This document shows, in pieces, positions 1-64,000 of a stretch of 64,000 nt of DNA. A program made the translations under genes and the position numbers. Under the pieces are notes generated by a model. The model made no database searches. It saw nothing but the letters and a program-made list of their open reading frames with translations, and had not been told where the DNA came from. How positions within the stretch are numbered: position 1 is the stretch's first letter; every line of letters starts with the position of its first letter. This stretch comes from an uncultured Muribaculaceae bacterium (GTDB taxonomy: Bacteria; Bacteroidota; Bacteroidia; Bacteroidales; Muribaculaceae), in assembly GCA_947381945.1 (NCBI GenBank), contig CANCXM010000005.1, positions 1 through 64,000 of the forward strand, in the 5' to 3' direction.

Positions 1-98
1 CCTTTTCCATGTTTGGCCGGCGTCCGAATTCACCGGCAAACATAGCGTCTTATGTCCTTGTGTACCTTTATCAGATATTTACGGATTTCTATTCACTG

Positions 99-1664
99 TT
101 ATTTCCTGAGGGTGAGGTTTACGATGGATTTTGCAGGAAGCTTCACCCGGATTGAGCCTTTCGATACCTTGGCTCCGTCAAAGGGGCGGATGCTGATTTT
201 CTCGGCCTGACCGAAGTCATTGAAATCGTCGATATTCGCCGCTGTCAGGATTTCGCCTTTGACCTTTCCGGTTTTCACATCGGCAAGGGGAATGTTGACT
301 TCCACCGGTTCGTTGAGGTCGATGTTGGTCAGTGTGATGTTGATTTCACCGTCTTTTGTTGACGCTGTGGCGCTGACGGTCGGGACGTTGCGGTCACCTC
401 TCACCTTGCGGGTGTCGGTCTGAATGTCGAGAGGAATGACTGTTGCATTCTGATGAGGTGTGTACATCTTGAACACATAGTATGTCGGAGTCAGCACCAT
501 CTGATCGTCCTTTGTAAGAATCATTGACTGGAGCACATTGGCAATCTGCGCGATGTTGGCCATCTTAATGCGGTCGGTATGGCGGTGGAACACGTTGAGG
601 CTCAATGCTGCCACAAGTGCGTCTCTCATTGTGTTCTGCTGGTAGAGATGACCCCTGACGGTGCCCGGTTCCTCGTCCCACCAGGTTCCCCATTCGTCGA
701 CAATCAGACCCACACGCTTCTTGGGGTCGTAGACACCCATGATTGAATCGTGACGGTTGATGACATCCTCTATTTCCAGACATTTGCCCATCGTCCAGTA
801 GAAATCATCGTCGGAGAATTTTGTTGCCGCGCCCTTGCTTCCGTTCCATCCCGCCACGGTGTAGTAGTGGAGCGAGAGGCCGTCCATCTGGCGGTTGGCA
901 TTCTTCATCAGGACTTTGGTCCAGTTGTAGTCATAGTCGCTTGCGCCTGATGCGATTTTGTAGAGCTTGTTGCCGTTGAAGTTTCGGCAATATGTCTGAT
1001 AGCGGCGATACTCGTTGCTGTATGCTTCGGGAGTGAAGTTACCGCCGCATCCCCAGCTCTCGTTTCCGACACCGAGATATTTCAGTTTCCAGGGCTTCTC
1101 GCGGCCGTTTGCCTTACGCTGTTTGGCCATCGGGCCATCCTCGGCGGTGATATATTCCACCCATTTTGCAAGTTCCTCGACAGTTCCGCTGCCGACGTTG
1201 CCGCTCAGATAGGGTTCGCATTCGAGGAGTTCGCAAAGGTTGAAGAATTCGTGGGTTCCGAAGCTGTTGTCCTCGATGGTTCCTCCCCAGTTGGTGTTGA
1301 CCATCACTGGGCGGTTCTCTTTGGGGCCGATGCCGTCGGTCCAGTGATATTCATCTGCGAAACATCCTCCCGGCCAGCGCAACACCGGGACTTTCAGTTC
1401 TTTCAAAGCTTCCAGGACATCGTTGCGGTAGCCGGAGGTGTTGGGTATCGGTGAGTCCGGACCGACCCATAGGCCACCGTAGATGCAGGTGCCGAGATGT
1501 TCGGCGAACTGGCCGTAGATTTCAGCAGGGATGGTGAGAGTGGAGTCGATTGCGTCGAAGCGGGGGGTGACGGTTGCTTCGTTTGCCGCCGATGCGGTCA
1601 TGGCGGTTCCGGTCATCAGCATTGTCGCTGCGATGAACGGACCTTTTAGCAAAATCTTTTTCAT
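99..1664 (-). CDS. GH51 alpha-L-arabinofuranosidase, secreted
   Basis: This is a 521-residue glycoside hydrolase of family GH51. Such enzymes release terminal alpha-L-arabinofuranosyl units from arabinan, arabinoxylan or arabinogalactan side chains. Residues 1-27 form a signal peptide (KK near the start, a hydrophobic core, then ASA-A), so it should act in the periplasm or at the cell surface. The catalytic barrel shows RWPGGCF (96-102), the expected acid/base Glu202 in GNESWG and the nucleophile Glu324 in VDEWGTW. A beta domain fills about 410-521. No SusC/SusD pair lies in the window, so a polysaccharide locus is not visible here. Substrate preference cannot be read from the sequence. Confidence 0.93.
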
Positions 1665-1754
1665 GATTCAAGAAGGTAAATTGTGATGATGATGGGGCTC
1701 TGTTTGCCTGTTCGGAGTAACCTCAGCCATAACTCCGGCCCCGTTGGTTTACTG

Positions 1755-1785
1755 CAAACTTACCAATAATAAATCGTTTATGCAA
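1755..1785 (-). promoter_or_regulatory. Promoter of the GH51 gene
   Basis: Read on the minus strand, TTG (1783-1785) and TAAGTTTG (1755-1762) are 20 bp apart, matching the Bacteroidota -33/-7 pattern. It lies about 90 bp upstream of the GH51 start, so the WYL regulator upstream is not needed for its transcription. Confidence 0.7.
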
Positions 1786-1889
1786 CGGATTTTGCATTAT
1801 CGCACCTTTTTGAGCGATTTACGAACGTATCTTTGCATAAAAAGCTATGGTGGTGAATGAAATCTGCCTAATTCACGCTTGGTGAACGG

Positions 1890-2798
1890 TCAGTTGTCGG
1901 TTGCGCTCTCGTATTGGGCAAGTGCGTTGCGCAGGCCGTCTGTGACCATAGCACGGAGTTCGGGGGGCGAGATTACCTTCACATCGGCACCGAGCGAGAG
2001 CAGTTCCTGGACGAAGTCGGGGGTGAGGCGCAGACGGTAGTGGAAGTCGGAAAATGAGTCGTGAATCTCCTCGCGCTGTGAATGGTGGAGCGGAAGGGCG
2101 CGGAGATACTTGGCCCGGCGTGCGGTGGCCCGGATGACCACGGCGTGTGGTTCGGCCTGCGTGAAGACTATCCCGAAGGAGTCGCTGACGAATTTCTCGG
2201 CGTTGAAATCAGGGTCGATTGTGAAGGTCTCACTGCCGATGATTACGTCCTCCATTCGGTCGAGTGCGTAGGTCTTGATGATTCCGTCGCGCGTGTTGAG
2301 TCCGGTGACATACCATCGCTGGCGGAAGATTTTCAGGAAGTAAGGCTCGATGACCACGTCGCGTGTGGGATTGACGCGTGTGTATGGCCGGTAGGTGAAG
2401 TGGAGGGGCCGGCGTTCCCGTAAGGCTGAGATGACCTGCGAGAGATACAGGCGCGCGGAGGGGACATCCTCAAGGAAGATTGAGTCGGAGACATCTTTCA
2501 CGGAGGAGAGCACGTTGCTCATCGCGGCTGAGTTGAGCAGCCAGTCGGTGACACTGGCCTGATGGGAGTCGCCGGAGTCGATGTAGTATTCGTAGGTGGT
2601 CGGATTGCACTCGATGTTGATGTTGAACAGTTCCTCGATGGCTCCCCTGTAGTTGTAAAAGGTGCGCCTCGGGAGTGGGTCGCCCTCGGAATAGGGCGAT
2701 TGCATCCACAGCTCGTTGAGCTTTTCGCGGGTGATGGAGCCGTAGCGGCGTATGGTATCTATCAGCCAGATGTAGCGGGCGAGAAGGTTGCGTGACAC
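1890..2798 (-). CDS. WYL-domain transcriptional regulator
   Basis: This 302-residue protein has an N-terminal helix-turn-helix region (about 1-70), then a WYL domain (about 120-200) with the hallmark Arg161-Trp162-Tyr163 in RQRWYVTGLN, and a WCX-like C-terminal part. WYL proteins are DNA-binding regulators that sense a ligand, often a nucleotide or nucleic acid. Some control phage-defence or DNA-damage genes; many Bacteroidales copies stand alone, as here. It is followed by the GH51 gene on the same strand, but that gene has its own promoter. The target genes are unknown. Confidence 0.85.
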   Translation of the reverse strand: MSRNLLARYIWLIDTIRRYGSITREKLNELWMQSPYSEGDPLPRRTFYNYRGAIEELFNINIECNPTTYEYYIDSGDSHQASVTDWLLNSAAMSNVLSSVKDVSDSIFLEDVPSARLYLSQVISALRERRPLHFTYRPYTRVNPTRDVVIEPYFLKIFRQRWYVTGLNTRDGIIKTYALDRMEDVIIGSETFTIDPDFNAEKFVSDSFGIVFTQAEPHAVVIRATARRAKYLRALPLHHSQREEIHDSFSDFHYRLRLTPDFVQELLSLGADVKVISPPELRAMVTDGLRNALAQYESATDN

Positions 2799-2885
2799 GG
2801 GGAGTTTTTGAGTTTTGAGTTGTCAGTTTTGAGTTTTTAGATTTATCGCAGGGCGAAGGGTTGGGGAGTTGGGAGTTTTGAGTTG
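2799..2885. repeat. Degenerate GAGTTTTGAGTTGTCA repeats
   Basis: The gap between the NhaC and WYL genes is made largely of short imperfect repeats of GAGTTTTGAGTT and GAGTTGTCA, interrupted by a GGGCGAAGGGTTGGGG stretch. A related AACTCACAACTCAC run occurs upstream of ftsW (about 35136-35169). It holds no gene. Confidence 0.6.
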
Positions 2886-4199
2886 TCAATTCAGCCTGCG
2901 GGGGAAGAGGAAGATGATGGAGAGTGTTATCATCGCGGCGAGTGCCCAGGGGTAGTAGAGATAGGGGAAGGGTGCCGCGGGTGAGATGCCGGCAAGTGAT
3001 GTGGCCAGAAGGGTCTGTGCGCCGTAGGGAATGAGGCACTGTACCACGCATGAGGCTGAGTCAAGCAGCGACGCACTCTTGCGGGAATCGATGCCGTAGC
3101 GTTCGGCAATGTCGCGTGAGATTCCTCCAACGGTGATGATTGCCACTGTGTTGTTGGCCGTGCAGAGGTTCACGATTCCGACGAGCAGCGCAAGTATGGC
3201 CTGTGCGCCACGTCGGCCCGAAATGCGGGATGTCAGTCCCTGCAGGAGGAACTGTATGCCCCCTGCTGCCTTGATGAGTCCGAGCATTCCGGCGGCGAGG
3301 AGGGTGATGATGATGAGGTCGCCCATCCCGTCGATACCGCTGCCTGCGAATGAAGCCATGTCGATGAGGCTTACCCCGTTGATAAGTCCCATGATGATGG
3401 CGGTGAGTATGCCGAGCGAGAGGACTATAGTCACATTGATTCCTGCAATGGCAGTGGCGAGCACGACTATATAGGGGAGGATGAGGAAGTAGTCACTCTC
3501 TCGGGCGAGGACAATCGGCGGGGTGTCCTGACCCATGATGATATATGCCCCCAATGTGATGAGTGCGGCCGGAAGCGCTATCCAGAGGTTGGCTTTGAAT
3601 TTGTCGGCCATGTTGCATCCCTGTGAGCGCGTGGCCGCTATTGTCGTGTCGGATATGAACGAAAGGTTATCGCCGAAGAAGGCGCCTCCGAGCACGACCG
3701 CCACATAGAAGGCCGTATTGGCGTCTGCTATCTGTGCGATTTCAACAGCGAGAGGCGTGAGGGCAACAACCGTACCTACAGATGTGCCGACCGACAGGGA
3801 TATGAAACATGCTGCGAAGAAGAGGGTTGGAATCACGAATTCCGGAGGGAAGAAGCGGAGGGTCAGATTGACGGTCGCGTCAATAGCCCCTATTTCTTTT
3901 GCCACACTCGCAAAGGCCCCGGCAAGCACGAAGACCCATATCATGTAGAGGATGTTGAAGTGTCCGGCGGCGCGGGAAAAGGTCTCGATGCGTTCCATCA
4001 GAGGCCGTCCGCGATAGATTGCCACGGCCCACATCGAGGCCGCCACAAGAGCCACGGCTATCGGCATCTTGTAGAAATCGTCGAGTATGATTGAAACGGC
4101 CACATAGAGCAGCAGGAATACGATGACAGGCGAAAGCGCAAGCCACCCCTGCCCGGCAGGTATCCGTCGGTCGGTATCAATTGGCATTTGTTGGTGCAT
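2886..4199 (-). CDS. nhaC: Na+/H+ antiporter, NhaC family
   Basis: This 437-residue inner-membrane protein has about a dozen hydrophobic segments. The conserved stretch around GGAFFGDNLSFISDTTIAA matches NhaC-type antiporters, which expel Na+ in exchange for protons. Length fits the family. It has its own promoter about 55 bp upstream and is followed, after a repeat-filled gap, by the WYL regulator gene. Its exact substrate cannot be told from the sequence; related carriers of the ion transporter superfamily take malate/lactate or amino acids. Confidence 0.85.
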   Translation of the reverse strand: MHQQMPIDTDRRIPAGQGWLALSPVIVFLLLYVAVSIILDDFYKMPIAVALVAASMWAVAIYRGRPLMERIETFSRAAGHFNILYMIWVFVLAGAFASVAKEIGAIDATVNLTLRFFPPEFVIPTLFFAACFISLSVGTSVGTVVALTPLAVEIAQIADANTAFYVAVVLGGAFFGDNLSFISDTTIAATRSQGCNMADKFKANLWIALPAALITLGAYIIMGQDTPPIVLARESDYFLILPYIVVLATAIAGINVTIVLSLGILTAIIMGLINGVSLIDMASFAGSGIDGMGDLIIITLLAAGMLGLIKAAGGIQFLLQGLTSRISGRRGAQAILALLVGIVNLCTANNTVAIITVGGISRDIAERYGIDSRKSASLLDSASCVVQCLIPYGAQTLLATSLAGISPAAPFPYLYYPWALAAMITLSIIFLFPRRLN

Positions 4200-4254
4200 T
4201 TGCAGAACTGTTTATGAGTGACATTATTGGGGAGAGCTTGACATTTATCCAACA

Positions 4255-4286
4255 CAAAAGTACGATAATTCCGATAAGTCAACAAA
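4255..4286 (-). promoter_or_regulatory. Promoter of nhaC
   Basis: On the minus strand, TTTG (4283-4286) is separated by 20 bp from TACTTTTG (4255-4262). This is a full match to the Bacteroidota consensus. Confidence 0.75.
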
Positions 4287-4353
4287 TTTATAGCCAATTA
4301 ACCACTCCTCCCGACCGCATCTCCAATAAATACAACGTCCGGTAGGGACCTCC

Positions 4354-4381
4354 GGTAGGGACGCTTTTCAAAGCGTCCGCA
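4354..4381. repeat. REP-like family A, copy 1
   Basis: GGTAGGGACGC begins a 28-bp element whose centre is the palindrome GACGCTTTTCAAAGCGTC and which ends in CGCA. Other copies lie at 4909-4936, 5025-5052 (inverted), 6899-6925, 43473-43499, 43662-43688 (inverted) and 57975-58003 (inverted). Confidence 0.8.
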
Positions 4382-4478
4382 TCAGCAATCATCCTCCCTG
4401 AAAACCAAGCGTCCGCATCAGCAATCATCATCCCTGAAAACAAAGCGTCCGCAACATCAATCATCCTCCCTGAAAACA
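4371..4478. repeat. 3 x 36-bp tandem repeat
   Basis: Three 36-bp units (4371-4406, 4407-4442, 4443-4478) each begin AAGCGTCCGC and end TCCCTGAAAAC plus one base. They appear to have grown from the right half of the adjacent REP-like element. An open frame on the minus strand across them is a by-product of the repeat period being divisible by three. Confidence 0.85.
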
Positions 4479-4556
4479 TTACACCCCGCCCCTATAAAAA
4501 CAAAAAAACGCCCCTTTGTCTAAAAGGAACGCAGCGTTGGGATTCGGAAAAGAAAC

Positions 4557-4664
4557 TTACTTCTCCTGGGCATTCTTTACCTCATTAAGATAGAGTTCGG
4601 CTCTTGCGATGCAATAGCTTGCGGTGCGGAATGCGTTGGCAGCTTTTTTGATGATGTTGTTCAT
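4557..4664 (-). CDS. 35-residue small ORF, unknown function
   Basis: An ATG frame on the minus strand encodes 35 residues, starting MNNIIKKAANAFRTASY and ending NEVKNAQEK. The composition suggests one cationic amphipathic helix without a signal peptide. A TACCTTTG -7 box lies about 85 bp upstream (4748-4755) and the leader holds a 23-bp direct repeat. The frame uses sensible codons and lies alone in an otherwise non-coding gap. I do not recognise a family; it may be a translated small protein or, less likely, part of a small RNA. Conservation would decide. Confidence 0.55.
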   Translation of the reverse strand: MNNIIKKAANAFRTASYCIARAELYLNEVKNAQEK

Positions 4665-4670
4665 AATGAT

Positions 4671-4719
4671 AAAGAATTAAATAGAACCTAAAATATAAAG
4701 AATTGAATAGAACCTAAAA
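4671..4719. repeat. 23-bp direct repeat in the small-ORF leader
   Basis: Two copies (4671-4693 and 4697-4719) differ at one base and share ATAGAACCTAAAA. They lie in the 5' leader of the 35-residue ORF, directly before its start codon. Confidence 0.75.
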
Positions 4720-4747
4720 AATTATCTCTTTCTCTTAAGAAACACCG

Positions 4748-4755
4748 CAAAGGTA
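4748..4755 (-). promoter_or_regulatory. -7 box upstream of the 35-residue ORF
   Basis: The minus strand reads TACCTTTG, a perfect -7 element. No well-spaced TTTG was found upstream, so this is a partial promoter call. Confidence 0.5.
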
Positions 4756-4908
4756 CAAAATGTTTTATAAATATGTTTTATAACATACGATTTTTAAAAT
4801 ATAAATTCACTAATTTTAACAAATAACCCAATCATCAAATGCCCAAATTCCCAATTCCCAAAAGCCCAATCACCGAATTCCCAACCACCGAATATCCATT
4901 TACCACCC

Positions 4909-5052
4909 GGTAGGGACGCTTTTCAAAGCGTCCGCAAAATGAATACATCCCGAAAAAGAAAACCATCCATACAAAAACCATCCAATGCAAAAACCATCCG
5001 CGACAAAGAATACCAATATCCATTTGCGGACGCTTTGAAAAGCGTCCCTACC
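4909..5052. repeat. Inverted pair of REP-like family A elements
   Basis: Copies at 4909-4936 and 5025-5052 face each other and are each preceded by AATATCCATTT. The 88 bp between them is low-complexity ACCATCC-rich sequence. The rest of the 4.2-5.15 kb gap is AT-rich and holds only CCCAA-type short repeats besides the small ORF. Confidence 0.75.
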
Positions 5053-5150
5053 GGGCATTTTCAACCCATCCACACCGGGCTTTTTTAATACATCTTCCAA
5101 ATCATTCGTCCCGGATGGCCGGTTTTGTCATTTGGCCATTTATTCCACAT

Positions 5151-6785
5151 TCAAAACGGTGCTTTATCTACAGTCTTGCCCCAGTTGCCACGGTCGAGGT
5201 TGCGGTAGGAGAGAGCTTCGTGGAGATGATGGGGGAGGATGGGTGTGTTGACTGCAGCGCGGAGAGCGTTGGACGATAAGGTGTTGCCGGTTTGGTCGGC
5301 TGTGGCGATGAGGGCGCTTGCCTGTTCAAGGTCTGCGATGGTGCGGGCCACTTTGAGGATGCGGTCGTAGGCGCGGGCACTCATGTCGAGTCGCGTCATG
5401 GCCTCACGCAAGGTTTCAAGGCCCTCACGGTCAATAGAGGCGTGGGTGCGGAGAAGGCGCGAATTCATCTGCGCATTTGAGTGGATGCCTCGTTCTCCGG
5501 CGAAACGCAAAGCCTGAATCTCACGCGCCACGACCACACGGCGTTTCATCACCGCGCTCTTCTCCCCCTCGCGTTTCGACGACAGTTCGTCGAACGCCAC
5601 GGGATAGATTTCCACCTGCAGGTCTATGCGGTCGAGAAGCGGACCGCTGATTTTGTTGAGATACTTCTGCACCGCTCCGGGCGAACAGATGCACTCTTTG
5701 GTCGGGTGGTTGTAGTAACCGCAGGGACAGGGATTCATCGAGGCCACGAGCATGAATCCTGCGGGATAGTCGATGGTGTATTTCGCGCGGGCGATGGTGA
5801 TGTGGCGGTCTTCGAGCGGTTGACGCATCACTTCGAGCACCTGACGCGAGAATTCCGGAAATTCATCAAGGAAAAGCACACCGTTGTGGGCAAGTGAAAT
5901 CTCGCCGGGCGCAGGATTTGCACCACCTCCCACGAGCGCTACCGGAGAGATGGTGTGGTGTGGCGCACGATATGGCCGGGAGGTCATCAGCCGTGAACCG
6001 CTGCGCAGTTTTCCTGCCACGGAGTGAATCTTTGTTGTTTCAAGTGCCTCGGCAAGGGTAAGGGGTGGAAGGATGGTCGGCAGACGTTTGGCCATCATGG
6101 ACTTGCCCGCTCCGGGAGGGCCGACCATAAGAATGTTATGGCCTCCTGCACATGCCACCTCGAAGGCCCTCTTGACCAATTCTTGACCCTTCACCTCCGA
6201 GAAATCGCAGTCGAAAATGGCCGATGCGCGGGCGAATTCCTCCCGTGTGTTGACCACCACAGGTGTCGGTGCGCTCTTTCCTATCACAAATTCAATGACC
6301 TCGCGGAGTGTCGACATGCCGTAGACTTCCAGATTGTTGACCACTGCGGCCTCTGTCGCGTTGGCCACAGGCACTATCATCCCCTTGAATCCCATTTCCC
6401 GTGCCTTTATGGCCATAGGCAATACACCCTTTATCGGCAGGATGGAGCCGTCGAGCGAGAGCTCGCCCATTATCATGAAGGAGTCGAGCGGAATCGACGG
6501 ACTTATCTGCTCACATGCAGCCAATATACCTATGGCGATGGGCAGGTCGTAGGCGGCTCCCTCCTTGCGCACATCGGCAGGAGAGAGGTTGACGACCGTG
6601 CGCCGGCGGGGCCATTTGTAGCCCGACTGGCTTATCGCGGAAACCACTCTCTGATAGCTCTCCTTGACGGCTGTATCGGCCATCCCGACAAGCGAGAACT
6701 GCACACCGTTTTCCGATACGGTCTCGATGGTGATGATGAGAGCGTCAATGCCTTGCACTGCCGCACCGTAGGTCTTTATTAGCAT
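5151..6785 (-). CDS. comM: ComM/YifB-family AAA+ protein (Mg-chelatase-like)
   Basis: This 544-residue protein has an N-terminal Lon-protease-like domain (about 1-170), a Walker A motif GPPGAGKS near residue 222, a Walker B LFLDEFPEF, and the cysteine cluster CPCGYYNHPTKECIC typical of the ComM/YifB group. In Vibrio, ComM is a hexameric helicase that drives branch migration during natural transformation; its role in Bacteroidota is not established. The segment near 470-500 carries a small insertion before the usual C-terminal EALSYRNLDR. It stands alone between repeat-rich gaps. Confidence 0.88.
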   Translation of the reverse strand: MLIKTYGAAVQGIDALIITIETVSENGVQFSLVGMADTAVKESYQRVVSAISQSGYKWPRRRTVVNLSPADVRKEGAAYDLPIAIGILAACEQISPSIPLDSFMIMGELSLDGSILPIKGVLPMAIKAREMGFKGMIVPVANATEAAVVNNLEVYGMSTLREVIEFVIGKSAPTPVVVNTREEFARASAIFDCDFSEVKGQELVKRAFEVACAGGHNILMVGPPGAGKSMMAKRLPTILPPLTLAEALETTKIHSVAGKLRSGSRLMTSRPYRAPHHTISPVALVGGGANPAPGEISLAHNGVLFLDEFPEFSRQVLEVMRQPLEDRHITIARAKYTIDYPAGFMLVASMNPCPCGYYNHPTKECICSPGAVQKYLNKISGPLLDRIDLQVEIYPVAFDELSSKREGEKSAVMKRRVVVAREIQALRFAGERGIHSNAQMNSRLLRTHASIDREGLETLREAMTRLDMSARAYDRILKVARTIADLEQASALIATADQTGNTLSSNALRAAVNTPILPHHLHEALSYRNLDRGNWGKTVDKAPF

Positions 6786-6796
6786 GGTAATTGAGA

Positions 6797-6925
6797 GTAT
6801 AGAGGTTAAAGTATAGAGTATAGAATTTTCAGTATAGAGATTTTTTCAGTATAGAGGGTAAAGTATAGAGTATAGATAATAGCCATGCTGGACGCTTTGT
6901 AGGGACGCGCTGTAGCGCGTATGCC
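6797..6925. repeat. GTATAGAG repeats and REP-like family A copy
   Basis: AGTATAGAG-type blocks (6797-6825, 6847-6882) recur almost exactly between murD and ftsW (35012-35131). They are followed by a family A REP-like element at 6899-6925 whose hairpin core is ACGCGCTGTAGCGCGT. The remaining bases to 7047 are AT-rich with short TCTAAT/TATCT repeats and hold no gene. Confidence 0.75.
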
Positions 6926-7047
6926 AAGTGAGGGCGATTTCTCTAATCAGTGAGGTGGCTATTCTCTAATTAAGGTATCTAATCAGGAATCTATATTTTT
7001 CTATTAGGTATCTATTTCCTATGAATTATCTATGTAGCATATAGGCC

Positions 7048-10000
7048 TCAATTATGCGCGAGGAGTTTGCGGATTTCATCTATCGGTAACTTCCGGCGCA
7101 GGGCATAGTCGGCCATCTGATCCTCGCCGACCGGGCCGATGAGGAAATAGGAGGCTTCCGGATGGGCTATGTATAGGCCACATACAGTTGCCGAGGGTTC
7201 CATAGCTCCATTTTCGGTAAGGCTCACGCCGATTTCTTCGAAGTGGAGGAGGGGGGCGAGTTCGTGGGTGAGTTTCTGGTCGGGCAGGGAGGGATAGCCG
7301 ACAGCCGGGCGTATGCCGCTGTAACGGCCTTGGAACATTTCGTGGATGGTCAGGGATTCATCCTTTGCATAGCCCCAAAGCTCACGGCGCACTTTCGAGT
7401 GGAGATACTCTGAGGCTGCTTCGGCGAGGCGGTGCCCGATGCTCTGGACGAGCAGGGAGCGGTAGCTGTCACCCTCCGCGTCGAAGCGTTCGCGCTGTTT
7501 CGAGAGGTCTACTGTGACGGCAAAAGCGCCGATGTGGTCATTCTCCGGGAGTATGTAGTCGGCAAGTGAGCGTGTCGGGGCATCCTTTTCGGGAGTCTGC
7601 GACCGCAGGGTCGGGATGCGCACCGTGGAGCGTACACGCTCTTTCGCTTCTGAGGTCGAGATTATGATGTCGTCACCTTCGGGATGTGCTTCGGTCAGGG
7701 TGACGACGGCTTTGCCGACTGTCCCATCGCGTTGGAGTTCGCGCAGGAGGGACGAAGCATCGTCATAGAGCTTCAATACCTCCTCACCCTTCTGCACGTC
7801 GCCGTGGCAATGCTTCTCTATCCATGCGCGGCGGCAGGAGGGGCAGTCATGGAGTGTGGTGACCGAGGCGAAATCGCCCGGCATCTTCCATGCGTTGAAG
7901 AAGAAGCGCCAGTTGATGAATGGCAGCACTTCCGACAAGGGAATATCCATCACTGTGCGCCCCTTGACCGCAGGCTCCACGGGATTATGCTGTTGCAGTG
8001 AGTGGCGGATTGAGCGCTTGCGCGCCTCTTCGAGAGGAATTTTGGGCGTGTTGCGGAGCTGTTCGCGTTGGCGAAGGGTGGAATATTCGTCGCGGAGCGC
8101 ACGGATGTAGTCCTCGCGTGTCGACGAGTTGAGCAGACGTGCGGCGATGAGAGGATTTTGCGAAGCGTCGGGAACATGGATGACCGGTGCGGAATAGCAG
8201 GGTGCTATCTTCACGGCTGTGTGGATGCGCGATGTTGTGGCACCTCCGACCATCACCGGGATGTCGAGTCCGCTCTTTTCCATCAGTTCGACCACATGGG
8301 CCATCTCCTCAAGCGAGGGGGTGATGAGGCCCGAGAGACACACGAGGTCAGGTTTCTCGGCTATGGCTGTGCTGACGATTTTCTCCGCCGGAACCATCAC
8401 GCCGAGGTCGATGACCTCATAGTTGTTGCAGGCGAGGACAATCGAGACGATATTCTTTCCGATGTCGTGGACATCACCCTTAACCGTCGCGAATATCACT
8501 TTTCCGGCTTTTGCGGCCTCGCGTGAATCTTTCCGCGCCTCGATGGCGGGGGTGAGGATGCTGACGGCGCGTTTCATCGTGCGGGCGGTCTTCACGACCT
8601 GCGGCAGAAACATCTTCCCTTCGCCGAAGAGCCGGCCGACGCGGTTCATTCCCTCCATCAGAGGGCCGTCGATGATACTGACGGGGTCCGGATACTTTTC
8701 AAGAGCCTCGGCAAGGTCGCTGTCGAGATGGTCATGGATACCCTTGACAAGCGCATGGGTCAGGCGCTCCTCAACAGTGAGTTTGCGCCACTCCTCTTCT
8801 TTGGCAGCGGTTGCTGCGCCGGCCTGCGAGGCGGATTCCTTCTCGCGCAGCATCTGCTGGGCGTGTTCAATCAGTTCCTCCGCCGCCTCCTCGCGCCGGT
8901 AGAGCACGACGTCCTCCAACAGCGAACGTAGTCCCGGCTCGATGTCCTCGTAGGTGACGGCCGAGGAGGGGTTGACAATCGCCATATCCATTCCTGCGGC
9001 GATTGCATGATAGAGGAAGACAGCGTGCATGGCCTCGCGGAGATAGTTGTTGCCACGGAAGGAGAAGGAGAGGTTGCTGACACCTCCGCTCACCTTTGCG
9101 CCCGGCAGATTCTCTTTGATCCACTTGACGGCGCGGATGAAGTCGAGTCCGTAGCGGTCATGTTCCTTCATTCCGGTTGCTATGGCGAGGATGTTGGGGT
9201 CGAAGATGATGTCTTCGGGATTGAAACCGAGGCGTTCGGTCAGCAGACGGTAGGCGCGGGCGCAGACTTCGGTTTTGCGTTCGAAGGTGTCGGCCTGACC
9301 GGTTTCGTCGAAGGCCATGACGACAGTGGCCGCTCCGAGCTGCATGATGCGCCGTGCATGTTCGAGGAAAGGTTGTTCACCCTCCTTGAGCGATATGGAG
9401 TTGACTATCGGTTTACCCTGCACGCATTTCAGCGCGGCTTCGATTACCTCCCATTTCGATGAGTCTATCATGACCGGCACGCGCGCGATGTCAGGCTCGG
9501 AGGCGATGAGATTGAGGAAGCCACACATCTCCTTGCGGGCATCCATCATGCCGTCGTCCATGTTTATGTCGATTATCTGTGCACCGTCCTCCACCTGTTT
9601 GCGTGCGATGGTCAAGGCTTCGTCGAGTTTTCCCTCCTTGATGAGGCGCAGGAATTTGCGCGATCCGGCCACATTGCAGCGCTCGCCGACGTTGACGAAG
9701 AGCGAGTCGGGACGGATCTCGACCGGTTCGAGGCCTGAAAGGTGCATGGCCTGCGGAATTTCGGGCAGGGTACGGGGGGAATGGTGTTTGGCCTCAGCAG
9801 CTATGGCTGCGATATGGGCGGGGGTGGTGCCGCAGCAGCCGCCGACGATGTTGAGCAAGCCTTGCGCGAGATATTCGCGGATGTGGAGGGCCATTGTCTC
9901 CGGAGTTTCCTCATACTCACCCATTGCGTTGGGGAGTCCGGCATTGGGATGGCAACTTACCGGCAGGGGGGAGATGCGGGAGAGTTCGGCGACATGGGGG

Positions 10001-10755
10001 AGCATGTCGGCGGCTCCGAACGAGCAGTTGATTCCGACGGTGGCAATGTCGGCATGGCCGATGGAGGCGAGGAATGCTTTGAGTGTCTGGCCTGAGAAGG
10101 TGCGTCCGTCAGGACCGGAGATGGTCACAGACACCATTACAGGACATCTTTTCCCGCAGTCCTCCATGGCCTGACGGGCTGCGTCGAGTCCGGCTTTGAG
10201 GTTGAGAGTGTCGAAGACGGTTTCAAAGAGCAGGAGGTCAACGCCCCCCTCGATAAGTGCGACTGTCTGTTCGCGGTAGGCATTGAAAAGGTCATTGAAT
10301 GTCACGGCACGGAAGGCGGGATCGTTGACATCGGGGCTCATTGAGGCTGTCTTGTTGGTCGGTCCAACCGAACCGGCCACCAGTATGGGGCGGCCGAGTT
10401 CTGCCGAGTGGCTGTCGGCGAGTTCCCGCAGCAGTCGGGCGGCCTCGCGGTTGATTTCACCGACGAGGCCCTCCATCCCGTAGTCGGCCATTGAGATGGC
10501 GTTGGCGTTGAAGGTGTCTGTAGAGATTATGTCGGCTCCCGCGTCGATATATCTTTCGGCTATCTCCCGGATGATGTCGGGGCGGGTAAGCACGAGCAGG
10601 TCATTGTTTCCGCGCAGGTCGCATGGGCTGTCACTGAAGCGACTCCCGCGGAAGTCTGCCTCGGTGAGACCGTAGGACTGTATCATGGTGCCGGTGGCAC
10701 CGTCAAGTATGAGTATGCGCTCGGCAAGGAGCTTTGAGAATTCTTTATTATCCAC
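7048..10755 (-). CDS. metH: Cobalamin-dependent methionine synthase
   Basis: This 1235-residue MetH transfers a methyl group from methyltetrahydrofolate through cobalamin to homocysteine. Domains run in standard order: homocysteine-binding barrel (about 1-330) with the zinc cysteines in GGCCGTTP near 306, pterin-binding barrel (about 355-610), cobalamin cap and Rossmann domains (about 650-890) with the cobalt-ligand His in DVHDIG near 760, and the SAM-dependent reactivation domain (about 900-1235). It is full length and stands alone. No SAM or cobalamin riboswitch is visible in its leader. Its promoter is a near copy of that of the esterase gene at 12416-13495. Confidence 0.97.
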   Translation of the reverse strand: MDNKEFSKLLAERILILDGATGTMIQSYGLTEADFRGSRFSDSPCDLRGNNDLLVLTRPDIIREIAERYIDAGADIISTDTFNANAISMADYGMEGLVGEINREAARLLRELADSHSAELGRPILVAGSVGPTNKTASMSPDVNDPAFRAVTFNDLFNAYREQTVALIEGGVDLLLFETVFDTLNLKAGLDAARQAMEDCGKRCPVMVSVTISGPDGRTFSGQTLKAFLASIGHADIATVGINCSFGAADMLPHVAELSRISPLPVSCHPNAGLPNAMGEYEETPETMALHIREYLAQGLLNIVGGCCGTTPAHIAAIAAEAKHHSPRTLPEIPQAMHLSGLEPVEIRPDSLFVNVGERCNVAGSRKFLRLIKEGKLDEALTIARKQVEDGAQIIDINMDDGMMDARKEMCGFLNLIASEPDIARVPVMIDSSKWEVIEAALKCVQGKPIVNSISLKEGEQPFLEHARRIMQLGAATVVMAFDETGQADTFERKTEVCARAYRLLTERLGFNPEDIIFDPNILAIATGMKEHDRYGLDFIRAVKWIKENLPGAKVSGGVSNLSFSFRGNNYLREAMHAVFLYHAIAAGMDMAIVNPSSAVTYEDIEPGLRSLLEDVVLYRREEAAEELIEHAQQMLREKESASQAGAATAAKEEEWRKLTVEERLTHALVKGIHDHLDSDLAEALEKYPDPVSIIDGPLMEGMNRVGRLFGEGKMFLPQVVKTARTMKRAVSILTPAIEARKDSREAAKAGKVIFATVKGDVHDIGKNIVSIVLACNNYEVIDLGVMVPAEKIVSTAIAEKPDLVCLSGLITPSLEEMAHVVELMEKSGLDIPVMVGGATTSRIHTAVKIAPCYSAPVIHVPDASQNPLIAARLLNSSTREDYIRALRDEYSTLRQREQLRNTPKIPLEEARKRSIRHSLQQHNPVEPAVKGRTVMDIPLSEVLPFINWRFFFNAWKMPGDFASVTTLHDCPSCRRAWIEKHCHGDVQKGEEVLKLYDDASSLLRELQRDGTVGKAVVTLTEAHPEGDDIIISTSEAKERVRSTVRIPTLRSQTPEKDAPTRSLADYILPENDHIGAFAVTVDLSKQRERFDAEGDSYRSLLVQSIGHRLAEAASEYLHSKVRRELWGYAKDESLTIHEMFQGRYSGIRPAVGYPSLPDQKLTHELAPLLHFEEIGVSLTENGAMEPSATVCGLYIAHPEASYFLIGPVGEDQMADYALRRKLPIDEIRKLLAHN

Positions 10756-10866
10756 TTGTGTTCAGTATTGAGTGTCGTTTAAGTGGAGAGAGTTGATAAT
10801 GGCTCCGGCCGTGATGGAAATATGTGACACGGATGCCCATGGAAACTGTGATGGTTAGCTTCTCCA

Positions 10867-10897
10867 CAAAATTAAAAGTTTTTATTGTGACCGCAAA
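10867..10897 (-). promoter_or_regulatory. metH promoter with inverted repeat
   Basis: TTTG (10894-10897) and TAATTTTG (10867-10874) on the minus strand are 19 bp apart. An inverted repeat ACCG/CGGT overlaps and flanks the -33 box (about 10890-10908). About 58 bp (10863-10920) are nearly identical to the promoter at 13525-13582. Confidence 0.75.
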
Positions 10898-11055
10898 AAA
10901 TAGACGGTTAATTTTTGGTTCATATCAATTCGAAAAGGGTGGATAGGGCAACTGCTTTCGGCCTGATTATAATCCCAGTTGCTTGAATCTTACGGATTTA
11001 ACGGTTGTGTTAACTAATATTAACAAATTGGGGGGGGTAATTTGAGCAGTTTACC

Positions 11056-11063
11056 TATATTTG
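11056..11063 (+). promoter_or_regulatory. -7 box for the three-repeat lipoprotein gene
   Basis: TATATTTG matches the -7 consensus about 75 bp upstream of the start. A G8 run lies just before it, and no well-spaced -33 box is clear. Besides this and the metH promoter, the 10756-11138 gap shows nothing else. Confidence 0.5.
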
Positions 11064-11138
11064 CAAACAATTATGTTCTTGTTTGTTTATGTTGGCTTAT
11101 GACGCTAAATCTTAGATAATTAATAATTTAATAGAATT

Positions 11139-12164
11139 ATGAAAACCAGTAAACTGAATCAGTTTGTAGCAATATTTATTGCTTTGTTCATGACTTTGGC
11201 CGTGTCGTCCTGTAGTAGCGACGATGATGATGACAAGAAGTTTGATGTGCCACAGGAGCTTATCGGCACATGGAACCTCTATGGTATGCAGTACACATTC
11301 AATGCTGACGGTACCGGCTATATCTCAGGTGACTTTGATGATGAGGATATGAGTGCGAGAACTGTGTCCGGCTTATCATCCCGCTCAGGGAGAATGACGT
11401 TGAAATTCACCTACACCTATAATGCATCCGAGCATAGTGTGGTGATTAATTGTATGGGTGAAAAAGAGCGTTGGCAGATTGTGGAACTGAGCGACGGTTT
11501 GCTTGTCATAATTGATTCGGAGGGCGAAAGGATGACACTTGTGAAGGAAGGAGCGGTGGATCCGAGCGTTCCCGATACTGATTATGCTCCATGTCCACTA
11601 TCCACACTTATCGGTGATTGGGGCGTCGCAGGCCGTGCGATGTATGGATTCAACTCAGAAGGGTATATGAAGTGGTTTATGGCTGACGGCGAACACTTTG
11701 AGCCCGGAACATATAGTTACGATGCAGAGAAGGGTATTCTTGACACATCCGAGGGTGGCAGTGTGAGCGTAAGGAAGGTGACGGACAATATAATCATGCT
11801 TTGGGATAACAGCGAGGCCGTCAAGGCTCCTTTCCTGCTGACCAGAATCACAAAGGAGCCTTTTACAGTCGGTGACATATCCTTGCTTTATGACAAGACT
11901 TGGACAATGGTTGGCATAGCGACGCTTGACAATCGTCCCGCTTATCCCTGGACATACTATTTTGATTCCAAAGGCATCTGGAGTTCAAGTGTGCAGGGCA
12001 GTGCTATGGGTGGTTCTTTCCGGTATGAGTCAAGTACAAAAACTTTGGTTCTGAATATGATGGATGATGACATGGAATATAAAGTCATAAGCCTTACTTC
12101 TGATAAGGTGGTATTGTCTGTCGATTCAAGAATGATGGAAATGGTTGTAATGCCCGGGAAATAA
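11139..12164 (+). CDS. Three-repeat lipocalin-like lipoprotein, unknown function
   Basis: This 341-residue lipoprotein has a signal sequence ending in VSSC (Cys25) followed by SSDDDDDKK, an acidic run like the export signals of surface-exposed Bacteroidota lipoproteins. The body appears to contain three copies of a beta-rich module, each starting with a Trp motif and a Gly/Phe-rich strand: GTWNLYGMQYTFNADG (about 43), GDWGVAGRAMYGFNSEG (about 157) and KTWTMVGIATL (about 255). This resembles lipocalin-like DUF4923/DUF5004 proteins of Bacteroidales. Function is unknown. It converges on the esterase gene across a long hairpin. Confidence 0.8.
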   Translation: MKTSKLNQFVAIFIALFMTLAVSSCSSDDDDDKKFDVPQELIGTWNLYGMQYTFNADGTGYISGDFDDEDMSARTVSGLSSRSGRMTLKFTYTYNASEHSVVINCMGEKERWQIVELSDGLLVIIDSEGERMTLVKEGAVDPSVPDTDYAPCPLSTLIGDWGVAGRAMYGFNSEGYMKWFMADGEHFEPGTYSYDAEKGILDTSEGGSVSVRKVTDNIIMLWDNSEAVKAPFLLTRITKEPFTVGDISLLYDKTWTMVGIATLDNRPAYPWTYYFDSKGIWSSSVQGSAMGGSFRYESSTKTLVLNMMDDDMEYKVISLTSDKVVLSVDSRMMEMVVMPGK

Positions 12165-12231
12165 GATTTTTAAATTGATATGAGAGCTGTATCATAATTC
12201 GGAATTTCCGTTTTTTTTGATACAGAACTAA

Positions 12232-12329
12232 AAAAGCGCATAAGCGACAAAAGATATACATAGTTTTCTGTAAGATTGAAAGTTATCTTCAGATTCTCTA
12301 TTTATATCTTTTGTCGCTTATGCGCTTTT
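12232..12329. repeat. 27-bp perfect inverted repeat between convergent genes
   Basis: Arms 12232-12258 and 12303-12329 are perfect reverse complements (starting AAAAGCGCATAAGCGAC), with a 44-bp AT-rich loop. A weaker GATACA/TGTATC pairing extends the stem outwards to 12219 and 12342. T runs follow either side, so it could terminate transcription from both directions. Confidence 0.9.
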
Positions 12330-12415
12330 GTACTTTTGTATCCTCTGTGAGGATTTGATACAGTATTCTTCCGTGATGTGTGGTAGATTGGGAAAGAAAT
12401 GGAGGAGATGATGTA

Positions 12416-13495
12416 TCAGGGGATGAGGGTGCGGAGGTAGGTAGTCAGCTCTCCGGCGTTTTTGGCTGCCTGGGCGGCTGAGGGGTGATAGTCCGCGCCA
12501 TAGCCCAGCTCTCCGGTCTGTTCGGAAAGGTCGAAGCGGTAGACATTGTCGTTGCCTTCGGCAAGACGGTCGAGCGAGGCTTTCACGTCTTCGAGGGCCT
12601 GTCCGTGGAGCATCGGGCCTGTCAGCAATACAATCTTGGCCTGTGGCTGGAGGATGTGGAGATGGGCGAGGAATTTCTTATATGCCGTCTCGAAAAGTTC
12701 GATGTCGTAGTTGTCCAGCGAGGTGTCGTTGGTGCCGAGGTTGATGCAGATGATGTCGGGGCGGAATGAGCGGTGGTCCCAGTAGTGGGAGGGGTTGTAG
12801 AGGAGTGTGCGGTCATATTCGACCGGCATACGTTCGGCGGGGGTGCCTTCGCGCGGACCGCCGTAGCTGCGATACATGCCTATGCCCGAGCGGGCCACGA
12901 TGTTGAAGTCGGCATCAAGCGCGCGGGCGGTGAGATAGGCATAGCTGAGGGTATGGTTCTCAGTGTCGTAGCTGAAATGGATGTCGCCGCTATCGGCCTC
13001 CGTGCCGTAGCCGCAGGTGATGGAATTGCCGATGAATTCAATCTTCAGGCCTGGGCGTTCGGGAGTGGGGAGGAGCTTGGCATTGTCGCCGGTGATGGTG
13101 AATCCGCGGAATTCGGGGTGCTTCTCGTAGCCCTCGATGGCGTAGGTCACGCGCAGCGAGTGGGGACCATCGGCGAGTGAATCGGCGAGGGTGATGAGTG
13201 AATCGGAGGGAGTGAAGTTGATTTTGAACGGAGCCATCGAGTCGACCTCGACCATGAACTGTCCGCTGCCGGGCGAAGCTGCCATGGCTATGCGGTTGCC
13301 CTCGAAGTTGAGCATGGCGGTTGTGCCGGGATAGGTGAAGGTCGGGGCGGTTGAGTCGGTGACGAGTATGCGGCCCATATAGAGTATGGCCGGGTCGGTT
13401 GGCTCTACATCGACAGAGTGTCGGCCCGAGCAAGAGACTGCCAGAAGCATGAGGGCTGTTAGCCCTAAAGATTTGATTTTAAGAAATGTGCCCAT
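12416..13495 (-). CDS. SGNH/GDSL esterase lipoprotein (CE2-like)
   Basis: I start this at the ATG at 13493-13495, giving 359 residues; an in-frame TTG at 13531 overlaps the -7 promoter box and cannot be used. Residues 1-22 form a lipoprotein signal (VSC, Cys22). A beta-sandwich domain (about 40-150) precedes an SGNH hydrolase domain with GNSITCGYG (block I, Ser nucleophile), GTND (block III) and DYHPS (Asp-His). This order matches carbohydrate esterase family 2, which removes acetyl groups from xylan or mannan. It is likely periplasmic or surface exposed. Function as a carbohydrate deacetylase is inference. Confidence 0.85.
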   Translation of the reverse strand: MGTFLKIKSLGLTALMLLAVSCSGRHSVDVEPTDPAILYMGRILVTDSTAPTFTYPGTTAMLNFEGNRIAMAASPGSGQFMVEVDSMAPFKINFTPSDSLITLADSLADGPHSLRVTYAIEGYEKHPEFRGFTITGDNAKLLPTPERPGLKIEFIGNSITCGYGTEADSGDIHFSYDTENHTLSYAYLTARALDADFNIVARSGIGMYRSYGGPREGTPAERMPVEYDRTLLYNPSHYWDHRSFRPDIICINLGTNDTSLDNYDIELFETAYKKFLAHLHILQPQAKIVLLTGPMLHGQALEDVKASLDRLAEGNDNVYRFDLSEQTGELGYGADYHPSAAQAAKNAGELTTYLRTLIP

Positions 13496-13528
13496 TGAAA
13501 AAACAGTGATTGGGGAGTAGGTTTCCCA

Positions 13529-13559
13529 CAAAATTAAAGGTTTTTATCGTGACGGCAAA
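13529..13559 (-). promoter_or_regulatory. Esterase promoter with inverted repeat
   Basis: TTTG (13556-13559) and TAATTTTG (13529-13536) on the minus strand are 19 bp apart. The inverted repeat ACGGC/GCCGT (13552-13570) spans the -33 box and differs from the metH one by paired changes that keep complementarity. Confidence 0.75.
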
Positions 13560-13630
13560 AAATAGGCCGTTAATTTTTGATTTATGGTGGCGATTGCAGG
13601 CAGATTGTGCGATAATAATCCGGAAATAAA

Positions 13631-13660
13631 TTGCATATCCCAAATAAAATCAGTAACTTG
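13631..13660 (+). promoter_or_regulatory. Promoter of the first small lipoprotein gene
   Basis: TTG (13631-13633) and TAACTTG (13654-13660) are 20 bp apart. The block 13644-13665 is repeated with one change at 14923-14944 before the third gene of the cluster. Confidence 0.55.
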
Positions 13661-13759
13661 CGATGCACCATTCTCCAATCGCCTCAAACGGCTATGCCAT
13701 GAAAAATCCATAACAGGGTTTGTTTCTTGCGATAGGGATATTTTCAGCTAAGAGTGTCT

Positions 13760-14215
13760 ATGAAGAAGTTTATTATTGCATTAATATTTGGCATTTTTGT
13801 GGTTATTGCCGGCTGTGATTATGAATATGCCGGGAGTTTCTGCGGAAGGGAAATATATGCCCTTGACATGTCGTCCAAACAACTGGTTGAAGGCATAACA
13901 GCCATCAAGGAAGAGCACCCTGAATATAATGTGATTCGGTTAATAAACGACAGCATTGTGTCTCAAGATGACGCTTATCTGGAATATTGGTATGTGTATC
14001 ATTTCTGTGTACCCATGAAGGATACAGTAATTGTTCTTCAGACAGTTGTCGACATGCGCGAAACGGGACCAACTAATTACATGCTACTTGGTGTGACCTA
14101 CGATAAAAAAGCATTTCGAGGTTACAGGCGTATGAAAGATATACCTAAAAAGGAGAAAAACGAAATAGAACATGTTTTTGAAAAGTATGTATTGAGTGAA
14201 CTTCGGAAATATTAG
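13760..14215 (+). CDS. Small lipoprotein, unknown function
   Basis: A 151-residue product starts at the ATG at 13760 (a GTG two codons earlier is less likely). Its signal sequence ends in VIAGC with Cys19. The mature part is charged, with EYWYVYHFCVPMKDTVIVLQ in the middle and a Lys/Glu-rich C-terminus. I recognise no domain. The gene and its two downstream neighbours are visibly more AT-rich than the surrounding genes, which suggests an accessory or recently acquired set. Confidence 0.7.
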   Translation: MKKFIIALIFGIFVVIAGCDYEYAGSFCGREIYALDMSSKQLVEGITAIKEEHPEYNVIRLINDSIVSQDDAYLEYWYVYHFCVPMKDTVIVLQTVVDMRETGPTNYMLLGVTYDKKAFRGYRRMKDIPKKEKNEIEHVFEKYVLSELRKY

Positions 14216-14275
14216 GCTCCTATCTTGCAGGACCGTTAACTCTAATATGTAATTATTCTCTGAAAAAGTTGGTTT

Positions 14276-14878
14276 ATGAGATATGTGATTATGATATTTA
14301 TCCTCGTCTGTCTTTGTTTGTCTAATTGTGTCTATTTCAGGATGACACATCTTTCACAGGAGGATCTGGGCTGGATTCAGTGCTATAGTCACTATCCGGC
14401 GCCAATATTTGTGTCGAATTTGGGAAATACAGCAAAGTTGTCGTATGATGGAGTTAATATTTATAATTCTACAAATAGGTTTAAATTTACAGAAGCCGGT
14501 GTCGGTGATTATGAGGCGAATGCCGGATATGATTTTGAAATTCGTCAAAATGACACTGTCTTTACCGGCGGTTTAGCGGTTAAGCGGTTGATAGATAAGG
14601 ATGGGCTTTGGGCTCGGTTCGATTTGAACAGGTTGTATTCTGACTATGAGGGGGATATGTATAGGCCATTACAAACGAGGGATTTTATGATGGACTCTGT
14701 GTTGTATCATGATTGCATTATTGCGGATTCAACCAATTCAGAATATTCAGATTTTTGGGTTCAGGAAGTTAAGAATAAAATGTCTACGTTCGTTATCTCG
14801 AAGAAGTATGGCCTGATATATTACCGGTTTGAAAACGGTGAGGAGTTCAAAAGGCAATTCAAACGTAAAAACGGTTAG
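14276..14878 (+). CDS. Putative lipoprotein, unknown function
   Basis: This 200-residue product begins with a hydrophobic signal ending in LSNC (Cys18), consistent with a lipoprotein. The rest is polar and aromatic-rich, compatible with a beta-rich fold, and I recognise no family. It follows the first small lipoprotein gene by 60 bp on the same strand with no obvious promoter between, so they may share a transcript. Its AT-rich codon use matches its two neighbours. Confidence 0.7.
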   Translation: MRYVIMIFILVCLCLSNCVYFRMTHLSQEDLGWIQCYSHYPAPIFVSNLGNTAKLSYDGVNIYNSTNRFKFTEAGVGDYEANAGYDFEIRQNDTVFTGGLAVKRLIDKDGLWARFDLNRLYSDYEGDMYRPLQTRDFMMDSVLYHDCIIADSTNSEYSDFWVQEVKNKMSTFVISKKYGLIYYRFENGEEFKRQFKRKNG

Positions 14879-14910
14879 TCGGTTCTTACGAAAGTTTTCT
14901 CCTTGACAGA

Positions 14911-14939
14911 TTGAATCAACAGATAAAATCAGTAACTTG
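14911..14939 (+). promoter_or_regulatory. Promoter of the third small exported gene
   Basis: TTG (14911-14913) and TAACTTG (14933-14939) are 19 bp apart, inside a 22-bp block (14923-14944) that repeats the one at 13644-13665 with one difference. Confidence 0.55.
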
Positions 14940-14960
14940 TGATGTTATATTCCTTTGAAA

Positions 14961-15419
14961 ATGAATAAAATCAGTGTCATAATATTGTCTTTCCTGATGA
15001 GCTATATCGGTTTGTCGGCACAGGATTTGGTTGCCGATACCATTGATTGTGGAAACGTTCAGGTCATTATGAAAATGCCAAAGGTTATGTTTCGTTCGGG
15101 GCATGTAAGTCGGTATGAGGAAGGTTTTGACAAGGCTTATGCGATTTTTTCCGGGAATGAATTTATGGTTTTGGGTTTTCATTTTGGTCCGATGTCTTAC
15201 GATGTAAGGTTTGAGGATGTTGAAATGAATCTTTATAACTGTAGGCTTGGTAATGTGGCAAGGTCGCGGGCGTTTACGCGCGACAGTCTCTTTTTCCGTC
15301 AAGACAGCTATTTCATATACAGTATCGATATCTCATACGAGAATATCCCGGAGGAGAAGCGGGCATTGATGGATTCGATTCTGGACAATGTGAAGATTGT
15401 GAGTATTCCTTCAAGATGA
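14961..15419 (+). CDS. Small exported protein, unknown function
   Basis: A 152-residue product starts at the ATG at 14961 (a TTG lies two codons earlier). A type I signal peptide ends SYIGLSA and the mature protein would begin with Gln, as is common for exported Bacteroidota proteins. The C-terminal part (SYENIPEEKRALMDSILDNV) resembles the ends of small periplasmic stress-response proteins, but I cannot name a family. It shares a promoter block with the first gene of this cluster. Confidence 0.65.
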   Translation: MNKISVIILSFLMSYIGLSAQDLVADTIDCGNVQVIMKMPKVMFRSGHVSRYEEGFDKAYAIFSGNEFMVLGFHFGPMSYDVRFEDVEMNLYNCRLGNVARSRAFTRDSLFFRQDSYFIYSIDISYENIPEEKRALMDSILDNVKIVSIPSR

Positions 15420-15476
15420 GGAAATTGACCGTCGTCAGATGTATCATGATGGAGGATTTGGTTATAGGGATGATTA

Positions 15477-15725
15477 GTGTCCGACAGGACACTGATTTAC
15501 TCGTAACCCCGGACATCGTAGCGTAGCGCAGATGTCCGGGGTTGAGGAACACCCGTCCACAAGATGTCCGGCAGGACATCGATTTACGGAAAGACATTGG
15601 CTATGCAGATCGGTAAATCCGTGTCCTGCCGGACACGCTGTTGCGTGTGGGTAGCAGAGCCCCGAACATCTTCGCTACGCTTCGATGTACGGGGTTACGA
15701 GTAAATCGATGTCCTGCCGGACATC
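15477..15725. repeat. Composite palindromic repeat (BIME-like)
   Basis: Four copies of a palindromic box occur: TGTCCGACAGGACA or TGTCC(GGCA/TGCC)GGACA at 15477-15492, 15573-15590, 15621-15636 and 15708-15725. Between them lie two inverted, about 60-bp arms (15484-15543 and 15657-15722). Each contains GATTTACTCGTAACCCC or its complement and its own hairpin; for example AACCCCGGACATC pairs with GATGTCCGGGGTT (15505-15543). No gene is supported here. The rest of the 15420-15994 gap holds only the rplS promoter and leader. Confidence 0.85.
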
Positions 15726-15879
15726 ATGCATGATTTTAGATCCGGGCTACACTCCTTGGATGCCGTCGTTCAGATGGGATGTGTCAATTTGGGATGGTTG
15801 GTTTGTGGATTGGTCTTCCCAGATGTGGTGGGGAGGTTTGAAAATGAGGTGAATGACGGAAATTTTTTCAGCCAAACTC

Positions 15880-15910
15880 TTGCAATTCACCTGATTTTCG
15901 CTTACCTTTG
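15880..15910 (+). promoter_or_regulatory. rplS promoter
   Basis: TTG (15880-15882) and TACCTTTG (15903-15910) are 20 bp apart. Transcription would start near 15917, giving a leader of about 78 nt in which GCAGG and CCTGC can pair. Confidence 0.8.
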
Positions 15911-15994
15911 CAGCCGATTTCGTAATCTCTGGCAGGACATGCAGCCTGCGAATATTGCGATTAGTGTTAACATTTTTAATATTCGAATAGAAAA

Positions 15995-16354
15995 ATGGAT
16001 TTAATTAAAGTTGCCGAGGAGGCTTTTGCAACAGGCAAGCAGCATCCCGACTTCCAGCCCGGTGACACTATCACAGTGGCTTACCGCATCAAGGAAGGTA
16101 ACAAAGAGCGTATTCAGCAGTATCGTGGTGTGGTTATCCGCATCTCAGGCGACGGCAGCAAGCGTCGTTTCACTGTACGCAAGATTTCCGACAACATCGG
16201 TGTAGAGCGTATCTTCCCGATCGAGTCACCCTTCATCGACTCAATCACCATCAACAAGTATGGTAAGGTACGTCGCGCAAAGCTTTACTACATCCGCAAG
16301 CTCACAGGCAAGAAGGCCCGTATCAAAGAGCGCCGCGTAGTGAAGAAGGCGTAA
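15995..16354 (+). CDS. rplS: 50S ribosomal protein L19
   Basis: This 119-residue protein matches L19 throughout, including FQPGDTITVAYRI, RIQQYRGVVI, GVERIFPIESPFIDSI and the C-terminal RAKLYYIRKLTGKKARIKE. L19 sits at the interface of the 30S and 50S subunits. The gene is transcribed alone from its own promoter and followed by a strong terminator, rather than sitting with rpsP-rimM-trmD as in many other phyla. Confidence 0.98.
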   Translation: MDLIKVAEEAFATGKQHPDFQPGDTITVAYRIKEGNKERIQQYRGVVIRISGDGSKRRFTVRKISDNIGVERIFPIESPFIDSITINKYGKVRRAKLYYIRKLTGKKARIKERRVVKKA

Positions 16355-16407
16355 AGATATTGAATACCCGCCCGTCCGGGCGTCCCCCAACTCCATCGCC
16401 CGGACAC

Positions 16408-16469
16408 AAAAGAGCCCCAGACCCCAATCACCGTGAGGCGAGCAAGTCTGTGAGGCTCTTTAATTTTTT
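16408..16469 (+). terminator. rplS terminator
   Basis: AAAGAGCC (16408-16415) pairs with GGCTCTTT (16454-16461), with a CAGAC/GTCTG extension inside the loop, and a T-rich tract follows (16462-16469). Confidence 0.85.
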
Positions 16470-16479
16470 CATTGGATTG

Positions 16480-16585
16480 AAGGGTACATAAAGATGTAAG
16501 GTCAGAAGCGACATAAGTTTATCGGCCAATCGAATAGCTGAAAAAATCTTATGTTTCTTCTGACCTTACGTCTTTATGTACCCTT
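16480..16585. repeat. 38-bp near-perfect inverted repeat between convergent genes
   Basis: Arms 16480-16517 and 16548-16585 match at 35 of 38 positions, with a 30-bp loop. The outer ends read AAGGGTACATAAAG. It lies just after the rplS terminator and before the convergent 48-residue ORF, so rplS would have two tandem hairpins. Confidence 0.9.
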
Positions 16586-16628
16586 TCCACTGAATTTCTC
16601 TCAGGGTCGGGGGAATTTTAGTGTGCCA

Positions 16629-16775
16629 TTATAGCATCGGGGGGATGAAGGCTGCGACGTCGGTATCGCCGAGGAGGTCGGCGATAGTGAGCCACAACAT
16701 AAGCAGGACTATTAGGACGACCACGCCTATGGCAAGCCACAGCGTCGTTCCGGATTTGGTTTTTCTCTCGCTCAT
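16629..16775 (-). CDS. 48-residue single-pass membrane small protein
   Basis: An ATG frame on the minus strand encodes 48 residues: a basic N-terminus (MSERKTKSGTT), one transmembrane helix (about 12-33, LWLAIGVVVLIVLLMLWL) and a short acidic tail ending DTDVAAFIPPML. The layout is that of a real small inner-membrane protein, N-terminus in the cytoplasm. I know no function. A small palindrome GGTGT-ATTA-ACACC lies about 55 bp upstream (16828-16841). It is convergent with rplS. Confidence 0.65.
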   Translation of the reverse strand: MSERKTKSGTTLWLAIGVVVLIVLLMLWLTIADLLGDTDVAAFIPPML

Positions 16776-17057
16776 AATAATAGTTGTTTTTTTGGACGGT
16801 TGATCGTGTTGGTTGAAAGTGATTCTCGGTGTATTAACACCTATACCGGACTAAAAGTTGAGGGGCCGTCCCGTTAAGTTTTTTTAGCTATTGATGTCTT
16901 TTCCGAGGGGCTCTGCCGAGTGTTATTTAAGTAAGATACGAATACATAACTCACGATAATGGCCGTGTGGCAAACACACAAATACTTCTCAATAAGCACG
17001 CTATCCACTCCCACGGCCGGATGAACAAATGAAATCGTAATATAAACTATTTATATT

Positions 17058-18041
17058 ATGGGAACGAGAGAAAAACACACACGGCGCACGGCAGCGCTTC
17101 TTGCCTGCTGCATCAGCCTCACGGCTGTCGAACCCGCCGTCGGTCAGATTGTCGACAGTGACACGCTGGCCGTCAGACATCTTGACATAGAGGTCGAGAG
17201 CATGGAGGATTTCCGCCTCACTCCCGACCCGCAGACGAGTCCGCTCCGCAACGCGGCTGTCTTCCCTCCGGTGGCGACGGTCGATGACCTGGAGTATGAT
17301 GATAACATCCCTGTCCCGGCGGTCGACATCCCGCAGAAACATTGGAGCATCTATCTTGAACCATATTCGCGCCACAGAGGCTCGCATCCCGACTGGCACA
17401 GGATGTGGATCAACACGGCGGTGCTCTCAGGAGCCTTCCTCGGCACGCTATTCGTGTTGCAATGTCTGCCTGAGGATGCCACTTCCTGGAACCGTGCCGA
17501 GTTTCAGGACACACCTTTCTACACACGTTGGTACAACAATATCTTTGTCGAGAATCCTGAGATTGACCATGACAATGCCATCTTCAACTATGTCCTTCAC
17601 CCCTACGCCGGAGCGGCTTACTTCATGGCCGCCCGCTCGTGTGGGTTCAGCTTCTGGGGATCGATGCTCTATTCGGCGCTCATCTCCACAGTCGGGTGGG
17701 AGTTCGGTGTTGAGGCCTGTATGGAACGTCCGTCGTATCAGGATATTGTCATCACTCCGGTCATCGGCAGTATTATCGGCGAGCTTTTCTACAAATGCAA
17801 GCGCCACATCGTGGAGCATGACTACACGCTTTGGGGATCGCGTCTGATGGGCAATATCGTGGTCTTCCTTGTCGACCCGGTCAACGAGGTTGTCAATCTT
17901 TTCAGGGGAAGCTACGAACGCAAGGCCCATCTCGGCAAGGACAATCCGTCGGTCCTCAACCGGCACCCCTCGTTCAACTCCTCCCTCATGCCGACGCTCG
18001 TCGGCGGTGCCCCCGGCTTCACCCTCACCTGCACGTTCTGA
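17058..18041 (+). CDS. DUF3943-family exported protein
   Basis: This 327-residue protein has a signal peptide ending AVEPAVG with Gln at +1. The DUF3943 region (about 150-260) shows NYVLHPYAGAAYFMAARS, GFSFWGSMLYSALIST, WEFGVEA and QDIVITPVIGSIIGE, with hydrophobic helices that suggest association with the envelope. The biochemical role of the family is unknown. It stands alone, about 280 bp downstream of the divergent 48-residue ORF. Confidence 0.75.
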   Translation: MGTREKHTRRTAALLACCISLTAVEPAVGQIVDSDTLAVRHLDIEVESMEDFRLTPDPQTSPLRNAAVFPPVATVDDLEYDDNIPVPAVDIPQKHWSIYLEPYSRHRGSHPDWHRMWINTAVLSGAFLGTLFVLQCLPEDATSWNRAEFQDTPFYTRWYNNIFVENPEIDHDNAIFNYVLHPYAGAAYFMAARSCGFSFWGSMLYSALISTVGWEFGVEACMERPSYQDIVITPVIGSIIGELFYKCKRHIVEHDYTLWGSRLMGNIVVFLVDPVNEVVNLFRGSYERKAHLGKDNPSVLNRHPSFNSSLMPTLVGGAPGFTLTCTF

Positions 18042-18086
18042 CGCGCAGAGGTGAGGTTGTTTCGGCAAGTCGCCTCTCAGTCTATT

Positions 18087-18126
18087 GAGTTGCGTTTTCC
18101 GGTAATGAGTTGCGTTTTCCTGTAAT
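18087..18126. repeat. 2 x 20-bp direct repeat
   Basis: GAGTTGCGTTTTCC followed by GGTAAT or TGTAAT occurs twice in tandem (18087-18106, 18107-18126), then a partial third AGAGTTGCC. Confidence 0.8.
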
Positions 18127-18216
18127 AGAGTTGCCTCCCGCCCGATATTGAGTCGAATCCACCTCCGATGCGAGAATTAAATTATAACCTATAAAATTGC
18201 CAAAATAGGTAATTAT

Positions 18217-18282
18217 ATTGCAAATCAGCATTATATCTATTGTAAATCAGCATCATAGCCATTGCGAATTAGCATCACATCG
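18217..18282. repeat. 3 x 22-bp tandem repeat
   Basis: Three imperfect units (18217-18238, 18239-18260, 18261-18282), each ATTG-AA-(T/C)AGCAT, sit directly before a REP-like family B element. There are no spacers, so it is not a CRISPR array. Confidence 0.8.
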
Positions 18283-18283
18283 C

Positions 18284-18338
18284 CGGATGACAATTGCCAA
18301 GCTGCGAAGCAGCGATGTGGTGGTAGCCCCTCATCGAG
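18284..18338. repeat. REP-like family B, copy 1
   Basis: The element contains the palindrome GCTGCGAAGCAGC, then GTGGTGGTAGCCCC and TCATCGAG. Related copies are at 50571-50616 (inverted) and 62463-62507. Downstream bases to about 18395 (GGTAACGCAATGAAGCCCGC, GGGCGAAATTGCG) form a further hairpin. Together with the tandem repeats this accounts for most of the 18042-18514 gap. Confidence 0.7.
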
Positions 18339-18481
18339 TGGTAACGCAATGAAGCCCGCAGGGCGAAATTGCGTGCCGTGAAGGTGTGGGGTTTTCAGGG
18401 AAATGGGGGAAAAGTGTAGCCATGATGGGTAAATTTTGCTTGTAGGTGATAAAAAATGGCGGTAATATTGAGATTTTTGAG

Positions 18482-18489
18482 TAACTTTG
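18482..18489 (+). promoter_or_regulatory. -7 box of hpt
   Basis: TAACTTTG lies 26 bp before the hpt start codon, giving a very short leader. No well-spaced -33 element is evident. Confidence 0.55.
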
Positions 18490-18514
18490 CGCAAAATTTT
18501 TTCTGCCCGGAACC

Positions 18515-19072
18515 ATGAAATGTAAATGCTATCAGGGGATGAATTTTCGCCCCTTCATTTCCCAGACACAGATAACAGAACGCATCGCCGAAATCTCGAA
18601 GTCGATAATCTCGGAGTATGGCGACTGCAATCCATTGTTCGTGTGTGTGCTCAACGGAGCCGCACCCTTTGCCGTTGACCTTTTCCGCGCGTGTGAGGAC
18701 ATTGATGCGGAGCTTACCTTCGTGCGCCTGAAGAGCTACGAGGGGATGGGTTCGACCGGAGTTGTCAAGCAGGTCATGGGGCTGAGCGAGAATCTCGAAG
18801 GCCGTCACATCATCCTTGTCGAAGACATCATCGACACAGGCAACACGATGGTGAAGCTCCTTGCCGACCTTGAGGCCCACCGGCCTGCCTCGGTGAAGAT
18901 CGCCACTCTCCTTTTCAAGCCGGAGGCGTTGCAGCATCCGGAGCTCAAGCCGGACTATGTCGGGTTCGAGATTCCCAAGAAGTTCATCATCGGCTATGGC
19001 CTCGATATCGACGGCCTTGCCCGCAACCTCAACGACATCTATGTGCTCGATGAGGACTGCAAGGATGAATAA
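18515..19072 (+). CDS. hpt: Hypoxanthine phosphoribosyltransferase
   Basis: This 185-residue purine-salvage enzyme condenses hypoxanthine or guanine with PRPP. The PRPP-binding loop VEDIIDTGNTM (about 107-117), CVLNGAAPFAVDL (about 44) and LKSYEGMGSTG (about 72) are intact. The ATG at 18515 is favoured because the promoter lies only 26 bp upstream; an internal ATG at 18539 is possible. It precedes adk by 119 bp on the same strand, a nucleotide-metabolism pairing. Confidence 0.95.
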   Translation: MKCKCYQGMNFRPFISQTQITERIAEISKSIISEYGDCNPLFVCVLNGAAPFAVDLFRACEDIDAELTFVRLKSYEGMGSTGVVKQVMGLSENLEGRHIILVEDIIDTGNTMVKLLADLEAHRPASVKIATLLFKPEALQHPELKPDYVGFEIPKKFIIGYGLDIDGLARNLNDIYVLDEDCKDE

Positions 19073-19191
19073 TGTGTGTGAAGTTGACACATAATTCCTA
19101 ATTCTGTCATAGCGGGCACGGAGTTGCCGCCGGATGATGGCGGCCAGCGGCCCCGGATTGTAATATAATAGGTAAAAAATAAGGATAAAGA

Positions 19192-19779
19192 ATGTTTAAT
19201 CTTGTAATTTTCGGTGCCCCCGGAAGTGGTAAAGGCACCCAAAGCCAGAAACTTATCGACCGCTATGGTCTGACCCATATCTCGACCGGCGATGTGCTCC
19301 GCGCACAGATTGCCGCCGGAACCGAGCTCGGCAAGATTGCCGACAGCTACATATCGAAGGGCCATCTTATCCCTGATGATCTGATGGTCGACATACTCGC
19401 GCAGGAGGTTGACCGTCTACGTCCGACATCCAACGGTTTTATCTTCGACGGTTTCCCCCGCACCATTCCCCAGGCCGAGGCTCTGAAGAAGATGCTCGAA
19501 CAGAGGGGCGAGGAAGTGCATTCGGTCATCGGTCTCGAAGTCGAGGACGAAGAGCTGATGGAGCGCCTCGTGAAGCGCGGAATCGACAGCGGACGTTCGG
19601 ACGACAACCCTGAGACAATCGGTCGCCGTCTGAAAGTCTACCATGACACCACCTCACCTCTGCGTGACTACTATACGAACGAAGGCAAGTACACTCCGAT
19701 CCACGGGTCGGGACATGTCGACGAAATATTCTCAAACATCGTCAACGCCATTGACAACCATCCCCAGCTCAAGGCGTGA
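19192..19779 (+). CDS. adk: Adenylate kinase (short form)
   Basis: This 195-residue kinase interconverts ATP + AMP and 2 ADP. The P-loop is GAPGSGKGT (8-16), followed by THISTGDVLRA and FIFDGFPRT for AMP binding. The LID is short (GIDSGRSDDN) without zinc cysteines, as in short adenylate kinases. It lies between hpt and xseB. Confidence 0.96.
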   Translation: MFNLVIFGAPGSGKGTQSQKLIDRYGLTHISTGDVLRAQIAAGTELGKIADSYISKGHLIPDDLMVDILAQEVDRLRPTSNGFIFDGFPRTIPQAEALKKMLEQRGEEVHSVIGLEVEDEELMERLVKRGIDSGRSDDNPETIGRRLKVYHDTTSPLRDYYTNEGKYTPIHGSGHVDEIFSNIVNAIDNHPQLKA

Positions 19780-19829
19780 CATAACGGGGACTTCCCGCAA
19801 ACAAATTCATAACTATCCGAAAACTCTCC

Positions 19830-20060
19830 ATGACAGAATTCAAGCCGATAAGCGAGCTCACTTACGCTCAGAGCGTGGGTGAGCTCGAAGGCATTCTCAG
19901 AATGATGCAGAGCGACAACTGTGACATCGATCACCTTGCCGCCTATACCCGCCGTGCGACAGAGCTGCTGAAAGCTTGCCGCTCACGGCTGACAACCACC
20001 GAGGAGGAACTGCGCGACATCCTCGCCGCCCTCGGCACCGAGACCGGCGGCAATGCCTGA
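19830..20060 (+). CDS. xseB: Exodeoxyribonuclease VII small subunit
   Basis: This 76-residue all-helical protein matches XseB (LTYAQSVGELEGILRMMQ, then a second helix with AYTRRATELLKACRSRL). It binds the large subunit XseA to form a nuclease that degrades single-stranded DNA. xseA is not adjacent in this window. It begins 50 bp after adk and ends 65 bp before the M13 peptidase gene, so the three may be co-transcribed. Confidence 0.88.
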   Translation: MTEFKPISELTYAQSVGELEGILRMMQSDNCDIDHLAAYTRRATELLKACRSRLTTTEEELRDILAALGTETGGNA

Positions 20061-20125
20061 CCGGCAACCGCCGCTCCCGCCGCGCCCTCGACTGAAAACA
20101 CAGAACCAATTATATCAACTCAAAC

Positions 20126-22177
20126 ATGAAACTACTTCCTATTGCAGCAGTCGCCATGACACTGACAGTTGCGACAACCGGATGTAAGCAGAACAAGACC
20201 GAGCATCTTGCCAGTCTTAACGTGGCCTATATGGACACCACCGTCGCTCCCGGTTCAGACTTCTACACCCATGTGACAAAGGGCTGGATGGATGCACATC
20301 CCCTGACAGCCGAACATGCACGCTACGGACAGTTCGACATCCTCAACGATTCGTCGGAGACCCGTGTGCGCAACCTCATCCAGAACCTCGGCGATTCCAA
20401 CCCACAGGAGGGTACCGTTGCCCACAAGGTATGGACCGTCTACTCTCAGGCAATGGACACCGCACGCCGCAACGCCGAAGGTGCCAAGCCCATCCTCGCT
20501 GACCTCAAGAAGATTGAGGACACTCCCCATGAAGGTATGGAGGACCTCTTCCTCTGGATGCACGGCAACTATGCAAGCCCCTTCTTCGGAGCAGGTCCCA
20601 TGGAAGACCTCTCGAACTCGACAGTCTATGCGATGTATGTCTCCGGTGGTGGCATGGGTCTCGGTGACCGTGACTACTATCTGCTCAACGACGAGCGCAA
20701 CACCTCTGTGCGCAACGCCTACAAGAAGCTTATCGCTGACCAGATGCAGAACGCAGGCTATTCCGCCGCCGACGCGCAGCGCATCGTGGGCAATGTCATG
20801 AAAATCGAGACAGCCCTCGCCGACTCAGCACTGACCCGCGAGGAGAGCCGAAACATCCCCGCGATGTACAATCCCCGCACCTTCGCCCAGGTCAAGGAGA
20901 TGTATCCCGCCATCAACTGGGACCGCTTCTTCATCGAGACAATGGGCATCGAGTCGCCCGACACCCTTATCGTGACCGAACTTAAGAGTGTCGCCCAGGC
21001 CAACAAGCTCATGGGCTCGCTCAGCGACCGCGAAATCAAGGACTACTATCTCTGGAAGTATGTCAGCCAGGCTTCATCGAAACTCAGCGATGACTTCACC
21101 AACGCCAACTTCGAATTCTCGAAGGTGATGAGCGGTGTGCAGGAACTCCGTCCCCTCTGGAAGCGTGCTCTCGATGCAACCGAAGGTGCTCTCGGTGAGG
21201 CTGTCGGCGAGCTTTATGTCGAGAAGTACTTCCCCGCAAGCTCCAAGGAATATATGCTCGGCCTCGTCGAGAATCTCCGCATTGCCCTCGGCAAGCATAT
21301 CGACAACCTCGACTGGATGAGCGATTCGACCAAGATGCGCGCTCAGGAGAAGCTTGCCGCCTTCACCGTGAAGATTGGCTATCCCGACAAGTGGAAAGAC
21401 TATTCCTCAATGGAAATCGACCCCAAACTCAGCTATTATGAGAACATGCACAACGTCGGCATGTGGCACCAGAAGGAAACCTACGCCAAGTGGGGCAAAC
21501 CCGTGGACCGCACCGAGTGGGGCATGACACCTCAGACTGTCAACGCATACTATAATCCTCTTGCCAACGAAATTGTCTTCCCCGCAGCTATCCTGCAGGC
21601 TCCTTTCTTTGACCCGAACGCTTCGGATGCCGAGAACTACGGCGGTATCGGTGTGGTAATCGGCCATGAGATGACTCACGGATTTGACGACCAGGGCCGC
21701 AACTTCGATGCCAAGGGCAACATGACCAACTGGTGGACAGAAGCCGACGCAAAGGCATTCGAGGAGAAGACAAAGGGCCTTATCGCTCAGTTCGACGAGG
21801 TTGAGGTGCTTCCCGGCGTTCACGCAAACGGACAGTATACTCTCGGTGAGAACATCGCCGACCAGGGTGGTCTGCGCGTGGCAATGACTGCCTTCCTTGA
21901 CGCTCAGGCCAAGAAGGGTGTCGACATCAAGTCGCCCGAAGCCAAAATCGACGGTTTCACTCCCGAGCAGGTATTCTACATGAACTATGCCAACCTCTGG
22001 GCCAACAACATCCGCGACGAGGAGATTCGTTCGCTCACAACCGGCGACGTTCACTCGCTCGGTTGCAACCGTGTGAACGTGACACTTCGCAACATTGCAC
22101 CCTTCTTCGAGGCATTCGGCATCACTGAAGGTCAGCCGATGTTCCGTCCCGAGGCTGAGCGCATCATAATCTGGTAA
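20126..22177 (+). CDS. M13 (neprilysin/PepO-like) metallopeptidase lipoprotein
   Basis: This 683-residue zinc endopeptidase has a lipoprotein signal ending in TTGC (Cys20). The M13 N-terminal domain is followed by the catalytic motif HEMTH near 514-518, with the third zinc ligand Glu in ENIADQGG near 575, and the usual C-terminal NRVNVTLRNIAPFFEAF. The family cleaves small peptides outside the cytoplasm; in Porphyromonas the related PepO processes host peptides. It is complete and is followed by two hairpins. Confidence 0.95.
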   Translation: MKLLPIAAVAMTLTVATTGCKQNKTEHLASLNVAYMDTTVAPGSDFYTHVTKGWMDAHPLTAEHARYGQFDILNDSSETRVRNLIQNLGDSNPQEGTVAHKVWTVYSQAMDTARRNAEGAKPILADLKKIEDTPHEGMEDLFLWMHGNYASPFFGAGPMEDLSNSTVYAMYVSGGGMGLGDRDYYLLNDERNTSVRNAYKKLIADQMQNAGYSAADAQRIVGNVMKIETALADSALTREESRNIPAMYNPRTFAQVKEMYPAINWDRFFIETMGIESPDTLIVTELKSVAQANKLMGSLSDREIKDYYLWKYVSQASSKLSDDFTNANFEFSKVMSGVQELRPLWKRALDATEGALGEAVGELYVEKYFPASSKEYMLGLVENLRIALGKHIDNLDWMSDSTKMRAQEKLAAFTVKIGYPDKWKDYSSMEIDPKLSYYENMHNVGMWHQKETYAKWGKPVDRTEWGMTPQTVNAYYNPLANEIVFPAAILQAPFFDPNASDAENYGGIGVVIGHEMTHGFDDQGRNFDAKGNMTNWWTEADAKAFEEKTKGLIAQFDEVEVLPGVHANGQYTLGENIADQGGLRVAMTAFLDAQAKKGVDIKSPEAKIDGFTPEQVFYMNYANLWANNIRDEEIRSLTTGDVHSLGCNRVNVTLRNIAPFFEAFGITEGQPMFRPEAERIIIW

Positions 22178-22197
22178 GAAACTGTTCAGATACAAGC

Positions 22198-22228
22198 CTA
22201 TCAATCCCTGAAATTCAGGGATTGATAG
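22198..22228. repeat. 31-bp palindrome after the M13 peptidase gene
   Basis: CTATCAATCCCTGAA and its complement are separated by a single A. The arms are perfect (15-1-15). No T run follows on the plus strand. Confidence 0.85.
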
Positions 22229-22231
22229 AAA

Positions 22232-22305
22232 AGGCCATAAAATAGAAAGACCCCCATGCTATTTACAGTTCGAAATAGCATGGGGGTCTTTCTATTTTAT
22301 GGCCT
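22232..22305. repeat. 33-bp perfect inverted repeat between convergent genes
   Basis: Arms 22232-22264 and 22273-22305 (starting AGGCCATAAAATAGAAAGAC) are perfect complements with an 8-bp loop, forming a very stable hairpin between the M13 peptidase gene and manA. It starts 3 bp after the preceding palindrome. Confidence 0.95.
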
Positions 22306-22318
22306 GTCGTTATGCTCT

Positions 22319-23290
22319 CTAAGCCTGGATGGAGAGGAGACCGGCGGTGCCGGTGGCGGAGATAGAGGTAATTGTGGCTGGGAAGAGAAGAGTTTCTCCT
22401 TGGGAAATGCGGAGGGTCTGAGGCTTGCTGTCAGTCATGCCGGTCGAGCAGCTTATCTCGGCCTCACCGCTGAGACACATCATGATGGTGAACGATTCGC
22501 GTGTGTGGGGCAGAACTGTCGGTTCAGAGCTCAGATTGAGCTTGTGGACCACGAAATAGGGGCAGTCGGCAAGCAGACTCCCTTCGGGGTTTGAGCGATA
22601 GTCGTGGTGGACAGTGTAGTCGATGGCATCGCGGGCCTCGGCGGTGTGGAGTTGACGCGGATTTCCATCCTTGTCGCGACGGTCGTAGTCATATATGCGG
22701 TAGGTGATGTCGCTGGTCTGCTGTATTTCAGCAAGGAGATTACCGGCACCGATGGCGTGGATGCGTCCGGCGGGGAGGAAGAAGGTGTCGCCGGGAGCGG
22801 AATCGTAGGCTGCCACAACATCCATGATGCTGTTGTCTGCCACACGACGCTCATATTCTTCCGGGGTGATTGAATCTTTCAGACCGACGTATATTTTGGC
22901 ATCTGCATCGGTGTCGATGACGTGCCACATCTCCGTTTTGCCCGGGCAGTTGTGGCGTTTGCGGGCAAGGGTGTCGTCGGGATGTACCTGGACCGACAGA
23001 TTGTCGCTGGCATCAATGATTTTGATAAGCAGAGGGAAATTTTCGCCGAAGCGGTCGAAAATATCCTGTCCGACGAGCTGGGCACCATGTTCGCGGATGA
23101 GTTCGCAGAGCGATTTTCCGGTTTCAGGGCCTTTATCAACAACCGAAACATGACCTGGAACAGCCGAGATTTCCCAACTTTCGCCAATGGCGTTCCTGTC
23201 GGTCTTTATCCCCTTGAAAGGGGCAATACGCCCTCCGCCCCAAATCACTGATTTGAGGTAGGGGGTGAAATGCAACACATTAGTAAACAT
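22319..23290 (-). CDS. manA: Mannose-6-phosphate isomerase, type I
   Basis: This 323-residue cupin enzyme interconverts mannose-6-phosphate and fructose-6-phosphate. It shows WGGGRIA and GESWEIS near the N-terminus, the zinc-site QVHPDD near 100 and KTEMWHV near 118. The length fits the short bacterial class I form. The start at 23290 is supported by the family's typical N-terminal FTPYLKSVIWGG. It follows, on the same strand, an unknown protein gene 64 bp upstream. Confidence 0.95.
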   Translation of the reverse strand: MFTNVLHFTPYLKSVIWGGGRIAPFKGIKTDRNAIGESWEISAVPGHVSVVDKGPETGKSLCELIREHGAQLVGQDIFDRFGENFPLLIKIIDASDNLSVQVHPDDTLARKRHNCPGKTEMWHVIDTDADAKIYVGLKDSITPEEYERRVADNSIMDVVAAYDSAPGDTFFLPAGRIHAIGAGNLLAEIQQTSDITYRIYDYDRRDKDGNPRQLHTAEARDAIDYTVHHDYRSNPEGSLLADCPYFVVHKLNLSSEPTVLPHTRESFTIMMCLSGEAEISCSTGMTDSKPQTLRISQGETLLFPATITSISATGTAGLLSIQA

Positions 23291-23353
23291 ATAAAACTAT
23301 TGGAAACGTGATGAAAAAGGTAAAGGCGAGGAGGGAGGTGGTGGGTAGCGGGA

Positions 23354-23878
23354 TCAGAGCATACGGAGAGCATCGAGGAGTTCGAGGGTATCGAGCCGCG
23401 AGAGGGTACGACGCTGTGAGAGTGTGGTGGCGAAGTCGTGGGCTACGGACTGGACCCCGCGATGGGAGAACACGCGGTTAAGGTATGAAAAGTTCTTGTC
23501 GAACAGACGGTCGATTTCATCATCGTCAAGCGAACAGGCCTCATGTCCCTCCTCTCGGGCAAAATCATGGATAAAATCATGAAGGTCTTGCGGGAGCGCT
23601 TCCCGACGGTTGACGAGGTGACGGCAAAGGAGGTTTGACATGAGCATACCGATGCCGATATTATAGTTTTTCAGCATCTGATTCCATGCTGTCTTGGCCG
23701 AAACTCCGGGATTGCCGGCAAAATAGAAATCAGGCGACATGGCGACCATCTCATTGGGGTCACCGTCAAGGGTGATTGAGGCAAGCATGTCATCGCCGTC
23801 AAACACCATCAGGCCAATAGCCATACCGGTGGCTCCGTAGCACCGGTCATTGTCATCTGTGTATTTTAGAGTTTTCAT
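23354..23878 (-). CDS. Conserved-looking cytoplasmic protein, unknown function
   Basis: This 174-residue protein lacks a signal peptide or membrane segment. It is acidic, with a mixed N-terminal half (YGATGMAIGLMVFDGDDML) and a helical C-terminal half with a DDDEIDRLFDKNFSYL segment. I do not recognise a family. It lies between the PorZ-like gene and manA on the same strand, 64 bp before manA, and may be co-transcribed with it. Confidence 0.7.
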   Translation of the reverse strand: MKTLKYTDDNDRCYGATGMAIGLMVFDGDDMLASITLDGDPNEMVAMSPDFYFAGNPGVSAKTAWNQMLKNYNIGIGMLMSNLLCRHLVNRREALPQDLHDFIHDFAREEGHEACSLDDDEIDRLFDKNFSYLNRVFSHRGVQSVAHDFATTLSQRRTLSRLDTLELLDALRML

Positions 23879-23943
23879 ATATGAAACATCGTTTTTATAG
23901 TATCAAACGTCCTTCGGGCATGAAGGGTTTTGGATAGTTCCTT

Positions 23944-26388
23944 TTAATTTACGACAAGGATTTTTGCCACGACATCGCCCTGCGAGTCTGTGTCGGAGCT
24001 CGTGGATGCGAAGACGTAGTAGACACCGCTCTTGACACGTGCGCCGTTAAGCGTGCAGCCGTCCCATGTGGCCATGCCGCCGTCGGAGATGGTCTGGTAG
24101 ACGAGGTGCATACCTGAGTCCATAATCTTGACCATCGAAGAATCCATGAGACCGCGGATGGTGATAAGTCCGGTGTAGTCGGGAGTGACTGGGTTGGGGT
24201 AGGCGATGACGTCGGAGTAGTCGGGACGGCCCGGAGAGGAGGTTGAAGAGTATTCGTAGAGACCGTTGAGGGTCGCGATGAACACTGAGTTCGAGTTAGG
24301 GTCGACATAGACACCCGACACGCAGTTTGTGGCAAGCGGAGAGTTGGAGGTGTTGAAATTCTCGATGATTTCATCACCGTTGGGGCTGACGAGATACAGT
24401 CCAGACTCTGCGGTGGCGATCCATTTACGGTCGGAGGCATCGACAGCGATTGCGTATATCGTCTCGGTGTCAAGGAGATAGTCGGCAAGATTGGTGCCAT
24501 CGTTACGGGGAATTTTCAGACGGTTGATGCGGAAATCGGTGCCGAAGATATTGGCTGGATTGACGATTTCAATGGGGCCGTTTGTCGTGCCGACCCACAC
24601 TCGTCCGCGACTGTCCTCCGCAAAGCAGGTGATATAGTCAGGGGTGAATCCCTTGCCGTCCTGGTCGGTCATTATTGTTACGGCCTGGGGTTGGTCATCG
24701 GAGGTATCGGTTATGGAGTTTCCGTAATACAGAGCCTTGAATCCTTCCTGATAGCGGGAGTCGGCGAGGAGTATGACAGGGATTTTGTTGCAAAGATGGA
24801 AGATGACGTCGCGGTCCTTCACATTGCCGCCGAAGTCAAGTCCGATCCAGTCCTCTTTGGTGACGGTCGCGGGATCTTTCTTGCGTTTGTCGGAAGGAAG
24901 GATTACCAACGGTGGAGCACTTGTATCTTCAGTGTAGACGGCGACAAGAAGATTGCCTTTTGGGTCGAACTGTGCGGAAGTTGTGCGCCATGCGTAGTTG
25001 CCGTTGTACTTTATGAGCGAATTTTCGTCAAACTTGCCAATCTGACGGCCATCTTTCAATACATACACACCCTCGTTTCCTGAACCTACATAGTGGATGG
25101 AAGGATTGTCGGGGTCTTCAAGGAGGAAAGTGGGAGAGAAGATATGGTCACCTTTTCCGACGCATGTCTGTGACGAAGCTTTTGACTTATAGGTGATGCC
25201 TGAGGCTTCGATATTGGAAATCTTACCGTTTTCATAGACATTTCCTGTGAAGGGTTTGTCGTAGAAATCGCCTTTGCCGACGGCAAAATTTCGGCTCAGG
25301 CCTCGGTTCGACATGAGGAAGCCACGGTTGTCGGTCAGAGGATATAGGGTGCAGATGTCGGAGAATGTAGTTGCGTCCATCGGGCGGTATTTGTCGCGCA
25401 TGACTGTGACGGAGCCATCTTCCGACAGACGGTAGTTGGCAAGTCCGGTCGCATCGGCGGCCCATATTGATGTCGGGCCGTTGACGGTGGCTATCATGTT
25501 GCTCTGCAGCGGTTCGGGTATAGTGGCGCTCTGGCTGACAGTCCAAGGGAAGGATATGTGGTTGAGGGAGGTCGATGTGGTGAACCATACGCCGTCCTCG
25601 GCATGGAACAGTCCGGTCACGCCGGTGATTCCATGGTCGGTATATGTGCCGCTGTTGCGTGAATCGTAGAATACAAGGTCGTGGAGCAGATTGCGGGTGG
25701 TGCGGAGGGCGAAATGCGTCACTTTGTTCTCCTTGTCGTCAGCTATCTTGACAAGGTCAGCCGGGACACCGGCAAGGTTGTGCTGACGTTTGAACTTGCT
25801 CAGATTATTATGGCGTTCGGTCTTTGGCGAAGAATAGACGGTGTAGGTCCATTTTTCCGGCGATATTACAATCAGCAGATTCTCCGGGGTGGTTGCTACC
25901 ACCAGAACCTCAGTGTCGAAAATTCCTGACTCTTTGACTTGGAAGGTGGTGTCATCATAGATGACTATGCCGAAAGTCGTGGCGATGTATATGAGGCCAT
26001 CGTCGAAAGTCACGTGGTTTATACCCTTGGTGGCCACGTTTGAATCACGGATTTCCGGAAGAGGGATGCGCTCGCCGTTGTCCATGAGAATGTCGATGTT
26101 GCCATCCTCGTAGGCCACCAGAAGGTAGCCCTTGTCGTAGTTATAATATATGTCGTCCACTCGGGTGCCTCCGAGGTCTGAGCCGGGTATATAGGCGTGG
26201 CTCTCGTCGTTGGCCTTATCGTAGGAGTGGAGTGAACCGGATGTGGCGAGATAGATATGGTCGGGTGTTTCGATCAGGCGGTCGGGGGTTCCGAAAGCCG
26301 GATAGAATTTCCAGCTTCCGGTGGCAAGCTGCGCGGAGAGGGCAAAGGGGAGGAGAGAAAGCAGGGATATTGTAAGTTTTCGTAGCAT
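23944..26388 (-). CDS. porZ: PorZ-like two-propeller protein with T9SS-type C-terminal domain
   Basis: This 814-residue exported protein has a signal peptide ending FALSA with Gln at +1. Two beta-propeller regions (about 30-330 and 330-700) match the PorZ N-terminal propeller family. The C-terminal 85 residues (VIAYPNPVTPDYTG ... KSGVYYVFAS ... KILVVN) have the form of a type IX secretion sorting domain. In Porphyromonas PorZ is part of the surface attachment complex that loads cargo with anionic LPS. No other T9SS gene is in the window, so it may be an orphan with another role. It ends 65 bp before the unknown gene downstream. Confidence 0.75.
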   Translation of the reverse strand: MLRKLTISLLSLLPFALSAQLATGSWKFYPAFGTPDRLIETPDHIYLATSGSLHSYDKANDESHAYIPGSDLGGTRVDDIYYNYDKGYLLVAYEDGNIDILMDNGERIPLPEIRDSNVATKGINHVTFDDGLIYIATTFGIVIYDDTTFQVKESGIFDTEVLVVATTPENLLIVISPEKWTYTVYSSPKTERHNNLSKFKRQHNLAGVPADLVKIADDKENKVTHFALRTTRNLLHDLVFYDSRNSGTYTDHGITGVTGLFHAEDGVWFTTSTSLNHISFPWTVSQSATIPEPLQSNMIATVNGPTSIWAADATGLANYRLSEDGSVTVMRDKYRPMDATTFSDICTLYPLTDNRGFLMSNRGLSRNFAVGKGDFYDKPFTGNVYENGKISNIEASGITYKSKASSQTCVGKGDHIFSPTFLLEDPDNPSIHYVGSGNEGVYVLKDGRQIGKFDENSLIKYNGNYAWRTTSAQFDPKGNLLVAVYTEDTSAPPLVILPSDKRKKDPATVTKEDWIGLDFGGNVKDRDVIFHLCNKIPVILLADSRYQEGFKALYYGNSITDTSDDQPQAVTIMTDQDGKGFTPDYITCFAEDSRGRVWVGTTNGPIEIVNPANIFGTDFRINRLKIPRNDGTNLADYLLDTETIYAIAVDASDRKWIATAESGLYLVSPNGDEIIENFNTSNSPLATNCVSGVYVDPNSNSVFIATLNGLYEYSSTSSPGRPDYSDVIAYPNPVTPDYTGLITIRGLMDSSMVKIMDSGMHLVYQTISDGGMATWDGCTLNGARVKSGVYYVFASTSSDTDSQGDVVAKILVVN

Positions 26389-26461
26389 TGCTGTGGTGGT
26401 ATTGTGTGGGTTGGAGAGTTGGAGGTCTGACCGGGTGATTTTATCTGTTCCGAGAGGGTTT

Positions 26462-27052
26462 TCAGAGAGTCTGCAGATAGTCCATCAGACGGGCTGTGGC
26501 GCGGCCTCTGTGGCTGATGGCATTCTTGGCGTCGGGAGTCATCTCTGCAAAGCTGACAGCGCTTTCAACGGGTTTGAACACAGGGTCATAGCCGAAACCT
26601 GCAGTTCCGTGGGCTTCTGTCAGGATTTCGCCTTCAACACGTCCCTCGAAGGTCATTTCCCGACCGTTGAGGATGAGGGCTATCACAGTCACGAAGCGGG
26701 CGCTGCGGGTGGTGATGCCGTCAAGGTTCTTAAGGAGAAGCGCCATGTTGGCTGCGCTGTCATGACCGGGTCCGGCATAGCGGGCCGAGTAGACCCCGGG
26801 GGCACCGTCGAGAGCATCGACCATCAGACCGGTGTCGTCGGCGAAGCAGTCATAGCCGTAGTGCTCTTTGACATAGCGGGCTTTCATGAGGGCATTTCCT
26901 TCGAGGGTGTCGGCAGTCTCAGGTATATCTTCCTCGCAACCAATCTCTTTGAGGGACAGTATGCGGAACTTTCCGCCGACTATCCTGCGGATTTCTTCAA
27001 GCTTGTGGGAATTGTTGGTGGCAAATACTATATCTTGCATTGTTTCGGACAT
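26462..27052 (-). CDS. rdgB: Non-canonical purine NTP pyrophosphatase (RdgB/HAM1)
   Basis: This 196-residue house-cleaning enzyme hydrolyses dITP, XTP and ITP to monophosphates. It carries [12 protein letters not shown] (about 10-21), [25 protein letters not shown] and the C-terminal SHRGRA. It is divergent from rsmH and precedes the PorZ-like gene on the same strand by 73 bp. An internal Met at position 5 is an alternative start. Confidence 0.95.
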
Positions 27053-27229
27053 ATTTAATAATTAACGCTGTAAGGCCCTTAATATTGCTTCCGGAGCATA
27101 TTTTATGGCTGCATGGGAGTGGTGGTAGTCAAATGAGGTTTGCAATTGCAAATTTCAATTGTTGTTGAGAATCAAAAAGATAGGGAAATGTTAATAATTT
27201 CTTGAAAAAAGTGGGTAAATTATGCAGTT

Positions 27230-27237
27230 TAGTTTTG
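27230..27237 (+). promoter_or_regulatory. -7 box before the dcw cluster
   Basis: TAGTTTTG lies 46 bp before rsmH. The -33 region is unclear. The remaining 27060-27229 gap contains a TTTGCAATTGCAAA palindrome and no mraZ. Confidence 0.5.
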
Positions 27238-27283
27238 CAAATTTTTGTAATTTTACACCCTCATAAATGCAAGTTCATCTCCT

Positions 27284-28198
27284 ATGTCTGAAGAAGTTTA
27301 CCACATCCCTGCGCTGCTACCCCAAACCATTGAGGCACTTGATATTCACCCCGGCGGTGTCTATGTCGACGCGACCTTCGGTGGCGGCGGCCATTCACGC
27401 GCCATCATGGAATGTCTGGATGCGGGACGTGGCGGACATCTCTATTCATTCGACCAGGATGAGGATGCCGTGAAGCGTGCGCCGGAGGATGACCGTTTCA
27501 CCATGGTCTACTCCAACTTCCGTTTCATCACCAACTTCATGCGCTACTACGATGTCGATGGTGTGGACGGAGTGCTTGCCGACCTCGGGGTCTCGTTCCA
27601 TCATTTCGACGACACTGAGCGCGGATTCTCATTCCGTTTCGACGGCCCTCTTGACATGCGCATGAACCGTCAGGCTTCGCGTTCGGCCGCCGACCTGCTC
27701 AACACTCTCCCCGAGGAGAAGATTGCCGACCTGCTCTACATCTACGGCGAACTCAAGCAGAGCCGTGCGATGGCCCGCTCCATTGTCAAGGCCCGCACGA
27801 ACGCTCCATTCTCCACCATCGGGCAGTTGATGGAGGCCGTCAAGCCCCACATTGACCCCCGCAAGGAGAAAAAGGAACTCGCACAGCTTTTCCAGGCTCT
27901 GCGCATCGAGGTCAACGACGAGATGGGAGCGTTGAAAGAACTTCTGCAAGGCGCTCTGAAGGTTCTCAAACCCGGCGGACGGCTTGCCGTCATCACCTAC
28001 CACAGCCTTGAGGACCGTCTGGTGAAGAATTTCATGAAGACCGGCGATTTCGCAGGCAAGGCCGAGAAAGATTTCTTCGGCAAAATCAACGCCCCGCTCA
28101 AACCGCTCGGAAACAAGCCGGTAGTTCCGGATGCCGAGGAAATCGAACGCAATCCACGCTCACGCAGCGCAAAGCTCCGTGTAGCCGTCAAACTATAG
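27284..28198 (+). CDS. rsmH: 16S rRNA m4C1402 methyltransferase RsmH
   Basis: This 304-residue SAM-dependent enzyme N4-methylates C1402 in the ribosomal P site. It shows YVDATFGGGGHSRAI for SAM binding, LADLGVSFHHFDDTERGFSF, LFQALRIEVNDE and TYHSLEDRLVK. It is the first gene of the division and cell-wall cluster; mraZ, which often precedes it, is absent here. Confidence 0.97.
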   Translation: MSEEVYHIPALLPQTIEALDIHPGGVYVDATFGGGGHSRAIMECLDAGRGGHLYSFDQDEDAVKRAPEDDRFTMVYSNFRFITNFMRYYDVDGVDGVLADLGVSFHHFDDTERGFSFRFDGPLDMRMNRQASRSAADLLNTLPEEKIADLLYIYGELKQSRAMARSIVKARTNAPFSTIGQLMEAVKPHIDPRKEKKELAQLFQALRIEVNDEMGALKELLQGALKVLKPGGRLAVITYHSLEDRLVKNFMKTGDFAGKAEKDFFGKINAPLKPLGNKPVVPDAEEIERNPRSRSAKLRVAVKL

Positions 28199-28241
28199 AA
28201 AAATCCATAATCGCTAACTCTCAACTCAAGAAAACACAAAA

Positions 28242-28583
28242 TTGGCAACACGAACCGTAAAAGCCTCCGGGCGTCCGTCAATTATAAGCCGTCTTTTCAG
28301 GGGTCAGGTACTGTCGAGCGACTTTTTTGCCCGCCATTGGCTCCCTGTGGCGATTGGTGTGGTTGTGGCGATGGTCTATATCACCACCAAATACACCTGC
28401 CAGACAAACATGGAAAAGATAGCCGAGCTTGAACGCAAGCTTGAAATCGTCAACAACGAGAAGTCGCGTGAGCGCAGTGCCTTCATGGGGCGTATCCGCG
28501 AGACCTCGATGCAGCAGATGGTCGATTCGCTCCATCTCAACCTGAAAGTTCAGTCACAGCCACCCTATAAGATTCCGAAATAG
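28242..28583 (+). CDS. ftsL: FtsL-like division protein
   Basis: This 113-residue bitopic protein has a cytoplasmic basic N-terminus, one transmembrane segment (about 34-50, LPVAIGVVVAMVYITT) and a periplasmic coiled coil (about 58-80, EKIAELERKLEIVNNEK). FtsL pairs with FtsB and scaffolds FtsW/FtsI. The start is TTG at 28242, with no ATG available upstream of the membrane segment. Its stop codon overlaps the GTG of ftsI by one base, indicating translational coupling. Confidence 0.85.
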   Translation: MATRTVKASGRPSIISRLFRGQVLSSDFFARHWLPVAIGVVVAMVYITTKYTCQTNMEKIAELERKLEIVNNEKSRERSAFMGRIRETSMQQMVDSLHLNLKVQSQPPYKIPK

Positions 28584-30667
28584 TGAAAAAGGACAACCGC
28601 AGCTATATCCTCCTACGCTATGGTCTCGTCATAGTCTTCATCCTCTGGCTTGCAGCCTGCATCGTGGTGAAACTTTGTGAGACCACAGTCGTTGATGCCG
28701 ACAAGTGGAATCAGAGGGCCAACGAACTTCTCTCGCAGACCAAAGAAATCATTCCGGGCCGAGGCAACATCCTCGCTTCGGACGGCAGTGTGCTTGCAAC
28801 CAACCTCAATTTCTACACCGCACGCATCGACTACCGCGCTGAGAAGTTCAACGAGAAGCTTTTCCGCGACACCATCGACCAGCTCGCAGCCAGAATGGCG
28901 GAGCATTTCCCCGTCAAGTCTGCGGAACAGTGGAAGACTCATCTTCTGAAACCGCTCGACAAGGTGAAAGAGAAGCGTCCCCGCGCCTATAAGCTTATGT
29001 CGGGGCTTTCCCACGCTGATATGGAGACCCTCCGTACCTTCCCGTTTTTCAGTATCAAGAACCGCAACCGCAACGGTCTGACGTTTGAAAAATATATGCG
29101 CCGTTTCAACCCCTACGGCGACATGGCGCGCCGAAGCATCGGCGGTGTGGGCGAGACAGCGGAGAGCAAGGAGATTCACGGTATATCCGGCCTTGAAAAG
29201 GCCCTCGACTCGCTCCTCTACGGCAAGGTCGGCTACAGCAAGATGATAAATCTCACGAAAAAAATCACCGACTGGACCGACATTCCCGCCATCCCGGGCA
29301 GCGATATTGTCACAACCATCGACATCAATATGCAGGACATTGTCGAGAGCGAGCTCAACAATGTGCTCGACACCTGCGGTGCCGACTGGGGAGTGGCGGT
29401 GTTGATGGACGTGAAGAACGGCGACATCAAGGCCATCTCGAATCTTGAACGCAATCCGCGCGGTCCCGGCTACATCGAGGCGCGCAACCGTGCGGTGATG
29501 GGCTATGAGCCCGGATCGGTCGTGAAGACCCTTTCGATGATGATTGCCGTTGAGGACGGCCTCGTGCCTGACCTCAATGAGGTGCTCCCGACCGGCAGCG
29601 GTTGGGCATACGCGGGCGGACGTCCCATCACCGATGCCCACCATTCGGCTTCCATCCGTGCAGGCGACGTGCTGGAGCAGTCGTCCAACATCGGCATGGC
29701 CCGAATCATCACCCGTAAATACAATGACAATCCCGGCGCTTTCTATTCGCGTGTCAAGGCTCTCGGTTTCCTCGAACCGATGAATACCGGTATAGCCGGT
29801 GAGGTGCCTCCACGTTTCGACAGTGTCCCCAACGACCGTGGCGGACGCATCGCGCTCTCCCGCATGAGCTATGGTTATGCTACCGAAATCCCGCCACTCT
29901 ACACCCTTGCCATCTACAATGCCATCGCCAACGACGGCGTTTTCGTCCGTCCGCGTCTGGTCAAGGAGGTCAAGGGAGCGGTCGACTCAGTCTTCCCTGT
30001 CGGCTATATGGGCAATGGCCGCGCCTGCTCACCGCAGACTGCCGCCACCCTCCGCCAGATGCTCACCAATGTGGTGTGGGGCGACCACGGAACCGGTCGT
30101 TTCCTCCGCAACAATACGGTGAGAATTGCCGGAAAGACCGGAACCTGCTACATGATTGAGAACGGAGCCTACAATCAGGGAAAGAAACGTCTTGCGTTCT
30201 GCGGTTTCTTCCCGGCAGAGGAACCGAAATACTCCTGTGTGGTGCTGACCTGCCATCCGACCAAGAATTTCTTCGGTGCGGCGACGACTTCAGGTCAGGT
30301 TCTCCGCAATATTGCCCTCAAACTCTATTCCAGAGGTATGCTCGGCAACAGTTCGGACTACCGGAGCGTTACTCCATCGGACGCGGCTCCAACCTTCTAT
30401 GCCTCGGCTTCCGGACGTAAGGCATACGAGCGTGTGAAGTCTGATTTCGCCATTCCCTCACACCGTTCGCTCAAATCTCCGTCGACAGTTGCCAAAGGCG
30501 CACTCCCCGACGTGAAGGGCTACGGACTTCGCGAGGCGATTGTCGCGCTTGAGACTGCAGGCTACAATGTGGACTACACCGGTTCCGGCTATGTCCGCTC
30601 GATGGAACCCGCTGCGGGGACACGTCCCGCCCGAGGAACCCGCGTCAGACTGGTGCTCGGCAACTGA
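28583..30667 (+). CDS. ftsI: Penicillin-binding protein, FtsI-type transpeptidase with PASTA domain
   Basis: This 694-residue class B PBP crosslinks septal peptidoglycan. It has a membrane anchor at about 11-30, a dimerisation domain (about 50-220) and the transpeptidase domain with Ser312-x-x-Lys315, Ser367-Ser-Asn369 and Lys518-Thr-Gly520. A single PASTA domain ends the protein (about 635-694), an extension not found in proteobacterial FtsI. It starts with GTG overlapping the ftsL stop. It lies next to murE. Confidence 0.96.
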   Translation: MKKDNRSYILLRYGLVIVFILWLAACIVVKLCETTVVDADKWNQRANELLSQTKEIIPGRGNILASDGSVLATNLNFYTARIDYRAEKFNEKLFRDTIDQLAARMAEHFPVKSAEQWKTHLLKPLDKVKEKRPRAYKLMSGLSHADMETLRTFPFFSIKNRNRNGLTFEKYMRRFNPYGDMARRSIGGVGETAESKEIHGISGLEKALDSLLYGKVGYSKMINLTKKITDWTDIPAIPGSDIVTTIDINMQDIVESELNNVLDTCGADWGVAVLMDVKNGDIKAISNLERNPRGPGYIEARNRAVMGYEPGSVVKTLSMMIAVEDGLVPDLNEVLPTGSGWAYAGGRPITDAHHSASIRAGDVLEQSSNIGMARIITRKYNDNPGAFYSRVKALGFLEPMNTGIAGEVPPRFDSVPNDRGGRIALSRMSYGYATEIPPLYTLAIYNAIANDGVFVRPRLVKEVKGAVDSVFPVGYMGNGRACSPQTAATLRQMLTNVVWGDHGTGRFLRNNTVRIAGKTGTCYMIENGAYNQGKKRLAFCGFFPAEEPKYSCVVLTCHPTKNFFGAATTSGQVLRNIALKLYSRGMLGNSSDYRSVTPSDAAPTFYASASGRKAYERVKSDFAIPSHRSLKSPSTVAKGALPDVKGYGLREAIVALETAGYNVDYTGSGYVRSMEPAAGTRPARGTRVRLVLGN

Positions 30668-30725
30668 GCCGCCGGTCAGGTTATGAAAAAGAATATGTCA
30701 CATCTTTAAAACACATATATTCAAG

Positions 30726-32186
30726 GTGAAAAATCTAAAAGAGCTTCTCTCCCCACTTGACATCACTAAAATCATCGGAAATGATGATAAGGAAATCACC
30801 GCACTTACCTCCGATTCGCGCAAAGTCGAACCGGGCACACTCTTTGTGGCCGTCCCGGGCGTGAGTGTCGACGGTCATCGCTTTATTCCCATGGCAGAGG
30901 AAAAGGGTGCCGTTGCGGTGGTGTGTCAGGAATTGCCGGCCAATCTCTCCACGCATGTGACTTACGTCGTGGTTCCCTCGTCGGCTCTCGCGCTCGGCTA
31001 CATCGCTTCGCAGTGGTTCGATAATCCCTCGCGCAAGCTGAAGCTCGTCGGGGTCACCGGTACGAACGGTAAGACCACAACTGCCACCTTAATATATGAG
31101 ATGGCACGTCTGCTCGGCCACAAGGCCGGATTGCTCTCCACCGTGTGCAACTATGTCGATGACAAAGCCTATCCCACTGACCATACAACCCCCGACCCCT
31201 ACACCCTCAATGAAATGCTTCATCTGATGGTGGAGGCCGGATGCGAGTATGCAGCGATGGAGGTAAGCTCCCATGCCGCCGACCAGCAGCGCATCGCAGG
31301 CTTGCATTTCGTGGGTGGTATCTTCACCAATCTTACCCGCGATCACCTCGACTATCACAAGACCTTCGAGGCTTATCTCGCTGCCAAGAAAAAGTTTTTC
31401 GACATGCTTCCCCGCGATGCGTTCGCCCTTACTAATGCCGACGACAAGGTCGGGGAGGTGATGTTGCAGAACACCCGTGCCCATCGCTACACCTATTCGC
31501 TCCGCAGCGAGGCTGATTTCCGCGGGCGCATCATCGAGTCGCGTCTCGACGGTACACTCCTCTCGCTCAACGGCCATGAGGTGGAACTGCTGTTCACCGG
31601 CAAGTTCAACGCCTATAATCTCACCGCCGTCTACGGCGCTTGTGTGCTGATGGGTTGGGACAAGGAGGATGTGTTGCGCGAGATGTCGCGCCTCGTTCCG
31701 GTTGCCGGACGCTTCCAGGCCTTCCATTCCCCCAAGGGCTACACTGCCATTGTCGACTATGCCCACACGCCTGATGCTGTGGTCAATGTGCTCAACGCCA
31801 TCCGCGAGGTCATCGGCAAGGAGGGCGAGATTATCACGGTGGTCGGAGCCGGCGGTAACCGCGACAAGGGTAAGCGCCCCATCATGGCGCGCGAGGCTGC
31901 CTCACGCAGTGAGCGTCTGATACTCACTTCCGACAATCCCCGCTTCGAGGAGCCGGAAGATATTCTCAAGGATATGGAGGAGGGACTCGACGACGAGGCC
32001 CGCAAGCGCACCCTCCACATCACTGACCGCCGTCAGGCCATCCGCACCGCTGCAACTCTTGCCGGAAAAGGTACCGTCATTCTGATTGCCGGAAAAGGCC
32101 ATGAGGATTATCAGGAAATCAAGGGCGTCAAGCACCACTTTGATGACCGCGAGGTGGTGAGGGAAATAATTGCCGGTGAAAAATAG
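30726..32186 (+). CDS. murE: UDP-MurNAc-L-Ala-D-Glu:meso-diaminopimelate ligase
   Basis: This 486-residue Mur ligase adds the third stem residue. The ATP site is [11 protein letters not shown] (about 110). The substrate signature DNPR in [13 protein letters not shown] (about 400) is typical of meso-diaminopimelate enzymes rather than lysine ones, so the peptidoglycan is probably DAP-type. The start is GTG, 58 bp after ftsI. Confidence 0.97.
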
Positions 32187-32298
32187 GAGTAAGGGCTGAC
32201 ACAGGTCAGTATCAGCCCCGAGAATCCTTGATTGCCTCTCTCCTTCCGCTCCTCCCTCTCCCCATCATCCGATTAATCTCTAAAAAACTCTTTAAAAA

Positions 32299-33564
32299 GT
32301 GCTTTACTATTTATTTGATTTTCTTCAGGATTACAACTTCCCGGGTTCGCGTCTGATGAGCTACATCACCTTCCGTTCGGGAGCGGCGCTCTTGTTGTCG
32401 CTTTTCATCGCTCTGGTGTTCGGACGCAAGATTATCGACCGTCTGCAGTTGATGCAGGTGGGCGAGATTATCCGTGACCTCGGGCTGGAGGGACAGATGC
32501 AGAAAACCGGTACCCCCACCATGGGCGGTGTCATCATAATCATCTCCATACTCATTCCCTGTCTGCTTGTCGGCGACCTGAGCAATATCTACATGATTCT
32601 GATGCTCATATCGACCATCTGGCTCGGTACCCTTGGCTTTTGCGACGACTATATCAAGGTCGCCAAACACGACAAGGAGGGCATGAAAGGTAAATTCAAG
32701 ATTATTGGTCAGGTGGGCCTCGGTCTGATGGTCGGCCTCACCATGTATCTCAGCCCCGACATCACACAGCGCCAGGTTGTCCCCGTGAAATATACCACGG
32801 ACAATATGGAGACTGTCTATCTGAGCTCATCGCAGGATGTGAAGTCGACACAGACCACCATCCCCTTCGTGAAGGACAACAACTTCGACTATGCCTATCT
32901 CACAGCGTGGATGGGACCCTACGCACAGGCAGGTGGCTGGGTGCTTTTCGTGTTGGTTGTGATAGTTGTCGTGGCCGCGACAAGCAACGGCGCGAATCTC
33001 ACCGACGGTCTTGACGGATTGTGTGCGGGTACGTCGGCCATCATCTGTGTGGCCCTCGCCATCATGGCTTATCTCGGAGGCAATGTCATCTATTCGACAT
33101 ACCTTAATATAATGTACATTCCCCAGTCCTCGGAACTGGTGGTGTTCATGTCTGCTTTCATCGGTGCGCTCATAGGTTTCCTATGGTACAATGCCTATCC
33201 CGCGCAGGTGTTCATGGGCGATACCGGCTCGCTCACCATCGGCGGTATCATCGCCGTCTTTGCCATCCTTATCCACAAGGAGCTGCTCATCCCGATTCTC
33301 TGCGCGATTTTCTTCGTCGAGGACCTTTCGGTCATGCTGCAGGTGGCATATTTCAAATACACCAAACGCAAATACGGCGAGGGACGGCGCATCTTCAAGA
33401 TGACCCCTCTCCATCACCACTATCAGAAACCTGGCAATTCCGGCATCCAGGCCTTGATTCAGGCACCCTTGCGGGCAATACCGGAGTCGAAGATTGTCAC
33501 CCGTTTCTGGATTGTCGGAATCTTTCTCGCCGTCATCACATTCGTAACTCTTAAAATCAGGTAA
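32299..33564 (+). CDS. mraY: Phospho-MurNAc-pentapeptide transferase
   Basis: This 421-residue integral membrane enzyme moves phospho-MurNAc-pentapeptide onto undecaprenyl phosphate to make lipid I. It shows GTPTMGG, the catalytic DDYIKV near 115, NLTDGLDGL near 235 and the HHHYQK motif near 375. It is longer than E. coli MraY (360) owing to a periplasmic insertion around residues 155-210, a feature I would expect in Bacteroidota. The start is GTG. Confidence 0.97.
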
Positions 33565-33600
33565 TCAGCCTGACCTCATAATAAAATAATCACATACGAC

Positions 33601-34944
33601 ATGACAAAGAATCTCGTCATACTCGGTGGAGGTGAAAGCGGCGTGGGTGCCGCCATCCTCGGCAAGGAAAAAGGAATGAATGTCTTTCTCAGCGACTATG
33701 GAACCATAGCCGAAAAATATCGCCGCCAACTCGACGAAGAAGGCATTGAATGGGAAGATGGACATCATTCGATGGACCGCATACTCGCTGCTGATGAGGT
33801 GGTGAAGAGCCCGGGCATCGCTCCCACCACCCCTGTCATGAAGGCAATCGCCGAGAAAGGAATCCCCGTGATTTCCGAAATCGAGTTTGCCGGCCGCTAC
33901 ACGGATGCCAAGATGGTTTGTATCACCGGCAGCAACGGTAAGACGACCACAACACTCCTCACATATCATATCCTCAAGAATGCAGGACTCAACGTTGGTC
34001 TTGCAGGAAACGTTGGCCGCAGTCTCGCTCTTCAGGTGGCACGCGACCATCATGATTTCTATGTGATTGAGCTTTCGAGCTTCCAGTTGGAGAACATGTA
34101 TAAGTTCCGCGCCAATATAGCTGTGATTCTCAATATTACTCCCGACCATCTTGACCGCTACGAGTACAAGATGCAGAACTATATCAACGCCAAGTTCCGC
34201 ATACTCAACAATCTCACTCCCCAGGACGCATTCATCTACTGGCAGGACGACCCCGTCATCACCCGTCAGCTCGAACAGATTCGCACCGAGGCGCAGATGT
34301 TCCCCTTCGCCGAGCATCATGAGGCAGGGAGCCGGGCCTGGGTCGACGATGAGGCTTCGCTCATCATAGACACTCCGGAGACTTCGCTCAACATGCCCCG
34401 TGCGGAGCTTTCGCTCAACGGTCTCCACAATCTCTACAACTCTATGGCCGCAGCTCTCTCGGCTTGCATCCTTGACATCGACAAGAAGGAAATCCGCGAG
34501 GCACTGAGCGACTTCGAGGGTGTCGAGCACCGTCTGGAATATGTCGCAACAGTCAATGATGTGCGCTACATCAACGACTCCAAAGCCACAAATGTCAATT
34601 CCTGCTGGTATGCTCTCGAATCGATGCCCGAAAACACCATCCTCATTCTCGGAGGCAAGGACAAAGGCAATGATTACAGCGAGATTCTTCCTCTTGTAAA
34701 GGAAAAGGTCAAGGCGATAGTGTGCATGGGCAAGGACAATGCCAAGCTCCTCGATTTCTTCGGGAAAGAGGGTATTGAGCTCCACGACACCCATTCGATT
34801 GACGATGCCGTCAACACTTGCGCCTCAATCGCCAAGCCCGGCGACACGGTGCTCCTCTCGCCCTGCTGCGCAAGCTTCGACCTCTTCAGCAGCTACGAAG
34901 ACCGTGGCCGCCAGTTCAAGGACCGCGTCCGTGCGCTACATTGA
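33601..34944 (+). CDS. murD: UDP-MurNAc-L-Ala:D-Glu ligase
   Basis: This 447-residue ligase adds D-glutamate to UDP-MurNAc-L-alanine. It carries GGGESGVGAA near the N-terminus, the ATP motif GSNGKTTTTLL near 115, and NDSKATNVNS near 325. It begins 36 bp after mraY. A 34-bp inverted repeat of GTATAGAG blocks follows before ftsW. Confidence 0.97.
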   Translation: MTKNLVILGGGESGVGAAILGKEKGMNVFLSDYGTIAEKYRRQLDEEGIEWEDGHHSMDRILAADEVVKSPGIAPTTPVMKAIAEKGIPVISEIEFAGRYTDAKMVCITGSNGKTTTTLLTYHILKNAGLNVGLAGNVGRSLALQVARDHHDFYVIELSSFQLENMYKFRANIAVILNITPDHLDRYEYKMQNYINAKFRILNNLTPQDAFIYWQDDPVITRQLEQIRTEAQMFPFAEHHEAGSRAWVDDEASLIIDTPETSLNMPRAELSLNGLHNLYNSMAAALSACILDIDKKEIREALSDFEGVEHRLEYVATVNDVRYINDSKATNVNSCWYALESMPENTILILGGKDKGNDYSEILPLVKEKVKAIVCMGKDNAKLLDFFGKEGIELHDTHSIDDAVNTCASIAKPGDTVLLSPCCASFDLFSSYEDRGRQFKDRVRALH

Positions 34945-35011
34945 ATATAGTTGGTAAGTATAGAGATTGGTGAGAGTATAGAGATTAAAGTATAGAGTAT
35001 AGAGGGGGTTG

Positions 35012-35131
35012 AGTATAGAGATTAAAGTATAGAGTATAGATAATACTTTAGTCGAAATCAACCCATCCTTTTTCCTCTTCTTTACATCCTCAAAAACTAT
35101 TATCTATACTCTATACTTTAACCTCTATACT
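35012..35131. repeat. 34-bp inverted repeat of GTATAGAG blocks inside the dcw operon
   Basis: Arms 35012-35045 and 35098-35131 match at 33 of 34 positions around a 52-bp loop. Further GTATAGAG blocks precede it from about 34957, and an AACTCAC/AACTAAA run follows to 35169. No T run follows the right arm. The same blocks occur next to comM (6797-6882). Confidence 0.88.
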
Positions 35132-35170
35132 AAAAACTCACAACTCACAACTCACAACTAAAAACTAAAA

Positions 35171-36502
35171 GTGTCCATCCAATCTCCCTCCATTCAGGCC
35201 GAGGATGTTCAGTCGAACTCCAAACCCAAGGCGGTTGCCAAGGCCGACAAACATATCTGGGGCATTTTCATAGCCCTCTGCATCATATCTACCATTGAAC
35301 TCTACAGTGCCTCCTCACGTGAGGTTGCAAGTTCGTCAATAGGTGTGATGGGTCCCATCCTGCGCCATCTTGTCATGCTCGGTGGCGGTGCCCTTATTGT
35401 CTATTTCCTATCGAAACGTCATTACTCCGATTTCATCCCTCTCACCTTGATATTTGCAGGTGTGAGTGTGGTGATGATGATTTATGTGATGTTCTTCGGA
35501 GAGATTGTCAATGGAGCGCGGCGCTCATTGACGATATTGGGCATAGGCATATATCCGGCCGAGATGGTCAAATTGTCGGCGGTGTTGCTGATAGCTCTTG
35601 TCATGACCTGGAACCCCAATACAAAGAATGTGGGTGTGACATCGAAAGCTGTGGTCTACTCAGGTGCTATAGTGTTGTTTCTCAGCGGGCTGCTTATAGA
35701 ACAAGGTTTGACCAACACACTCCTCCTTCTCTCCATCAGCTACTCGATGATGATTGTCGGCGGTGTACGTTTCTGGCATTTGCTTCTCCTCACCATTGCA
35801 TACGCGGCTTGTGGAGGCGTGTTCATCCTCTATATCCTTTTCAGTGAACCCAAGGATATTCCTGCCGATGCCGAACAGCAGATAGAAATGGTGAGCGGGA
35901 CTGCCAAGAAGAACCCCAACCGTCTCGACACATGGATTGCGCGAGTGCAGCGCCACGGTCAGGATTCTGTGCCTAAATGGGAGATTCCCGCGACGGGCAA
36001 GAACCGTCAGGAAATCCTCTCCTACATGGCTCAGGCCAACGGCGGTCTCTACGGTGTCGGTCCCGGCAACTCGCGCGAGGCTTCCCGTCTCCCGCTTGCA
36101 TTCTCCGACTATATCTTTGCCATCATCATCGAGGAACTCGGATTGATAGGTGGCATAGTGGTGCTTGTGTTATACCTCTGGCTGCTCGGACGCGCCTCCG
36201 GCATCGCCTCGCACTGCAACCGCACCTATCCGGCACTTGTCGTCATCGGCATGGCCATCATGATAGCTTTCCAGGCACTTTTCCACATGGGCATTGTCAG
36301 CGGAGTCTTCCCGGTTTCCGGTCAGCCCTTGCCTTTGCTTTCGAAGGGTGGTACCTCCATTCTTGTGACGGCCATAGCCTTCGGCATAATGCTGTCGATA
36401 AGCCGGACGGCCACACGTCAGGGTGGAAAGAAACAGGACATACGCGACGAGATTGATTCACTCCCCGAAGAGTTCGGAGCGGAAAATCAGATGCAACTGT
36501 GA
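35171..36502 (+). CDS. ftsW: Septal peptidoglycan polymerase FtsW (SEDS family)
   Basis: This 443-residue SEDS protein polymerises lipid II at the septum with FtsI. It has about ten membrane helices, the conserved Asp region in the large loop (about 235-300), FAIIIEELGLIGG and QPLPLLSKGGTS (about 395). The start is GTG at 35171, with an N-terminal cytoplasmic tail of about 30 residues. The loop before residue 280 is enlarged compared with E. coli. Confidence 0.95.
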   Translation: MSIQSPSIQAEDVQSNSKPKAVAKADKHIWGIFIALCIISTIELYSASSREVASSSIGVMGPILRHLVMLGGGALIVYFLSKRHYSDFIPLTLIFAGVSVVMMIYVMFFGEIVNGARRSLTILGIGIYPAEMVKLSAVLLIALVMTWNPNTKNVGVTSKAVVYSGAIVLFLSGLLIEQGLTNTLLLLSISYSMMIVGGVRFWHLLLLTIAYAACGGVFILYILFSEPKDIPADAEQQIEMVSGTAKKNPNRLDTWIARVQRHGQDSVPKWEIPATGKNRQEILSYMAQANGGLYGVGPGNSREASRLPLAFSDYIFAIIIEELGLIGGIVVLVLYLWLLGRASGIASHCNRTYPALVVIGMAIMIAFQALFHMGIVSGVFPVSGQPLPLLSKGGTSILVTAIAFGIMLSISRTATRQGGKKQDIRDEIDSLPEEFGAENQMQL

Positions 36503-36557
36503 GCAATAAATGCTTTACAAGTGTTAAATTTATAATTTAAATGTAAAGTACACTCTT

Positions 36558-37691
36558 ATGACAGATTCAGGACATACAGATAAGAATAAAACCAAAGCAG
36601 CGGTCGAGCGGGTGCTGATTTCCGGTGGTGGAACCGGCGGACACATCTTCCCGGCCCTCTCGATAGCCAACGCAGTCAAGCGCCGTTATCCCGAGGCCGA
36701 CATCCTCTTTGTCGGTGCACAGGGGCGCATGGAGATGGAGCGTGTTCCGGCTGCGGGCTATCCCATCGAAGGGCTTCCGGTTGCGGGTTTCGACCGCAAA
36801 CGCCTCTGGCGCAATTTCGGAGTGCTGCTCAAACTGTGGAAGTCGCTTCGCAAAGCCCGCAGAATTGTGCGTGACTTCAAGCCCGACATCGCTATCGGTG
36901 TCGGAGGCTATGCAAGCGGTCCTGTGCTCAAACAGGCTCAGAAGCAGGGCATCCCCACACTCCTGCAGGAACAGAATTCTTACGCCGGAGTGACCAACAA
37001 ACTCCTTGCGAAGAAGGCCAAGGCAATCTGTGTTGCCTACGACGGCATGGAGCGCTTCTTCCCCGCCGATGTGATTGTCAAGACCGGCAATCCGGTGCGC
37101 AAGGACCTCCAAGGTTGCACTCTCTCGCAGAAGGAGGCCAAAAAGCAGCTCGGTTTCGATGAGGATAAGCCCCTCGTCCTTACTGTCGGCGGCAGTCTCG
37201 GCGCCCGCACTGTCAATGAGGCCGTGGCTGCATCGCTTCAGCGTCTGCGCGACAAGGGTGTCAACCTTATGTGGCAGACAGGCCGCTACGGTGAGGCTGA
37301 ATTCCAGGCCAAGGCGAAGGAGTTTGACAATGTGAAGGCGATGACTTTCATCTCCGACATGGCCACTGCCTACCGTGCTGCCGACCTCGTTGTCTCCCGT
37401 GCGGGTGCAGGTACGATTTCCGAATTGCAGAATCTCGGCAAGGCCTGTATCCTCATCCCCTCGCCCAATGTGGCCGAGGACCATCAGCGCCACAATGCCG
37501 AAGCTCTTTCCACCCGTGGAGGTGCGGTGATGATTCTCGATGCTGACGCAGTGGCGACCCTTCCGTCAACTCTGTCCGACCTCATTGACAATCCCGGAAA
37601 GCGCGAGGCTCTGAGCCGCGAGATTTCCAAGATGGCCCTGAAGGATGCCGATGAGAAGATTGTCGACAAAATCACAGAAATCCTTAAATAA
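36558..37691 (+). CDS. murG: UDP-GlcNAc:lipid I GlcNAc transferase MurG
   Basis: This 377-residue peripheral membrane glycosyltransferase makes lipid II. Both glycine-rich loops are present (GGTGGHIFPAL near 18 and GVGGYASGP near 115), as are VTGNPVR and SRAGAGTISEL in the UDP-GlcNAc domain. It ends 52 bp before murC. Confidence 0.97.
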   Translation: MTDSGHTDKNKTKAAVERVLISGGGTGGHIFPALSIANAVKRRYPEADILFVGAQGRMEMERVPAAGYPIEGLPVAGFDRKRLWRNFGVLLKLWKSLRKARRIVRDFKPDIAIGVGGYASGPVLKQAQKQGIPTLLQEQNSYAGVTNKLLAKKAKAICVAYDGMERFFPADVIVKTGNPVRKDLQGCTLSQKEAKKQLGFDEDKPLVLTVGGSLGARTVNEAVAASLQRLRDKGVNLMWQTGRYGEAEFQAKAKEFDNVKAMTFISDMATAYRAADLVVSRAGAGTISELQNLGKACILIPSPNVAEDHQRHNAEALSTRGGAVMILDADAVATLPSTLSDLIDNPGKREALSREISKMALKDADEKIVDKITEILK

Positions 37692-37743
37692 ACCATTTAA
37701 CGATATAGCTAACATTCCTATAATCATCAAAACAGACTATATC

Positions 37744-39132
37744 ATGAACGTTGATTTATCAAAAATACAGAACATATATTTTGTCGGTGCAGGTGGCATC
37801 GGCATGGCAGCCCTCGAACGTTATTTTCTCGCCAAGGGCAAAAAGGTGGCCGGTTATGACCGCACTTCCACACAGCTCACCGATGAACTCCGTTCGGAGG
37901 GTGTGGACATGACTTTCAACGAAAGCGCCGATTCTATCCCCGAAGCTTTCCGCAATCCGGAGACAACTCTTGTAGTCTATACCCCTGCCGTTCCTGCCGA
38001 TCTTCCCATACTTGCGTATTTCCGCGAGAACGGCTTTGAGGTCATGAAGCGTGCCGCTGTCCTCGGGCTCATCACCCGCAACTCCCGTTCGCTATGTTTT
38101 GCGGGAACCCACGGCAAGACCACTACCTCATCAATGGCTGCCCATATTCTCAACAGCGGCTCGGTCGGTTGCAATGCCTTCCTCGGCGGTGAGCTGATAA
38201 ACTACGGCACCAATTTCCTCCTCAGCCCTTCGTCGGACTTCAGTGTCATCGAGGCCGACGAGTTTGACCGCTCCTTCCATCATCTTACCCCCTACGTTGC
38301 CGTCATCACAGCAACCGACCCCGACCATCTCGACATCTACGGTACAGAGGAGGCCTATCTCGAAAGCTTCGCACATTTCACCGAGCTTGTCCGTCCCGAC
38401 GGCGCGTTGATTATCCACGAGAACCTCAAACTCCGTCCGCGTCCGCAGGAGGGTGTGCGTGTCTACACCTATTCGCGTGACAAGGGTGATTTCCACGCAG
38501 CCTACATCCGTCGCGAACCGGGCAACATCACCTTCGACATCGTCACTCCGCGCGGCACCATCCGCAACGTCAATCTCGGTGTGCCCGTCGAGGTGAATAT
38601 CGAGAATGCCGTAGCTGCGGTTGCTGCCGTATGTCTCACCAACGCATGGGCACCGGAACTTATCCGCGATGCCATCAGCAGCTACCGTGGCACCAAACGC
38701 CGCTTCGAGACTCATCTGAAGGAGGACAACGGTGCCGGTCATGTCATTATCGACGACTATGCCCATCACCCCGAAGAGATACGCAAATCAATCGAATCGG
38801 TCAAGGCCCTCTATCCCGACCGCAAACTGACGGTCGCTTTCCAGCCGCATCTCTACACCCGTACCCGCGATTTCGCGCCCGAATTTGCCGAGGCGCTGTC
38901 GGACGCCGATTCGCTCATCCTCCTCGACATCTATCCCGCGAGAGAGGAACCTATCGAGGGTGTAAGCTCCAAGATTATCTTTGATAATGTTAAATGCGAG
39001 GATAAAATCTTAATTGGCAAAGAAAAATTGGTGGAAACGTTGAAAAATCGTAACTTTGACATCCTACTGACACTTGGCGCGGGAGATATAAACACATTTA
39101 TCCCCCAAATCATAGAGTCGCTGAAAGATTAG
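37744..39132 (+). CDS. murC: UDP-MurNAc:L-alanine ligase
   Basis: I start this 462-residue ligase at ATG 37744, because upstream codons would overlap murG and lack similarity to the family. It shows YFVGAGGIGMAAL, the ATP motif AGTHGKTTTSS and DDYAHHPEEI. MurC adds the first residue of the stem peptide. murF is not in this cluster. Confidence 0.97.
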   Translation: MNVDLSKIQNIYFVGAGGIGMAALERYFLAKGKKVAGYDRTSTQLTDELRSEGVDMTFNESADSIPEAFRNPETTLVVYTPAVPADLPILAYFRENGFEVMKRAAVLGLITRNSRSLCFAGTHGKTTTSSMAAHILNSGSVGCNAFLGGELINYGTNFLLSPSSDFSVIEADEFDRSFHHLTPYVAVITATDPDHLDIYGTEEAYLESFAHFTELVRPDGALIIHENLKLRPRPQEGVRVYTYSRDKGDFHAAYIRREPGNITFDIVTPRGTIRNVNLGVPVEVNIENAVAAVAAVCLTNAWAPELIRDAISSYRGTKRRFETHLKEDNGAGHVIIDDYAHHPEEIRKSIESVKALYPDRKLTVAFQPHLYTRTRDFAPEFAEALSDADSLILLDIYPAREEPIEGVSSKIIFDNVKCEDKILIGKEKLVETLKNRNFDILLTLGAGDINTFIPQIIESLKD

Positions 39133-39196
39133 TAACGAAAATTCACAGGTACAATCCTTTGCAACCCTCAAAAAAGATACTCTCTCTGACTGAAAA

Positions 39197-40201
39197 ATGC
39201 CCCGCTATCTGAAAGTAATATTCTCACTGATGCTTGTCGCCTATCTTGTGGTCGCCCTTACGATGACTGCAAGCGAGTCCGACACACAGCTTTGCCGTGC
39301 GCTTGAAATTACCGTTGAAGGTGGGGAGGGCGACGGTTCGCGCCGTTTCGTCACCCCTGACGAACTCGCGCGTGAGCTTGACTCACTCCCCGAGAAGGCT
39401 CCCGGCATGGCTCTGGCCAACATCAATACCCAGACCATCCGCAAGCATCTTCTCGATCTTGACAAAATCGAGGACGTGGAGGTGTTGCGCCTGACCGACG
39501 GTACCATCCGCATCAAGGCCACTCCCATTATACCTGTGGCGAGAGTGTTTGATGCCGGACGTTCCTACTATATCAACCGTGCAGGGAAGCAGGTGAGCGC
39601 CGATGCGCGCTACCACAAGGATGTCCCCATTATCGAAGGGCATTTCAACTATCCCGACACAACTTTCACACCCGAGTCGCTGTTGCCGCTGTTGAGCTAC
39701 ATCGCCAACGATTCGGTGTGGAATTCCTACGTCTCGATGATAAAGGTCAAATCGCCTACCGACATCATCCTCGTCCCGGTCATTCGCGAACATGTCATCA
39801 ACATCGGCGCGCCCGACCATCTCGACGATAAGTTTGCCCGCCTTAAGAAATTCTACTCCGAGGTGCTTCCTCAGCAGGGCTGGCAGAAATACGATACCCT
39901 TTGCCTCAAATGGAGCGGACAGCTCGTGGCCTCCAAGCGCCGCCGTGCCGTTCAGAAGGTAGAGGTGGTCAACTATGACGATGATGAGGCCGTCGATATG
40001 GGCACCATGCTTGCAGGCGATGGAGTGGCCCCGGGCCAGACAGTCCCCGGAGTCAAGGCCCATTCCGAAAAGCCGATTCCCGCGACGGTGCGTACATCCT
40101 CCTCCGCTTCCACGCGCAAGGACTCGAAGAGTGCCGATAACGGAACAGCGAAAACCGAGACGGCGAAACCTCAGCCCACAGCAACGAAACCAAAGCATTA
40201 A
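39197..40201 (+). CDS. ftsQ: Divisome protein FtsQ-like
   Basis: This 334-residue bitopic protein has a short cytoplasmic tail, one transmembrane segment (about 5-24), a POTRA-like region (about 35-110) and a beta domain (about 110-235). It is placed by this fold and its position between murC and ftsA. The C-terminal 90 residues are Ser/Thr/Lys-rich and look disordered. FtsQ links early and late division proteins. Confidence 0.85.
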   Translation: MPRYLKVIFSLMLVAYLVVALTMTASESDTQLCRALEITVEGGEGDGSRRFVTPDELARELDSLPEKAPGMALANINTQTIRKHLLDLDKIEDVEVLRLTDGTIRIKATPIIPVARVFDAGRSYYINRAGKQVSADARYHKDVPIIEGHFNYPDTTFTPESLLPLLSYIANDSVWNSYVSMIKVKSPTDIILVPVIREHVINIGAPDHLDDKFARLKKFYSEVLPQQGWQKYDTLCLKWSGQLVASKRRRAVQKVEVVNYDDDEAVDMGTMLAGDGVAPGQTVPGVKAHSEKPIPATVRTSSSASTRKDSKSADNGTAKTETAKPQPTATKPKH

Positions 40202-40224
40202 CCCGAATAAACTAACATCCCCCA

Positions 40225-41895
40225 ATGGAAGAGAAATATATAGTGGCTCTCGAGATAGGGAGCTCGAAAATCAAAGGCGCAATCGGCATCGTCGACCCTT
40301 CGGGCGCATTGAGCGTCAAGGCCGTCGAGGAGGAGAAGCTGGCCGATAGCGTGCGCTATGGTTGCATACTCAATATCCGTGAGACCCCCGACGCGATCCG
40401 CAACGTCATCAGCCGCTTGCAGCAGCGCGAACCGCAGCGCAAGATTACCGGTGTCTATGTCTCGGTCGGTGGCCGTTCGCTCATGTCGCAGGACATCGAG
40501 GTCGAGCGCCGTCTCCCCTCCGAAATGGAAATCACCAACGAGCTTATCGCCGACATGACGAAAGAGGCTCTTGAATATCAGCTCCACGAGCGCACCATCG
40601 TCGGTGTCTCTCCAAAGGAATTCCGTGTCGACAATTTCCCCGCAAACCGCGTCGTCGGCATGTTCGGGTCATACGTTTCTGCGCGTCTGAACCTCATCAG
40701 TTGTCGCAACCGTCTCATGACCAACCTCAAGGTCGTGCTTGACGACCGTCTGCATCTCGCAATCAATGATTTCTTCGTGCGTCCTCTCGCCGAGGCCGAC
40801 CTTGTCCTCTTCACCGAGGAGAAGCGTCAGGGCTGTATGCTCGTCGACTGCGGTGCCGACACCACCACTGTCGCCATCTTCAAGAACGGTGTGCTGATGT
40901 ATCTCTCGACCATCCCTATGGGTTCGCGCCACATCACCCGCGACATCACTGCGCTCAACATCCTCGAAGAGCGTGCGGAGGATTTGAAGATTGAGGTCGG
41001 CAACGCCCTCTCTCAGCCCGAGCCGGTGGCTCCGTCACATATTCCCGCCGGAGTGGACTTCAATCAGCTCAACAACTACGTCTCTGCCCGTGCAGGTGAG
41101 ATTATCGCCAATATCAATGAGCAGATCAAATATGCCGGTCTCACAGCCGACAAACTTCCCGGCGGTATCATCCTCGTGGGCCGTGGCTCCAAACTGCGTG
41201 GCTTCGACAGCCGTCTGGAGAGCATGACCACAATGAAGGTGCGCTTCGGCGCTCCTGCCAACCGTATCCGCATCCTCGACGGCCGTCTGAACGGTTCCGA
41301 CAATGTGGATGTCATCTCTGTCCTCGCAGCCGCAGCGGCTGAAAAGGATGTGGTGGAATGTATGGAACGCATCATGCCTGAGTATTCCTACACCTCCCCC
41401 GCACAGCCTCTCCACGCCCAGCAGCCCGCTCAGGAACCCCTCTATCCCCGGGAAACCGCCAATCCCTATCAGGGTCAGCAGTACCAGCAGCCTGCAAATC
41501 CCTATCAGCAGCCCGCCAATCCTTATCAGGGTCAGCAGGCCGCCGCATATCAGCCGCAGCAGCCTAACGCTTACCAGCAGCCTCAGCAGGGCGGTTATCA
41601 GGCTCCTCAGCAGGGTGCATATCAGCAACCCCAGCAGCCGGCCTATCAGCCGGGCGGACATCCTTATCATGCCGGTCAGCAGCCCTATCAGCCCCAGCAG
41701 CCTGCGGCTAATCCTTACGGCGAACAGGCCCGCAACATCACCCACATTAACGATGCTCCCGAGGAGAAACCGGAGCCGCAGCCCGCATCCAATAAGAAGG
41801 GCGGTCTGTCGCGCGCATGGTCCTCGCTTCGCGACCGTGTGGTCTCGCTTATGACCGAGCCGGTTGAGGATGATGACCCCGACAATGACAATTAA
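40225..41895 (+). CDS. ftsA: Cell division actin homologue FtsA with Gln/Pro-rich linker
   Basis: This 556-residue FtsA tethers FtsZ to the membrane. The actin-like core (about 1-385) shows ALEIGSSKIKGAIG, VDCGADTTTVAIF and GGIILVGRGSKLRG. Residues about 390-503 are an unusual low-complexity linker built on NPYQGQQ, QQPANPYQ and PQQ repeats, then a C-terminal amphipathic membrane helix KKGGLSRAWSSLRDRVVSLM and an acidic tail. Typical FtsA is near 420 residues, so the linker accounts for the extra length. Confidence 0.95.
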   Translation: MEEKYIVALEIGSSKIKGAIGIVDPSGALSVKAVEEEKLADSVRYGCILNIRETPDAIRNVISRLQQREPQRKITGVYVSVGGRSLMSQDIEVERRLPSEMEITNELIADMTKEALEYQLHERTIVGVSPKEFRVDNFPANRVVGMFGSYVSARLNLISCRNRLMTNLKVVLDDRLHLAINDFFVRPLAEADLVLFTEEKRQGCMLVDCGADTTTVAIFKNGVLMYLSTIPMGSRHITRDITALNILEERAEDLKIEVGNALSQPEPVAPSHIPAGVDFNQLNNYVSARAGEIIANINEQIKYAGLTADKLPGGIILVGRGSKLRGFDSRLESMTTMKVRFGAPANRIRILDGRLNGSDNVDVISVLAAAAAEKDVVECMERIMPEYSYTSPAQPLHAQQPAQEPLYPRETANPYQGQQYQQPANPYQQPANPYQGQQAAAYQPQQPNAYQQPQQGGYQAPQQGAYQQPQQPAYQPGGHPYHAGQQPYQPQQPAANPYGEQARNITHINDAPEEKPEPQPASNKKGGLSRAWSSLRDRVVSLMTEPVEDDDPDNDN

Positions 41896-41975
41896 TCCCT
41901 GCAAGCGCAGAACACATAGCGTTGCAATAGTTTAGAATATAAATATTGACCATCCAACCCCATTCTTACTGAAAA

Positions 41976-43442
41976 ATGGACGAAATCAAGAATCAATATA
42001 ATCAGGATCTCTCCGACACATCAGCCTTCAAGGGCAATACAACAGCCCCCGACCTTGCCTGCAACATAATGGCCATCGGTGTTGGCGGTGGCGGTAACAA
42101 TGCCGTCAACCACATGTATGCCCAGGGTATCAAGAGTGTGTCGTTCGTCAACATCAATACTGACCGTCAGGCTCTCTGCCATTCAAAAGTTCCCCATACA
42201 CTCGAAATCGGCGACGGCCTCGGTGCCGGCAACAAGCCTGAAAAGGCCCGCGACTTTGCCGAGGAGAGCGCCGAGGAGATCGCAGCCCTCTTCGATGACC
42301 AGACCAAGATGGTGTTCATCACCGCAGGTATGGGCGGCGGTACCGGTACGGGTGCCGCTCCCGTCGTGGCCCGTATTGCCAAGGAGCGCGGTCTGCTGAC
42401 AATCGGTATCGTCACCATCCCCTTCCTTTTCGAAGGCCAGAAGAAAATCAAGAAGGCGATTGCCGGTGCCGACGAGATGGCGAAGCATGTCGATGCGCTC
42501 CTCGTCATCAACAACGAGCGTCTCGGTGAAATCTACGGTGACTTCAACTTCATCAATGCGTTCGGCAAGGCCGATGATACCCTCTCGATTGCAGCACGTT
42601 CGATTTCCGAACTCATCACCTGCAACGGCCTCATCAACCTTGACTTCAACGACGTTGACACAACTCTCCGCGACGGCGGTGCAGCCATCATCTCGACCGG
42701 TTACGGTGAGGGTGAGAACCGTGTGACCAAGGCTATTCAGGATGCCCTCAATTCACCTCTGCTCAAGAACCGCGACATCCTCGGCTCGAAGAAGCTCCTT
42801 TTCAACCTCTACATCAACCCCAACGCCGAGTTCCTCATGAGCGAGACCAACGAAATCACCGATTTCATCAGCTCGATGACAACGGAGGTCGACATCATCT
42901 GGGGTGTCGGTTTCGACGAGACTCTCGGCGACGGCGTGAAGATGACCATTCTCGCAGCCGGCTTCGATGTCACTCTCCGCGAGGAAGAGGAAGAGATTGT
43001 TGCAGAAGGTGGCGCAATGAAGGGCGGTTTCCGTTTCCCTGCAGGTAAGATCGGCGGTAACAATGCAGCAACTCCGACCCCTCCTCCCGCTCCTGCGGCT
43101 CAGGTGACAGCTCAGCAGGTTGCTCCTGAGGCTCCCGCGCCTGCACCTAAGCCCAAATCAAAGGCTGAGGAGGTGACCGACGAGCGTCTTGCCGAGGAAT
43201 ACGGACTGACCAAAATCAAGGATCTCACAGAGGGCAAGGACCGCACATCGACCATCATTCTTGGTATTGACCAGCTTGATGATGATGCCGTGTGTGACGT
43301 TCTCGAAAAATATCCCACCTACAAGCGTGACCGCAAGATTGTCGAGAGTGTCCGCTCAGGCATGACAGAGCTTTCCGGCTCTCATTCAAGCTCCGCAGCC
43401 CACTCCGCCGGCAATTTCTCCTCCCAGACCTTCTCGTTTTAG
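41976..43442 (+). CDS. ftsZ: Cell division tubulin homologue FtsZ
   Basis: This 488-residue GTPase forms the Z-ring. The tubulin signature GGGTGTGAAP is near 117-126, with VNINTDRQAL and NLDFNDVDT. The core ends near 345 and is followed by an Ala/Pro linker, then a further conserved region (DLTEGKDRTSTIILGIDQLDDDA), and the protein ends NFSSQTFSF. It is the last dcw gene and is followed by a nested inverted-repeat structure. Confidence 0.98.
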   Translation: MDEIKNQYNQDLSDTSAFKGNTTAPDLACNIMAIGVGGGGNNAVNHMYAQGIKSVSFVNINTDRQALCHSKVPHTLEIGDGLGAGNKPEKARDFAEESAEEIAALFDDQTKMVFITAGMGGGTGTGAAPVVARIAKERGLLTIGIVTIPFLFEGQKKIKKAIAGADEMAKHVDALLVINNERLGEIYGDFNFINAFGKADDTLSIAARSISELITCNGLINLDFNDVDTTLRDGGAAIISTGYGEGENRVTKAIQDALNSPLLKNRDILGSKKLLFNLYINPNAEFLMSETNEITDFISSMTTEVDIIWGVGFDETLGDGVKMTILAAGFDVTLREEEEEIVAEGGAMKGGFRFPAGKIGGNNAATPTPPPAPAAQVTAQQVAPEAPAPAPKPKSKAEEVTDERLAEEYGLTKIKDLTEGKDRTSTIILGIDQLDDDAVCDVLEKYPTYKRDRKIVESVRSGMTELSGSHSSSAAHSAGNFSSQTFSF

Positions 43443-43472
43443 TCCAATCGGTAACCGATTGCATACTGGTCT

Positions 43473-43688
43473 GTAGGGACGCGCTGTAGCGCGTATGCCC
43501 GATGAAATACAAACAGTGTACCCATATAATATTATAGGTACATAAATTCAGAAATAACAAAAATTACAGATTTTATTTTCAGCCGTAAAATAGCCGATTA
43601 TAAAATCTGTAATTTTTGTTATTTCTGAATTTATGTACCTCACCATTTCGGTAGTTCATTTGGCATACGCGCTACAGCGCGTCACTAC
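43473..43688. repeat. Nested inverted repeats after ftsZ
   Basis: The outer arms are two inverted REP-like family A copies (43473-43499 and 43662-43688, 26 of 27 matching). The inner arms (43536-43576 and 43600-43640) are a perfect 41-bp inverted repeat starting AGGTACATAAATTCAG, with a 23-bp loop. A further 7-1-7 palindrome AATCGGT-A-ACCGATT lies at 43445-43459. This sits between the convergent ftsZ and tricorn-like genes. Confidence 0.93.
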
Positions 43689-43741
43689 AGGAGAATTAGC
43701 CCTTCCGGCATTATGCCGGAAGGGTGATGAGGGCGGAAGGA

Positions 43742-46700
43742 TTATTTCTTGCTGCTGTCGATGTCGTTGAGGAGGGTCTTGACTGCGGCTGAGATCTGGT
43801 CGTCGATACCAAGGATAATCTTGGCGGGATCGTTGGCTACCTTCACGTCAGGTTCGAGCTGAGTGTTCTCAAGGTAGTTGCCTTCCTCGGTTTTGAAGCC
43901 AACGACGGGAATACCGAATGTGAGCGAGGGATCCTGCATGTTGACCCAGTTGACAGAGCTCATGGTGCCGGGGACGGGCATACCTACGATCTTGCCGAGA
44001 CCCACCTTGCGGTAAACCCAAGGTGTGCCGTGGGCATTGGAGTAGTTGGCCTCTCCGGTGAGCATGATGGAAGGCTTGTTCCAACGGCGCGAGGGCATCT
44101 CACCGGATACCACACCCTTGATTTCCTGAGTGAGATATTTCTTACCGCTGAAGAGCACTTCGATGTCCTCGTGCAGACGGCCACCACCGTTGAAACGGGT
44201 GTCGATGACGATACCGTCGCGTTCGTTGTACTTGCCGAGGAGGTCAGCGTAGATTGTACGGTAGCTTTCATCGTTCATCGAGCGGATGTGGACGTAGCCG
44301 AGACGGCCGCCGGAAAGGGAATCGACGAGATGGGCGTTGCGTTTCACCCAGCGGTTATAAAGGAGGTCGGTCATTCGTGTGGTGGGGATGACCACTTCTT
44401 CTTCCTTCTCGCCTGAGGGGAGAGTGAAGCTGACGAGGGTCTTTTTCTTAGAGATACCGTTGAAGAGGGGAGTATAGTCGCTCTCGGCATCAATCTTGTT
44501 GCCGTTGATAGCGGTGATTACGGCTCCGGGCTTCATGCGGGTGTCGGCGTGGCCGAAGGGGCCTCCTTCGACAATCTCCGCAACTTTCAGGCCGGGACCA
44601 TCATAGGCCATATCGTAGAGCAGACCGAGAGAGGCTGTAGCTTCCTTGGCACCGTCGCCGTAGTAGCGGGTTCCGGTGTGCGATACATTAAGCTCACCGA
44701 GGAGCTCGCTTGTCATCTCGGCAAATTCGGCATTGTGGTTGATGTGGGGGAGGAACTTGCGGTAGGCTTCGCCCATCTTCTTCCAGTCGACACCGTGCAT
44801 CTTGGGATCGAAGAAGCGCTTGTCCTCTTCCTTGAGGATGTAGTCATAGAGATAGTCGCGTTCGGCAGCAGGGTCGATTTTCTGGGTTCCGCTGACGCTG
44901 ATGCGGTCCATCTTTCCGCCGGGAAGGGCCATCTTGCGCATGGAAGTCGTACCGAGGAGGAAGAGGTTTTTGCCTGCTGCATCGGGAACCATCGAGAGAC
45001 CGCCTGCATCGAGCTTGTTGGCGAGGCTCACATCGCCCTTGCGCAGATTCTTCTTCCAGAGGTCATAACCGCCGTCAAATGCAGCGAGAAACCAGAGGGT
45101 CTCACCCTTGTCGTCGATATAGACATCGGCAAGGTCAGATGAGAAGGGTGTCAGACGGACGATGCGGTCCTGAATACCGTCAAGCTCGATATTAATGTCT
45201 TTCGACTCTTTCTCCTTGTTTGAGTCGCCGACCTTTGAGTCTTTCTTGGCATCCTTCTTGCCGTCTTTCTTATCCTTTTCGGCTGCCTTCTTCTTGCGGG
45301 ATGCCTTCAGTTCGTCCTGGATGGCGAGGTCTTCGGGCGAGAGGCGGTAGCGGTCGTAGGCCGCCTGGTTTGTGAAGACGAGGAGTGCGTCGTATTGCGA
45401 ACCCCATGAAGCCTGACTGCGCATACCGTAGCGGTCGCTGACAAAGAGGATGGCGTCGCCACCCATCACCCAGCGGGGACTGTAGTTGGAATATGAAGAG
45501 TTAGTGATGTTGGTGATTTCACCGTTTTCGGCATTGATGATAGCGATGTCGTAGTAGGGACTGCGGCGGTGCATGTCGACCTCGGCTGCAAGCCATTTGC
45601 TGTCGGGCGACCATGTGAAGTTGAGTCCGCCGGTGCGTGAATTGCAGATGTTGCCGTTGGTGAGGCGCTTAACCTTGCCGGAAGCGATGTCCATCACGGC
45701 GATGTCGCGGCGGTCGATGACAAAGGCCATCTTCTTGCCGTCGGGGGAGATGTCGGGCTGTGCGCGGTCAACCTTGTCGGAGGTCTTGAAGACAGGCTCC
45801 TCTTTGATGAGAGTGGCATTGGGGAAGTTGGGGTCCTCCTCGCGGCCGATTTCAGCGCGGTAGATGTTGAAGTGTCCGTCGCGGTCCGAAGTGTAGTAGA
45901 GCGTGCGGTTATCCTTGCCCCAGCTTACAGAGTTTTCTGCAGCAGGGGTAGTGGTAATCTGTTTGGTGGTGGGATATTCTACGGAGGTCACGAACACGTC
46001 GCCGCGTCTGACGAAGGCCACCTGCTTTCCGTCGGGCGAGGGTACGGCTCCACGGGTTCCGGTGGTAAATCGGCTGATGAGCTCAGGATTGCTTTCGTCG
46101 GCGGTCAGTGAGATGTTGACTTTTGCGGGCTTGCTGCCGGGACGCATGGTGTAGATTTCACCATCGTAGGTGAAGGCAAGGGTGCCGTCGGCTCCACGGG
46201 AGAGGAAGCGAACGGGGTGGGTCTTGAAATCAGTGAGGGGAGTGATTTTGGAGGGATTGGAGAGGTCCATCGAGTAGACGTTGAACGTGCCTCCGTCGCG
46301 CTCGCTGAGGAAGTAGAGGGTCTGTCCGTCGGGCGTTACAGCCGGGCTGCGGTCCTCACCGGGATGGTTTGTGAGGTTGGTGTGACGGCCTGTGGCAGCA
46401 TCATATTTCCAAATCTCGCGGGTGACTGATGAGGTGTGGTGTTTGCGCCACTGGTCCTCGCCGCCTTTGCGGTCAACGTAGATGAACGACTTTCCGTCCG
46501 GAAGATAATTGACAGCTTCCGCAGGGGTCGAGAGTATCTGACGGGGGCGTCCGCCATTGACGGGAACCGAATAGAGCTCCGTCTGCCATGAGGCGGGGAA
46601 GAGGAGTGCGGAGGGTGCATCCTGAATGGAGGCCGAATAGATGACGGCTTTTCCATCCGGAGTGAAGCCCTGGGGAATCTCGGAGGCGGAGTTGAAGGTC

Positions 46701-47005
46701 AGACGTGTGGCCGGACCGCCGGCTGCATCCATGATGAAAATGTCGGAGCCTCCCTCGCGGTCACTTGAGAAGGCTATTTTCTTTCCGTCCGGCGACCATA
46801 CGGGTTCGGTCTCGTATGATGCCTGGGTGGTGAGCTGACGGGCCTGTCCGCCTGCAACGGGGACGGTGTAGATGTCGCCTTTGTAGGTGAAGGCGATTGT
46901 TGAACCGTCAGGGGAGATGCGTACATCGCGAAGCCACAGAGGCGTGACTGCTCCCGCACCGAAGGATGCGCTGATGAGGAGTGCGCTCAGGAGTGATTTC
47001 TTCAT
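43742..47005 (-). CDS. Tricorn-like S41 protease with beta-propellers and PDZ domain
   Basis: This 1087-residue exported protease has a signal peptide (SASFGAGA), two regions of WD40/TolB-like propeller repeats (about 25-320 and 330-560, with repeated SPDGK), a Lys/Asp-rich linker (about 565-605), a core domain, a PDZ domain (about 780-850) and an S41 protease domain. The probable nucleophile is the Ser in GEANYSNAHG. Tricorn homologues degrade peptides to small fragments. It is likely periplasmic. It lies 15 bp after the EamA transporter gene on the same strand. Confidence 0.9.
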   Translation of the reverse strand: MKKSLLSALLISASFGAGAVTPLWLRDVRISPDGSTIAFTYKGDIYTVPVAGGQARQLTTQASYETEPVWSPDGKKIAFSSDREGGSDIFIMDAAGGPATRLTFNSASEIPQGFTPDGKAVIYSASIQDAPSALLFPASWQTELYSVPVNGGRPRQILSTPAEAVNYLPDGKSFIYVDRKGGEDQWRKHHTSSVTREIWKYDAATGRHTNLTNHPGEDRSPAVTPDGQTLYFLSERDGGTFNVYSMDLSNPSKITPLTDFKTHPVRFLSRGADGTLAFTYDGEIYTMRPGSKPAKVNISLTADESNPELISRFTTGTRGAVPSPDGKQVAFVRRGDVFVTSVEYPTTKQITTTPAAENSVSWGKDNRTLYYTSDRDGHFNIYRAEIGREEDPNFPNATLIKEEPVFKTSDKVDRAQPDISPDGKKMAFVIDRRDIAVMDIASGKVKRLTNGNICNSRTGGLNFTWSPDSKWLAAEVDMHRRSPYYDIAIINAENGEITNITNSSYSNYSPRWVMGGDAILFVSDRYGMRSQASWGSQYDALLVFTNQAAYDRYRLSPEDLAIQDELKASRKKKAAEKDKKDGKKDAKKDSKVGDSNKEKESKDINIELDGIQDRIVRLTPFSSDLADVYIDDKGETLWFLAAFDGGYDLWKKNLRKGDVSLANKLDAGGLSMVPDAAGKNLFLLGTTSMRKMALPGGKMDRISVSGTQKIDPAAERDYLYDYILKEEDKRFFDPKMHGVDWKKMGEAYRKFLPHINHNAEFAEMTSELLGELNVSHTGTRYYGDGAKEATASLGLLYDMAYDGPGLKVAEIVEGGPFGHADTRMKPGAVITAINGNKIDAESDYTPLFNGISKKKTLVSFTLPSGEKEEEVVIPTTRMTDLLYNRWVKRNAHLVDSLSGGRLGYVHIRSMNDESYRTIYADLLGKYNERDGIVIDTRFNGGGRLHEDIEVLFSGKKYLTQEIKGVVSGEMPSRRWNKPSIMLTGEANYSNAHGTPWVYRKVGLGKIVGMPVPGTMSSVNWVNMQDPSLTFGIPVVGFKTEEGNYLENTQLEPDVKVANDPAKIILGIDDQISAAVKTLLNDIDSSKK

Positions 47006-47020
47006 GTGATATTGATGGTT

Positions 47021-47947
47021 TTATTTATTTGATGTGCGTAGTTTGCGTTTCTGGAGGAAGTCGGCCAGCCATACTCCGAGGAGAATCATCGCGCAGCCGG
47101 TGTAGCCGACAAGGGAAATCTTCTCTCCAAGAATGATGAAGGAGAAGACGAGGGTGACGACCGGCTGGAAATACATGTAGTTGGCAGCTTTCACGGCTCC
47201 GATTTTGGCGTTGATGACGGCCCACATCAGGTAGGCGAACATCGAGCAGAAGAGAGCGAGGAAGAGCAGGTTGGCTATGAGTTTGGGTTCAAGCAGCACT
47301 GAGGGTGGTGTGATGGACGGTTCGATGAGGAGGAAGGGGATGGCCGTCACCACGCCGTAGAAGAATGTCTTGCGGGTGATGAACAGTGCGCTGTAGAGCG
47401 GATTGAGTTTCTTGATAATTATGCTGTAGATGGCCCAGCACAATGCCGCGAGAAGCGAAAGAAGGTCGCCGAGCGGATTTATGCTTAGGGAGAAACTGCT
47501 GTTGAATATCACAAGCCCGACTCCGAGGAATGCCAGACAGGAGCCGAAAATGGTCTCTTTCCCGACCCGGTCCGTCTTATAGATGAAACCGATGAGCAGG
47601 ACTGTCAACAGAGGTGAAAGGGATGTGATGAGGGAGACGTTGCTCACGAAGGTGTATTCGAGCGCGACGTTCTCGGAAATGAAATAGATAGAGCCTCCGA
47701 AAAGACCGCCGAGCATGAATGTCAGCTCATGCCGCCAGGAGTTGCTGAAGATTTTCTTGTGGGCGATCAGCAGCATGGCCAGGTAGGCGATTGCGAAACG
47801 GTAGATGTAAATCTCGATGGGGTGCAGTCCATTGTCGAGGAGCACCTTGGTGGAAATAAACGAGACTCCCCAGCCAATGACAGCAACAGCGGCCCCTGCA
47901 TGATAAAGCAATAGGTTGCTTTTCGGCGAAAAACGCTTTGTTGACAT
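47021..47947 (-). CDS. EamA/DMT-family transporter
   Basis: I start this at ATG 47945-47947 (308 residues); a TTG further upstream adds an unlikely 14 residues. It has about ten transmembrane helices in two EamA repeats (about 15-145 and 160-300), each with the hydrophobic/Pro-Gly pattern of drug/metabolite exporters. Substrate is unknown. It ends 15 bp before the tricorn-like gene and may share its transcript. Confidence 0.85.
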   Translation of the reverse strand: MSTKRFSPKSNLLLYHAGAAVAVIGWGVSFISTKVLLDNGLHPIEIYIYRFAIAYLAMLLIAHKKIFSNSWRHELTFMLGGLFGGSIYFISENVALEYTFVSNVSLITSLSPLLTVLLIGFIYKTDRVGKETIFGSCLAFLGVGLVIFNSSFSLSINPLGDLLSLLAALCWAIYSIIIKKLNPLYSALFITRKTFFYGVVTAIPFLLIEPSITPPSVLLEPKLIANLLFLALFCSMFAYLMWAVINAKIGAVKAANYMYFQPVVTLVFSFIILGEKISLVGYTGCAMILLGVWLADFLQKRKLRTSNK

Positions 47948-48171
47948 GACAATATTTAAGGTTAACCTTCGTTTAAGACCCTCCGGCAATTGTGTTTTCA
48001 GGGTCGGTTATGCCAACGGAAGGACTTGACGTCGCCATAACGATTACAAAATTAAGAAATTTTTATGAAAGATTACGGCACGCCTCAGAACTTTATTTTA
48101 AGGCAGTGTGTAATATCTACACAGACTTTCCGAAAAGCTGCCCGTGGCACTTGCCACTAAAAAGCGGCATT

Positions 48172-48204
48172 TTTGGGAAAAATGCGAATAAATCGCTATT
48201 TTTG
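48172..48204 (+). promoter_or_regulatory. Promoter of the OmpA-family gene
   Basis: TTTG (48172-48175) and TATTTTTG (48197-48204) are 21 bp apart. A GTGGCA-CT-TGCCAC palindrome lies just upstream (about 48144-48157). Confidence 0.75.
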
Positions 48205-48240
48205 TGTCGTAATTAACACGTTAACTAAATATTATTAAAA

Positions 48241-48942
48241 ATGAAACTCGCAAAAGCTTTAGGAATTCCTGCCATGGCTCTCTGTGTGCTTCTTTCGACG
48301 GGATGCTCATCATGGACCAATACAGGCAAGGGCGCGGCTATCGGCGGTGGCGGCGGTGCCGCTCTCGGTGCAGGTCTCGGCGCTCTCATCGGCGGCGGTA
48401 AGGGCGCGGCTATCGGTACTGCAATCGGTGCGGCTGTCGGAACAGGCGCAGGTGTCCTCATCGGTAAGAAGATGGACAAGCAGCAGGCCGAACTCCAGGC
48501 CGAGCTGGCAAAGCAGGCTGAAATCAAGCAGGTCACTGACGAAAACGGTCTCCAGGCTATTCAGGTAACTTTCAACGGCGGTATCCTTTTCCCGACCAAC
48601 GGTACGACACTCAGCGCAAGCGCACGCACTGACCTCAGCAAGTTCGCCGCTTCGCTCATCAATAACCCCGGCACAAACGTGCAGATATATGGTTACACCG
48701 ATGATACCGGCTCACTCGCTGTCAACGAACGTGTGGCAACAGGACGTGCCGACGCTGTCCGCAACTATCTTCTCAACAGTGGTGTCGGTGCAAGCCGTCT
48801 TTCGGCAGAGGGTCTCCCCATGCAGGACTACATCGCATCCAACTCTACAGCAGAGGGACGTGCCCAGAACCGCCGTGTGGAGGTCTATATCACCGCAAGC
48901 AAGGAAATGATCGAACAGGCCAATCAGGGCACATTGAAGTAA
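48241..48942 (+). CDS. OmpA-family outer membrane lipoprotein (YiaD-like)
   Basis: This 233-residue lipoprotein has a signal ending STGC (Cys22), a glycine-zipper region (about 30-76, repeated GAAIGGGGGA and GKGAAIGTAIG), a short coiled coil and an OmpA C-terminal peptidoglycan-binding domain (about 105-215) with GYTDDTGS, NERVATGRADAVRNYLL and NRRVEVYI. It probably anchors the outer membrane to peptidoglycan. It ends in a strong terminator. Confidence 0.92.
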   Translation: MKLAKALGIPAMALCVLLSTGCSSWTNTGKGAAIGGGGGAALGAGLGALIGGGKGAAIGTAIGAAVGTGAGVLIGKKMDKQQAELQAELAKQAEIKQVTDENGLQAIQVTFNGGILFPTNGTTLSASARTDLSKFAASLINNPGTNVQIYGYTDDTGSLAVNERVATGRADAVRNYLLNSGVGASRLSAEGLPMQDYIASNSTAEGRAQNRRVEVYITASKEMIEQANQGTLK

Positions 48943-49033
48943 TCATCTTCTGACAGCATCAAATCTGATGCATGGACGATGATTCCCCTCAAAGCCCGGA
49001 ACTCATTATAATCATCAATTCTTCTATGAAAGC

Positions 49034-49073
49034 AGGGAAGCGCACTCGTCAAGAGCACGCTTCCCTTAATTTT
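49034..49073 (+). terminator. Terminator of the OmpA-family gene
   Basis: GGGAAGCG (49034-49041) pairs with CGCTTCCC (49057-49064), followed by TTAATTTTT. Confidence 0.88.
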
Positions 49074-49214
49074 TAAATTATATATTGTTACCTGTTGGAA
49101 ACTGACGTTGCGCATATAAATCAGGCGCAAGATGTAAGATAACAATAATTGTAAGATAATGATAAATATATGATAGCTTTATTTAAATGAGTCTGAGTGC
49201 GGGTTTGGGGCGAA

Positions 49215-50231
49215 TCATTCAACACAACGGATCTCGTTGTATATGAGGTTGAGGACTGTCTGGCCGGCAGCTTCAAGCGAGGCGGGGTCGATATTGTCCA
49301 TGTTGTCGTTGATGGTGTGCCACGTTGGGGGGAAGGTGCCGGTTGCATCGTTTTTCGACTCGATGATGTCGATGGCAGGTATGCCGGCGTCGTTGAGGAA
49401 GAGATGGTCGTCGACGACCGAACCGCCGTTCTTGTTGACAAAGCGATCCTGATAGCCGGAGCGTGCAGCCATTGACCATACCTTGTCGACAATCTTGCGG
49501 GCGTGGCGGTCCGAGAAGTATTCGCGATGGAACTTCGCATCAATGCCGCCTACCATGTCAAGGACAATGGCATAGCGCGGAAGGGAGTCCTTTGCGTAGG
49601 GCATGTGTGATGTCCAATATTGGGTTCCGAGACACCATGATTCATCATGGGTTGAGAAACCGGAAGACTGGCCGTAGTCCTCGGCATCGACAAAAAGGAG
49701 GTCGACACCTATCGGAGCTTCGGTCTGGTTGAGCTGACGGGCAATTTCGAGCAGGACAGCTACACCACTGCCTCCGTCGTTGGCTCCGAGGACAGGTTTG
49801 AGACGGTTGTCTTCGTTCTGGTCTGAATCGGACCAGGGACGGGTATCATAGTGGGCTGCGAGGAGGATACGGTCTTTGATGTCGGGATTGTAGGAGGCCA
49901 TAACGTTGCCTATCGGGAAGCGGTCGCCGTTGAATGCTTTTGCTTCGCCTGTCTGTACGTTCACATTTTCGGCACCGTGGCGATTAAGCTCGTTGACAAT
50001 GTATTGACGGCAAAGGCGGTTGCCTTCGGTGCCTGAGACACGGGGACCGAACGCCACTTGCCTGCGGACGTAGGAATAGGCGCTGTCACGATTGAATTTC
50101 GCAGGAGTTTTGAGGCGTTTCTCTTCCTGCTTATCGCGGGAAACGTCGCCGTTAGAGGCCGTAGAACCGCAGCTTGCGAGGCCGGTGGCCGCAAGCAGAC
50201 TGATTATGGCTGCTATGATGTATTCTTTCAT
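49215..50231 (-). CDS. M28-fold lipoprotein, probable glutaminyl-peptide cyclotransferase
   Basis: This 338-residue protein has a lipoprotein signal (LASC, Cys21) and an M28 aminopeptidase fold with one apparent zinc set: Asp152 in GANDGGSG, Glu184 in VDAEDYG and His305 in TWHTINDN. The single-zinc layout and the C-terminal DNMDNI-LEAAGQTVLNLIYNE resemble the Porphyromonas-type glutaminyl cyclases that cyclise N-terminal Gln on exported proteins. An aminopeptidase role remains possible. It would act in the periplasm. Confidence 0.8.
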   Translation of the reverse strand: MKEYIIAAIISLLAATGLASCGSTASNGDVSRDKQEEKRLKTPAKFNRDSAYSYVRRQVAFGPRVSGTEGNRLCRQYIVNELNRHGAENVNVQTGEAKAFNGDRFPIGNVMASYNPDIKDRILLAAHYDTRPWSDSDQNEDNRLKPVLGANDGGSGVAVLLEIARQLNQTEAPIGVDLLFVDAEDYGQSSGFSTHDESWCLGTQYWTSHMPYAKDSLPRYAIVLDMVGGIDAKFHREYFSDRHARKIVDKVWSMAARSGYQDRFVNKNGGSVVDDHLFLNDAGIPAIDIIESKNDATGTFPPTWHTINDNMDNIDPASLEAAGQTVLNLIYNEIRCVE

Positions 50232-50319
50232 GACTCTGCTGGCTGTGTTTGTGGTGTCTGTGATGCTAATTTTCGTCCGTGTTATATCACGACATGGACA
50301 TTTAAGGTGTTTGGTTCGG

Positions 50320-50327
50320 CAAAGTTA
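50320..50327 (-). promoter_or_regulatory. -7 box of the M28-fold gene
   Basis: The minus strand reads TAACTTTG about 90 bp before the start; a TTG at 50350-50352 is 22 bp upstream, slightly long. Confidence 0.5.
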
Positions 50328-50570
50328 CAACATAGTTACAAAACTTCGACAATTTGGTTACAGAAAAAACGTTGGATTAATGTTTATTAACGTATCGCGG
50401 TGGTTTTGTGATGTGTTTTCGGTTTTTATGACGTGGATTTGGTTTTATTATGCCTGACAATGGGGTATTATCGGACATCTTCGATGCCCGTGGTGGGAAT
50501 GTATTCATCTACCCCGCGCCTCGCTCCCGGCTACGAGCTTTGACCTTCGGTCGTCGCTCGTAACCGTGCG

Positions 50571-50708
50571 CTCGTGGCGGGGCTATGAGCGCACCGCTGC
50601 TTCGCAGCTTGCTAATCGCTATGCGGATAGGGGGCGGGTTGCTTTTTCTGCGGATTTTGGCTTGCCATGCGGATTGGGTGGGTTGCTTTCTCTGCGGATT
50701 TTAGTTTG
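50571..50708. repeat. REP-like family B copy and 44-bp-period direct repeat
   Basis: An inverted family B element (50571-50616) contains CGCTGCTTCGCAGC. It is followed by two 29-bp near-identical units (50636-50664 and 50680-50708), each GGGTTGCTTTCTCTGCGGAT-like. Upstream (50457-50570) is GC-rich with several small hairpins. No gene is supported in the gap from 50232 to 50862. Confidence 0.7.
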
Positions 50709-50734
50709 ACGCGGGGCGGGGTGGGGATAAACAA

Positions 50735-50769
50735 ACAATTCCTGTATCCGGTGGGGGTACAGGAATTGT
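50735..50769 (-). terminator. Rubrerythrin terminator
   Basis: ACAATTCCTGTA (50735-50746) and TACAGGAATTGT (50758-50769) form a perfect 12-bp stem with an 11-bp loop. On the minus strand it is followed by a T-rich TTTGTTTAT. Confidence 0.85.
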
Positions 50770-50862
50770 GAGTTGGGTATTTTTAGGGATTCAGGCTGCT
50801 TGTTGATTGAGCCTGTTGTCCGCCGGGGTGTTTGCCCGGGCGGTTTTGATGAGGGCGATTGA

Positions 50863-51414
50863 TTACTTCTTGAAGTAACGGTTGTAGAGGCCCTGGAATC
50901 CCTGGCCGTGACGAGCTTCGTCCTTAGCCATTTCGTGAACGGTGTCGTGGATAGCGTCGAGGTTGAGTTCCTTTGCGCGACGTGCGATGCGCATCTTGTC
51001 AGCGTTGGCACCAGCTTCAGCAGCCATGCGCTTCTCAAGGTTTTCCTTGGTTGACCATACGCACTCACCGAGGAGTTCGGCAAACTTTGATGCGTGTTCA
51101 GCTTCTTCGATAGCGTAGCGCTTGAAAGCTTCTGCGATTTCGGGATAGCCTTCGCGGTCAGCCTGACGCGACATTGCGAGATACATACCTACTTCTGCAC
51201 ATTCGCCTTCGAAATGAGCGCGGAGGTCGGCTTTCATTTCGTCGTCGGTGTCCTTTGCGATGCCGATAACGTGTTCGGTAACGAATTCGAGAGCAGCGCT
51301 TTCGTCCATTTCTTTGAACTTAGAGCGGGGAGCTTTGCAGAGGGGGCAGATTTCGGGAGCTTCGTCACCTTCGTGAACATAACCGCAAACGGTGCAGATG
51401 AATTTCTTCTTCAT
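50863..51414 (-). CDS. rbr: Reverse rubrerythrin (peroxide reductase)
   Basis: I start this at ATG 51412-51414 (183 residues); the longer frame reads back into perR. The rubredoxin domain comes first (Cys7, Cys10, Cys23, Cys26), then a ferritin-like diiron domain with [17 protein letters not shown] and DEARHGQGF. This order is that of reverse rubrerythrins, which reduce H2O2 in anaerobes. It lies 67 bp downstream of perR with no clear promoter between, so it is likely co-transcribed and peroxide-induced. Confidence 0.93.
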
Positions 51415-51481
51415 GATTGATGATTGTTTAAATGTTGTTTTTATACGAAATTTGATTTGTTGAATATATCGTTGATAAGGT

Positions 51482-51919
51482 TTAACTTGCAACTGCCGTG
51501 CAATGAGGGCAGATGCCTTTGAAAATTACGTCGGCCGAATGGACTGTATAGCCTGCAGGGGGAAGCGTGAAGGCTGTTGGTCCGAATTCGTAGTCAACAT
51601 CGGTGACGTGGCCACACGATGTGCACAGGAAGTGGGCATGGTCATGCTGCGAGTAGTCCCAGCGGGCACCGTCGCCACCTCCGATTTCGATGCAGCGGAT
51701 GATACCCGCGGCCGACAGGAGTCGGAGTGTGTTGTAGACTGTCGTACGTGAGAGTGTGGGATGCGAAGGCTGTAGGGCCTTGAATATCTCATCGACGGTC
51801 GGGTGAATCCTGTTTTCCATCAGGAAGCGCAGTATCACCATCCGTTGGGCGGAGGGCTTGACACCACCTTCCGAAAGGATGTTCAGGATTTCCTGAGTCG
51901 TGTAACTATACGCTTGCAT
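51482..51919 (-). CDS. perR: Peroxide-sensing regulator PerR (Fur family)
   Basis: This 145-residue Fur-family repressor has a winged helix (about 12-85) and a dimerisation domain. The structural zinc cysteines are Cys99, Cys102, Cys137 and Cys140. The regulatory metal site would be His39, Asp88, His94, His96 and Asp107; Asp rather than Glu at the last position is the mark of PerR over Fur. Histidine oxidation by H2O2 releases it from DNA. A perfect PerR-box palindrome lies in its own promoter and rubrerythrin follows on the same strand. Confidence 0.93.
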
Positions 51920-51941
51920 AAGGACTGGAATCTTTTTAGAT

Positions 51942-51956
51942 TTGTAATGATTACAA
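51942..51956. promoter_or_regulatory. PerR box (autoregulatory operator)
   Basis: TTGTAATGATTACAA is a perfect 7-1-7 palindrome that matches the PerR-box form TTATAAT-N-ATTATAA at 13 of 15 positions. It lies about 8-22 bp downstream of the likely transcription start of perR. Confidence 0.8.
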
Positions 51957-51970
51957 TTTTGTTTTCATTG

Positions 51971-52001
51971 CAAAGTTACATCTTTGATTTCAATTCTCCA
52001 A
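51971..52001 (-). promoter_or_regulatory. perR promoter
   Basis: TTG (51999-52001) and TAACTTTG (51971-51978) on the minus strand are 20 bp apart. Transcription would begin near 51964, just before the PerR box. Confidence 0.75.
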
Positions 52002-52019
52002 GTGTTTTGGAATAAAATT

Positions 52020-52113
52020 TTGTTAAAATTAAAAGGGAGCAGCTTCACGCGGCTCCCTTTTATGAGTTTCCAATAGGTACAATTTCTAAGGTAAAAAAGA
52101 TTGTTTTAGGTTC
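52020..52113 (-). ncRNA. Candidate small RNA, about 95 nt
   Basis: A full consensus promoter lies directly upstream on the minus strand (52120-52151) and a strong intrinsic terminator closes the segment: AAAAGGGAGC (52031-52040) pairs with GCTCCCTTTT (52052-52061), then a T-rich tract. There is no ATG frame inside. It lies between perR and the LpxH-like gene. It could instead be a readthrough-control hairpin, but the promoter and terminator spacing suit an independent sRNA. Confidence 0.6.
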
Positions 52114-52119
52114 GTGATG

Positions 52120-52151
52120 CAAAGGTAGGCCAAGAATCGGGGGTGGACAAA
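52120..52151 (-). promoter_or_regulatory. Promoter of the candidate sRNA
   Basis: TTTG (52148-52151) and TACCTTTG (52120-52127) on the minus strand are 20 bp apart. AAGAATCGGG (52132-52141) and CCCGATTCTT (52184-52193) bracket the -33 box as a 10-bp inverted repeat. Confidence 0.75.
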
Positions 52152-52195
52152 TTTTTCTGTATGTTATCCAACATAATTTTATACCCGATTCTTTG

Positions 52196-52258
52196 CAAAT
52201 TTTGCTCATTTTAATGATAATTGTTTGATTTATAGCGATATGGTATGAGCAAAATTTG
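52196..52258. repeat. 14-bp inverted repeat downstream of the LpxH-like gene
   Basis: CAAATTTTGCTCAT (52196-52209) and ATGAGCAAAATTTG (52245-52258) are perfect complements around a 35-bp loop. It is the first structure after the LpxH-like gene on the minus strand. No T run follows, so a terminator role is uncertain. Confidence 0.8.
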
Positions 52259-52306
52259 ATAGGTAAAATAGTTAAAATACGTTAATATAATCAATATACT
52301 TATATT

Positions 52307-53059
52307 TTATGGTTCAAAAATATAAGTATTGATTGTTTTTCCGTCCCATTTCGCGTATGAAAAGCGGCTGATCCAATCGCCAAGGATGATGATTTCTCCA
52401 CCTTCCGGGAGAGTCTTCTGAAGGAGGGTATGGCAATGTCCGAAGATGAAGTAATCAATTTTTTCGTTACCGGAATCTGCATTATAGGCACGGGCAAAAT
52501 CGACAAGATTGTCTCCTGCTCGTTCGGTCGGGGTGTAGCCACCTTTCTTGCGGGAGTGTGATGACCACGAGTGTGCGAAGCCGATTGTCCACCTTGGATG
52601 GATAGCTGCATAGAGTCGCTGGGCGATGCGGTTTCTGAAAAGTGCACGGAGTTTGCGGAACGACCAGGGAAGACGGCCCACACCGTCGCCGTGTTCCATG
52701 AGGAAGCGCCGTCCGTCGAGTTCGGTGACCATCGTGCCGTCGTGGAGAGTAAAGCCTATCTCATTGGGAAGGTAGTCGGAAATCCAGATGTCATGGTTGC
52801 CTTTGAACCAGGTAATCTCGACCCCGGAATCGGCCAGTTCGGCGAGGGCTCCGAAGAAACGGGTGAAACCACGGGGGACTACGGTGCGGTATTCCCACCA
52901 ATAGTCAAGGATATCGCCGAGAAGGAAGAGGCGTTTGCAATCCGGCTTGATATGGTGCAGGAAGTCGACCACTCGCTTCTCGTGCGCGCGCGGGTCCTTA
53001 ATATATGACGCTCCGAGATGGATGTCGCTTATGAAATATGTTGTCGTTCGCTCGGCCAT
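52307..53059 (-). CDS. lpxH: LpxH-like UDP-2,3-diacylglucosamine diphosphatase
   Basis: I start this at ATG 53057-53059 (250 residues), because the longer frame overlaps the upstream gene. It is a calcineurin-type metallophosphoesterase with FISDIHLGA, GDILDYW, KGNHD, EHGDG and GHCHT metal-binding motifs, in the order seen in LpxH, which makes lipid X in lipid A synthesis. Other related phosphoesterases are possible. It lies 17 bp after the DUF59 gene on the same strand. Confidence 0.85.
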   Translation of the reverse strand: MAERTTTYFISDIHLGASYIKDPRAHEKRVVDFLHHIKPDCKRLFLLGDILDYWWEYRTVVPRGFTRFFGALAELADSGVEITWFKGNHDIWISDYLPNEIGFTLHDGTMVTELDGRRFLMEHGDGVGRLPWSFRKLRALFRNRIAQRLYAAIHPRWTIGFAHSWSSHSRKKGGYTPTERAGDNLVDFARAYNADSGNEKIDYFIFGHCHTLLQKTLPEGGEIIILGDWISRFSYAKWDGKTINTYIFEP

Positions 53060-53076
53060 TCGCGGATGTCGGTTGT

Positions 53077-53397
53077 CTACAGGAATCCGAGGTCGAGTTT
53101 GGCCTCTTCGGTCATCATGTCCTTGTTCCATTCAGGTTCGAAGACGATTCGGATGTCGACGCTCTTCACACCCTCGATGCTTTCGAGTTTGATGCGGGCA
53201 TCGTCCACAAGGAAATCGGCAGCCGGACAGTTGGGGGCTGTCAGGGTCATGTCGATTTTGAGGTTGCCGTCATCGTCGAGGTCGATTGAGTAGATGAGGC
53301 CGAGGTTATAGATGTCCACGGGGATTTCGGGATCGTAGACAGTCTTGAGCATCGTTACCACGCGCTCTTCTATGCGGGTTCTTTCTTCTGGTGTCAT
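53077..53397 (-). CDS. DUF59/MIP18-family iron-sulfur assembly factor
   Basis: This 106-residue protein has the MIP18 signature YDPEIPVDIYNLGLIY (21-36) and the Cys57-containing TAPNCPAADFLVDD. The family (SufT/PaaD) takes part in Fe-S cluster maturation. It heads a short unit with the LpxH-like gene, 17 bp downstream, and follows polA. Confidence 0.9.
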   Translation of the reverse strand: MTPEERTRIEERVVTMLKTVYDPEIPVDIYNLGLIYSIDLDDDGNLKIDMTLTAPNCPAADFLVDDARIKLESIEGVKSVDIRIVFEPEWNKDMMTEEAKLDLGFL

Positions 53398-53464
53398 TCT
53401 TTTTTGTTGAAAAAGGTGGGTGGATGGTTTCTAATAGTCCGTACTCTGATGAGTTTCAAGCCGG

Positions 53465-56254
53465 TTAGTGGGCTTCAAGCCAGTTGTGTGCCACTCCGGC
53501 CGAGACGGTGAGGGGCACAGCTCCGTGGAAGGCTCCTTCCATCTGTTTGATTACAAGGGTGCGGAGTTCGTCGAGCTCGGATGGCTTGACATTGAAAATG
53601 AGTTCGTCGTGGACCTGCATTATCATGCGTGAGCGCAGGCCCCGGCTCTCCATCTCATTATATATACGTATCATGGCCACTTTTATTATGTCGGCTGCCG
53701 ATCCTTGGATGGGAGCGTTGACGGCATTTCGCTCGGCATAACCGCGTACGACTGCGTTGCGCGAGTTGATGTCGGGCAGATAGCGGCGACGCCCCATCTT
53801 GGTTGTGACATAGCCTTGGTCGCGGGCAGTGGTGACGGCTTTCTCAAGATAGTCGCGGATGTGGGGATAGGTCGAGAAGTAGCCTTCGATGAGTTGCTTC
53901 GCTTCCCCGCGGCTGATTCCGAGGCGTTCGGAGAGGCCGAAGGCCGAGATGCCGTATATGATGCCGAAGTTGGCTGTTTTGGCGTGGCGACGCTGGTCGT
54001 CGGTCACCTCCTCCAGCGGAACTCCATAGATTTTCGCTGCTGTCAGGCGGTGGATGTCGTCGCCGGAGAGGAAGCCTTCAATCATGTCCTTGTCAGCGGA
54101 TAGGTCGGCTATCAGGCGCAGTTCAATCTGTGAATAGTCGGCGCTCATGATGAGGTCGCCGGGGTCGGCGATGAAGGCGCGTCGGATCTCACGTCCGTCG
54201 TCGGTGCGGATGGGGATGTTCTGGAGGTTGGGATTGGTGGAGGAGATGCGGCCTGTCGCTGTGACGGTCTGATTGTAGGACGTATGGATTTTGCCCGTGG
54301 AGGGATTGACCAGGCCGGGAAGAGCGTCGAGATATGTTGCGATGAGCTTTTTCAGACGGCGTATCTTGAGGATAAGGCTCACCAGTGGCACCTTGGGAGC
54401 ATATTTTTCAAGAATCTGCTCAGTGGTGGAGTAGGAGCCGCGCGCGGTTTTCTTGGCCTTGGGGTCGATTTTTAGACGGTCGAAAAGAACCATGCCTACC
54501 TGTGCGGGCGAACCGATGTTGAACGGGCCTCCTGCCATAGTGTAGGCTTCCTCCTCCATAGTTCTCACGCGCTCTTTGAGGCGGGCCGAGAGGTCGGTAA
54601 GGACGGTCGAGTCGATGCGTACGCCGGTGAATTCCATCTCTGCGAGAACCTTGATGAGCGGGAGTTCCACTTCGTCGAGCAGGGCCGCCATTTCGCGCTC
54701 TGAAATCTCCTTGAAGAGCGGAGCGCGGAGCCGTAGCGCAAGATCGGCCTCCTCGCAGTAGCGGTCAACGGCCGCTTCGCGGGAGAGCGCAGTCTTCGGA
54801 TGTCCGGCTTTGGCATCGGGGGCCACGCCCTGCAGTTCGAGATGCAGGTATTTCGCCACCACATAGCGCAACTCGTGTTTCATCTCCGGGTCGATGAGAT
54901 AGTGGGCCACGGTGGTGTCGAAATAGGGTGCGCTAAGCTCTATCCCGGCATTTTTGAGTAGGAGATAGTCGCGCTTGATGTCGTGGCTGACGAGTGTGGC
55001 AGTTCCTGTGAAGAGCGGCTCAATCATAGCGAGGAATTCCGCACGGATAGCCTTGTCGGAGAGTGGGATAAAGATGGCGCTGCATTCATCAGCAGTGAGG
55101 GCGATGCCTTCGAGACGGGCAGTCATGGCTTCTTCGCCGATAGCATAGAGAGCCATGCCGATAGCCGGGGCTTTTGACAGACGGCTGATTTCCGCAGCGG
55201 CTTCCGCAGGTGAGGTCACGACGGTGTAGTGGCGCTCCTCGCAGGCAGGGCTGAGTTCGTCGGGCGAGTCGGTAGGCTCGGCCATGTCGAAGAGCGAGCC
55301 CATGCCCGATGAGTCGGGCGTGGCAGGGGCGGCAACAGGCGCGGGGGCTTCCTCGGCTGCTTTGACTGCTTCGGTGGCCTTGCGCGATGCGCGCAGACGG
55401 CTGAGGAGGGTGCGGAATTCGAGCTCGGTGTAGACCTCGGTGAGTTTATCGATGTCGATTTCCTTGCGCGAGAGGTCGTTGACATCAATGTCGACGGGGA
55501 CATCAGTGCGGATGGTGGCGAGATATTTCGACATGCGTATCTTGTCGGCGTTCTCAATCACCTTTTTCTGCAATGCACCCTTGAGCTTGTCTGTGTTGTC
55601 AAGGAGGTTTTCAACTGAGCCCCATGTCTCGATGAGTGTGCGGGCGGTCTTCTCGCCCACGCCGGGACAGCCGGGGATGTTGTCCGACGCATCGCCTTCG
55701 AGTGCGAGCAGGTCGATCACCTGCTTGGGGTCGGTGATGCCATATTTCTCGCAGACGCGGGCTGTGTCGCGGATTTCGAATCCCTCCCCTTTGAGGGCGG
55801 GGCGATACATGAAGACGTGGTCGCTGACGAGCTGGCCGTAGTCCTTGTCGGGGGTCATCATGTAGGTGTCGAATCCCTCCTTGCTTGCAAGTACCGAGAG
55901 GGTGCCGATGACATCGTCGGCCTCGAATCCGGGTACCTCGATGACGGGGATGCGGTATGCTTCGAGGATGCGTTTGATGTATGGGATGGAAGCGGTTATG
56001 TCCTCCGGTTGCTTGTCGCGCTGAGCCTTGTAGTCGGGATATTCCTCGTGGCGGAAAGTGCTGCCGCCGGGAGGGTCGAAACAGACGGCGATGTGCGAGG
56101 GGTTCTCCTTGCGCAGCAGATCGTCGAGGGTGTTGCAGAATCCGAAAATGGCCGATGTGTTGAAGCCCGCGCCCGTGAATCGGGGCGAACGTATGAGTGC
56201 ATAGTAGGCGCGGTAGATGAGCGCGTAGGCATCAAGAAGGAATAATCGTTTCAT
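53465..56254 (-). CDS. polA: DNA polymerase I, proofreading site apparently lost
   Basis: This 929-residue enzyme has an intact 5'-3' exonuclease (about 1-290), an Ala/Pro-rich linker (about 295-335), a 3'-5' exonuclease-like domain (about 340-515) and the polymerase domain. Motif A DYSQIELRLIADL, the O-helix RRHAKTANFGIIYG and motif C MQVHDEL are all present. The exonuclease motif I should read D-x-E, but here it is about 364-371 AIGMALYA, with Met367 and Leu369 in the metal-binding positions, so proofreading is likely absent. Repair and Okazaki fragment maturation would remain. Confidence 0.95.
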   Translation of the reverse strand: MKRLFLLDAYALIYRAYYALIRSPRFTGAGFNTSAIFGFCNTLDDLLRKENPSHIAVCFDPPGGSTFRHEEYPDYKAQRDKQPEDITASIPYIKRILEAYRIPVIEVPGFEADDVIGTLSVLASKEGFDTYMMTPDKDYGQLVSDHVFMYRPALKGEGFEIRDTARVCEKYGITDPKQVIDLLALEGDASDNIPGCPGVGEKTARTLIETWGSVENLLDNTDKLKGALQKKVIENADKIRMSKYLATIRTDVPVDIDVNDLSRKEIDIDKLTEVYTELEFRTLLSRLRASRKATEAVKAAEEAPAPVAAPATPDSSGMGSLFDMAEPTDSPDELSPACEERHYTVVTSPAEAAAEISRLSKAPAIGMALYAIGEEAMTARLEGIALTADECSAIFIPLSDKAIRAEFLAMIEPLFTGTATLVSHDIKRDYLLLKNAGIELSAPYFDTTVAHYLIDPEMKHELRYVVAKYLHLELQGVAPDAKAGHPKTALSREAAVDRYCEEADLALRLRAPLFKEISEREMAALLDEVELPLIKVLAEMEFTGVRIDSTVLTDLSARLKERVRTMEEEAYTMAGGPFNIGSPAQVGMVLFDRLKIDPKAKKTARGSYSTTEQILEKYAPKVPLVSLILKIRRLKKLIATYLDALPGLVNPSTGKIHTSYNQTVTATGRISSTNPNLQNIPIRTDDGREIRRAFIADPGDLIMSADYSQIELRLIADLSADKDMIEGFLSGDDIHRLTAAKIYGVPLEEVTDDQRRHAKTANFGIIYGISAFGLSERLGISRGEAKQLIEGYFSTYPHIRDYLEKAVTTARDQGYVTTKMGRRRYLPDINSRNAVVRGYAERNAVNAPIQGSAADIIKVAMIRIYNEMESRGLRSRMIMQVHDELIFNVKPSELDELRTLVIKQMEGAFHGAVPLTVSAGVAHNWLEAH

Positions 56255-56293
56255 ATATGGGCAATGGAGAGGGGCGGGAGAGTTGTATGTATA

Positions 56294-56725
56294 TTATTCA
56301 ATATCTTTCAGGAATTGGAGGAACTGGGCTTTTTCCATGTAGCCGACAGTCGATGTGATGGTCCCGTCGGGCATTAGTATGCTGACCTGGGGGATGGCGG
56401 AGACCTCAAATTGGCGTGCGGCGTTGGGCGAATTGTCAACGTCGACCGACATGAAGATGGCCTTGTCCTTATATTCTTTGGCTACAGCCTCAAAGATGGG
56501 GGCGAAGCGGCGGCAGGGGCCACACCATGTCGCGTTGAAGTCGATGATGATAGGAAGTTTCTCGTCGGGGGCGATGGCTGCGTTGCGTTTGTATTCCACA
56601 ACCGGGCCGGCGGTGATTTCAACGGTGTTGTCCTTGCGGTCCTCGGCAGTGGCGGTGTTGCCGCTTCCGCAGGCTGCGAAAATGGTACCGATGACGATTG
56701 AGAGGCAGAGATTTTTGAGTTTCAT
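56294..56725 (-). CDS. Thioredoxin-like lipoprotein
   Basis: I start this at ATG 56723-56725 (143 residues). A lipoprotein signal ends IFAAC (Cys19). A thioredoxin fold follows with the redox pair in WCGPC (Cys68, Cys71), cis-Pro in AIPQVSI and a C-terminal helix. It would work as a periplasmic or inner-membrane thiol oxidoreductase. It lies 39 bp upstream of polA on the same strand and is preceded by the mdh terminator. Confidence 0.9.
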   Translation of the reverse strand: MKLKNLCLSIVIGTIFAACGSGNTATAEDRKDNTVEITAGPVVEYKRNAAIAPDEKLPIIIDFNATWCGPCRRFAPIFEAVAKEYKDKAIFMSVDVDNSPNAARQFEVSAIPQVSILMPDGTITSTVGYMEKAQFLQFLKDIE

Positions 56726-56788
56726 AATCAGTATGGGTGTTTTTGAAGTGTTTTTGATGTGTCTGTAAGATAAGTGGTCTAAAAAAGC

Positions 56789-56839
56789 CCACATTTCCCG
56801 AGGCTCCGGGTTTTGTCCCGGAGCAGGAGAAATGTGGGT
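56789..56839 (-). terminator. mdh terminator
   Basis: CCCACATTTC (56789-56798) pairs with GAAATGTGGG (56830-56839), and GCTCCGGG with CCCGGAGC inside. On the minus strand it is followed by CTTTTTT. Confidence 0.9.
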
Positions 56840-56880
56840 TGAAGGGTTTGTGCGTTGTCAAAATCGCTCAGGCCCGTTGA

Positions 56881-57816
56881 TTAGAGGGCAGAAGCGAGAG
56901 CAGCGTTTGTCTTGTGGACAGCTTCGGCGCTCTTGTGGAAGAGTTCCTTCTCGGCATCGTTGAGGTCGAATTCAACAATCTTCTCGATACCGTCCTTGCC
57001 GATGATACAGGGAACACCGATGCAGAGGTCCTTCTCGCCATATTCTCCGTCGAGGAGGGCAGAGCAGCTGATGAGCTTCTTCTCGTTGTGGAGGACAGCC
57101 TTGACCATCTGTGCTCCTGCTGCACCGGGAGCATACCATGCTGAAGTGCCGAGGAGTTTTGTGAGGGTAGCACCGCCAACCATTGTGTCGGCAGCGATCT
57201 TGGCGAGCTGGTCGTCAGAGAGGTAGTTGGTGGCGGGAACACCGCGGTAAGCAGCGTAGCGCACGAGAGGAATCATGGTGGTGTCGCCGTGACCGCCGAT
57301 TACGATGCCTTCAACCTCAGTGGGGTTGGCGTTGAGACCGATTGAGAGGAAATATTTGAAACGGGCGCTGTCAAGAGCTCCACCCATGCCGATGATACGG
57401 TTTTTGGGAAGACCGCTCACTTTGTGGATGAGGTAAGTCATGGTGTCCATCGGGTTGGAGATGCAGATGATGATTGCATTGGGTGAGTGCTTGAGGAGCT
57501 GGTCGGTCACAGACTTCACGATGCCGGCGTTAACGCCGATGAGCTCTTCGCGGGTCATGCCGGGCTTGCGGGGAATACCGGAAGTGATGACAACGACGTC
57601 GCTGCCTGCGGTCTTCTCGTAGTCGTTGGTGACACCGGTGAGGCGGGTGTTGATGTTGAGAATGTTGGCAGTCTGCATGATGTCCATGGCCTTGCCTTCT
57701 GATACACCTTCCTTGATGTCAAGGAGGACTACCTCGTCGGCGATACCATACTTCACAATCACATCAGCACAAGTAGCGCCCACGTTGCCGGCGCCTACAA
57801 CTGTAACCTTTGACAT
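56881..57816 (-). CDS. mdh: Malate dehydrogenase (NAD-dependent)
   Basis: This 311-residue enzyme of the LDH-like MDH group interconverts malate and oxaloacetate. It shows the NAD motif VVGAGNVGATCADVI, GIPRKPGMTREEL with the substrate Arg residues, SNPMDTMTYL and catalytic His in VIGGHGDTTMIPL. Its leader (about 185 nt) carries an inverted REP-like family A element. In gut Bacteroidales it works with PEPCK, encoded upstream, in succinate formation. Confidence 0.96.
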   Translation of the reverse strand: MSKVTVVGAGNVGATCADVIVKYGIADEVVLLDIKEGVSEGKAMDIMQTANILNINTRLTGVTNDYEKTAGSDVVVITSGIPRKPGMTREELIGVNAGIVKSVTDQLLKHSPNAIIICISNPMDTMTYLIHKVSGLPKNRIIGMGGALDSARFKYFLSIGLNANPTEVEGIVIGGHGDTTMIPLVRYAAYRGVPATNYLSDDQLAKIAADTMVGGATLTKLLGTSAWYAPGAAGAQMVKAVLHNEKKLISCSALLDGEYGEKDLCIGVPCIIGKDGIEKIVEFDLNDAEKELFHKSAEAVHKTNAALASAL

Positions 57817-57974
57817 AGTTAATTTCTTTTTAATTTGATTTTTATAGAATTGATTGATAGTTTGCTGTTTTCTTTGCTGCTCCGGAAGGGGGATTTTCCG
57901 TTTTCTGGGAGATTTTCCGGTGGGGGAATGGTTTTTCCGTTTTTTCGGGTGGAAATGGGATTTTCCGGGGCTGT

Positions 57975-58003
57975 TGCGGACGCATTGAAATGCGTCCCTA
58001 CGG
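57975..58003. repeat. REP-like family A copy in the mdh leader
   Basis: The inverted element has the hairpin core GACGCATTTCAATGCGTC, where the changed bases of the stem still pair. It lies directly downstream of the mdh -7 box, so it would be transcribed. The rest of 57817-58224 is a TTTTCCG-rich low-complexity stretch. Confidence 0.8.
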
Positions 58004-58009
58004 GCATTG

Positions 58010-58039
58010 CAAATTTACTGAAAAGTTTTCATCCGTCAA
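58010..58039 (-). promoter_or_regulatory. mdh promoter
   Basis: TTG (58037-58039) and TAAATTTG (58010-58017) on the minus strand are 19 bp apart. Confidence 0.75.
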
Positions 58040-58141
58040 TGATAATTTAGCGAAAAATTTCATTAATAGTGTGAGCAGTGAAAATGCTTTGAAATGATGT
58101 GGGCTGACTCGGACGGAATCGGTTGGGATTGTTGGAAATAG

Positions 58142-58180
58142 AAGCAGGGCACACAGCCTTGTGAGGTGTGCGCCCTGCTT
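58142..58180 (-). terminator. pckA terminator
   Basis: AAGCAGGGC (58142-58150) pairs with GCCCTGCTT (58172-58180), with an ACAC/GTGT continuation. It lies 45 bp after the pckA stop, and a short pyrimidine tract follows. Confidence 0.75.
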
Positions 58181-58224
58181 GGTGGGGTCTATATGGTGTT
58201 GATTGCCTTCAGGCAGTCATTACC

Positions 58225-59832
58225 TTATGCCTTTTCGGGGTGAGGACCGGCAGCTACGAGAGCCTTGCCTGCTTCATGTCCTTCGAACTTCTTGAAGTTG
58301 TTGATGAACATTTCAGCGAGCTTATCGGCCTTGGTGTACCATTCCTGAGCGTCAGCGTAAGTGTCGCGGGGATCGAGGATCTTGGGATCTACGCCGGGGA
58401 GTTCGGTGGGGATGGTGAAGTCGAAGATGGGGAGCTGCTTGGTGGGAGCCTTGAGGATAGCACCGTCGAGGATAGCGTCGATGATACCACGGGTGTCGCG
58501 GATAGAGATACGCTTGCCTGAACCGTTCCAGCCGGTGTTCACGAGATAAGCCTTGGCACCGCTCTGTTCCATGCGCTTAACGAGCTCTTCAGCATACTTG
58601 GTGGGGTGGAGCGAAAGGAACGCTGCGCCGAAGCAAGCTGAGAATGTGGGAGTAGGCTCAGTGATACCGCGCTCTGTACCTGCGAGTTTGCTGGTGAAGC
58701 CGGAGAGGAAGTAGTACTTGGTCTGCTCGGGAGTAAGGATAGAAACGGGAGGAAGAACGCCGAATGCATCAGCCGAAAGGAAGATGACGTTCTTGGCGGC
58801 GGGACCGCGAGAGGGAACGATGATGTTCTGGATGTGGTTGATGGGGTAGCTTACGCGGGTGTTCTCGGTCACGCTCTTGTCGGTGAAGTCGATTTTGCCT
58901 TCAGCGTCAACGGTAACGTTTTCGAGGAGTGCGTCGCGGGTGATTGCGTTGTAGATGTCGGGCTCGCTTTCCTTGTCGAGGTTGATAACCTTGGCATAGC
59001 AGCCGCCTTCGTAGTTGAACACGCCGTTGTCGTCCCAGCCGTGCTCGTCGTCACCGATGAGGAGACGCTTCGGGTCGGTCGAAAGGGTGGTCTTACCTGT
59101 GCCTGAGAGGCCGAAGAAGATGGCGGTGTTTTCGCCCTGCTTGTCGGTGTTGGCCGAGCAGTGCATTGAAGCGATGCCGCGGAGGGGGTTGTAGTAGTTC
59201 ATGATTGAGAACATACCCTTCTTCATTTCGCCACCATACCAGGTGTTGATGATGAGCTGCATACGCTCGGTGAGGTTGAAGGCAACGCAAGTCTCGGAGT
59301 TGATGCCGAGTTCCTTCCAGTTTTCAACCTTAGCCTTTGAAGCGTTGAGGACAACGAAGTCGGGCTTGAAGTTCTTGAGTTCGTCTTCGGTGGGACGGAT
59401 GAACATGTTGGTCACGAAGTGAGCCTGCCATGCAACTTCCATCACGAAACGAACGGCAAGACGGGTGTCGGGGTTGGTTCCGCAGAATGCGTCAACAACG
59501 TAGAGGGTCTTGTCAGAAAGCTCCTTGTCGGCGATAGCCTTGAGAGCGTCCCAGGTAGCGGGAGTGATGGGCTTGTTGTCGTTCTTGTATTCTTCAGTAG
59601 TCCACCAGATTGAGTTTGCGCTAGTGTCGTCCTTTACGAAGAATTTGTCCTTGGGTGAACGGCCTGTGTAGATACCGGTCATCACGTTAACGGCACCGAG
59701 TTCGGTCACCTGGCCCTTTTCGTAGCCCTGAAGATCGGGGTTGGTCTCGTCGATGAAGAGCTGGTCGTAGCTGGGATTGTGGATCACCTTGGCGCCGGTG
59801 ATGCCATACTGGGATAAATCAATTGTACTCAT
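58225..59832 (-). CDS. pckA: Phosphoenolpyruvate carboxykinase (ATP)
   Basis: This 535-residue enzyme interconverts oxaloacetate and PEP with ATP/ADP; in gut Bacteroidales it usually runs towards oxaloacetate to fix CO2. It has the ATP-PEPCK kinase loop [11 protein letters not shown] (near 250), the preceding MHCSAN, the metal site around DDEHGWDD and the R-binding TGRSPKDKF near the N-terminus. A -7 box lies about 130 bp upstream. It neighbours mdh, which shares its substrate. Confidence 0.97.
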
Positions 59833-59966
59833 TGTCGTGTTAAAGAGTTTGATATGAAATTGATAATTTGATGTTTCCTAAAAATAAATCTTTTTATACC
59901 TTTGCTGTCTGTATAAGTCTATGAGCTTTATAAAGGTGGACAAAGGAATATCTTCTTATCCGACTG

Positions 59967-59974
59967 CAAAGTTA
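59967..59974 (-). promoter_or_regulatory. -7 box of pckA
   Basis: The minus strand reads TAACTTTG. The -33 match is poor. The leader would be about 125 nt and AT-rich. Between here and the ncRNA promoter (to about 60186) I see nothing else. Confidence 0.5.
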
Positions 59975-60187
59975 CTTACTTTTTTCGGTATTAAAATGCA
60001 GGATTAAAGAAAATTTTCTCTATTAATAATTTTTAATTAAACACGGGAGTCGTGTGGCTTCTTGTCAGCCCTCACTACTCCAAAACTTCCAACAATCCTA
60101 AAGTCGGGATGGTTCGGGCATTTAAATCGGCTAAAGCCGTTTTAATCTTTTTTAATGATTCGGGTCGCGTTTTTTAGCACTCTTCGC

Positions 60188-60218
60188 TTGAATTGGAAAG
60201 AAATCCTCCTTACCTTTG
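60188..60218 (+). promoter_or_regulatory. Promoter of the rod-like ncRNA
   Basis: TTG (60188-60190) and TACCTTTG (60211-60218) are 20 bp apart, a full consensus match. Transcription would begin near 60225. Confidence 0.8.
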
Positions 60219-60224
60219 CGTCCT

Positions 60225-60469
60225 CAACCACATCCAAATGTCCAACCCCTCCGAATTGACGGGTGTTTGGACGACATGAATGGTTGAGTGTTCCCACTGT
60301 CTGGAAACCGCCAATATCTTCAGTCCGCGGGGAACAAGGAAAAGGATTAGTTTATATGCTCGAAATAGGGGCTGGCTCATCTTTTTGTACTTGTTCCGTG
60401 GACAAAGGCGCTTGGCGGTGCCTCAGACGGGGAGCAACGTATGAACCGGGAGTCAAGCCCCATTTTTTT
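60225..60469 (+). ncRNA. Rod-like structured RNA, 6S RNA candidate
   Basis: From a strong promoter to a T7 tract (60463-60469) the sequence has no convincing protein but folds as a long rod. A first hairpin pairs CAACCA/TGGTTG and ATGTCCAA/TTGGAC (about 60224-60286). The main rod pairs GTGTTCCC with GGGGAGCAAC, GTCTG with CAGAC (60424-60428), CCGCCAA (60308-60314) with TTGGCGG (60412-60418), and CCGCGGGGAACAAG with CTTGTTCCGTGG. Length (about 245 nt) and a rod with internal bulges fit 6S RNA, which traps RNA polymerase. A Bacteroidales-1-type RNA is the main alternative. Confidence 0.6.
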
Positions 60470-60675
60470 ATATCCATGAGCTTCTGCCTCTCAGCCTTTC
60501 AGGCCTCCGGGTCTTCTTCTTGTCGGTGCCGCTGTCACTAAACCTACAGACCAATCAACCTCATCCCCTGATTACCTCCCCCCACGAAAAAAACCGTGTA
60601 TTTCATCTGTCACATCATTTTGTACGGCCGCCAGATACGGCCATCCTAACATTGCACACATTTCCAACATCCTCT

Positions 60676-60885
60676 ATGACAACGATATTTATAGGTAAAC
60701 TTATCCAGGAAGAGCTCAGAGTTCAGCAGAAATCTGTCGTATGGCTCGCTCGGGAGCTCGGCTGCAACCGCACCAATATCTATAAGATATTTAACCGCCG
60801 TAGCATTGATGCCGAACTTCTCCTGCGCATATCACGGGTGCTCGGGCGCAATTTTTTTAAGCCATACATCGAGCATCTTGATTGA
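60676..60885 (+). CDS. Small helix-turn-helix protein
   Basis: I start this at ATG 60676 (69 residues), since upstream residues lack any fold and are rich in His/Pro. The sequence resembles an XRE-type HTH (KSVVWLARELGCNRTNIYKIFN, then LLRISRVLG) and would bind DNA, possibly as a dimer. It lies about 200 bp downstream of the rod-like RNA and converges on rlmN. A GGCCGCCAGATACGGCC hairpin lies in its leader. Target unknown. Confidence 0.7.
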   Translation: MTTIFIGKLIQEELRVQQKSVVWLARELGCNRTNIYKIFNRRSIDAELLLRISRVLGRNFFKPYIEHLD

Positions 60886-60992
60886 TGATCGCTCCCTTCA
60901 ACCATAGCTTGTAGCGGCTGAAAGACAGACTTTTGTCTCAGACTCAGAATAGATGTGTCCTCCTCCCGGCAATTCCGGGGACGACACCGTCT

Positions 60993-62084
60993 TCAGGACT
61001 TTTGCGGGTGCGTGCCTGAAGCAGCTTCCTCTCCGCTGAGCATTCCGCAGGCGGCCTCTATGTCCTCGCCTCTTGATGCCCTTATCGTGGCCGTCACACC
61101 CTGCTCGTTAAGACGGTCGCGGAAACGCTCCATCACCTCCATTGAAGCCGTCGGGTGTTCGAAGCCCGGGATGGCGTGGAACCGTATGAGGTTAACCCTG
61201 CAGTCGAGGCCGCGGAGCAGGCGGGCAAGTGCGTCGGCATGGCGGATGTCGTCGTTCACGCCACCCCACACGATATATTCAGCCGACAGACGGCGCTGGT
61301 GGGCGAAATCATATTTCTTAAGGAAATCCATCACCCTCGTCACCGGGAAAGCCTTTTCGACAGGCATAAGCTCCTCGCGTTCCTTAGGGTAGGGGGAGTG
61401 GACGCTTATGGCCACATGCACCTTGGTCTCGTCGAGCAGACGGCGCAGGGTGTCGAGCTTGCCGATGCTTGACACGGTGATTCGTTTCGGGCTCCATGCA
61501 AGACCCCAGGGCGCGGTCAGCACTTCGAGCGCCTTGAGCACTTCGTCGATATTGTCCATAGGCTCACCCATTCCCATGAACACAAGATTGGTCAGACTCC
61601 GGCTCTCCGGGATGGCGAAAATCTGGTTCAGGATACCGGCGGCAGTCAGATTGCCGTGGAAGCCCTGACGCCCTGTCATGCAGAACTTGCACCCCATGCG
61701 GCATCCCGCCTGCGACGACACACACAATGTCGCCCTGTCGCGGTCAGGGATATAGACGGCCTCCACGTCGCGTCCGCCTCGTCCGCTCGTGAGGAAATCG
61801 AAGTCCTTCCCACGGGTGGCGAACAAATATTTCACCGTCCCGTCCTTAGAGCGCGACTCCTTCACCGGAGCCTGTAGCCCGATGCAGTAGTGCTCGTTGA
61901 GCCATTCGCGCGCAGGTTTCGGAAGCTCGGTCATCTCGTCGATGCTCTCCACGCGGTTCACATAAAGCCGTCTCGCCATCTGCTTGGCTGCAAATTTGCG
62001 CAGCCCGGCTTCGGCGGCCACCGATTCGAGTTCAGAAAGAGTCATGCCCAGCAGAGGGCGACGGATGCTGTCTTTTGTTTCCAT
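60993..62084 (-). CDS. rlmN: 23S rRNA (adenine-2-C2)-methyltransferase RlmN
   Basis: This 363-residue radical-SAM enzyme methylates A2503 of 23S rRNA and A37 of some tRNAs. The cluster motif is Cys128-x3-Cys132-x2-Cys135 in CRMGCKFC, with FMGMGEPMDN and a C-terminal conserved Cys in EAACGML near residue 348 that takes part in methyl transfer. The end at 60993 leaves only 107 bp before the HTH gene. Confidence 0.96.
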   Translation of the reverse strand: METKDSIRRPLLGMTLSELESVAAEAGLRKFAAKQMARRLYVNRVESIDEMTELPKPAREWLNEHYCIGLQAPVKESRSKDGTVKYLFATRGKDFDFLTSGRGGRDVEAVYIPDRDRATLCVSSQAGCRMGCKFCMTGRQGFHGNLTAAGILNQIFAIPESRSLTNLVFMGMGEPMDNIDEVLKALEVLTAPWGLAWSPKRITVSSIGKLDTLRRLLDETKVHVAISVHSPYPKEREELMPVEKAFPVTRVMDFLKKYDFAHQRRLSAEYIVWGGVNDDIRHADALARLLRGLDCRVNLIRFHAIPGFEHPTASMEVMERFRDRLNEQGVTATIRASRGEDIEAACGMLSGEEAASGTHPQKS

Positions 62085-62168
62085 TATGATGCGGATTAAT
62101 GAGTCTTGGAAGTGGATTCGTCGCGGCTTTTAATAGATCACGCGCAAAGTATTTGCCACATTGGACTG

Positions 62169-62176
62169 CAAAATTA
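62169..62176 (-). promoter_or_regulatory. -7 box of rlmN
   Basis: The minus strand reads TAATTTTG about 85 bp before the rlmN start. No TTTG lies at the best spacing. Confidence 0.4.
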
Positions 62177-62196
62177 CAAAAAAATTCCCCAAACCC

Positions 62197-62227
62197 TTGC
62201 AAAAATCAAAAAACCTCCTTACCTTTG
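62197..62227 (+). promoter_or_regulatory. Promoter of tRNA-Ala
   Basis: TTG (62197-62199) and TACCTTTG (62220-62227) are 20 bp apart, 14 bp before the tRNA 5' end. Confidence 0.8.
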
Positions 62228-62241
62228 CACCGCAAACAGAC

Positions 62242-62318
62242 GGGGTATTAGCTCATCTGGCTAGAGCGCGACACTGGCAGTGTCGAGGTGAGCGGTTCGA
62301 GTCCGCTATACTCCACCA
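62242..62318 (+). tRNA. tRNA-Ala (anticodon GGC)
   Basis: The 77-nt sequence folds as a tRNA: acceptor GGGGTAT/ATACTCC, D-stem GCTC/GAGC, anticodon stem CGACA/TGTCG with loop CTGGCAG (anticodon GGC at 62276-62278), and T-stem AGCGG/CCGCT. It ends in an encoded CCA and reads GCC and GCU codons. A strong terminator follows 15 bp later. Confidence 0.95.
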
Positions 62319-62333
62319 AAATCAACACAATAT

Positions 62334-62370
62334 CCGCCGTAACTCAAAAAGTTACGGCGGTTTTCATTTT
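62334..62370 (+). terminator. tRNA-Ala terminator
   Basis: CCGCCGTAACT (62334-62344) and AGTTACGGCGG (62350-62360) form a perfect 11-bp stem with a 5-base loop, followed by TTTTCATTTT. Confidence 0.92.
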
Positions 62371-62462
62371 TACCCCATGCAAAAACACATACAATAGCGG
62401 GTGCGAACTGAGTTCCATGCAAAAATGGGGGCAGTCTCTTTTTCCCGTGGAATTGTTAAAAT

Positions 62463-62507
62463 CCGGATGGCAGCAAGTGAGCTGCAAAGCAGCGGTATGA
62501 TGGTAGC
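62463..62507. repeat. REP-like family B copy, interrupted at its right end
   Basis: The element keeps GAGCTGCAAAGCAGCGG and ATGATGGTAGC, then departs from the other copies right after GGTAGC (62507), where they continue CCC. The break marks the likely left end of the IS110 element. Bases 62371-62462 show nothing recognisable. Confidence 0.6.
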
Positions 62508-63766
62508 TTTTAGTAGACATGAAGGTCTAGAAATCTAGCTTGATATGTTCAACAGTTCCTATGTTTGCAATGAAAACGCAAACGTAGGAACTTTTTTAAT
62601 TATCCATGTGGATAAAAGAAAAAGCATAAGCCTATAGTTTGTATATTTGAAAACATGTAAGTAAAAACTATAAGAACTTATGCCGATGCAAAGTAACAAA
62701 ATTTCTTTTAAAGGCGAAAATGTCTATGTTGGTATTGACGTGCACCTGAAGCAATGGCACGTCTGCGTACGCAGCAGTTTCCTTAGTCCGAAGCCATTTT
62801 CACAGCCACCGTCCGCACGTTTACTTCATGCGTATCTGACCCGTATGTTCCCTGATGCCGTCTACCACTCTGCCTACGAGGTTGGATTCAGCGGTTTCTC
62901 GGCCCACTTCGAACTGCTCGACTGCGGTATCAATAACATTGTGTTCAATCCCGCAGACATCTGTGACAGCCAGAAGGAACGGGCCCGCAAGAGTGACGCT
63001 GTCGACTGCACGAAAATCTGTCGTAATCTCCAGCAGGGAACGTTGCGTGCAATCCATATCCCTGCGCGGGATGCGCTTGATGACCGCGCACTCTTACGGG
63101 GACGTCAGATGCTCGTAAAGGAACGGGCCAGGACGAAACAACGCATCAAGTCCCTGCTCTATCTGCAAGGTGTGGTCTATCCCGAGGATTTCGCGGACAA
63201 CCGCTCGCATTGGAGCCGCAGGTTCATCATGTGGCTCGAGGGTGTATTTGACGACCCGGCCAGCGGTTGCGCCACCCAGATGGCAATTTTAATCCGCAAT
63301 CTACGTTTCATAAATGTAGAGCTGCTCAGTCTTGACCGTCAGATTGCCGGATTGATAAGACGGAAGCATTCAAGGACTGACACCCTTCTCCGCTCCATCC
63401 CTGGCATCGGGGCACTCACCTCGGCCAAACTCGCGTTGATAATAGGAGACATCAACAGATTTGACACCACCGATTCCCTTGCCGGATATGTCGGACTTGT
63501 CCCCGACATACGCTCATCGGCAGACAAGGAGACTGTCCTTGGCATCACTTTCAGGGGACACCGCGTCCTCCGGTCGGCTCTTATCGAGTCATCGTGGCGC
63601 GCCATTGCACTGGATCCGGCACTTGGAAAGGCCTTTTCCGATTACCGCCAACGCGGAATGCACCCCAACAAGGCCATTGTCCGAATCGCGCGCAAGCTCG
63701 TCAACAGAATATATCACGTCCTTAAAAAAGGAGTCCAATATGAACCCGGAGTGGTCAGATAAAACC
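62508..63766 (+). mobile_element. IS110-family insertion element (boundaries uncertain)
   Basis: The element is defined by its transposase and by a non-coding left end of about 172 bp (62508-62679), the size expected for the region that encodes the bridge RNA in IS110 elements. This left end holds two hairpins: AGTTCCTATGTTTGC/GCAAACGTAGGAACT (62554-62592), then T6; and GCATAAG/CTTATGC with ATAGTTT/AAACTAT (about 62624-62679), ending next to the start codon. No terminal inverted repeats are expected for the family. The right end cannot be placed within the window; the value given is provisional. Confidence 0.6.
62680..63762 (+). CDS. IS110-family transposase (bridge-RNA recombinase)
   Basis: This 360-residue DEDD recombinase has an N-terminal RuvC-like domain with Asp20 (VGIDVHLK), Glu67 (AYEVGFSG), Asp106 and Asp109 (RKSDAVDC), and a C-terminal Transposase_20 domain (about 230-320) with SIPGIGALTSAKL and YVGLVP. 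The Ser278/Ser279 pair in DIRSSADKE is a likely catalytic Ser site. It is intact and probably active. Confidence 0.93.
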   Translation: MPMQSNKISFKGENVYVGIDVHLKQWHVCVRSSFLSPKPFSQPPSARLLHAYLTRMFPDAVYHSAYEVGFSGFSAHFELLDCGINNIVFNPADICDSQKERARKSDAVDCTKICRNLQQGTLRAIHIPARDALDDRALLRGRQMLVKERARTKQRIKSLLYLQGVVYPEDFADNRSHWSRRFIMWLEGVFDDPASGCATQMAILIRNLRFINVELLSLDRQIAGLIRRKHSRTDTLLRSIPGIGALTSAKLALIIGDINRFDTTDSLAGYVGLVPDIRSSADKETVLGITFRGHRVLRSALIESSWRAIALDPALGKAFSDYRQRGMHPNKAIVRIARKLVNRIYHVLKKGVQYEPGVVR

Positions 63767-63910
63767 ACTTGTCCGACATACTTGAAAATTTTCACCGCCT
63801 TGTCCTTATTGCAGCCATAGGTCTGCTTCCTCACAGAATGCGGTAAACAACTCTGTCTGCTGAACCAGCAATTTGCGGCACGACCGCTTATAGAAGTATG
63901 TCGGACAAGT
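63767..63910. repeat. 17-bp inverted repeat flanking a 110-bp segment
   Basis: ACTTGTCCGACATACTT (63767-63783) and its perfect complement (63894-63910) bracket 110 bp with no convincing gene. It may be the IS right-end structure, an independent small mobile repeat or a terminator. Downstream are two more short hairpins, CTGCCT/AGGCAG and GACGCGG/CCGCGTC, up to the end of the window. A minus-strand open frame across this region has no recognisable domain. Confidence 0.7.
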
Positions 63911-64000
63911 TTTTCTTCCTGACGGCTGCCTGTCTGAAGGCAGACAAGTCTGGATAACGGACGCGGAAATACCGCGTCTGTATGGTCTTGTGCGCAAAAA

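Follow-up and report, generated by a model that had tools for sequence, protein, structure and literature searches.

The window, a stretch of 64,000 nucleotides from a Bacteroidales genome (G000, contig C5), raises the question of what is encoded between two of its protein genes. The order on the minus strand is an lpxH-like gene (stop at 52307), a candidate sRNA, a Fur/PerR-family gene (51919-51482) and a rubrerythrin gene (51414-50863). An earlier note on this DNA read the interval as an independent, perhaps regulated sRNA beside peroxide-defence genes. Is there such a gene, what might control it, and with which RNAs might its product pair?

An independent sRNA gene

The sRNA promoter is an exact match to TTTG-N20-TACCTTTG (52151-52120, minus strand), just as the earlier note had it, and the pattern occurs five times in the window versus 0.23 expected. 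The terminator, which that note called strong, is a real stem (52061-52031), and the 98-nt RNA has a better fold than shuffles (z = -4.2), with the terminator hairpin strong. A start a few bases past the -7 element and an end at the T-run would give an RNA of about 85 to 90 nt. The features are collected in Table 1.

Table 1. Positions of the sRNA gene, its putative control elements and its neighbours in the window
Feature	Position	Strand	Basis
lpxH-like calcineurin-type phosphoesterase gene, conserved upstream neighbour in the window's family	52307..53056	-	Upstream in 28/29 loci (L002-L030)
Palindrome TATGTTGGATAACATA of the Cur (BT4338) type, ahead of the promoter	52160..52175	-	Published consensus matched in both half-sites
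-33 element TTTG	52148..52151	-	Exact promoter match
-7 element TACCTTTG	52120..52127	-	Exact; retained with variations in relatives
Predicted sRNA, BTnc060-type	52029..52116	-	Conserved in relatives; both ends inferred
Nearly invariant unstructured 5' region (seed)	52061..52112	-	37-locus alignment
Predicted pairing stretch for the FopS 5' region, partly also for mRNA sites	52064..52102	-	Duplex computation
Intrinsic terminator hairpin	52031..52061	-	Covariation
Fur/PerR-family gene with a promoter of its own, downstream in certain lineages	51482..51919	-	Pfam FUR
14-bp inverted repeat	52258-52245 / 52209-52196		Not conserved
10-bp inverted repeat	52193-52184 / 52141-52132		Not conserved
Direct repeat TTAAC-N5-TTAAC, just past the lpxH-like gene	52271-52285		Kept in 19/40 loci
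Palindrome TTGTAATCATTACAA, past the perR promoter and ahead of the start codon	51942-51956		Presumably PerR-like
Second perfect TATGTT-N4-AACATA palindrome	4772-4787		No obvious sugar gene adjoining

Conservation of the stem and a covariance search across Bacteroidales had been named earlier as checks on the sRNA. The alignment comprises 37 loci (without L016, L031 and L032, which are truncated, L001, a duplicate, and L040 and L043-L051, which are not this sRNA). About 50 nt at the 5' end are nearly invariant in this alignment, whereas the terminator varies with compensation: both sides change in 10 of 12 pairs, 96.4% of cells are paired, and none of 500 shuffles equals this. The window RNA contains no ATG frame, as previously claimed, and its only short frames start with TTG. 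A peptide product was rejected, since no frame is common to all 37 aligned loci.

A DNA search (E<=0.001) finds matches in 40 of 61 genomes, the window's own included. A covariance model recovers the RNA in just 41 of 295 genomes of the order, which is counted against the explanation preferred below, and in 6 of 395 genomes of the phylum, all six within the order; misses are likely because the filters were strict. By a pattern scan of named genomes, which gave 80 named loci out of at least 120 stretches, the RNA is found in Muribaculaceae, Duncaniella, Barnesiella, Bacteroides, Phocaeicola, Prevotella, Segatella and Xylanibacter; one record, a MAG, bears the label Roseburia, which may be wrong. 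The sRNA core is absent from a viral collection searched for the exact pattern. Each Bacteroides and Phocaeicola genome searched yielded one copy. Extra complete copies (L358-L366), with terminator, seed and -7 box, are found in Prevotella, Segatella and Xylanibacter genomes.

The promoter, the covarying terminator, the wide conservation in Bacteroidales and neighbours that differ by family make an independent and probably regulated sRNA gene of about 90 nt well supported, in agreement with the earlier note.

The 14-bp and 10-bp inverted repeats to which that note drew attention are both present as read. Upstream of the sRNA, however, 15 loci could be aligned, and the window species alone has the repeats; as the remaining 14 loci retain neither of them, they look incidental, and a function for them was rejected for want of conservation. 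What is conserved is the palindrome TATGTTGGATAACATA, which lies within the 10-bp repeat and had gone unnamed.

Genomic neighbours and the peroxide connection

The upstream gene, called LpxH-like in the earlier note, has a Pfam Metallophos_2 match below the cut-off. It accompanies the sRNA almost throughout the window's family (Table 1), yet among 80 named loci it was found upstream in just 11. Of the 29 loci L002-L030, eight have the genes for PerR and rubrerythrin downstream; L016 ends at the sRNA and cannot show them. Three Bacteroides loci have the sRNA between PhoU-like and riboflavin-synthase-like genes, and two others have it by a glutaminyl-tRNA-synthetase-like gene (names by reading the sequences). 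The neighbours thus differ between lineages, as expected of a stand-alone gene.

Proximity to peroxide-defence genes is therefore true of this locus and not of the family at large, and a peroxide link of the sRNA is unsupported: the palindrome at its promoter fits the consensus of the regulator Cur and not a PerR box, the neighbour conserved in the family is the lpxH-like gene, and the Bacteroides and Prevotella copies adjoin other genes. The presumably PerR-like palindrome TTGTAATCATTACAA sits at the perR promoter instead, a position that suggests perR autoregulation, and the Fur/PerR-family gene is not part of the sRNA system. One could still regard the RNA as nothing more than a 3' fragment of the lpxH mRNA, or as a perR leader or attenuator, possibly under peroxide control. 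Its location between lpxH and perR in the window invites this reading, and read-through from lpxH is compatible with the sequence. We nevertheless consider it very improbable, given how seldom perR follows in the family and lpxH precedes in the named loci, where other neighbours are found; moreover, perR has its own TAACTTTG box in addition to the palindrome. A perR leader or peroxide sRNA was rejected on these grounds.

Relation to BTnc060 and other known RNAs

The window copy matches the Rfam family BTnc060 (RF04184) with 40.7 bits (E 4.9e-5) over model positions 1-213. The S. copri copy scores 73.3 bits and that of B. gallinarum 167.8 bits, so that genera of intermediate position have intermediate scores; the gathering score of 228.9 bits is reached by none of these three, nor by any of 14 named loci. 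Judged by homology along seed and terminator, at scores below that gathering score, the sRNA is a Bacteroidales-wide homologue of the uncharacterised BTnc060. It shares with BTnc060 of Bacteroides the seed AACAAUCUUUUUACCUUA...UACCUAUUG, the terminator, the Cur-type palindrome and the promoter, all in identical order. It differs in its low score and its genomic neighbours, and in that the 213-nt Rfam model covers what is promoter DNA in the window. Because the model, as aligned to B. gallinarum, takes in both the palindrome and the inner promoter, its 5' half is probably promoter DNA, or else reflects a longer second transcript.

No paper on BTnc060, and none on a sponge of the sRNA FopS, was found in the literature searched (supplements, bioRxiv and subscription papers aside). 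The family is catalogued but uncharacterised in Bacteroides; the present analysis adds predictions of its regulator, its partner sRNA and its regulon.

With FopS (RF04319) and GibS, sRNAs that regulate PULs, the RNA has in common an unstructured 5' seed followed by a terminator, a connection (here a predicted one) with glycan genes, and the Bacteroidales promoter. It is opposite to FopS in polarity, however, being complementary to the FopS seed, and is not a FopS member: no match to RF04319 (gathering score 56 bits) is found at E<=5 in 51900-52320. Enterobacteria possess sRNA sponges and CRP-controlled sRNAs, among them ChiX-type traps, Spot 42 and CyaR. The likeness to these would be one of working principle, namely RNA titrating RNA and CRP-type control of carbon use; promoter and regulator here are those of Bacteroidales, and no sequence relation is claimed.

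A Cur-type palindrome at the promoter

For the CRP-like carbon-limitation regulator BT4338/Cur, PMC3878776 proposes the consensus wwwTATGTTnTAnAACATAwww, which is supported at fusA2 (PMC6989115). The two half-sites of the box upstream of the sRNA are free of mismatches in 24 of 38 loci and have at most two in 35, versus 1.6% of shuffles, and the box keeps a single fixed spacing in 36 of the 38. Among 79 named loci, 31 have a box with at most two mismatches, versus 2.7% of shuffles. Both scans place the palindrome at the promoter, where a member of the Cur regulon would have it, and the sRNA promoter is predicted to be under Cur control. A precedent for a Cur-activated sRNA is MasB (BTnc201; PMC10994844), which the present RNA resembles to the extent that the box predicts the same regulator; the reported target of MasB is a tetratricopeptide gene, and no Rfam match joins the two RNAs.

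Two observations are counted against this part of the explanation. The box is missing in most Prevotellaceae loci among the named loci scanned. In the window's own genome, boxes with at most one mismatch occur in 17 places versus 10 for a control pattern, which is weak support, and of the four perfect boxes just two agree with this explanation, one at the sRNA and the other at an aldose 1-epimerase gene. The same genome encodes four cNMP-binding proteins, one of which (L383) has both cNMP_binding and HTH_Crp_2 domains.

In many Prevotellaceae loci (for example, L215, L249 and L259) a TGTGTG..CACACA-like palindrome takes the place of the Cur box, lying some 23 bp farther upstream; it may be a CRP-type site of another kind. 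A second perfect palindrome of the Cur type is also found elsewhere in the window (Table 1).

Complementarity to FopS

In gut Bacteroides, FopS acts post-transcriptionally to hold back glycan transporters; it represses susC translation and is antagonised by the protein RbpB; the available text of PMC11697453 names RbpB as the sole antagonist, and no RNA. The window's own genome has FopS at L381, with an Rfam score of 59.2 bits versus the gathering score of 56 and with a Cur-like box in front, and Rfam assigns eight further loci to FopS. FopS-like loci are found in all 27 genomes of the genus (weakest best E 7.7e-23), and FopS is multicopy.

The computed duplex between sRNA and FopS lies between -27.1 and -32.0 kcal/mol in 27 same-genome pairs, which are related sequences and not independent tests, versus about -15 for shuffles, of which at most 4 in 300 do equally well. 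The Rfam consensus sequences of the two RNAs give -26.5 versus -11.8, equalled by none of 500 shuffles. When the 80 named loci are paired with the FopS consensus, the mean is -27.8, compared with -12.7 for shuffled and -9.8 for reversed FopS, and 78 of the 80 beat all 60 shuffles. Within the same genomes, the sRNA is accordingly more complementary to the FopS seed than composition-matched controls are, as would be expected of a FopS sponge.

These data point to the sRNA as a Cur-activated antisense partner, or sponge, of FopS that would also pair with mRNAs of sugar genes, and we give this reading a probability of roughly 0.6. Two observations on FopS are counted against it. The duplex in Muribaculaceae has an internal loop. 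In addition, a Cur-like box within one mismatch precedes FopS in 13 of 30 loci, with the best box at one spacing in 21; because FopS too carries such a box, the two RNAs would be induced together.

Complementary sites in mRNAs

Outside the sRNA itself, a 64-nt antisense query finds 30 sites in the 27 genus genomes when E<=0.01 is required and 113 when the limit is relaxed to E<=1, whereas the reversed query finds 0 and 21, respectively. All but one of the 30 sites are intergenic. Likewise, 29 have the sense orientation relative to a neighbouring gene no more than 300 nt away; for 19 of them this is the sole orientation, and none is antisense only. With up to one mismatch allowed, a 16-mer complement of the sRNA occurs 67 times in these genomes, that is, 27 times in the sRNA itself and 40 times elsewhere, versus 5 for the reversed pattern; six of the 40 are copies of a single element repeated in G009. 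Complementarity flanking the 16-mer beats shuffles (p<=0.05) in 19 of the 40 loci, by a test that counts orthologous pairs separately and that coding matches mostly fail.

The sense sites in leaders or 3' UTRs largely belong to glycan and sugar genes. By Pfam, genes behind leader sites encode GH32, GH43 and GH88 enzymes, a TonB-dependent receptor, aldose 1-epimerase, phosphomannose isomerase and OmpA; genes before 3' sites encode ECF sigma factors, GH97 and a PfkB kinase, the last with a site at E 0.027 that is outside the 30. Two of the ten proteins scanned have no Pfam match. The window's own genome has just one mRNA site at E<=0.01 (L151, before a gene without a Pfam match), which is counted against the sponge reading.

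In 12 named Bacteroides and Prevotella genomes, the 16-mer has 23 matches, comprising the 12 query sRNAs and 11 others, of which nine (L358-L366) are paralogous sRNA copies and two (L357 and L367) are not. The 16-mer search thus does not replicate the mRNA sites beyond the window's genus.

Might the complementarity be an accident of descent at the DNA level, or a shared DNA-binding motif, so that the sRNA is real and has other partners? The support for pairing is computational, and AT-rich stretches of low complexity pair easily. Against such an accident, composition-matched controls fail, the orientation of the sites is consistently sense, and some sites lie in 3' UTRs between convergent genes (L152, L179 and L180), where a promoter element is unlikely. 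We regard this possibility as decidedly improbable.

A reversal of roles deserves more weight, but it too seems unlikely. Here the sRNA would chiefly regulate the mRNAs of sugar genes by way of their leaders; FopS and the 3' UTR sites, for example, those behind ECF sigma genes, would act as sponges because they mimic the leader site. Sense mRNA sites are many, some of them in tandem and some with 20 to 50 nt of complementarity; they match the lineage variant of the sRNA itself (TTTCTAAGG) and not FopS sequence, as found with the sRNA as query; and FopS is multicopy. However, FopS has a published role of its own as a susC repressor (PMC11697453), and the predicted pairing with FopS holds in Bacteroides and Prevotella, where the 16-mer search found no mRNA sites.

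In several species, sites complementary to the sRNA recur on the 3' side of ECF sigma-factor genes (L133, L139, L159, L160, L162, L181, L182, L184 and L185), and it is possible that they represent 3' UTR sponges or targets. L133 and L139 were rejected as sRNA paralogues on account of this location. BLAST matches away from lpxH were likewise rejected as paralogues, most being antisense to the sRNA and in front of sugar genes.

A possible route to glycan priorities

The sponge reading is preferred because it accommodates the terminator covariation, the near-invariant seed, the spread over several families, the Cur box statistics, the FopS duplex and the sense mRNA sites. It describes a trans-acting RNA from an independent gene, with pairing as computed and with regulation as we infer it. 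Cur would activate the sRNA during carbon limitation; the sRNA would pair with FopS along about 40 nt, titrating or destabilising it; and the loss of FopS would relieve repression of SusC-type transporters. The sRNA may additionally pair directly with sugar-gene mRNAs and act on their leaders, in either direction.

A more specific proposal, which we hold tentatively and at somewhat less than even odds, is that this is a native, dedicated anti-sRNA of Bacteroidota, a single chromosomal RNA under Cur control, and that a Cur-driven switch of two RNAs sets glycan priorities. The near-invariance across families would then arise because the whole unstructured region must pair with multicopy, partly phage-borne FopS and with leaders of glycan genes.

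If true, the sRNA may help to decide which glycans gut Bacteroidales eat, and a conserved RNA antagonist under a carbon-starvation regulator would be a missing layer in glycan ranking, one that also accounts for the near-invariance of an uncharacterised sRNA. The circuit is directly testable in the tractable organism B. thetaiotaomicron, whose copy is BTnc060.

Eight stretches on viral contigs (L417-L424) also carry the FopS seed.

What the first reader, a model, noticed from the sequence alone, without database searches (positions are those of the whole stretch)
62463..63766. IS110 element apparently inserted in a REP-like repeat, with a candidate bridge RNA in its left end
The family B repeat at 62463-62507 matches two other copies (18284-18338, 50571-50616 inverted) up to GGTAGC, then breaks. 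About 172 bp later an intact DEDD transposase begins. IS110-family elements such as IS621 encode a bridge RNA in the non-coding left end and are known to target REP sequences. The left end here holds two sizeable hairpins. If right, this is a Bacteroidota IS110 whose RNA guide recognises a repeat common in its own genome, so new insertion sites would be predictable.
Basis: partly seen in the sequence, partly recalled or inferred. Interest (0 to 1): 0.7.

Follow-up and report, generated by a model that had tools for sequence, protein, structure and literature searches.

The report
RNA-guided IS1111-type insertion sequence in palindromes

Summary
The transposase (62680-63762) is real and intact, and a REP-like half-repeat does sit to its left. 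The rest of the reading fails.

The break after GGTAGC is not the element's edge: other genomic repeat copies without the element's left end also read GGTAGC-TTTTA. The left end starts at 62554, 42 bp further right. The right end lies at contig position 64151, beyond the window.

Sub-terminal inverted repeats (CTATGTTTGC...GCAACATAG), a short left end and a long downstream non-coding region make it an IS1111-type element of the IS110 family. A covariance model built only from relatives finds the guide RNA at 63789-63896, right of the transposase (E=3.9e-7), and nothing in the left end. Its first loop carries TTGTCCTTAT, the reverse complement of the right flank ATAAGGACA. Across 15 related elements guides match their own flanks (0 of 100,000 permutations).

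The target is AAGGGTACA^TAAGGACATAAG, in large palindromes (84 sites with up to 3 mismatches). The element is multi-copy but collapsed in the assembly. Gene order in relatives shows the contig pairs flanks of two different insertions.

It is a new member of a known kind.

The parts
62463..62512 (+). REP-like family B half-repeat with the GGTAGC-TTTTA tail variant; neighbour of the element, not its target
   Evidence: same tail in C69, C21, C49 without the IS left end; 42 bp from the IS edge
62554..62555 (+). left junction core dinucleotide AG; left edge of the element
   Evidence: alignment of left junctions in C5, C7, C14, C46 and of relatives, AG in all 13 left ends found
62559..62572 (+). 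left sub-terminal inverted repeat CTATGTTTGCAATG; contains TATGTTTG (62560-62567), the -7 half (TAnnTTTG) of a promoter formed across the circle junction
   Evidence: TTG-N20-TATGTTTG in 13 of 13 elements with both ends
62555..62597 (+). terminator-like hairpin GTTCCTATGTTTGC/GCAAACGTAGGAAC plus T6, overlapping the -7 box; not a guide RNA
   Evidence: fold; the guide-RNA model does not match here
62680..63762 (+). DEDD transposase, 360 aa; D20, E67, D106, D109 and S280 kept
   Evidence: Pfam PF01548, PF02371; NF033542 191.8 bits, cut-off 140; alignment
63763..64000 (+). right-end non-coding region (continues outside the window to contig C5 position 64151)
   Evidence: right terminus GCAACATAGA at C5:64142-64151
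63767..63910 (+). guide RNA (seekRNA/bridge-RNA type): 17-bp closing helix 63767-63783 / 63894-63910 around two stem-loops
   Evidence: z = -6.2; covariance-model hit 63789-63896, E = 3.9e-7, from relatives only
63800..63809 (+). guide segment TTGTCCTTAT: reverse complement of the right target ATAAGGACA(A), core AT included
   Evidence: own flank ranks first; 9-nt exact match; right flanks in C5, C39, C67
63830..63836 (+). guide segment CTCACAG: sense match to the left target, only ACAG in the canonical site (weak here)
63889..63896 (+). TATAGAAG, 3' strand of the second loop; same as the element's own right end plus core (CATAGA-AG); probable donor guide
   Evidence: ATAGAAG invariant in all 14 aligned RNAs; right ends read ATAGA-AG in relatives

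Best explanation
An IS1111-type member of the IS110 family, about 1.6 kb (contig 62554-64151), present in at least four collapsed copies. The downstream non-coding end gives a two-loop guide RNA. Loop 1 pairs with both strands of the target AAGGGTACA^TAAGGACATAAG, which lies in the arms of large intergenic palindromes. Loop 2 probably reads the element's own joined ends. After excision as a circle, the joined ends would form a TTG-N20-TATGTTTG promoter of Bacteroidota type that transcribes transposase and RNA. Shown by sequence: ends, RNA structure, guide-to-flank match, target family. Inferred: transcription, circle formation, present activity, loop 2 function.
For: Ends defined from other copies and relatives. 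RNA located by a model that never saw the window. Hand-aligned stems: 194 of 195 pairs kept, 12 of 13 pairs compensatory, shuffles mean 132, maximum 149. Right guide versus own flank: diagonal 115.5, permuted mean 71.8, s.d. 4.9, 0 of 100,000. Left guide: 65 versus 43.0, s.d. 3.9, 0 of 100,000. Target family: 84 sites, 0 in control. Unoccupied sites read GGAAGGGTACA-TAAGGACATAAGG exactly as the joined flanks predict. The order top-strand complement, then bottom-strand match is the one reported for IS1111 (PMC11187229).
Against: The left guide of the window element matches its canonical left target over ACAG only. Left core AG and right core AT differ, unlike most relatives (AG/AG). The transposase has S-A where S-G is usual. 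No RNA or excision data exist. Stems were chosen by hand, which flatters the pairing percentage.
Confidence: 0.92

Rival explanations
1. One reading: an IS621-like IS110 element whose bridge RNA lies in 62508-62679 and whose target is REP family B, broken after GGTAGC.
For: REP-B half lies 42 bp left of the element; the left end folds well (z = -6.7).
Against: No guide-RNA model hit in the left end; the fold is dominated by one 14-bp terminator-like hairpin. REP-B reads GGTAGC-TTTTA without the IS left end too. No REP-B beside C7, C14, C46, C39, C67 junctions.
Confidence: 0.03
2. The window's present gene order is a true rearrangement made by recombination between element copies, not an assembly error, so the element really lies between REP-B and tonB.
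For: The contig is continuous through the element; identical copies can recombine.
Against: In six relatives the gene converging on tonB (right flank) is the gene at the end of contig C7, which stops inside the same IS left end, in matching orientation. In relatives G007, G025 and G009 rlmN and tonB are over 430 kb apart on one contig. Other junction contigs stop 43-55 bp into the element, as expected when reads cannot cross it. Either way the two flanks are not one insertion site.
Confidence: 0.2
3. A decayed element: conserved sequence but no longer mobile (S-A instead of S-G in the C-terminal motif).
For:: A281 where most relatives have G; L088 and L089 have D there.
Against: Several near-identical copies at target sites point to recent movement; all DEDD residues and S280 are kept.
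Confidence: 0.15

Closest known systems
IS1111 family with seekRNA (ISEc11, ISPa11, ISKpn4; PMC11187229)
   Same: sub-terminal inverted repeats, short left end, long downstream non-coding region, top-strand complement before bottom-strand match, no target duplication; ISPa11 targets REPs
   Different: Bacteroidota-type junction promoter inside the inverted repeat; other target; longer transposase (360 aa against 330-350); no biochemical evidence here
IS621 / IS110 group bridge RNA (PMC11208160)
   Same: DEDD transposase, two-loop RNA, RNA-guided insertion in a repeat, junction promoter
   Different: RNA in the right end not the left, order of the guide strands reversed, long sub-terminal repeats
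REP-targeting IS110-family elements ISPa11, ISPpu9, ISPpu10 (PMC1525189)
   Same: insertion at a fixed point in an abundant palindromic repeat
   Different: target is a large palindrome with inverted arms, not a 20-40 nt REP, and not REP family B

Membership tests
IS1111 group | DEDD transposase with RuvC-like domain and Transposase_20 C-terminal domain | tested here: met
IS1111 group | sub-terminal inverted repeats of about 11-13 bp | tested here: met
   CTATGTTTGCAATG / CATTGCAACATAG, one-base bulge; core motif conserved in relatives
IS1111 group | longer non-coding region and RNA downstream of tnp | tested here: met
   left end about 125 bp, right end about 390 bp; RNA model hit only on the right
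IS1111 group | top-strand complement precedes bottom-strand match in the RNA | tested here: met
   63800-63809 then 63830-63836; same order in relatives
IS1111 group | no target duplication; terminal extensions 7 bp left and 3 bp right | tested here: inconclusive
   no duplication seen; extensions 5-7 and 1-3 bp depending on how the AG/AT core is assigned
IS1111 group | transposase falls in the IS1111 clade | not tested
   no tree against named IS1111 and IS110 references was built
IS1111 group | RNA co-purifies with transposase; circular intermediate | not testable with these tools
   needs experiment
IS110 group (IS621-like) | bridge RNA in the left end, left end longer than right | tested here: not met
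REP family B as target | insertions break the repeat at a fixed point | tested here: not met
Palindrome family with AAGGGTACATAAGGACATAAG as target | right flank of every junction starts at the guide-matched site; empty sites exist | tested here: met
   C5, C39, C67 junctions; 84 sites

The most novel reading that the evidence does not exclude
A Bacteroidota lineage of IS1111-type elements in which the inverted repeat doubles as the -7 half of the circle-junction promoter (TTG-N20-TATGTTTG), the guide is re-aimed from member to member, and in this member a hairpin overlapping the -7 box ends only transcripts read in from outside, because circle-born transcripts would start inside the loop. The right-end relic in C69 would record the element inserting into its own guide-coding DNA.
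Probability: 0.35. Interest if true: 0.55.

Novelty: new member of a known kind. Interest (0 to 1): 0.42.

Why it matters
RNA-guided insertion elements are candidates for programmable DNA insertion. The published work read here characterises elements from E. coli, Klebsiella and Pseudomonas, and a library search found no paper holding both 'seekRNA' and 'Bacteroid'. This window leads to 15 elements from one class with readable guide-target pairs, and one with dozens of predicted sites in its own genome. It also shows that reading target sites from one short-read contig can mislead, because collapsed copies pair the wrong flanks.

Tried and rejected
Left-end bridge RNA: fold and covariance model do not support it. 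REP-B as target: rejected. Rfam scan at E up to 1 of the region found only the tRNA and chance plant/animal microRNA hits on the 35-bp palindrome right of the element. Plain MAFFT alignment of all RNAs misaligns the stems of the window sequence, so the model was built from eight relatives only. Close copies elsewhere: none in plasmids; no left-end hairpin and no relative of the transposase in viral contigs; the nearest relatives are 45-50% identical at protein level. rlmN-side synteny alone could not settle the contig question, because the region beside the tRNA varies; the tonB side did. Searching for a right-donor guide in the 5' strand of loop 2 by eye gave no convincing match to the left end.

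Full report
WHAT IS THERE. The window end carries a 360-aa DEDD transposase at 62680-63762 (Pfam DEDD_Tnp_IS110 and Transposase_20; NCBIfam NF033542 'IS110 family RNA-guided transposase', 191.8 bits). Residues D20, E67, D106, D109 and S280 are kept. To the left lie rlmN (60993-62084, my naming from the translation), tRNA-Ala (62242-62318) and a REP-like half-repeat at 62463-62512. That repeat family is real in this genome: 24 and 20 hits with two patterns, none in reversed controls.

THE CLAIMED BREAK IS NOT AN EDGE. Three other copies of the REP-like half (C69, C21, C49) continue GGTAGC-TTTTA just as the window does, without this element's left end beside them. GGTAGC-CCC and GGTAGC-TTTTA are variants of the repeat. 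The element begins further right. A DNA search of the own genome shows that sequence from 62552 onward recurs at the ends of contigs C7, C14 and C46, and the right end recurs at the ends of C39 and C67. These contigs stop 43-55 bp inside the element, the usual sign of several near-identical copies collapsed by a short-read assembler. That is why the transposase search finds one copy. Left junctions read ...ACAG-TTCCTATGTTTGC and right junctions ...GCAACATAGA-AT-AAGGACA, so the element spans contig C5 62554-64151, about 1.6 kb, and the window cuts its right end.

WHICH KIND. Relatives with 38-50% protein identity share the same ends: CTATGTTTGC on the left, GCAACATAG on the right. The left end is short (about 125 bp here) and the right end long (about 390 bp). 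Sub-terminal inverted repeats with a long downstream non-coding region are the IS1111 signature, while IS110-group elements have a long left end (PMC11187229; PMC11208160).

THE GUIDE RNA. The right-end RNAs of 15 elements share one plan: a long closing helix, a first stem-loop with a large internal loop, and a second stem-loop ending in the motif ATAGAAG. In the window the closing helix is 17 bp and perfect (63767-63783 / 63894-63910). In hand-aligned stems 194 of 195 pairs are kept and 12 of 13 pairs show compensatory change, against a shuffled mean of 132; the stems were chosen by hand, so the percentage is flattered. The independent test is a covariance model built from eight relatives without the window sequence. 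It hits 63789-63896 with E = 3.9e-7 and nothing else at significance in 64 kb, in particular not the left end.

GUIDE AND TARGET. The segment just before the apical stem of loop 1 is TTGTCCTTAT, the reverse complement of ATAAGGACAA; the right flanks are ATAAGGACA(T/A)AAG. For 15 elements the RNA matches its own right flank far better than other elements' flanks (diagonal 115.5; permutations 71.8, s.d. 4.9; 0 of 100,000). Examples: L097 TTGCATTCCT against AGGAATGCAA, and L163 GAAGCAATCT against AGATTGCTTC. The 3' strand of the loop matches the left flank in sense (12 elements, 0 of 100,000), though for the window element only ACAG matches. The order, top-strand complement first, is that reported for IS1111 seekRNAs. 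The permutation tests do not correct for relatedness between elements, but the flanks are unrelated host sequences.

THE TARGET REPEAT. Unoccupied sites read GGAAGGGTACA-TAAGGACATAAGG, exactly the joined flanks. With up to 3 mismatches there are 84 sites, 45 and 39 on the two strands and none in the reversed control, many as the two inverted arms of large palindromes.

THE CONTIG IS MISLEADING. To the right of the element lies a tonB-like gene (C5 64290-65096, minus strand; named from its translation). In six relatives (G020, G017, G002, G025, G011, G019) the gene converging on tonB is the gene at the end of C7, which runs into an IS left end. In relatives G007, G025 and G009, rlmN and tonB lie over 430 kb apart on one contig. 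So the rlmN/REP-B left flank and the tonB right flank belong to different insertions. An assembly mis-join is most likely; recombination between copies is possible. The left junction beside REP-B itself is probably real, since the sequence runs through it without a break; its true right partner is unknown.

PROMOTER AND LEFT HAIRPIN (inference from geometry). Across the joined ends all 13 elements with both ends have TTG-N20-TATGTTTG. TAnnTTTG near -7 and TTTG near -33 is the Bacteroides primary promoter (PMC7366714). The inverted repeat therefore probably doubles as promoter. In this element the -7 box is also the 5' arm of a hairpin followed by six T (62555-62597). A transcript from outside would carry both arms and terminate; one started at the circle junction would begin in the loop and escape. 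This is untested.

VERDICT. A new member of a known kind, with a clear guide-target pair and a corrected anatomy.

Noticed in passing
G000 C38:21763-21803 (L132) and C11:76440-76480 (L133): Solo copies of the element's left-end hairpin (TTCCTATGTTTGCAATGAAAACGCAAACGTAGGAA) without the rest of the element, with the local flanks continuing as palindromic arms; possibly remnants of two inverted copies or a fold-back replication product.
   Followed up: partly
G000 C69:1-372 (L122): The element's right end is joined to its own guide-coding DNA exactly at the left-guide core (ATAGA-AG-AATGCGG), followed by a 318-bp right-end relic; looks like insertion into the element's own guide sequence.
   Followed up: partly
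contig C5 62554-64151 and contig ends C7, C14, C46, C39, C67: C5 pairs flanks of two different insertions; C7 is the likely true left neighbour of the tonB side.
   Followed up: yes
REP-B copies, e.g. L002-L025, L105, L107, L111, L117: REP family B has a conserved head (CCGGATGGCA...AGCTGCGAAGCAGCG..GGTAGC) but several unrelated tails (CCC-type with GCAATGAAGCCCGCAGGGCGAAATTGCG, TTTTACC-type, ATATT-type); it looks like a modular repeat.
   Followed up: partly
C14 and C46 left junctions versus window 62592-62597: Left ends differ in T-run length (7 T versus 6 T in the window and C7), so at least two element variants are present.
   Followed up: no
L225 (relative G002), 3' of tonB: A relative carries a palindrome of different sequence (GGGGACAAGAGGACAAGAGACAAAAGAGTGACAAG...) at the same convergent-gene site, suggesting these palindromes are replaceable bidirectional terminator-like units.
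   Followed up: no
L028, L038, L043, L044, L045 (G007) and L027, L090, L094, L095: A sister element with at least five copies in G007 inserts before GG[A/T]G sequences, often with a few bases in common on the left, a looser target than the window element's.
   Followed up: partly
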